Below, piece after piece: positions 1 to 23,207 of a stretch of DNA of 23,207 bases. Each line of letters begins with the position of its first letter. Within the stretch, counting starts at the first letter, position 1. Location: the IMG/VR virus record IMGVR_UViG_3300010354_017747, positions 1 to 23,207 of that record, one strand, 5' to 3'. Below the pieces are notes generated by a model. It saw only the letters and a program-made list of their open reading frames with translations, searched no databases and had not been told where the DNA came from. Position numbers and translations under genes: made by a program. This DNA is from a virus.

Positions 1-1678
1 TAGCTTGTTTCTTTGCCGGGTCGGTTTCACTTGCCAAGGTTGTGTTCAAATCGTATTGCTTGCCTAGTAGAGCAACCTTAAGCTCTTCTACCGAGTCTAT
101 AGTGGCTTGGGATTGGGTTAGTGCAGTACCGTCTCCATTAACAACCCCAGCAGCCGCATCCGTACTAGCAGTTACCTTTATGGTGCCGTCAGAATTCGTA
201 ATCGCACCTTCCCTAATCTGACTTGCTGTATACTCTTGGCCGACGCCAACTTTAACGTTTCCGTACGCATCAGTAATCCTACCAGCGCGTAACTCACTAG
301 GTTTAGGTTCTTTGTTAACCTCGACAGACAAAGCATTTATACTTGCATCTAGGAGTGTTTTCAAGACTGTTTTTACAAAAGGATTAGTCTCCTTAGCAAT
401 ATTAATTCTTAGCGCGGTTAATGCGTCGCGTAGCCCCTTTTTTATAGTTTCTGTAGAAACCGCTGAAGCTTCTGACACTCTATCCGCAGAAGTTTGCTGG
501 GAAGTACCCTCTCCCGCGGTACTGACGTCGTCTGGGTTATTCTTTTTAGTACCCTCTCCCGCGGTACTGACGTCGTCTGGGTTATTCTTTTTAGTACCCT
601 GTCCCGTAGCGGTACTGACGTCGTCTAGCTTATCCTGTTTAGTACCCTGTCCCGTAGCGGTACTGACGTCGTCTAGCTTATTCTTTTTAGTACCCTCTCC
701 CGCGGTACTAGCAACCGAATTCAAACTGTTTAGAGCCCCTTGAACACTATTGATTCCATTATCCAACCAAGGGGCGTCAATACCCCAACCGCGCTTGAGG
801 TTATTAAGGCTATTGATTACGCCTTGAGCGGTACCTTTGCCCTTTTCAAACCAAGACTCACTGGCCGAAGACACCGAAAAGGAATCTTTCTTGGTGTTTG
901 TGTTTGCGACATTTGCTTTACCGCCGTAGCCGCCGTCCGTTTTAACTGCTGTAACGCTCTGACTTTTGCCCTGCTCAATATCAGGCTCAGAAGGTTCTGC
1001 AATAATACTGTGGGCTACGCCGTGCCACTGGGTAGCTACTACACTCTTGCCTGCGGAAGCACCTAAGTTGAATGCTTCAATCTTGCACCCACCTAATACA
1101 AAGCGCCCAACGGGCTTGCGCGTTATACCTTCATTGAGTTGATAACTAGTCTGGGATAGCGCAACCCAATCTACGGGGTCTACGCAGAAGCTGATTTCAA
1201 ACCGGGGTGTTCTGTTGAAGCGAAATTCCCGATGCATTCTGTTGAAGCCAAACGTCTCCGTAAAAACGTCCATGTCCAGCAGACCCTTTTCAAGAGTGAA
1301 AGCAATCTGCACTTCACCGTCAAGGTACAAGGGTTGTCTAAAACCAACGGCTACGTAAGGGTCAGATATGTTTCGAACAGTAATGACAATACTGTTGAAC
1401 TGCCCCAAAAGTACGGTATTACCCGTACCGCCGTTGTAACCAAGATCCCTGACCCAGACACCAACATCATACCCTTGAAGCGGGGCTGGTCCTGAGGAGT
1501 TTGAGTCGTGACTACCTAGAGTGCCCCCAACCGTATAGCGGGGTGCTGCGGCTTGCTGAGCACCCGAGGTACTACTGGTATTGAAGTCGTCCGCACTAGC
1601 CGCACTCTGCTGACTACTTCCAGGGAACATACCTGGAGCTGCCTGAGCAGCAGCCTCTCTTAAAGCGTCATCAGCCAC
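1..1678 (-). CDS. Partial virion structural protein, tube-like N-terminus plus repeats (3' end outside window)
   Basis: An open frame runs from a GTG at 1678-1676 to the window edge, 559 codons without a stop. The GTG is preceded by AGGAG with 6-nt spacing, which fixes the start. Residues about 1-50 are Ala/Ser-rich. Residues about 65-205 look like a compact beta domain in the style of tail-tube proteins, with segments such as FNSIVITVRNISDPYVAVGF and GGCKIEAFNLGASAGKSVV. A Ser/Lys/Gly-rich linker follows, then five 15-16-residue repeats of the type VSTATGQGTKKNKLDD, then a region with two copies of a motif like AGRITDAYGNVKV / REGAITNSDGTIKV. The gene lies directly downstream of the sheath gene, where tail-tube genes are usual, but it is far longer than a normal tube. 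Possibilities are a tube fused to an extension, or a fibre or baseplate protein. The tube assignment is inference; the reading frame itself is clear. Confidence 0.8.
   Translation of the reverse strand, partial: MADDALREAAAQAAPGMFPGSSQQSAASADDFNTSSTSGAQQAAAPRYTVGGTLGSHDSNSSGPAPLQGYDVGVWVRDLGYNGGTGNTVLLGQFNSIVITVRNISDPYVAVGFRQPLYLDGEVQIAFTLEKGLLDMDVFTETFGFNRMHREFRFNRTPRFEISFCVDPVDWVALSQTSYQLNEGITRKPVGRFVLGGCKIEAFNLGASAGKSVVATQWHGVAHSIIAEPSEPDIEQGKSQSVTAVKTDGGYGGKANVANTNTKKDSFSVSSASESWFEKGKGTAQGVINSLNNLKRGWGIDAPWLDNGINSVQGALNSLNSVASTAGEGTKKNKLDDVSTATGQGTKQDKLDDVSTATGQGTKKNNPDDVSTAGEGTKKNNPDDVSTAGEGTSQQTSADRVSEASAVSTETIKKGLRDALTALRINIAKETNPFVKTVLKTLLDASINALSVEVNKEPKPSELRAGRITDAYGNVKVGVGQEYTASQIREGAITNSDGTIKVTASTDAAAGVVNGDGTALTQSQATIDSVEELKVALLGKQYDLNTTLASETDPAKKQA
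504..712 (-). repeat. In-frame 45/48-bp tandem repeats
   Basis: Plus-strand units start at 504, 549, 594, 642 and 690, each opening with GTACCCT, with spacing 45, 45, 48, 48. The last unit is partial. On the coding strand they encode 15- or 16-residue Gly/Lys/Asn/Asp-rich units. The 48-bp units carry one extra codon (STATGQG against STAGEG). The copies are nearly identical in DNA, so the expansion is recent. They form a hydrophilic linker in the partial structural protein. Confidence 0.9.
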
Positions 1679-1691
1679 TGGCTACTCCTGA

Positions 1692-1733
1692 AAGCTAACC
1701 CGGGGTCATTGCGCATGGCCCCGGGTTTGGCTT
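1692..1733 (-). terminator. Strong hairpin between sheath gene and downstream structural gene
   Basis: AACCCGGGG (1697-1705) pairs perfectly with CCCCGGGTT (1719-1727). Inside it CAT/ATG pairs extend the stem around a 5-nt loop, and outside it AAGC/GCTT can extend it with a one-base bulge. It sits 14 nt after the sheath stop codon in the direction of transcription. Only a weak T-stretch follows, so it may be a partial terminator, an RNase barrier or an mRNA-stabilising hairpin setting sheath mRNA levels. Confidence 0.55.
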
Positions 1734-1740
1734 ACTTACC

Positions 1741-3453
1741 CTAGATATCTACGGCGAGGCGGTGCATTCCGTATTCGATCGAATCCGCAGGGTAGATCGG
1801 GAAGAAGCGGAAGTCGATGCGAATGCCGGTTGCAGTAGCCTGGGAGCCGGAAACGCTGCCACCCTTGATGCGGCCTGTATTGCTCAGTCCGGAGAGGTAG
1901 GAGTTTACCATTCCGCTGACGTTGCCTAGCAGGCTGTCGGTCTTTGGCTCCGACTTATAAGGCTGGCTGGCAAAGAAGATATCCGTCTGGATCTGGTTGG
2001 ACATACGACGAATGCACACATAATAGTGGGCAGGATCGTTGGCCAGCGTACGTCCGTTCAGGCAGTGGAACGCGTTGGCGGCGGGGTCAAGAATGATTGC
2101 TTCCAGACGACCGTCGGTGTACGCGTTAAACGCCTGAACGCTGCTCTCGGTATCAACATCAATGATGGTCGAGAAGAAACGGGAGGACGAACGTGCAGCG
2201 GGCGAAACGTGCGCTGCAGTAGCAGCTAGATGCCCAGCGTAGAAACCGTCGGGCGATACCGACTTGGACGCTAGACGGGGCTGGCTGGCGTAGGTGCACC
2301 AGCCGGCAACCATTACGGCGTGCTTGCTGTCTACACCTTGGGCTGCTGTTGCAGCTCCCGCAACCGTCATCCCGCGAGGGGCGTTGATCACGGCAATGCG
2401 AAGTCCATCAAGGATGCTGGCATTCTCGGCGTGGGCAATCAGGGCACCGCGAATAGCGGCATTGGCCTTGCCAGGAACAAACACGATATTGGCTTGGACC
2501 TTGCCAAGAGCAAGCAACCCTTCGATGTAGTCGTCATCGGTAATGGGCGAACCATCCGAACCACCAGCCATGAAAGCCGTGCCGGTTGGTAGCACTGGCG
2601 CGGCAAGGTCACCCTCGAAGAAACCGCGAACCATAGCCGAACCGCGAAGTGCGGCCAGCTCGTTGCCATTGATGAGGTTGTCCGCAGTGAACTGAAGCGT
2701 GAAGCTCTCCTTCACAGCGTCGCCATCCTCAAGACTAAGCACAACCGTACCAGCAACGGTGCCGGGCACAAACTTGTACTTGACGGTGTTGCCGTAAATG
2801 CCCTCATAGAGGCACTCAAGGCGCAGGTCACCGACCAGTGCTTCAGCCTTGGCAGGACCATCAAGACCGCCCTGCAGATTACCAGAAGCAGCCCCTAGGG
2901 TAAGTCCGTCAGCGGAGTCGAGTAGTTCGACTTCGTAGGCGATGTCGTTGGCGGCAAGGCCTGCGACCTTGGCCTTGAGTACGACACGCCCGGAAACGAG
3001 CGGATCAAGTAGACCAACTACGGGAGCGGTAGCATCGTCCCCGATAAGAGCAATCAGCTCAGCCTCGATCGAAGCTGCCGCTTCACCCACGGTAAGAGCT
3101 GTGGTGTACTCCCAGGTGTCAACACCATCGGTAAGCGTGAGCTTGACGTTACCCGCGACAGTGCCGGTGCCCGAAATGTCGAAGTAGGCGCTGGCGACGC
3201 GGGCAGCGCCCATTACGCGCACGAGACCAAGGTCAGAAGCTCCCTCATCAAGGGCGCACTGCAGACCAACAGAACCTACATCAAGCGTGCGGCCGACGCG
3301 GGCGGCAAGGGTATCGTCATCCGACACCAGTACAATCTGCTTGTACAGGCCCTTGTACGCGGGTCCAACCGCAACCACGCGGTTCAGGCTCCGGTTTCGG
3401 ACTGGCCTGGGACCGTCAATGATTTCTTCGATACTGACATTAGGGAAAGCCAT
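1741..3453 (-). CDS. Tail sheath protein (contractile tail)
   Basis: 570 residues. It would polymerise around the tail tube and contract during DNA delivery. The N-terminus (MAFPNVSIEEIIDGPRPV) is typical of sheath proteins. The middle (about residues 90-330) is rich in Gly, Ala and beta-strand patterns and probably forms inserted surface domains. The conserved core lies in the last 250 residues: a segment with HAVMVAGWCTYAS, then GFYAGHLAATAAHVSPA, and a C-terminal part with GSQATATGIRIDFRFFPIYP that matches the family's end domain. AAAGGAG lies upstream of the ATG with a long spacing of about 10 nt. The upstream gene ends 27 nt away, so both are in one operon. A stable hairpin follows the stop. 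Identification rests on overall pattern and C-terminal signature; confidence is high. Confidence 0.88.
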   Translation of the reverse strand: MAFPNVSIEEIIDGPRPVRNRSLNRVVAVGPAYKGLYKQIVLVSDDDTLAARVGRTLDVGSVGLQCALDEGASDLGLVRVMGAARVASAYFDISGTGTVAGNVKLTLTDGVDTWEYTTALTVGEAAASIEAELIALIGDDATAPVVGLLDPLVSGRVVLKAKVAGLAANDIAYEVELLDSADGLTLGAASGNLQGGLDGPAKAEALVGDLRLECLYEGIYGNTVKYKFVPGTVAGTVVLSLEDGDAVKESFTLQFTADNLINGNELAALRGSAMVRGFFEGDLAAPVLPTGTAFMAGGSDGSPITDDDYIEGLLALGKVQANIVFVPGKANAAIRGALIAHAENASILDGLRIAVINAPRGMTVAGAATAAQGVDSKHAVMVAGWCTYASQPRLASKSVSPDGFYAGHLAATAAHVSPAARSSSRFFSTIIDVDTESSVQAFNAYTDGRLEAIILDPAANAFHCLNGRTLANDPAHYYVCIRRMSNQIQTDIFFASQPYKSEPKTDSLLGNVSGMVNSYLSGLSNTGRIKGGSVSGSQATATGIRIDFRFFPIYPADSIEYGMHRLAVDI

Positions 3454-3480
3454 GTTTAGTAAGCTCCTTTGGCTACTAGC

Positions 3481-4449
3481 CTAACATTCGTCAAGACCAT
3501 CATCAATCTTTCTAAAGTAGAAGGAGATATCCAATTCTGACTTCGGTGAAGTATCGATGAGTGAAATCAGCGAGGCGTCCAAGTTGGAATACAGCTGACC
3601 TGTTGCTGGGTTTACAAGTTCTGCCCTTGTAATTTCGGTTTCGTTGTCTGCGTCAAGGTACTTGTGAAGCACGGTGTTATAGTAGACCGGGTGTTCTATT
3701 CCGAGTGCGTCAGGTTTGTGCCCTACAAGCAAGCTGCCGTTGTCGGCTGGTTGTACAAGCTCGTAAGAGGGGGGCCTCTGCCACTCTCTCACGACATAGT
3801 ACTTAGCTTGCCAAAGAACCGAAGCAGAATGTAGGACAGAATTTCCCTTGTTTTCCCAACGAGCAGTAGGGAAATCGATATGCTGAACTGTACTTCCTGC
3901 GAGCAGCGGAACTCCGTCACCAAAGCGGGGAAGTCTACGCATGCTTCTGCCCCTAAGCGCGTGAGCTAATAGCTCCGCGTACTGCCTTAAAGCGTATTCT
4001 ACGTAGTTGGTTTCAAACACCGTTTCCTGCCCGCTTATAACGTCGGGATCAGACACGGGTGACTTGGAAAATCCAAACGCGTGTAGCCGAAGCACAATAT
4101 TACAGGTAGCTTCGTCAAGAGCGGTGAGGTCAACGCGCTGGTCGCCGGAAGCGCCAAGGGTATACGGCTGAAACCTGATAGATGCGTTTACGCTTTCTAC
4201 TGTCAAGGAAGTCGCTTGGTCTGAGTTGTTGTAGTGGTATGGAAACACGGATAACGTAAGCCCGCTTAGGTTCTGTACTTCCAAACCATCGTAGTTTCTA
4301 AATTTGGTAATTCTTATAGGACTTCCCTGCTCATCAACGATGATACCCGCCTTTAGCAGAGGGTGCTGAGCCAGCCTGTAAATCAGCGTCTGGACAATCA
4401 AGTTTGCCGTGACCGGCGGCCACAGCTGCTGACTTGCTCCGTATGCCAT
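3481..4449 (-). CDS. Unknown virion-associated protein, candidate tail completion or terminator protein
   Basis: 322 residues, no family recognised. The ATG overlaps the stop codon of the upstream 551-codon gene by one base (TAATG), so translation is probably coupled. The protein mixes beta-strand-like stretches (LSGLTLSVFPYHYNN, VESVNASIRFQPYTLG) with an Arg-rich segment near residue 175 (HALRGRSMRRLPRFG) and ends with strand-like SELDISFYFRKIDD. No signal peptide or membrane segment is visible. Its place between the head genes and the sheath gene fits a connector or tail-terminator role, but that is drawn only from position. Confidence 0.8.
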   Translation of the reverse strand: MAYGASQQLWPPVTANLIVQTLIYRLAQHPLLKAGIIVDEQGSPIRITKFRNYDGLEVQNLSGLTLSVFPYHYNNSDQATSLTVESVNASIRFQPYTLGASGDQRVDLTALDEATCNIVLRLHAFGFSKSPVSDPDVISGQETVFETNYVEYALRQYAELLAHALRGRSMRRLPRFGDGVPLLAGSTVQHIDFPTARWENKGNSVLHSASVLWQAKYYVVREWQRPPSYELVQPADNGSLLVGHKPDALGIEHPVYYNTVLHKYLDADNETEITRAELVNPATGQLYSNLDASLISLIDTSPKSELDISFYFRKIDDGLDEC

Positions 4450-6104
4450 TAGTAAGTAGGCCTATTAAAGAAGCGGATGTCGCTGAATGCAGATTTCAGG
4501 GAGTTAGAGCCCTCGTGCTGCGCCACTTGAACACTACCGGTAATGTTGGACAGCGGTGACAGCTGAGTGGCTTGGCTTTGCACAAACCGTACTGGAATGA
4601 CCAGAGACTTGGGCTTGTTATCAAATGCGCCGTTGGTAATCATTGACGAGGGCAGCGGACCAAAGCGCAGCAGCGCTGGCACTTCCATGATGTCAAAGAC
4701 AATCCTGTCCTCATATCCAGACGGGCGGTATGGGATTAGTTGCAGTCCGGGTGCTTTGATGGGCGTGCCCATCACTGTGATCGCGGTCGGAGAGCGCGGG
4801 GCTGCAAGCAGCTTTAGGGAGAAACCGATAGAATCGATGTCCTGCGCCAACAGCCGAACGATGTCAAGCGCGGTAGAGCCCGCCGGAATGACCACGTATC
4901 GCGGCTGTGGCGCCAACGGTGAACCCCCGGGATTGGCAACCAGGTTAGCTACCTGATAGCGAATGCGGCCATCCGTCAGCAGCTTACCGCTTGTGTTATT
5001 GATCTCGAAGTAGAACGTATCGGATACACCGTTACCCGACAGGATGTCGTTACCGCCGTTGGCGGGCGTGCCGTTCTTCCCGGTCTTCACGTCGATGAAT
5101 ACCGAGTACGGGCCCTTGCGGCTAAGTTTTTGATAATTGATCTCGGTTTCCATCACACCGTAGAGCAAGCCAGTAATACCGTACTCCTCGTTGGTGTTAA
5201 GAAACTCCAACGTGCAGAACAAGTTATCTATTGTCTGGTCATACTGGTAGACGTGAAAGGACAACCAACCAACGTTCGTGGTTACCTGACAGGCCGTAAG
5301 TACGGTCTGAGTGGTTACTGGGTCGGTGTAGTTGATGTACTGGGTGCCCGTTACAAGCGGACCTTCGTTGGGTCCAACGACCATATTGAACTTAGCCATA
5401 GGCGGTACATTTGCAGCTTGATAAGCCCTAACGGCTGTCATGATCTTGTTCATGACCATAGGCACTGTATCGCCTTGTGTCAGGGCAGCCTCAATCATGT
5501 ATGGTCCTACCCACAGCCTGGCAACTCCATCTTCCTGAATGCTGGTATAGGCTGATGCTGTTGCCGCACTGTGGTTATAGGTAGCCGGATTAATGTCCAT
5601 GGCAATGAAGATCTTGGGAATGCCGTCAGTAGGAACAGCGTCCAGCTTCTGTGCCGCTTGGCTAGCTGCCAGCGAAAGCTCGGGCGAAGTGATCAGCAGC
5701 TTCAGGTCATCCAGCGCCTGCTTTTCCAGCTCCTGCGCCATTTTCTGTTGGCTGTCGATGATGCTGACCAAATTGTTGATGGCCCAAGCCGCACCCATTG
5801 CCGAAGCAATGCGCCAGACGTAGTCCTTGACGATGGAATCCGTCATAACGCCAGTAACCAAGCTATCCGCGCGGTTTTGTGCACCGGGATCCGCAAGGTT
5901 GCTAAGCGTATCGTAGAAAATGTGCTTGTTGGTAGAATCCGTTGCCGTGATCAGTCTGCCACGAATACGAGGAAAGGCATGTGAGGTCAGGAAGTTGCTG
6001 ATCTGCTTGTCGGTAATGGTAGTGGGATCGCTGATGATGACGTTGTAGGCCCGCACCATGGCAATCAAAGCCTTGGTGTCGGCGGCTGATAGTGTGTAAG
6101 CCAT
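4449..6104 (-). CDS. Unknown virion structural protein, 551 aa
   Basis: No family recognised. The N-terminal about 165 residues look helical (MAYTLSAADTKALIAMVRAY; KMAQELEKQALDDLKLLI). The remainder looks beta-rich with many Thr, Asn and Pro residues, as in capsid or tail surface proteins, for example YVVIPAGSTALDIVRLLAQD. The start has GAGG a few bases upstream. The stop overlaps the next start (TAATG). It is the first gene after the hairpin at 6125-6148 and leads the tail half of the operon, so a head-tail joining or tail structural role is likely. It is not a fibre by any feature I can see. Confidence 0.8.
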   Translation of the reverse strand: MAYTLSAADTKALIAMVRAYNVIISDPTTITDKQISNFLTSHAFPRIRGRLITATDSTNKHIFYDTLSNLADPGAQNRADSLVTGVMTDSIVKDYVWRIASAMGAAWAINNLVSIIDSQQKMAQELEKQALDDLKLLITSPELSLAASQAAQKLDAVPTDGIPKIFIAMDINPATYNHSAATASAYTSIQEDGVARLWVGPYMIEAALTQGDTVPMVMNKIMTAVRAYQAANVPPMAKFNMVVGPNEGPLVTGTQYINYTDPVTTQTVLTACQVTTNVGWLSFHVYQYDQTIDNLFCTLEFLNTNEEYGITGLLYGVMETEINYQKLSRKGPYSVFIDVKTGKNGTPANGGNDILSGNGVSDTFYFEINNTSGKLLTDGRIRYQVANLVANPGGSPLAPQPRYVVIPAGSTALDIVRLLAQDIDSIGFSLKLLAAPRSPTAITVMGTPIKAPGLQLIPYRPSGYEDRIVFDIMEVPALLRFGPLPSSMITNGAFDNKPKSLVIPVRFVQSQATQLSPLSNITGSVQVAQHEGSNSLKSAFSDIRFFNRPTY

Positions 6105-6124
6105 TCCTACCTCAATGGTAGAAA

Positions 6125-6148
6125 GGGTCCGGTGATTAAACCGGACCC
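6125..6148 (-). terminator. Hairpin between the head and tail gene groups
   Basis: GGGTCCGGT (6125-6133) pairs perfectly with ACCGGACCC (6140-6148) around a 6-nt loop. In the minus-strand transcript it is followed by TTTCT. It lies between the 106-codon gene and the 551-codon gene. It may be a weak intrinsic terminator or processing site that lowers tail-gene expression relative to capsid genes. Confidence 0.55.
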
Positions 6149-6165
6149 CTCACTACATACACGGA

Positions 6166-6486
6166 TTACCGGGACGCCTTGCGGCCTCGGCGTGGTGCAA
6201 CTACTTCGTCCGCAGGCTCTTCCTGAGCAGCTTCCTCGGCTGGCTCTTCAAGAGCAGGAACCTCGACAGGTTCCTCCTTTGGAAGCTCTGCGACGGGTTC
6301 AGGAGCGGGTGCTGGCGGCGCTTCAGGAGCTGGGGCCGCGTCTGGCCCCAGATCCTTCTGCATTTCCCACACGTGGTAGCGCCCGTTCTTTAGAAGAAGT
6401 CGAACTTCCGCCTCGGCGTCTGCAACCTTGAGCGTGTCACCAACGGTGAACTCTTCCCAAGGAAACACACAAACGAGGAGCTTCAT
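6166..6486 (-). CDS. Small acidic Pro/Glu/Ala-rich protein
   Basis: 106 residues, function unknown. Residues 1-50 form a small folded part with strand-like sequence (MKLLVCVFPWEEFTVGDTLK, then EVRLLLKNGRYHVWEM). The rest is a low-complexity tail of Pro, Ala and Glu ending in the basic cluster RRGRKASR. The ATG has AGGAG with 7-nt spacing, and this site overlaps the stop codon of the preceding gene, so expression is coupled. Small proteins with an N-terminal SH3-like fold and a disordered tail are common between capsid and connector genes, but I cannot assign this one to a family. Confidence 0.78.
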   Translation of the reverse strand: MKLLVCVFPWEEFTVGDTLKVADAEAEVRLLLKNGRYHVWEMQKDLGPDAAPAPEAPPAPAPEPVAELPKEEPVEVPALEEPAEEAAQEEPADEVVAPRRGRKASR

Positions 6487-6496
6487 TCGATTACTC

Positions 6497-6970
6497 CTAG
6501 ATCAGGATCATCGAGCGGACGCGGTTGTCCACTGCGGTGATGGCGCCGCCAGCTGCGGTGACCTTCGCAAGAAGGACCGAGGCTGCGGGACGGCGACGGA
6601 GGGGACCCTCCTGCTGATCGAACGCGAGCATTGCACCCTTGAAGGGGTCGGGACCGAGCTCAGGGGCAACGTCTGCGGGATCGACAGCGTCAGCCGTTAC
6701 GGCCAGCGAACCATCGGTCTTGAGCCAAACGAGGCTGACCTGTGCATTGGGAACTACTACGGCCTGCGCACCGACTTCGATGACGCGACCGGGCTGATTC
6801 ATACCGCGAGCGGCCAGGTTGGTGACCGCAGGATCATTGTCCAGCGAACCAACGCGGGCGATGCCCGCAGCGACGTCGAGGGAAAGGCCAGCGCCAGCGG
6901 AGGCGAGGAGACCAACGGCTACCCCAGGCTCCAGCTGAACCTTACCCAGCAGATTCATAAGCTGCTGCAT
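6497..6970 (-). CDS. Candidate capsid decoration or short fibre-like structural protein
   Basis: 157 residues. The layout resembles phage decoration or fibre-base modules: a hydrophobic start (MQQLMNLLGKVQLEPG), Gly/Ala-rich strands (LSLDVAAGIARV), a VSLVWLKTDGSLAVTAD segment, and an end of the form SVLLAKVTAAGGAITAVDNR, in which a Lys-Val is followed by a turn and D-x-R. These are familiar from virion surface proteins but not diagnostic. The gene follows the major capsid gene after a hairpin and has GAGGAG about 10 nt before the ATG. Location beside the capsid gene favours a head-decorating role. Confidence 0.75.
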   Translation of the reverse strand: MQQLMNLLGKVQLEPGVAVGLLASAGAGLSLDVAAGIARVGSLDNDPAVTNLAARGMNQPGRVIEVGAQAVVVPNAQVSLVWLKTDGSLAVTADAVDPADVAPELGPDPFKGAMLAFDQQEGPLRRRPAASVLLAKVTAAGGAITAVDNRVRSMILI

Positions 6971-6995
6971 TTTTTATCAACTCCTCTGAAGTGGT

Positions 6996-7018
6996 GGGTG
7001 GCTCACTGGGAGCCACCC
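6996..7018 (-). terminator. Hairpin directly after the major capsid gene
   Basis: GGGTGGCTC (6996-7004) pairs perfectly with GAGCCACCC (7010-7018) around a 5-nt loop, 14 nt after the capsid stop. No T-run follows on the minus strand. It is more likely a 3' stabiliser or processing element for the abundant capsid mRNA than a complete terminator. Confidence 0.45.
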
Positions 7019-7031
7019 CCTATGACCTGGG

Positions 7032-8138
7032 TTAGAACGGGTTGGTGACGGCAGGATCGATAATGGCGGACAGGTTGGCAACCGAGTCAACCGTGAGCAC
7101 GCCTACCCACTCGGGATAGATCATGTAGGGAAGACCGGCGTTACCCATCTGCATCGAACGGCCGGGAGCCGCGGGAGGCTGGGTGTCGGGACCAGTGCGG
7201 ACCCACATTCCAGGACGACCCATCGGATCCTCACCAACGCAGTACTGGGTACGGCCCAGCAGCTCGCCGCTCATCTGAGGATGGTTCTTGGCAAGGATGA
7301 CGACCTTGTTGATTGGCCAGACCTTGGAAACCGCGTTGGTCACGGGATCCTGGTAGACGTGGTCAACAGTGATAATCTCCATACCGGCGATCTTCGTCAG
7401 CTTGCCGTCGGTAAAGGTGACGAAGCCAGTCTGCGAGAGGAACGAGACTTCCTGACGACGCAGGATCTCCGCGTTATTCTCGAGGATGGCCTGAAGGTCC
7501 GAGCTCATGATGATGTACTCGGGCTCAACCTTTGCAATGTTGAAGATCTTACGACGGAAGTTGATCAGCGTGCGGACGGGGAGGGCGTTAGCCTGATCCG
7601 CCCAGCCGGCACCACCAGCAGCAACAACGTCATAGAGGTTGCTGGCGGGGATGTTGGCCGATACGTTGATCGACTTCTTGGTGCGGGGATCGGTGTAGTT
7701 GATACCACCGAGAAGGAGCTTGGCACGAAGAATACCGAACAGGTGGTTGTTACGCTCGGTCATACGACGAATGCGGCGAGCGATGAACTCCTTACCTTCC
7801 TTCTCGTTCAGCGTCCCGACCTTGCGGAGGTCGTTGACTACGTTCTGAGGAATGAAGTCCGACTCACGAACGTAAGCAGGGAAGATCTGCATACGCTCGA
7901 CCTGAGCGTTGTCGGTCAGGACGTCGGTGAACCCAGGCTCCACGAGGGGAGCAACGCCAACACCGTTACGAACGCGCTCGATCGTGATCGAGGTGTTCAT
8001 CGTGGTCTCAGCGGGGAAGAACTGGGCGAGGGGATCTCCAGGGAACTGTTCGAAGACCTGGGCCATCTTGGTGAGTACGGTCGTACCCAGAGATGCCAGA
8101 TCGCCGACCTGGACGAACGGCGTCACATTGGCTGGCAT
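7032..8138 (-). CDS. Major capsid protein, lambda gpE-like (HK97 fold)
   Basis: 368 residues, close to the usual length of the lambda gpE family. It forms the icosahedral head shell. Features supporting this are an N-terminal region with TTMNTSITIERVRNGVGVAP, then PGFTDVLTDNAQVERMQIFP and the ARRIRRMTERNNHLFGILRA helix, which recalls the Arg-rich long helix of this family. The second half has EYIIMSSDLQAIL, GMEIITVDHVYQDP and the C-terminal segment PEWVGVLTVDSVANLS. There is no long N-terminal scaffold arm, which fits the separate protease-scaffold gene just upstream. AAGGAG lies about 10 nt before the ATG, and the gap to the upstream gene is 18 nt. Codon choice is strongly biased, which gives long artefact frames on the other strand, as expected for a highly expressed gene. 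Confidence 0.9.
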   Translation of the reverse strand: MPANVTPFVQVGDLASLGTTVLTKMAQVFEQFPGDPLAQFFPAETTMNTSITIERVRNGVGVAPLVEPGFTDVLTDNAQVERMQIFPAYVRESDFIPQNVVNDLRKVGTLNEKEGKEFIARRIRRMTERNNHLFGILRAKLLLGGINYTDPRTKKSINVSANIPASNLYDVVAAGGAGWADQANALPVRTLINFRRKIFNIAKVEPEYIIMSSDLQAILENNAEILRRQEVSFLSQTGFVTFTDGKLTKIAGMEIITVDHVYQDPVTNAVSKVWPINKVVILAKNHPQMSGELLGRTQYCVGEDPMGRPGMWVRTGPDTQPPAAPGRSMQMGNAGLPYMIYPEWVGVLTVDSVANLSAIIDPAVTNPF

Positions 8139-8156
8139 ATTTTCTGCTCTCCTTGG

Positions 8157-9062
8157 TTACTTGCCGCTCTCACCGAGGAGATTGGCGATGATGTCGCTGT
8201 ACTGGTTATCGACCGAGGCCGAGTCAGTCAGCTGCTGGCCGATCTGCTCGAACTCGACACGGTTGCCGTGGGGCAGGGTCTCAAGAGCGGCGAACAGGGC
8301 TTCGGCTGCATCAACCTCTGCACCATTCGACAGCTTCTGGACGGATCCACGAAGATTGCGGGCAATCTCGGCTACCGCCTGAACGGTGACCGCGGGGATG
8401 CCTGCAGCTACCAGACCGTTTACACGGTTGGTGAAGTTGGTTTCGGCAATAGCATTGCTGTACTGCTCGGTCTGGTTGCGGGTCTCGGAAAGCTTGGCGC
8501 TCAGATCAGAGATAACCTCTTCCTTCGCTGCAATCTGCTCCGAGAACTGCTGCGTCAGTTCAACCTTGGCCTTCTCAACGGCCTGGTTGACCAAAGCGCT
8601 GAGCTTGGCCTCGTCAAACATGTCTGGCACGCCTCCTTCTGCGTCGTCCGAGTACTTCTGGGGTTCCCCCTTGGGAGCCTCAGCCTTCTTAGCCATCTTC
8701 TGGCCTTGGAAGAGCTTAGCCATGGAAGAAAGAAACTCGCCCATCAGAGACATACGCTCTTCTTCGCGCTCGCGCTTTTCTTCCATGTCTTCTTCGCGAC
8801 CCATCTTCTTGAGGGCTTCGCCAGCCTTCTTGAGTGGTTCGCCGTGTGAAAGGTCTTCGTCATTCGAAAGCTTGGCCGCAGCCGGATCATCCCCGGGAAT
8901 ACCCGCGGGCTTGTCATCCTTGATTTCGGGGTCCGCAGGCGCACCCACCATCCCTGCCAGCTTCTTCCTGAGTTGATCGCGCTGCGCATCGCTCAGTTCG
9001 TAAGCGTCCAGCAGGGCCCCGACGTCGGAAAGAACCTGGTCGTTGCTCTTGTTGTTGGACAT
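8157..9062 (-). CDS. Probable internally initiated scaffolding protein nested in the protease gene
   Basis: An in-frame ATG at 9062-9060 (Met537 of the fusion) is preceded by AAGGAG about 11 nt upstream. It would give a 301-residue protein starting MSNNKSNDQVLSDVGALLDA. That is exactly where the protease domain ends and the helical, Glu/Lys-rich scaffold part begins, with coiled-coil runs near LTQQFSEQIAAKEEVISDLS. Lambda makes Nu3 scaffold in the same way inside gene C, and Mu makes gpZ inside gene I. The internal start is inferred from the ribosome-binding site and domain edge. Confidence 0.55.
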   Translation of the reverse strand: MSNNKSNDQVLSDVGALLDAYELSDAQRDQLRKKLAGMVGAPADPEIKDDKPAGIPGDDPAAAKLSNDEDLSHGEPLKKAGEALKKMGREEDMEEKREREEERMSLMGEFLSSMAKLFQGQKMAKKAEAPKGEPQKYSDDAEGGVPDMFDEAKLSALVNQAVEKAKVELTQQFSEQIAAKEEVISDLSAKLSETRNQTEQYSNAIAETNFTNRVNGLVAAGIPAVTVQAVAEIARNLRGSVQKLSNGAEVDAAEALFAALETLPHGNRVEFEQIGQQLTDSASVDNQYSDIIANLLGESGK

Positions 9063-10670
9063 TTTCGTCTGATCTCCTTCAGACATGCACAGGGTAATGA
9101 CGGGTAGCATCCCTGCTGGTTGGGATAACACTTGGTTCGGTGGAAGGTCTGGGACAAAAGGTGCGTTGGTCAACGCGTGTGCAGTGAGAAGGGTTCCAAT
9201 TGGACGGCCGTCTCGCTTTGAGATTGCGTATCGCTTAAGTTCAGCACTAGCGCTAGCATAACGCCCCTCTCTGACGTCGTCTACAACTTCGTCTGTTAGA
9301 GGCCTATAAACACCATACAGTACATCTTCCTCTTGCTCAAGCTTTTCCAGATTTGCAACTTTAGGTTCGCCATCAATTGCTTCAGGAAAACGAGCGTGAC
9401 CGTAGCGTAGATAGGGAACAAACCCTGCCTCATTGCTATTGAAATTTTCTACCATCTCGTCAAAATCACGCTGCGTAAAATCAACGGTTCCATAGACTGG
9501 GTGTACAAACGTACCAAAGCGGGCAATAGGGATGCGGAGCATTGCTGCTCCGTCTGACAGCAGAAATACTTCGGCGCCACCTCCAAAGTAGCAACTGACA
9601 TCCTGCGACAGCGCCTGTAGGCTGGAAACCTTATGGCCAACATACTCATCGGTAGGCTTCAGCTTGCCATCACCATCTTCACGGTATAGCTGAATACGCG
9701 CTGCAGGATCTTCTTCGGAACCGGTGATTTTTACCGGGATGCCGGGTACTTCGCCGCTCTTTACAATGCTTACAACTTTACCGCGAGCTGTGCCTCCCGA
9801 AGAACCCCAGCGGACCATACTGCCTACCGAAGCTGAGAACTGTTCAACAGGTTTCTTTACGCCCATCTGAGTTGTTGTACCCGCTTCCGCTGTGCCTGCA
9901 CAGCAGCTACCGGTACCGTCGCAGCAACTAAGCTTTTCGTCAGCTTTCTCTGCTCGACTGACAATTCCGTCAGCCCATGACTTACCCGCGTCTCCACCCC
10001 AAAGCAACCAAGCAATCGCACCGCGGTCACCCGCTTCAGGACTGCCGGACTTGTTCTTGGCATGTCGGGCAAAGAAGGAGCGCATGCGCTTTACAGTCTT
10101 GAGCGGCATAGATGCACCGCTTGCAAGGTCACGCGCACGGGCTACGCCGCTACCAATACCCTGCCTTCCGGCTTCACGGGTATCCAACCCACCACGACCA
10201 AACTTTTCCCGCAGCCTAAGGCCCCTGCGGGCTGCGGAGCGAACTCCCTCCGGCGGAATAAAACCGTCTGCCAAGCCTTCGTCAAAATCTACAATTTCGT
10301 CTAGGTCCGGGATAACGTCGCTCAGCCGGAAACCCAGCTCATCCTGCACATCCGCTAGGTCTTTGGTAGAAAGTTCTTCGGTATAGCTTGAAAGGGCTAC
10401 AAGTTCCTCGTTGGATAGCTCAAGAACCATCTCACTCATGGACAGGTTTTCGTTGTAGTTGCTGACATCAACGCCCATTTCGCGCAAACGCGACAGGATG
10501 CGACGCTTTGCAGAGGCGCGCTCTTCCGCACTCAAACCTTGTGTGCGGTTAACAGCACGCCAGGCAAGCTGAGCGTGGAGCTTGTCGTGCATAGGCAGGC
10601 TACGCTTACCGGGAACAGCGAAGTCGCTGGCCGGAAGGTTGTTACGCGCAGCTGCGCGAAGAACTGCCAT
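8157..10670 (-). CDS. Mu gpI-like capsid protease fused to scaffolding domain
   Basis: 837 residues. Residues about 12-60 carry a D-F-A-x-P...HDKLHAQLA motif seen in phage head proteins. Residues about 205-240 hold ARHAKNKSGSPEAGDRGAIA followed by a WLLWGGDAGKSW segment. A short Cys-rich part near 248-255 reads SCCDGTGSCC. The protease domain spans about 375-520: it starts at RIPIARFGTFVHPVYGTVDF and holds YGHARFP (His425), GRYASASAEL (Ser473 and Ser475) and an LTAHALTNAPFVPDLPP end that matches Mu gpI-type proteases. His425 and one of the two serines are the likely catalytic residues (inferred). Residues about 537-837 are Lys/Glu-rich and predicted coiled coil, as in scaffolds cleaved out during head maturation. 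The gene sits directly upstream of the major capsid gene. GAGG lies about 12 nt before the ATG. Confidence 0.85.
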   Translation of the reverse strand: MAVLRAAARNNLPASDFAVPGKRSLPMHDKLHAQLAWRAVNRTQGLSAEERASAKRRILSRLREMGVDVSNYNENLSMSEMVLELSNEELVALSSYTEELSTKDLADVQDELGFRLSDVIPDLDEIVDFDEGLADGFIPPEGVRSAARRGLRLREKFGRGGLDTREAGRQGIGSGVARARDLASGASMPLKTVKRMRSFFARHAKNKSGSPEAGDRGAIAWLLWGGDAGKSWADGIVSRAEKADEKLSCCDGTGSCCAGTAEAGTTTQMGVKKPVEQFSASVGSMVRWGSSGGTARGKVVSIVKSGEVPGIPVKITGSEEDPAARIQLYREDGDGKLKPTDEYVGHKVSSLQALSQDVSCYFGGGAEVFLLSDGAAMLRIPIARFGTFVHPVYGTVDFTQRDFDEMVENFNSNEAGFVPYLRYGHARFPEAIDGEPKVANLEKLEQEEDVLYGVYRPLTDEVVDDVREGRYASASAELKRYAISKRDGRPIGTLLTAHALTNAPFVPDLPPNQVLSQPAGMLPVITLCMSEGDQTKMSNNKSNDQVLSDVGALLDAYELSDAQRDQLRKKLAGMVGAPADPEIKDDKPAGIPGDDPAAAKLSNDEDLSHGEPLKKAGEALKKMGREEDMEEKREREEERMSLMGEFLSSMAKLFQGQKMAKKAEAPKGEPQKYSDDAEGGVPDMFDEAKLSALVNQAVEKAKVELTQQFSEQIAAKEEVISDLSAKLSETRNQTEQYSNAIAETNFTNRVNGLVAAGIPAVTVQAVAEIARNLRGSVQKLSNGAEVDAAEALFAALETLPHGNRVEFEQIGQQLTDSASVDNQYSDIIANLLGESGK

Positions 10671-10694
10671 CAGTTGGGTAAGCCTCTAAGCAAC

Positions 10695-10723
10695 CATATA
10701 CCAGATATAGGCACACTTGTGAA
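10695..10723 (-). promoter_or_regulatory. Candidate sigma70-like promoter before the protease-scaffold gene
   Basis: On the minus strand TTCACA (10723-10718) and TATATG (10700-10695) are separated by 17 nt. They match the -35 consensus at 5 of 6 and the -10 consensus at 4 of 6. Transcription would start near 10688, just before GAGG and the ATG at 10670. It lies in the 83-bp gap between the 132-codon gene and the protease gene, the widest gap inside the structural operon, and could boost capsid gene expression. Confidence 0.35.
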
Positions 10724-10753
10724 GGTACGTAAGTAGTAAAAACATTTTCTGCG

Positions 10754-11152
10754 CTACTTTAAAGAGCGTACATACTTTGCTATAGCATTAGCAACCGCAC
10801 TGCCCCACATAGGATAGAGCTGCGGGGACAGGTCTTCAGGCACTCTGAGTTCTACGCTTGCCGTACCCTCTTTTGTAGTATCAATAAGATCAAACGGCTC
10901 CTCAAACTCTGCTAGCCCCGCTTTCAGCAGTTCGTTCAACACCATGCTGCAAGGTTTCTTGTCGATTGGTGCTCTAGCGACTACGTGACACTTTATGCCC
11001 TTGAACCTGAGTTGTACGATAAGGTTCAAACCGAAGTGAATGCCCACCTTGGTTACGTAGTCTATGCTCTTTGTACGGAGGGCTTCCGTAATAGCACTCT
11101 GCAACGGGTGCTCTTCTTTGGCGGACCCAAGCGTGTAAACCAGCACCGGCAT
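10754..11152 (-). CDS. Unknown protein between portal and protease genes
   Basis: 132 residues, no family recognised. It looks like a small alpha/beta protein: MPVLVYTLGSAKEEHPLQSA, then a strand pair around VGIHFGLNLIVQLRFKGIKC, and a C-terminal helix around MWGSAVANAIAKYVRSLK. There is no signal peptide or membrane segment. The ATG is 4 nt after the portal stop, with only a weak AGGCG upstream, so translation is probably coupled to the portal gene. Position suggests a head-assembly or connector role, but the sequence alone does not show one. Confidence 0.75.
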   Translation of the reverse strand: MPVLVYTLGSAKEEHPLQSAITEALRTKSIDYVTKVGIHFGLNLIVQLRFKGIKCHVVARAPIDKKPCSMVLNELLKAGLAEFEEPFDLIDTTKEGTASVELRVPEDLSPQLYPMWGSAVANAIAKYVRSLK

Positions 11153-11156
11153 GATA

Positions 11157-12596
11157 TCAACGCCTGTTAGGAGGTTGCTGCGGGTTTCCGGGTTTAGGTA
11201 CTGGAGGGTTGCTTGGCTTTACTGGCTGAGCAGATGTAGGGGGTGCAGGAGGTGCAGGGGGCTTGACCTCATTCTGTTTAGCTAGTTTTGCTGCCCGCTT
11301 TTCATCAAGCATGGGTAAACCGCACATTGCTCTAACCATGTTCAAGTCTTCTGCGTCCGAGATGTTTACAACACCGGTGTTGCACAAGTTCGTGAACACG
11401 TTAGACATCACTTCAGTGCTGGCAGAGTCACTGGGCTGCATCAAGAACTTGCCAGGATTATCCTGCTTTCCAAAATTAAGCCTTATAAGCTGGCCAATAA
11501 CCTGCTCTACAAAAGGCTCTACAATTTCGGCGTACAGCGCTTGTAGCATCATCTTGTACACGTCAAAATGCACAGCAGCAACCGCCTGCCCGCCAAGACT
11601 ACCACCGGCTGAATCCTGAATCAGGAGCTGTGGGATCAGCAATCCTCGGTAGATAGCGGAGTTGTAGTACTTGATGGCTTCGCTGAAGCTGTCCCCGAAG
11701 TTGTTTCCAGTAGTGAGTGTACCAAGCTTGATATCGTCTGTGGGGCTAGGCCTGACAACGACAAGGCCCGTTCCAGTCTGAATTTCAGATATAGCTTTAG
11801 CAGTGCTATCACCAATAGTCTCTGGCTTCATCTGCCCCGGTGTCGACGGATCCGGAACCTCATTACCCGTGTAGCCGTGGGGAACGATTGCATAGGTGAC
11901 GGGGGTGCCGTAACGATCAAGAGCGACATTCCACATCTCAAGAACAGATTCTTTCAGACGCCAGTTCTTATAGATTCTCTTGATTGCAGACTCGCCGTAG
12001 TAGCTGTTATACCGGCGGTTATGAGTTACTAGAATTGTCCTATCCTCTGGTAGAACAATTGGTGTACCTCCAAGGCGATCCTGCCAGATGCCTGTTGTAA
12101 AACTAGAGTTGAAAGCAGAGTCTTCGCCCCAAGTAAGCCGACCCTGCTTGTTTACCTGAAGGTTGATGGTACGCGGATTATAGTTGGCGATGAAATCAAT
12201 CCAGATGCGCCCGTCCTCTGGTTTGTAGACTACCTCGCTAACACCAAACCCAGACCACAGAGACGAGACAATAAGCTCACCCAAGGCCTCCTTGTAAGAG
12301 CCCGACATCCGAGCCAAGTTCTCGTTGACGAAGTCTTGAATCTTATGGTCCGGATGCTGGTACTCGCCTAGGGCAGCCAGAATACTGAGTTTGATAAACT
12401 CAAGTCCGGTGCCTACTGTCTCGTCCGTGGTGAAAGCACGCTCGTACTCTACTAGCCTGAGATAATCTGGATGGCCGTAGAAGCCGTAGATGTTGAAAGC
12501 CGTCCAGTAGCTCAGGCTGGTACCAACCTGCTTCGAGTAGCCTCGAGGCACGTTCTTGTACGGTTCAGCTGGATTCTTCCTAGGCACGGCTTTCAA
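11157..12596 (-). CDS. Portal protein, Mu gp29-like (DUF935 type)
   Basis: 479 residues. It would form the dodecameric ring at the head vertex through which DNA is packaged. Family-like segments are TTDETVGTGLEFIKLSILAA, the GELIVSSLWSGFGVSEVVYK region, and YGESAIKRIYKNWRLKESVL followed by MWNVALDRYGTP, matching the core of Mu-type portals. QAVAAVHFDVYKMMLQALYA follows. The C-terminal about 40 residues are Pro-rich and probably disordered. The chosen start is TTG at 12596-12594, two bases after the stop of the frameshift reading frame upstream. No good ribosome-binding site precedes it, so coupling to the upstream frame is likely. A GTG three codons later is an alternative start. Confidence 0.85.
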   Translation of the reverse strand: MKAVPRKNPAEPYKNVPRGYSKQVGTSLSYWTAFNIYGFYGHPDYLRLVEYERAFTTDETVGTGLEFIKLSILAALGEYQHPDHKIQDFVNENLARMSGSYKEALGELIVSSLWSGFGVSEVVYKPEDGRIWIDFIANYNPRTINLQVNKQGRLTWGEDSAFNSSFTTGIWQDRLGGTPIVLPEDRTILVTHNRRYNSYYGESAIKRIYKNWRLKESVLEMWNVALDRYGTPVTYAIVPHGYTGNEVPDPSTPGQMKPETIGDSTAKAISEIQTGTGLVVVRPSPTDDIKLGTLTTGNNFGDSFSEAIKYYNSAIYRGLLIPQLLIQDSAGGSLGGQAVAAVHFDVYKMMLQALYAEIVEPFVEQVIGQLIRLNFGKQDNPGKFLMQPSDSASTEVMSNVFTNLCNTGVVNISDAEDLNMVRAMCGLPMLDEKRAAKLAKQNEVKPPAPPAPPTSAQPVKPSNPPVPKPGNPQQPPNRR

Positions 12597-12598
12597 CT

Positions 12599-13158
12599 CT
12601 ACAGAAGCTTGAACAAGTCTTGGGGCCTTCTAGTATTTCCAATTACATCAGGAATACTGGAAAGAGTGGCCTGCAGATTTTCAGCTTCTTTCCTACGCCT
12701 TTGTTCCTCTTCTCGGACCAGTTTGATCAGTTCTTCGGCCAGAACTTCTCTATAGTCGTCAGACATCTCGTCAGCTACATTGGGCGGTATGTGCCCGTAC
12801 CTGCAGAGAATAGCCGTCTCGGCAACTCTTAGATAGCTTCGGATTCTGGCCTGAGTAGCTTTTTTGCTGCTTCCTTGATGTCCTTCAGCTCATCCTCGCC
12901 AATCGTGAACATCTCAAGAAACAGCGATACGTAGGTCTGGCTATCCTTGATAGACCAACCACGCATGACGTACTTGGGGTCTGGGTCACGCGGTGCTTCA
13001 CCGTTTACGGAAACGATGCAGAAACCGGCAAGAACTTCGTCAACCGACTGCTTCTCATTAGGCTTGATCATGTCAATGACCTTCTGCCTATCAGAGTTGC
13101 GAGGTTCCCTGAAGTTTACAACGTTTCCACTTGGAAGCTTGAACTCAAACTGAGACAT
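12599..13158 (-). CDS. Predicted -1 frameshift product, long form of tail assembly chaperone
   Basis: Reading frame 0 gives 100 codons from 13158 to the AAG ending at 12859. A -1 shift there re-reads base 12859 and continues for 86 codons to a TAG at 12601-12599, giving 186 residues. The extension begins ATQARIRSYLRVAETAILCR and contains EVLAEELIKLVREEEQRRRK, a charged helical tail like those of gpGT-type long chaperones. The extension frame ends two bases before the portal start and fills the otherwise unexplained 230-bp gap. The coordinates given span both frames; the junction is at 12859. This was worked out by reading both frames by eye. Confidence 0.7.
12829..13158 (-). CDS. Tail-assembly-chaperone-like protein, short form
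   Basis: 109 residues (MSQFEFKLPSGNVVNFREPR...). The N-terminal pattern of a strand pair then F-R-E-P, the acidic helical remainder and the size fit the short tail assembly chaperone (lambda gpG-type role: coats the tape measure during tail assembly). GGAG lies 10 nt before the ATG. The end of the frame contains the slippery heptamer A AAA AAG, described separately. The gene is the first of the structural operon, right after the divergent control region. Chaperone genes normally lie next to the tape-measure gene; here the giant divergent gene is the neighbour. Family assignment is moderate; the frameshift architecture strengthens it. Confidence 0.72.
   Translation of the reverse strand: MSQFEFKLPSGNVVNFREPRNSDRQKVIDMIKPNEKQSVDEVLAGFCIVSVNGEAPRDPDPKYVMRGWSIKDSQTYVSLFLEMFTIGEDELKDIKEAAKKLLRPESEAI
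12859..12865 (-). promoter_or_regulatory. Slippery heptamer A AAA AAG (-1 ribosomal frameshift site)
   Basis: In the chaperone frame the codons are GCA AAA AAG, so the heptamer is in the correct phase for tandem -1 slippage, the same heptamer as Escherichia coli dnaX. An AAGGA lies about 6 nt upstream of it, which could act as an internal Shine-Dalgarno stimulator. I see no strong stem close downstream; a small GCCG-AGA-CGGC hairpin lies about 35 nt away. Confidence 0.7.
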
Positions 13159-13263
13159 GCTTTAGGTTCTCCCTAAGGTAATGGGCGGAACTACTGCCGC
13201 TGAAACTCACTCTAGCACATCCTAGCCAGAACTTGCTACATCTTTTATCAGAATATCCAAGCA
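13159..13263. promoter_or_regulatory. Divergent control region between structural operon and giant gene
   Basis: 105 bp separating two divergent starts. Both transcription units must begin here or be read into here, since no gene lies upstream in either direction. I cannot see a convincing -35/-10 pair. It contains the 10-bp periodic motif listed next, and a short inverted repeat TTAGG/CCTAA at 13163-13177 next to the chaperone ribosome-binding site. Confidence 0.5.
13212..13238. promoter_or_regulatory. Operator-like tandem motif, copy 1 (degenerate)
   Basis: CTAGCAC (13212), CTAGCCA (13222) and CTTGCTA (13232) follow each other with a 10-bp period. The first matches exactly the core found in the control sites near 21264, 21333 and 22980. 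The other two are degenerate. Confidence 0.4.
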
Positions 13264-16200
13264 ATGCGGTTCTTTATCCTTGTAGACCTGATACGAGGAA
13301 GCGTCCACGGAATCGTGGAGGCTTCTTCGTTGCGCTCGCTTGAGCTGCAATATTCCAAGGATCAGTTTGCAGTTTTTGGAAATCCTGAGGGTTACCAAAC
13401 TGAAGCCGAAGCTAAACAAGGACTACAGAACGCTTCAAATAACCCAAGCACCGTTCTTGCCAACATAGAAAAAACTAGGCAGGAGCGATTAGAGCAAGAG
13501 CGGATTCAGCGAGACCAAGCCAAGTTCATTGCTCAGGACCCCATTGCCAACATTGACGTCAGTAGTGACAGAGTTGCTGAGTCAGATGCCAAGCCAGCCA
13601 ACAAAGCAGCCGAGCCAAAAACTGAAGCGGAGCTCGTCAAGGAGCAGCTGAAATCCGCCGGCACCATGGGTGGTGTTGGTAAGAAAGCTCTTGAGGCAAA
13701 CAAGGAAAAGCTGGGTGCCTACGAGGTTCAGCGACCAGATACATCCTCGGGGTTCAGCCGTAGCTCTGTATTACCCTCGCGCACGTCCAGTTTATCCGCC
13801 AGCAAACCTGGTGACAGTCTAAGCCGTGCGGGCAACCTTTACGCTCAGGCAAAAGGCTACTCTGTTGAGCGCACAGTCAGCAACACAGAGGCAACCCTTC
13901 GAATTCCCAAGACAATTTCCGGAGCAAGCACCCCCCGCTTAGGCACTCAGTCAGTACCCCAGGCAGAAAGCCGTGCTGTACTCAACAGGGTTTTTCAGGG
14001 GCAGGTTACAAAACTGGGCTACAGCGGCAGCAAGGTGGAGTTCAACGGGGAGCTCACGGATGTAGAACCCAAGCTATTAGACCTTATTGAACGGTCTACG
14101 GACCTCATACTTTCAGAACTGACTATTCAAACAGGCGTTCAGAAGCACCCTGTAACCAGTCTGGCTAGAAGCGTAAAAAGGGCCCAAGGAAGCGCCGAAA
14201 GTTACTTTGATACCAAGAGCGCCTCGCTTGTCGTGGGCGACAGACTTGCGGACAACCTTGAATCCCTGCAAAAACTTGCAAGTGGGTCAGGTCGCGCTAC
14301 CAAAGCTAGCGTTACTGGAGCCCTTTCCGGGCTGCTTGAGTTACGTCACGAAATTATTCATAGCGCAGTAACTGTCGGCTTGAAACTTGCTGTAGAAAGG
14401 CGCCAAGCCAGCCTAAAAATAGACAGTAGCGCAAAGCAAATGATGGAAGAGGGGCTTACTGAATTTTTAGGCCGTTCGGATATCAAAAACTTCGCAGCAA
14501 AGCTGCTGACTACAGTAGGCGGACTTAGCGACAAATCGCTTGATACCGTATTGGACAAGATAAATCCATTGCTGGACCAAGTAGAAGCTTCAGCGTTTAC
14601 AGGTAAGGCTACAGCTGAAATAGAAGGATTGCTGAACAAAGGTGCAAGTAAAAGCTTAGACGCAGTAGTTTCGGCGCTACTAGGTCTAAAAATCAACGAG
14701 CGGCAGACCATGCTGGAAGTTGTCAAAGACCTCAAACTGAATACGGAACCTGTCGGGCAGCGGTCGCGAATGGCTTGGTGGGGCAACGAGTTTGCGGAAC
14801 AAGCAAGAGCCCTTGAGGCGCAGCAGGAAACTGGTGAAGCGCCCGCCGCCAGAACAAGGCAATCAAGACAGCCAAGACAACCAAGACAACCGAGGGAACC
14901 TAGAGAACCCAAACCCAAGAGTGTCAAACCAGAAGAGCCTAAGCAGGCCACCAGCAACAGTGAGAAAATAAAGAAGACCTCTGCGCCTACTGCAAATGCA
15001 AATCAAACACCCAGAGCAGCAACGCCGAGACCTAGAGTCGAGACGCCACCAGATCCAGCTCCAGTACCGGTACCTAGACGGCCTACCTTTGAGCTGCAGC
15101 CAGAGGTAACCAGCAAGGGCGAGTCTATACTCAGGATCGGTCTACTGGGTCGCACGGTAGAGCGCGACAGGTTGGGTGAGCTTGGAAAGACCGAGTTCAT
15201 TGAAGAAAAGAATGCAATACGGCGTAACCTGTTAAGCCTACTTGAGGCTAATCCTGATCAGCACGTACGGATAACCTCAAACCTGCAACCAGGCTTTTCC
15301 ATGGTTGCCGCGGAGGTTGCTGCCGATCTGCGTCGTGAAGGAAAAAACATCAGCCTTGATGTAGTACTGGCGGCTGATGGCGACCTTCAACGGATGTACC
15401 CTAACTCTGGCCCGTTAAACCGAGCTCAAGCTGTTTTAGGCCAGGCCAACCGCGTACACATACTCTACAGAAAAGGTGCAGGCCCGGAGGCAGCTAGAGA
15501 TCGCACGGACGCGGTTTCAGAGTTCATAGTTCAACAGTCTGATGAAATGCTGGTGGGTGGGCGAATGCCACCCCGCACAAACAGAGCCGTCTCCGGATAT
15601 TTTAGAGCAATAAATCTAGCTCTTAGGTACGGCAAGAAAATTACACGAGTAAACGGGCTGTTTTCTTTTGGTCAGCCAGACGAAGACATATCACCGTTTG
15701 AAGCACTTAACATGCAGCGAGCCGCTGTGCTGGCAGGTTTTAAACCACCAGATGTCAAACTTTACAAAGCTTTTGTAGAGCTGCACCCAGATAAAGCTAG
15801 CGATACTCAAGCTTTCCTTGAATTTCTGGCAAAACGAGACAACAGCACAGCTGCCCAACAAGAGCGCACTGATACCATTGCCCGGCGGGGTGGAACTGGT
15901 CAAGAAACAATTGCCCATGAAACACAATTAGCCGAGTTGTTGCAAGAAGGTGTAAACCAGCCCCGGACACCGGGCGGTTACAGGCCTGAGCTTCAAAACG
16001 TAAAAACTCCTGTATCTACCTTTGAACAGATTACAGAAGAAGGTGCTCGCGGGTTTGCGGAGCTTGCAGATCTAAAAGCAACAACAACAACAACAACAAC
16101 AGATAAAGTAACCGACATAACGAGCGTTACCCAAGAAAAAACCAGCACCCCAAAAGCTAGAAGAGGCCTAAGTAGTTTTGAGCTGTTTGCGGACTCAACC

Positions 16201-19200
16201 AATGAAGAAATTGAGCGTTCCGTAGCATTCTCTACTCCCAAGCGCGCAATACAGTTCTTAAAAGATGTTACGGAGGTTGATCCTTTTGCACGTATTGAGA
16301 ACGTTATTACTACTCGAGTAGAAGGCAAAAATCTAAGATCTGTCGTTAATTATACATACGAAGAAGGTAAATTTTACGAAACCCGCTACGAAACTAGAGC
16401 TGGTCAAACATATTACGAAGGCTTGCCTAACCAAGGGGCTAGGGTTGAGGTTAAAGCAGAACTAGCTGAAGAAGATGTATTACGCCGCAGCAGAGCAGAT
16501 GTTAACTCTACTACAGTCACCTTCATAGGAAATGATGATCCTAGGGCTTTGCTGCGATACAGGCAGGTAAACCCTGAAAACCCTGACGAAGTTCTTAGTG
16601 AGGGAGTTCTTAGAAATGCAACCGATATTCGTCAACTATACGGGGACCGATCAGCTACACCAAGAGCAAGCAGAGCTGGAATTAGCCGTGATGTCCTAAA
16701 TGTAGAGCCAAGATCTCAAGACCCTAGGTTGAACGTTCCGCAAGATCCGCGCTCTGTTGCCCCGCAGGCTACCCCTGAAAGAACAACCCCTGCAGCCCGC
16801 GGTCTAGACATAAACGCTTCTGTTGCAGATCTGCAAAGCTTAGGCCTTAGGGGACCAAAAACACCTGGCGAAGAGTTCATTATCTATGAACACAAGATCA
16901 ATATTGGTGAAGGTGGGGTTGAGGCTGCCAGAAAACAGGCCATAGAGCTAAGAAAATCTTTTGGTCTTTACGAGAAAGAGTATTCCGGCGATTCTATTGC
17001 GCCTGTCAGCAAGTCAGCTATTAGAATTTACTTTCCCACTGAAGAAAAGCCTAAACAGTTCTTTAAGCATAATGAAGGCGACAACTTCATTACAGTTCCT
17101 ATAGCCATTGCTAAGTCTAGCTTGTCCAGCAAGTCGGTCGAATTTATTAACCCGGAGCACTACAACACATTTACTGACAGTTACGAAGGCGATATTGCCG
17201 GTACAAGATCTGCCTCCTTTGAGGGTGTACGCAGCGCTGCGCCTGTACCCGACCTTAGTCCACCACCAAGTCCCTTTAATAACACAGCAGACCCTGACTA
17301 CGACGTTACTGAAAGCCTGACGGACAACACGGCTCCTAATAAGAAGGGTTGGGGAGAAGACTACCAAGATGCAATGAAGTCCTTGCGCAAAATAGAAGAG
17401 GACCGTCTCCAGAGTATGAGGGACGCCAGCGCTAGACAAAGGGAACTTTTTGATAACTCCATGAACCCGTACGAAGGGTCGTACTTAGACGATAGCCCGT
17501 TTAGTAACCGAGCTAGACACGATGAAAACATGGCTAGGCGTGATCCAAACTACAGGCGTGCGCGCACTGAGCGCAGAGAAGCCCGTAGACTGGCAAGAGA
17601 ACAGGAAGAAGCTCGCAGAAGTCAGCTACGTTCCGATGCGTTCGTGAATTGGTTGGGTGGTAGTGAAGAAGGCAGACCAACCTTTGCGCAGTGGGCAGAG
17701 CGGACCAGAAACGAGCTTGAAAACAAGACTGCTGAAATCAGTAACGAGGACCAAACGCGAGTTGATGCACGCCGACGTGAGCAGGAAGAATACGAACAGG
17801 AGCGTCGGGATGCCCTAGATGCTCTTTACGAAGATGAGGAGCGTTTGCGTACTGAGGCTAATCAAAGACAAACCCCTGACTCCCGTGTCTCCCCCGAGCA
17901 AACCAACAGGACCGATGTACCTGGTGAACGTAATGTCAGGTCTTTGACAGACTTGTTGAGCAACTACCGCGAGAGCAACCCAGACGCCCGCGTAGTCTCA
18001 GTAAATGACATGTTAGGCAAACCAGGTGTTAGACCGGACCAAACCCCTGACTCCCGAGTCTCCCTTGAGCAAACTGATAGAACTGGCGGGGGAGAACGTA
18101 ATGTCAGGTCTTTGACAGACTTGTTGAGCAACTACCGCGAGAGCAACCCAGACGCCCGTGTAGTCTCAATAAACGACATGCTGGGCAAACCAGGTGTTAG
18201 ACCGGACCAAACCCCTGACTCCCGAGTCTCCCCTGAACAAATCGGTAGAGTCGGTGGGGAAGAGCGCAATGTCAGGTCTTTGACAGATTTGTTGAGCAAC
18301 TACCGAGAGAGCAATCCAGACGCCCGCGTAGTCTCAGTAAATGACATGTTGGGCAGAGCTAATAGCAGCCAACCCCGCTCAAGCAGTTACGCCGAAGACG
18401 AGCAAGAGCGCAGGGATGCCATGGACGCCCTTTACGAGGACGAACTTTCTCGTACGACAAACCAAGCAAGACAAATATCCGGAGGTGAAAACAGCGAATA
18501 CGACGATGCGTTGGAAGCACTGGACCAGTCCAACCGGGATGCCGAGCGAACTGCCAACGCGAGGAACAGACGCCGTCGAGCCCAGCTCAGGCGCCGTGAA
18601 CGCTCACGTTTAGATCGCAGGCAGCGTAACGAAACCCGTTGGGAAGAGCGGGCAGTCAGACGAGCGCTTGCCCAAGAGCGTATGGCGCAAACAGAAAGGG
18701 GCAGGCAGGGTCAGCTAAGCCTATTTGACAAACCAGAGCTGGAGCGGGTCACAACTCCAGAATACGTAGGCCCAAGGCGTACGGCAGCTCCAACGACAGC
18801 CCTGCCCGATGAGGTGGCACCAGCTGATACTGCTGCCGCTACCGCTCCGTCAGTAGACTATACTGCTCGTACGGCGCTGCCAGGTTACACGAAACCCAAG
18901 GCTAGGCTAAGCGACAGAATCGAAGCAACCTTTGAAGTGCTCGGCGGTTTGGTTGCGCCCTCCAACCAATCAACCAAACATCTGCTTGGCATGACTACCG
19001 AAATGGTTGGCGGTCTGTTGCTTGGTGAGGTTCTGCAACGCTCGATATTCAGGGATAGCGTACACTCTGATTCAAGAGAGTTGGCCAAGAGCGTAATTGG
19101 CACAGCACTTACAGGTGTGCTGATGGCCAACCCTGTAACCGCTGTTGCTCTAAACCAGCGCTTGTCGGGACAATCCAACGATAGCGCCGCGTACCACGCG

Positions 19201-19635
19201 CTGATGCTGGGCACAGGTATTTTCGGTTCTGCAATTTCCAAGTTCATCATCGATAAAACACTACCGGAACGCCTATTGCACACACGCACCGCCGCGGGTA
19301 TGGCTTTAGGTGTGTTGTCGTGGGCTTTGGCACCTGTAGTTGCTCGCGTATTCACGGACTTCAAGGAGGTTGCACAGCAGCAGGCGGCGCAAAACTACAA
19401 CGAACAGGCAGAGATGCAGAAAGCTCTGATTATCAAGGACACTGTAAACAACTTGTCGGAAAGTGCCGAGCAAGAGTTTGAAGCTCAGTTCCTTGACGAG
19501 GAAGGAAATGAAATTGCTTCCGACAGCGATGAGATGACAGTAACCGACCTGCAAGAGGTAGAAGATGCTTCAGGGGAGCCGCTGCCCTTCGACGTAAATC
19601 TTGACCGCAACCCGTTCCTACCGGGCGGGCTTTGA
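13264..19635 (+). CDS. Giant 2123-aa phage protein with embedded YpsA-like SLOG domain
   Basis: Start ATG at 13264; no clear ribosome-binding site. Layout: 1-55 small folded part (MRFFILVDLIRGSVHGIVEA); 55-230 charged and Ser-rich; 230-500 helical; 520-615 Arg/Gln/Pro linker; 620-800 a Rossmann-like domain resembling the YpsA/DUF1273 branch of the SLOG superfamily, with RIGLLGRT, then ITSNLQPGFSMVAAEVAADL, LDVVLAADGD and SEFIVQQSDEMLVGG; 940-946 seven Thr; 960-1120 and 1195-1330 unrecognised folded regions; 1370-1530 highly charged helical; 1536-1698 three 56-aa repeats; 1715-1830 charged; 1905-2025 hydrophobic helices with about four membrane-like or buried segments; acidic end. Alternatives are a tape measure (hydrophobic segments, next to the chaperone) or an internal virion protein delivered into the host. 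The opposite strand and the SLOG domain are unusual for a tape measure. The stop overlaps the convergent gene by 18 bp. Confidence 0.85.
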   Translation: MRFFILVDLIRGSVHGIVEASSLRSLELQYSKDQFAVFGNPEGYQTEAEAKQGLQNASNNPSTVLANIEKTRQERLEQERIQRDQAKFIAQDPIANIDVSSDRVAESDAKPANKAAEPKTEAELVKEQLKSAGTMGGVGKKALEANKEKLGAYEVQRPDTSSGFSRSSVLPSRTSSLSASKPGDSLSRAGNLYAQAKGYSVERTVSNTEATLRIPKTISGASTPRLGTQSVPQAESRAVLNRVFQGQVTKLGYSGSKVEFNGELTDVEPKLLDLIERSTDLILSELTIQTGVQKHPVTSLARSVKRAQGSAESYFDTKSASLVVGDRLADNLESLQKLASGSGRATKASVTGALSGLLELRHEIIHSAVTVGLKLAVERRQASLKIDSSAKQMMEEGLTEFLGRSDIKNFAAKLLTTVGGLSDKSLDTVLDKINPLLDQVEASAFTGKATAEIEGLLNKGASKSLDAVVSALLGLKINERQTMLEVVKDLKLNTEPVGQRSRMAWWGNEFAEQARALEAQQETGEAPAARTRQSRQPRQPRQPREPREPKPKSVKPEEPKQATSNSEKIKKTSAPTANANQTPRAATPRPRVETPPDPAPVPVPRRPTFELQPEVTSKGESILRIGLLGRTVERDRLGELGKTEFIEEKNAIRRNLLSLLEANPDQHVRITSNLQPGFSMVAAEVAADLRREGKNISLDVVLAADGDLQRMYPNSGPLNRAQAVLGQANRVHILYRKGAGPEAARDRTDAVSEFIVQQSDEMLVGGRMPPRTNRAVSGYFRAINLALRYGKKITRVNGLFSFGQPDEDISPFEALNMQRAAVLAGFKPPDVKLYKAFVELHPDKASDTQAFLEFLAKRDNSTAAQQERTDTIARRGGTGQETIAHETQLAELLQEGVNQPRTPGGYRPELQNVKTPVSTFEQITEEGARGFAELADLKATTTTTTTDKVTDITSVTQEKTSTPKARRGLSSFELFADSTNEEIERSVAFSTPKRAIQFLKDVTEVDPFARIENVITTRVEGKNLRSVVNYTYEEGKFYETRYETRAGQTYYEGLPNQGARVEVKAELAEEDVLRRSRADVNSTTVTFIGNDDPRALLRYRQVNPENPDEVLSEGVLRNATDIRQLYGDRSATPRASRAGISRDVLNVEPRSQDPRLNVPQDPRSVAPQATPERTTPAARGLDINASVADLQSLGLRGPKTPGEEFIIYEHKINIGEGGVEAARKQAIELRKSFGLYEKEYSGDSIAPVSKSAIRIYFPTEEKPKQFFKHNEGDNFITVPIAIAKSSLSSKSVEFINPEHYNTFTDSYEGDIAGTRSASFEGVRSAAPVPDLSPPPSPFNNTADPDYDVTESLTDNTAPNKKGWGEDYQDAMKSLRKIEEDRLQSMRDASARQRELFDNSMNPYEGSYLDDSPFSNRARHDENMARRDPNYRRARTERREARRLAREQEEARRSQLRSDAFVNWLGGSEEGRPTFAQWAERTRNELENKTAEISNEDQTRVDARRREQEEYEQERRDALDALYEDEERLRTEANQRQTPDSRVSPEQTNRTDVPGERNVRSLTDLLSNYRESNPDARVVSVNDMLGKPGVRPDQTPDSRVSLEQTDRTGGGERNVRSLTDLLSNYRESNPDARVVSINDMLGKPGVRPDQTPDSRVSPEQIGRVGGEERNVRSLTDLLSNYRESNPDARVVSVNDMLGRANSSQPRSSSYAEDEQERRDAMDALYEDELSRTTNQARQISGGENSEYDDALEALDQSNRDAERTANARNRRRRAQLRRRERSRLDRRQRNETRWEERAVRRALAQERMAQTERGRQGQLSLFDKPELERVTTPEYVGPRRTAAPTTALPDEVAPADTAAATAPSVDYTARTALPGYTKPKARLSDRIEATFEVLGGLVAPSNQSTKHLLGMTTEMVGGLLLGEVLQRSIFRDSVHSDSRELAKSVIGTALTGVLMANPVTAVALNQRLSGQSNDSAAYHALMLGTGIFGSAISKFIIDKTLPERLLHTRTAAGMALGVLSWALAPVVARVFTDFKEVAQQQAAQNYNEQAEMQKALIIKDTVNNLSESAEQEFEAQFLDEEGNEIASDSDEMTVTDLQEVEDASGEPLPFDVNLDRNPFLPGGL
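16081..16101 (+). repeat. (ACA)7 microsatellite inside the giant gene
   Basis: Seven consecutive ACA codons encode Thr940-Thr946. Length change by slippage would stay in frame, so this is a tolerated linker of variable length. Confidence 0.9.
17869..18357 (+). repeat. Three 168-bp in-frame direct repeats (56 aa each)
   Basis: The segment AATGTCAGGTCTTTGACAG recurs at 17932, 18100 and 18268, exactly 168 bp apart. Each unit encodes QTPDSRVS..EQ, then RNVRSLTDLLSNYRES, then NPDARVVSVNDMLG. The DNA copies are nearly identical, with only a few substitutions outside the short variable stretch after the EQ. Units are flanked by a related pair, EQERRDALDALYEDE before (about residue 1515) and EQERRDAMDALYEDE after (about residue 1715), so a larger duplication probably preceded the triplication. 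Confidence 0.9.
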
Positions 19636-20019
19636 TTGCTTTGTCTTGCTGTTTACCAGCTTGGCGTAGGTCTGCTGAAGATCTACTAAGGCTAGGTGCA
19701 GATTCTCGTTTTCAGCTTCAAGCTGAGTAACCGTAATCTTCAACTTGCCTACAGTAGGGTTGCTATTACCCACTAGCAGGGCCTGTTCGTGCAGTTTGAT
19801 TTGCCCCCTGAGCTTTTCAATTTTTGCGTAGGCCAAGTTTAGTTGCGCCTCAAGGTCAACCACTTTGTACCGCAGTTGCTCCTTGCTCTGCTCCGCTAGC
19901 GAGGCAGCCTGTATACGAGCAGCCTTTAGCCGCCGCTCCATCTCCTTCTTCAGTAGAGGATTCTCTGAAAGAACGATATCAAGTTGCGATTGAGTCTTCT
20001 TGCGGGGTAAAGCTGGCAC
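19618..20019 (-). CDS. Small coiled-coil protein
   Basis: 133 residues, function unknown. Start GTG at 20019-20017 with AGAGGA spaced 6 nt; this site lies in the end of the upstream gene, whose stop is 2 nt away. After a short basic N-terminus (PALPRKK) nearly the whole chain shows heptad-like Leu/Ala/Glu/Lys patterns (YKVVDLEAQLNLAYAKIEKL; KITVTQLEAENENLHLALVD), interrupted near residue 85 by GNSNPTVG. It ends in a basic tail. It is the last gene of a six-gene minus-strand operon and its 3' end overlaps the giant gene's 3' end by 18 bp. It could be an oligomeric adaptor; nothing more is visible. Confidence 0.75.
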   Translation of the reverse strand: MPALPRKKTQSQLDIVLSENPLLKKEMERRLKAARIQAASLAEQSKEQLRYKVVDLEAQLNLAYAKIEKLRGQIKLHEQALLVGNSNPTVGKLKITVTQLEAENENLHLALVDLQQTYAKLVNSKTKQSKPAR

Positions 20020-20021
20020 AA

Positions 20022-20363
20022 CTATTCCTCTGGCGACGGTACCGTTATGAATTGTATCTCAGCAACCTCAAAGATGATATCCACAACAAGGTCGCCGTCC
20101 AGCGAGGGGAAGATTGAACTTACCTGCGGCTCGCTGTCTTCCTTTATAGTCATGATTATCGCGTAGCCGGAACTTTTAAGATACACGACGACTTCATTAG
20201 GAAGCTCAAGCTTGCCGGACTCTGAAAGTTGCTCTAGGTCCTCCGGGTAGAGCGCTCGAGTCAGCAGCAACAGTCCGTTGCTAAAGTCTATGTTCCAGTT
20301 ATCTACGTGCTGTGGAAGGTTGAACTCCACTTCCTGCCGCTTAATCGCTCTCACCAGACACAC
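20022..20363 (-). CDS. Unknown small acidic protein
   Basis: 113 residues if translation begins at GTG 20363, or 110 from GTG 20354. The second start is better supported: AAAGG lies 8 nt before it. Either start overlaps the RHH gene's 3' end. No family recognised. The protein reads as mixed alpha/beta, with strands such as GYAIIMTIKED and DLVVDIIFEVAEIQFITVPS, and is acidic at the C-terminus. Operon position between the RHH regulator and the coiled-coil protein suggests a shared early function, unknown. Confidence 0.7.
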   Translation of the reverse strand: MCLVRAIKRQEVEFNLPQHVDNWNIDFSNGLLLLTRALYPEDLEQLSESGKLELPNEVVVYLKSSGYAIIMTIKEDSEPQVSSIFPSLDGDLVVDIIFEVAEIQFITVPSPEE

Positions 20364-20616
20364 CTTTCCCGTTAAGGATTTTCTGCAAGGAAAGCATGAG
20401 TAGGTAAAGTTGTGAAAGCTCTCGCGGATCGTGCGAGATCAGAGCGTGCCCACACAGTTTTTCCCTGACTCCCTTGAGATCCCTTATCTGATAGAAATTC
20501 CAAAGATTTTCCACCAAGCGTCCTTTGGCAACTCCGCTAGCTCGGGCATAGCTGTCGATCTCTTTGTCGATTTGCGGGTCCAACCGACAATTGAACTGCG
20601 GTTTCGTAGTGCTCAT
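20341..20616 (-). CDS. Ribbon-helix-helix (CopG/Arc-like) DNA-binding protein
   Basis: 91 residues. Residues 7-12 (QFNCRL) form the predicted DNA-contacting strand with polar side chains Gln7, Asn9 and Arg11. Helix A covers about 13-26 (DPQIDKEIDSYARA), then the turn SGV, then helix B about 30-43 (AKGRLVENLWNFYQ). This is the standard RHH pattern. The C-terminal about 45 residues form an additional helical part. The ATG overlaps the preceding stop (ATGA), so expression is coupled. RHH repressors often bind short repeats spaced about one helical turn apart; such repeats lie upstream of this operon at 21264-21280 and elsewhere, making autoregulation plausible. The link is inference. Confidence 0.72.
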   Translation of the reverse strand: MSTTKPQFNCRLDPQIDKEIDSYARASGVAKGRLVENLWNFYQIRDLKGVREKLCGHALISHDPRELSQLYLLMLSLQKILNGKGVSGESD

Positions 20617-20750
20617 GTATTTGATGTACCCTCTGAGTGCGCGCTTGACAAGTGGGCTATCAGCTCGTCGAGCTCAACGCCAATCTCTGCGGCTGTCCTG
20701 ATCAGGTTGCTCATCTGGGACAGATAGTTGTCAAACGCAAGGTCTTCCAT
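20613..20750 (-). CDS. Small 45-aa helical protein
   Basis: An ATG at 20750-20748 opens 45 codons ending in TGA at 20615-20613. The product starts MEDLAFDNYLSQMSNLIRTA and continues with EIGVELDELIAHLSS, an acidic amphipathic helix. The start overlaps the preceding stop (TGATG) and the end overlaps the RHH start (ATGA), so it is held in the middle of a chain of coupled genes. That overlap pattern is the main evidence that it is real. It could be an antitoxin-like or anti-repressor partner for the RHH protein, but no motif shows it. Confidence 0.65.
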   Translation of the reverse strand: MEDLAFDNYLSQMSNLIRTAAEIGVELDELIAHLSSAHSEGTSNT

Positions 20751-20899
20751 CAGTTGAAATCTACCTTGTACTCGTGACTGTCTTCGGTTCGAATTTCTAG
20801 TGTTGCCTCAAGTTCTGTCAGCAATTTGATAGCATCCTCGCGCTCTATCAGCGCTTCAAAGAGCCATTGTGGGATTGATACAACCCTACTCACTTCCAT
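20750..20899 (-). CDS. Small unknown protein, 49 aa
   Basis: Best start is ATG 20899 (MEVSRVVSIPQWLFEALIER), which overlaps the upstream gene's last 14 bases. The frame stays open further upstream to 20989, but that extra stretch is Trp-rich and lies entirely within the upstream gene in another frame, so I exclude it. The protein is acidic and mainly helical (REDAIKLLTELEATLEI). Stop and next start overlap as TGATG. No ribosome-binding site is strong; coupling is likely. Confidence 0.6.
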   Translation of the reverse strand: MEVSRVVSIPQWLFEALIEREDAIKLLTELEATLEIRTEDSHEYKVDFN

Positions 20900-21239
20900 T
20901 CTCGCCGTCCAACATCCGCTCCAAGGCTTCCAAAGACTCACGGTCTCTGCTGGACGGCCCGCGCTCCAGCATTTCATCCAGATCTTCAAGCAAGAACTCT
21001 ACTTCGTCTTCGGGTTCATCCGAGAAGTGGACACCCACCACAGTACCTTCTGGCACCATTGCAGCTTCCTCGGGAGACCCAAATGCAAGATAGATGTGGT
21101 TGCTCTTGTCCTTGGCCAGAAAGCACCCGTGGCCCAAGTACATCAAGATCCCGTCAACCGTAACAAATGAAATGTCTGTACGGTTTATAGGCAGGTAAGT
21201 GCCGGGTGTAAGTACTTTGAACGCCAAAGGTCGTGGCAT
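20886..21239 (-). CDS. Unknown 117-aa protein, first gene of small-gene operon
   Basis: Chosen start is ATG 21239 (MPRPLAFKVLTPGTYLPINR) because a G-rich AGGGGGG site lies 6 nt upstream. An upstream ATG at 21287 would lie inside the operator-like repeats and lacks a ribosome-binding site. The N-terminal about 75 residues look beta-rich (TDISFVTVDGILMYLGHGC; NHIYLAFGSPEEAAMVPEG), and the C-terminal 40 are very acidic and helical (EDEVEFLLEDLDEMLERG). No family recognised. The acidic tail could make it a DNA mimic or inhibitor, but that is speculation. The gene is read away from the divergent lipoprotein genes. Confidence 0.72.
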   Translation of the reverse strand: MPRPLAFKVLTPGTYLPINRTDISFVTVDGILMYLGHGCFLAKDKSNHIYLAFGSPEEAAMVPEGTVVGVHFSDEPEDEVEFLLEDLDEMLERGPSSRDRESLEALERMLDGENGSE

Positions 21240-21263
21240 GGCCAACCCCCCTGCAGCAAACCA

Positions 21264-21280
21264 TAGCACTTTATAGCACT
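21264..21280. promoter_or_regulatory. Operator-like tandem motif, copy 2
   Basis: TAGCACT occurs at 21264 and again at 21274, a 10-bp period. In the minus-strand direction a TATAAA lies between the two cores, so a protein bound here would cover a possible -10 element of the small-gene operon. Confidence 0.5.
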
Positions 21281-21289
21281 TGTGCATAG

Positions 21290-21328
21290 TGCAATAAGAG
21301 TTTGATAAACGGTTACCCTCCTATTGCA
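21290..21328. promoter_or_regulatory. Inverted repeat TGCAATAAGAG / CTCCTATTGCA
   Basis: 11-bp arms at 21290-21300 and 21318-21328 with one mismatch, separated by 17 bp. It lies between two tandem operator-like sites in the divergent control region. The arm centres are 28 bp apart, close to a whole number of helical turns short of three, so it may be a second protein-binding dyad. Confidence 0.4.
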
Positions 21329-21332
21329 GTAG

Positions 21333-21351
21333 GTGCTAGCAAGTGCTAGCA
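21333..21351. promoter_or_regulatory. Operator-like tandem motif, copy 3
   Basis: GTGCTAG occurs at 21333 and 21343, inside two copies of TGCTAGCA spaced 10 bp apart (21334-21341 and 21344-21351). It is the reverse complement of copy 2's core TAGCAC and lies just upstream of the first lipoprotein's ribosome-binding site. A weak TTGCAG / TAGCAT pair (17-bp spacing) would place this site inside the promoter spacer. Confidence 0.55.
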
Positions 21352-21359
21352 TCCTGTTC

Positions 21360-21365
21360 AGGAGG
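21360..21365 (+). promoter_or_regulatory. Consensus Shine-Dalgarno AGGAGG for first lipoprotein
   Basis: AGGAGG is followed by 8 nt and ATG at 21374. It is the strongest ribosome-binding site in the window and supports high expression of the first lipoprotein. Confidence 0.85.
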
Positions 21366-21373
21366 TCACCCCC

Positions 21374-21982
21374 ATGATTTTTCGGAAGATTCATACACCC
21401 CTGCTGGTATTGCTGACCGCGTGCAGCAACAACAACCCCCCAACTCCCTCGGCTCCCAAGACTCCCAAGGAAGTCCAACTCTCACAGCCCGATTACGTGA
21501 TTGGCTTGAAGTCCACGCGCAAGCTGTCGGCTACCGTCATCTACGATGATCTCTCACGTGATGGCAATGTCGTCTGGTCGTCAAGCGACGATCGTATCGT
21601 CACGATCGATCCCTCAGCGGGTACTGTGACTGGCGCGGGTGAGGGTCAGGCCACAGTGGTCGCCCGCGCTACGAACAACCCCCAGGTTCGCGCGCTCTGT
21701 CTGGTTACGGTCAAGTCTGGCGCCGTACAGGATCTCTTCGTATCCATCGATCCGGCATCGGCTTCCATGGCTCTTGGGGCTACCTTGCAGCTCAACGCAT
21801 CCGTGCGTGATAGCAACGGTGAGATTACGCCCAATGTCACGTGGTCGTCCAGCAACAACGCCGTGCTGGTGGTCAACCAGACCGGGTTGGTCACGGCCGT
21901 GGGCAAGGGCGACGCGTCGGTGATGGCAACGTCGCAGCGAGACTTCTCGCGCCGGGGTGTCTGCGAGATCACGGTGCGGTAA
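21374..21982 (+). CDS. Lipoprotein with two BIG2 immunoglobulin-like domains
   Basis: 202 residues. Residues 1-16 are a lipoprotein signal peptide (MIFRKIHTPLLVLLTA) with lipobox LTA-Cys17; Ser follows at +2, which in Gram-negative cells favours the outer membrane. A Pro-rich spacer (about 18-32) follows. Domain 1 (about 33-115) and domain 2 (about 117-202) both show the BIG2 pattern: strand, W-S-S-S-(D/N)..., G-x-V-T-(G/A)-x-G-x-G-x-A, and a Cys near the end of each. The protein would be host-made and displayed on the cell surface. A perfect ribosome-binding site precedes it, and the next lipoprotein begins directly after its stop. Its G+C-rich third codon positions look higher than in the giant gene, hinting at host origin. 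The function may be receptor masking or superinfection exclusion; that is inference. Confidence 0.85.
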   Translation: MIFRKIHTPLLVLLTACSNNNPPTPSAPKTPKEVQLSQPDYVIGLKSTRKLSATVIYDDLSRDGNVVWSSSDDRIVTIDPSAGTVTGAGEGQATVVARATNNPQVRALCLVTVKSGAVQDLFVSIDPASASMALGATLQLNASVRDSNGEITPNVTWSSSNNAVLVVNQTGLVTAVGKGDASVMATSQRDFSRRGVCEITVR

Positions 21983-22972
21983 ATGAGGGCCTTATTCGCC
22001 GCAATAGTTGCGGTAGTCGCGGGTTGCCAAGGGAGTCAGGGGGCTGCGCTGCCCTCGGCTCCCCGGGCTCCCTTGACTGCAACGCCTGTCAAGCACATTG
22101 AAGTCACGCCTGGCAAGCAAGTGCTAGCACCTAACGCTACCGTCAATCTCATGGCTTCCGTTTACATGATGGACGGCCAAATCACCGCCAACGTGAACTG
22201 GGCAAGCAGCGATGACACGGTAGCCACGGTCTCTCGCACGGGTTTGGTCACAGGTATAAAGGAGGGTCTGGTGACGATTATGGCTCGTTCAGCAGTTGAC
22301 AGCAGCCGCTTTGGTACCTGCGTGTTGATGGTGTCTACCTGCACAGCCTGCAGTATTCCGGCAGGCTTGGTAGACAGGGTAGACGCGGGAGGCGTGGTTA
22401 CCGAGGCGGAAAAGAACGCAATTGCCGGACAGGTGTCAAAGTACAACCTGACCGTGGATGCCGCAGCTGACCGAAGCTACGTCCTGAACGAGAAGGGCAC
22501 GACACCTGAGCGGGAGCCTATGGCCGAGAACACACAGATGCTGCACTTTGAGTCGAGGTTTCCCGCAGTGGTCATAGCACCCAAGACTGCTTGGTTGTCT
22601 GTTTATATGACAGTAAACTCGAGCATGAAAGTTAAAAGTGACGGGCACGCCGACGGGCCAAATGGCGATACGCTGAGTCCATCAGGGCCTTGGGACGACG
22701 CGGATTTTGACATTCCGGGGCGTGTTTTGTTCTACGCGTGGGATGGGTCTTGGGCAAAGGATATAAGCACACGAAGCGGGCAACGCCTGTTTATCGACGA
22801 CTTACCCATTGGTACCGGATTGATAGGCAGGGCTGTCGTGCAGCGTAATGGGTTTATTCGCGAAATGTGGACCAAGCCGTTTGTCATGACCCCAAACAGA
22901 AAGCCTGCATCAGGTAACAACAACGTCATCCCGCAGTTGGACTTTGTCATACGAGTAGGGGAGTTCTGGTAG
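21983..22972 (+). CDS. Lipoprotein with one BIG2 domain and unknown C-terminal domain
   Basis: 329 residues. The ATG follows the previous stop directly (TAAATG). Residues 1-14 are a short signal (MRALFAAIVAVVAG) with lipobox VAG-Cys15. A Ser/Ala/Pro spacer leads to one BIG2 domain (about 38-118) with VNWASSDDTVATVSRTGLVT, clearly related to the second domain of its neighbour. Then come a Cys-containing hinge (STCTACSIPAG) and a C-terminal region of about 200 residues that I do not recognise. It is rich in beta-strand-like stretches with a Trp-containing part (PSGPWDDADFDIPGRVLFYA) and ends at FVIRVGEFW. The modular look suggests a surface-exposed stalk carrying a binding or masking head. The gene carries one isolated copy of the operator-like sequence at 22116-22130. 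Confidence 0.82.
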   Translation: MRALFAAIVAVVAGCQGSQGAALPSAPRAPLTATPVKHIEVTPGKQVLAPNATVNLMASVYMMDGQITANVNWASSDDTVATVSRTGLVTGIKEGLVTIMARSAVDSSRFGTCVLMVSTCTACSIPAGLVDRVDAGGVVTEAEKNAIAGQVSKYNLTVDAAADRSYVLNEKGTTPEREPMAENTQMLHFESRFPAVVIAPKTAWLSVYMTVNSSMKVKSDGHADGPNGDTLSPSGPWDDADFDIPGRVLFYAWDGSWAKDISTRSGQRLFIDDLPIGTGLIGRAVVQRNGFIREMWTKPFVMTPNRKPASGNNNVIPQLDFVIRVGEFW

Positions 22973-22989
22973 CTAGCAAGTGCTAGCAC
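22970..22989. promoter_or_regulatory. Operator-like tandem motif, copy 4
   Basis: TAGCTAG (22970) and GTGCTAG (22980) have a 10-bp period, giving AGCTAGCA-AG-TGCTAGCA. This is almost identical to copy 3 and overlaps the second lipoprotein's stop codon, so the lipoprotein pair is bracketed by the two sites. Confidence 0.5.
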
Positions 22990-23068
22990 TTAATCACAAA
23001 AATTGAGCGCGCGCCTGAACCAGCTTGGGGCGCCAGTACCCCTCCCCTACCCTCCCGTAAAAACAATA

Positions 23069-23093
23069 GGGGGTGTTCCTTCGGAACACCCCC
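23069..23093. repeat. Perfect 11-bp hairpin GGGGGTGTTCC / GGAACACCCCC
   Basis: Arms 23069-23079 and 23083-23093 pair perfectly around a 3-nt loop (TTC). It lies 97 bp after the second lipoprotein gene. It is GC-rich, with no T-run after it on the plus strand. It could stop or slow transcription, but it also overlaps the larger inverted repeat, so the two structures are mutually exclusive. Confidence 0.6.
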
Positions 23094-23207
23094 AGCCTAG
23101 TACGGGGCCAGCCCTGAGAATCTACAACCCGGACCTCGCTGAAGCTCCGGTCCGGGTCGTAGATTCTCAGGGCTGGCCCCGTCCTATGCTGGGGGTGTTC
23201 CGAAGGA
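23077..23207. repeat. 59-bp near-perfect inverted repeat reaching the window end
   Basis: Left arm 23077-23135 and right arm 23149-23207 pair at 56 of 59 positions without indels (mismatches at 23097, 23101 and 23126), around a 13-nt loop at 23136-23148. The right arm runs to the final base, so the repeat may continue beyond the window. Bases 22973-23207 contain no plausible gene. Candidates are a phage telomere or resolution site, a replication or packaging element, a very strong bidirectional terminator, or a repeat at which the assembly stopped. Confidence 0.9.

Follow-up and report, generated by a model that had tools for sequence, protein, structure and literature searches.

Does a giant protein encoded beside the portal gene of a phage carry a YpsA-like SLOG domain, and could such a domain still sense a nucleotide-derived ligand? 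Both had been proposed from the letters of the window, by which we mean the whole 23,207-nt stretch of the IMG/VR record IMGVR_UViG_3300010354_017747. Viral SLOGs are mainly YpsA-like and are predicted to counter NAD/ADP-ribose-derived signals (PMC9503650, PMC5512222, PMC7824862); they are published as typically standalone proteins (PMC9503650), whereas the candidate considered here lies within a giant beside the portal. Polyvalent proteins, which are large, multidomain, virion-embedded and likely injected with the genome, have been described by Iyer, Aravind et al. (PMC9503650, PMC5512222, PMC7824862), and the text of the polyvalent-protein survey makes no mention of SLOG (PMC5512222).

The giant gene and its counterparts

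The 23.2-kb record comes from a contractile-tailed phage whose minus strand carries genes for the sheath, the major head protein, the protease region and the portal. The giant gene lies beside those for portal, head and sheath and is read from the other strand (Table 1), which places it, as for polyvalent-type proteins, among the virion genes of a portal-terminase phage. Among annotated phages, the nearest portal proteins are those of Ma-LMM01-type cyanophages, with which identity is about 28-30%. IMG/VR holds closer portal relatives (60-92% identity), including one carried by a contig of 205 kb, and a scan of genome contigs with the portal alignment found no relatives.

Table 1. Coordinates of the features discussed. 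Positions refer to the window unless a locus name precedes them.
Feature	Position	Strand	Evidence or remark
Tail sheath protein	1741..3453	-	phrog_30392, E 2.2e-40
Major head protein	7032..8138	-	phrog_30785, E 1.4e-47
Portal protein	11157..12596	-	PHROG 113, E 1.3e-39
Giant ORF, 2123 aa	13264..19635	+	Open frame; divergent from portal operon; L003 and L007 have counterparts at this place
N-terminal module of ~60-70 aa common to the L007 giant	13264..13473	+	Smith-Waterman 47 vs shuffle mean 21; 0-1/2000 shuffles
Low-complexity Arg/Pro/Glu/Lys-rich linker ahead of the SLOG domain	14830..15110	+	Sequence, composition
YpsA-clade SLOG-derived Rossmann domain, aa 622-795	15127..15648	+	Pfam, L003 alignment, model, Foldseek, loop spacing
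GLLGRT where strand 1 is normally followed by the G[ST]GHRP loop	15139..15156	+	L003 and phage SLOG alignment; register less secure
NLQPGFS replacing GMAxGxD	15280..15300	+	GxD/E signature lost; the acidic position is Ser679
Val-Ser replacing near-invariant Arg-Asn	15514..15519	+	Alignment
GGRMPPRT replacing [DN]G[ST]xGGT	15556..15579	+	L003 and phage SLOG alignment; register less secure
168-bp unit (56 aa), 2.9 tandem copies, within the giant	17869..18355	+	
C-terminal hydrophobic segments, aa 1943-2033	19090..19362	+	Hydropathy; L007 match reached by 1/2000 shuffles
Acidic C-terminal tail common to L007	19435..19602	+	Smith-Waterman 80, 0/2000 shuffles
Ma-LMM01-type giants	L014:4406-15091 (Ma-LMM01 gp080), L015:1-7869, L017:8343-20000		

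Counterparts of the giant were found beside related portal genes. In L005, whose portal is 92% identical, the same ORF opens with MRFFILVDLVR. In L003 (IMGVR_UViG_3300049855_000569), a metagenomic phage contig whose portal is 64% identical to that of the window, a giant ORF occupies the same place on the opposite strand; the ORF is partial, as the contig ends within the gene. The counterpart in L007 is 1188 aa long and shares its N-terminal 200 residues with the L003 giant (0/2000 shuffles). The N-termini of the window and L003 giants, compared directly, did not exceed shuffled controls; what connects them is therefore L007, together with the SLOG domain and gene position. As judged from sequence, the portal-divergent giant of these three related phages has related ends and a variable middle. 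Neither Pfam nor a phage SLOG profile found a SLOG domain in the L007 giant, and a candidate stretch picked out there by eye failed a shuffle test.

Within the window giant, the SLOG-derived domain is the only effector-type domain recognised, compared with the several effector domains expected of a polyvalent protein. Matches to GDSL lipase, DUF2232 and TerB all fell below cut-off, and the GDSL lipase match is a spurious one that falls on the 168-bp tandem repeats. The linker preceding the SLOG domain includes a 9-bp tandem repeat (14855-14909).

Evidence for a SLOG-type domain

The peptides on which the assignment had first been based are present as quoted: RIGLLGRT at residue 624, ITSNLQPGFS at 670, LDVVLAADGD at 698, NRAQAVLGQA at 719, SEFIVQQSDEMLVGG at 752 and GKKITRV at 790. 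Against Pfam, the excised domain matched a single family, YpsA (PF06908; E 0.0026), at 18.2 bits, below the cut-off of 27.7 bits. By itself this sub-threshold match is insufficient for a SLOG call, and on our sequence comparisons L003 is the decisive bridge. The middle of the L003 giant holds a SLOG with canonical SGHRP, GMAQGFD, KRN and NGTPGGT motifs, which by tblastn matched 257 phage records (best 8e-22). The Smith-Waterman score between the window domain and the L003 SLOG is 90, far from the distribution given by 3000 shuffles (mean 31, sd 4.9, maximum 64; z about 12), and locally shuffled controls reached it in 0 of 2000 trials. Of the 74 phage SLOGs compared, none matches the window domain nearly as well as L003, the runner-up scoring 62. 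The L003 and window domains also have in common a long alpha2-beta3 loop, with 24 residues separating the GxD position from the residue that follows strand 3, a spacing that is 19 in 70 of the 74. A phage SLOG profile scored the window domain weakly (8.9 bits), and neither tblastn against phages nor IMG/VR scans, each run with the domain and with the full-length giant, retrieved any relatives.

Structure prediction pointed the same way when it was guided by an alignment that combined the window domain with L003 and 53 further SLOGs from IMG/VR. The resulting AlphaFold2 model has a mean pLDDT of 79.5, with core blocks at 88-96, and its strands and helices alternate in Rossmann order. In a Foldseek search of the PDB its best matches were B. 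subtilis YpsA (2nx2, E 3.2e-8) and then DprA (5mll, 1.2e-4); among viral models the top matches include DprA-like and YpsA-related proteins. A control folded without the alignment kept the same opening strand-helix order, and was a low-confidence, generic Rossmann-like model (pLDDT 55.9) whose structure search returned no SLOG, only generic Rossmann-like, tubulin/FtsZ-type and other folds. The alignment thus contributes to the verdict: the assignment rests on L003 homology and the alignment-guided model, and the independent support is the sequence link to L003. Taken together, homology and modelling identify residues ~622-795 as a YpsA-clade SLOG-type Rossmann domain, by descent as well as by fold, and in this respect the original prediction of such a domain between low-complexity linkers of the giant is borne out.

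We then placed the domain among known systems. The YpsA/DUF1273 family (PF06908; 2nx2) provides both its top PDB structural match and its only Pfam match, but the window domain differs in being embedded in a 2123-aa phage protein and in having lost the pocket signatures. The best viral structural match, BFVD A0A6J5M9G6 (1141 aa, uncultured Caudovirales phage; E 2.1e-8), is another large phage protein that contains a similar fold. Standalone phage YpsA/DprA-like SLOGs (Phage NCTB, Streptomyces phage Angela gp88, Klebsiella phage KB2) belong to the same family, reached through L003; unlike the window domain, they are mostly single-domain proteins of 150-200 aa with intact motifs. Retrieval of 80 SLOG loci gave 75 readable SLOG ORFs longer than 150 aa, the other five being short or misframed. 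Most of the 75 are 152-200 aa long, only two besides L003 are longer than 310 aa (407 and 557), and none but L003's sits in a giant. The 557-aa phage protein (L065:1906-3576) has a canonical SLOG in its C-terminal part and, by eye, a DUF4326-type candidate in its N-terminal part.

The ligand pocket

Fold and pocket part company in the window domain. In the YpsA clade, GxD/E has been proposed as the signature for substrate binding; in B. subtilis YpsA the substitutions G53A and E55Q abolished the division effect and impaired foci (PMC6459960). In the window domain PGFS occupies residues 676-679, so that the signature after strand 2 is missing. GHR, RN and GGT are each kept in 70-74 of the 74 phage homologues, and the aligned window residues are GRT, VS and PRT. 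The near-invariance of GMAxGxD among the same 74 is a biased figure, because the homologue scan used GMAxGxD as its pattern. The register of the motifs is uncertain at the first and last loops and firmer at NLQPGFS and Val-Ser. One GxD glycine (G677) and Asp760 are still present.

The pocket that had been proposed for ligand sensing, Asn673-Glu684, coincides with the change from GMAxGxD to NLQPGFS, and the further loss of GHR, RN and GGT tells against that part of the proposal. The pocket residues also differ between the two giants: L003 retains all the motifs and the window copy does not. With these motifs substituted, nucleotide sensing or cleavage by the window copy is unlikely, as is a canonical nucleotide site there; a scaffold or interaction role is the more likely one. 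The nucleotide site of the L003 SLOG, by contrast, should be intact, to go by its motifs. The two giants are alike in gene place, in having a SLOG in the middle and in loop length, and differ in that the L003 pocket motifs are canonical.

Possible histories and roles of the giant

We consider it about an even bet (probability roughly 0.5) that a diverged YpsA-clade SLOG, gained in an ancestor common to the L003 and window phages, lies in the variable middle of a fast-evolving portal-divergent giant and has lost its pocket in the window lineage. On this account, an intact SLOG would have joined the variable middle of the giant in that ancestor. The L003 lineage would have kept the nucleotide site, and its domain may act on a host signal of nucleotide origin, of the NAD/ADP-ribose class, by binding or cutting it. 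The window lineage would have lost the pocket chemistry and retained the fold, which might hold the giant together or bind a protein partner. The giant itself would be a virion or head-packaged protein of polyvalent type. It fits the polyvalent pattern in size and gene position, and its packaging in the virion and delivery are plausible from that position. Like phage polyvalent proteins (PMC5512222), it is a large protein beside the portal that carries a conflict-type domain; it differs from them in having one recognisable domain and in that its packaging is inferred from the locus.

The same substitutions bear on other readings. The window domain could still be a working ligand binder or sensor of altered specificity, for a nucleotide, an ADP-ribose derivative or DNA. 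The fold and the helix-strand order are kept, G677 and Asp760 remain, and the intact open frame speaks against decay, but GHR, RN, GGT and GxD, near-invariant among the 74 phage homologues, are all substituted, and we hold this reading to be unlikely. If the domain were instead a decaying relic of a recently useful one, tolerated because the giant's middle varies and loses domains, one would expect what is seen in the SLOG-less L007 giant, in the lost pocket motifs and in a middle that is variable between phages. Yet the fold core still models with high confidence and the reading frame stays open across 6.4 kb, which suggests that the fold is maintained; we hold decay to be an improbable explanation.

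Two further readings are less probable again. That the giant is a non-virion protein made in the host cell, such as a membrane-anchored takeover factor whose adjacency to the portal is incidental, would suit its transcription opposite to the structural operon and its hydrophobic C-terminal region. It sits poorly with the presence of a portal-facing giant in each of three phages (window, L003 and L007) and with the same place being occupied in Ma-LMM01-type phages, and we give it little chance. Least probable is that a Rossmann-like domain from a different family occupies the region and resembles SLOG by coincidence. The sub-threshold Pfam score, the tubulin/FtsZ-type matches of the single-sequence model and the failure of tblastn to retrieve any phage SLOG with the window domain lean that way; the pairwise score to the L003 SLOG, far above shuffles, and the shared loop length and gene position weigh heavily against it.

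The related L003 and window phages carry the SLOG in intact and pocket-less forms, respectively. The pair offers a ready-made experiment on whether nucleotide-signal binders are injected by phages along with their DNA, and on the role of the SLOG fold once its ligand site is lost.

In Ma-LMM01-type phages the giant is likewise next to the portal, at 2622 to 3886+ aa. Homology between the window giant and Ma-LMM01 gp080 found no support: their C-terminal tails and hydrophobic regions score at shuffle level, and hhalign gave E 0.032 with a probability of 1.6%. The Ma-LMM01-type giants have a conserved LGDFDGDxF/LLDYDGDNF motif that recalls the DFDGD metal site of the RNA polymerase beta' subunit, and two of them have a PLD-like HxK motif near the start. 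Pfam gave no polymerase match for the cyanophage giants and a PDB profile search with the DFDGD region gave none either, so a virion RNA polymerase there is only a lead. As a tentative and somewhat doubtful generalization, portal-opposite giants might be a hotspot that delivers swappable host-takeover domains with the genome, comprising an intact SLOG that binds a nucleotide signal in L003, a repurposed, non-nucleotide one in the window and perhaps PLD-like and RNA-polymerase-like parts in Ma-LMM01-type cyanophages.

Elsewhere in the window, two adjacent plus-strand genes (21374-21982 and 21983-22972) encode lipoprotein-like phage proteins next to structural genes; their N-termini resemble signal peptides and contain Cys, and both have Big_2 Ig-like domains (E 1.6e-24 and 4e-13, respectively). 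An 837-aa minus-strand ORF (8157-10670) combines PHROG protease-like, DUF6582-like and Hva1_TUDOR matches. A 48-bp tandem repeat of 4.5 copies (503-709) lies within a minus-strand ORF of 559 aa and encodes repeated peptides of the STATGQGTKKNKLDDV type.
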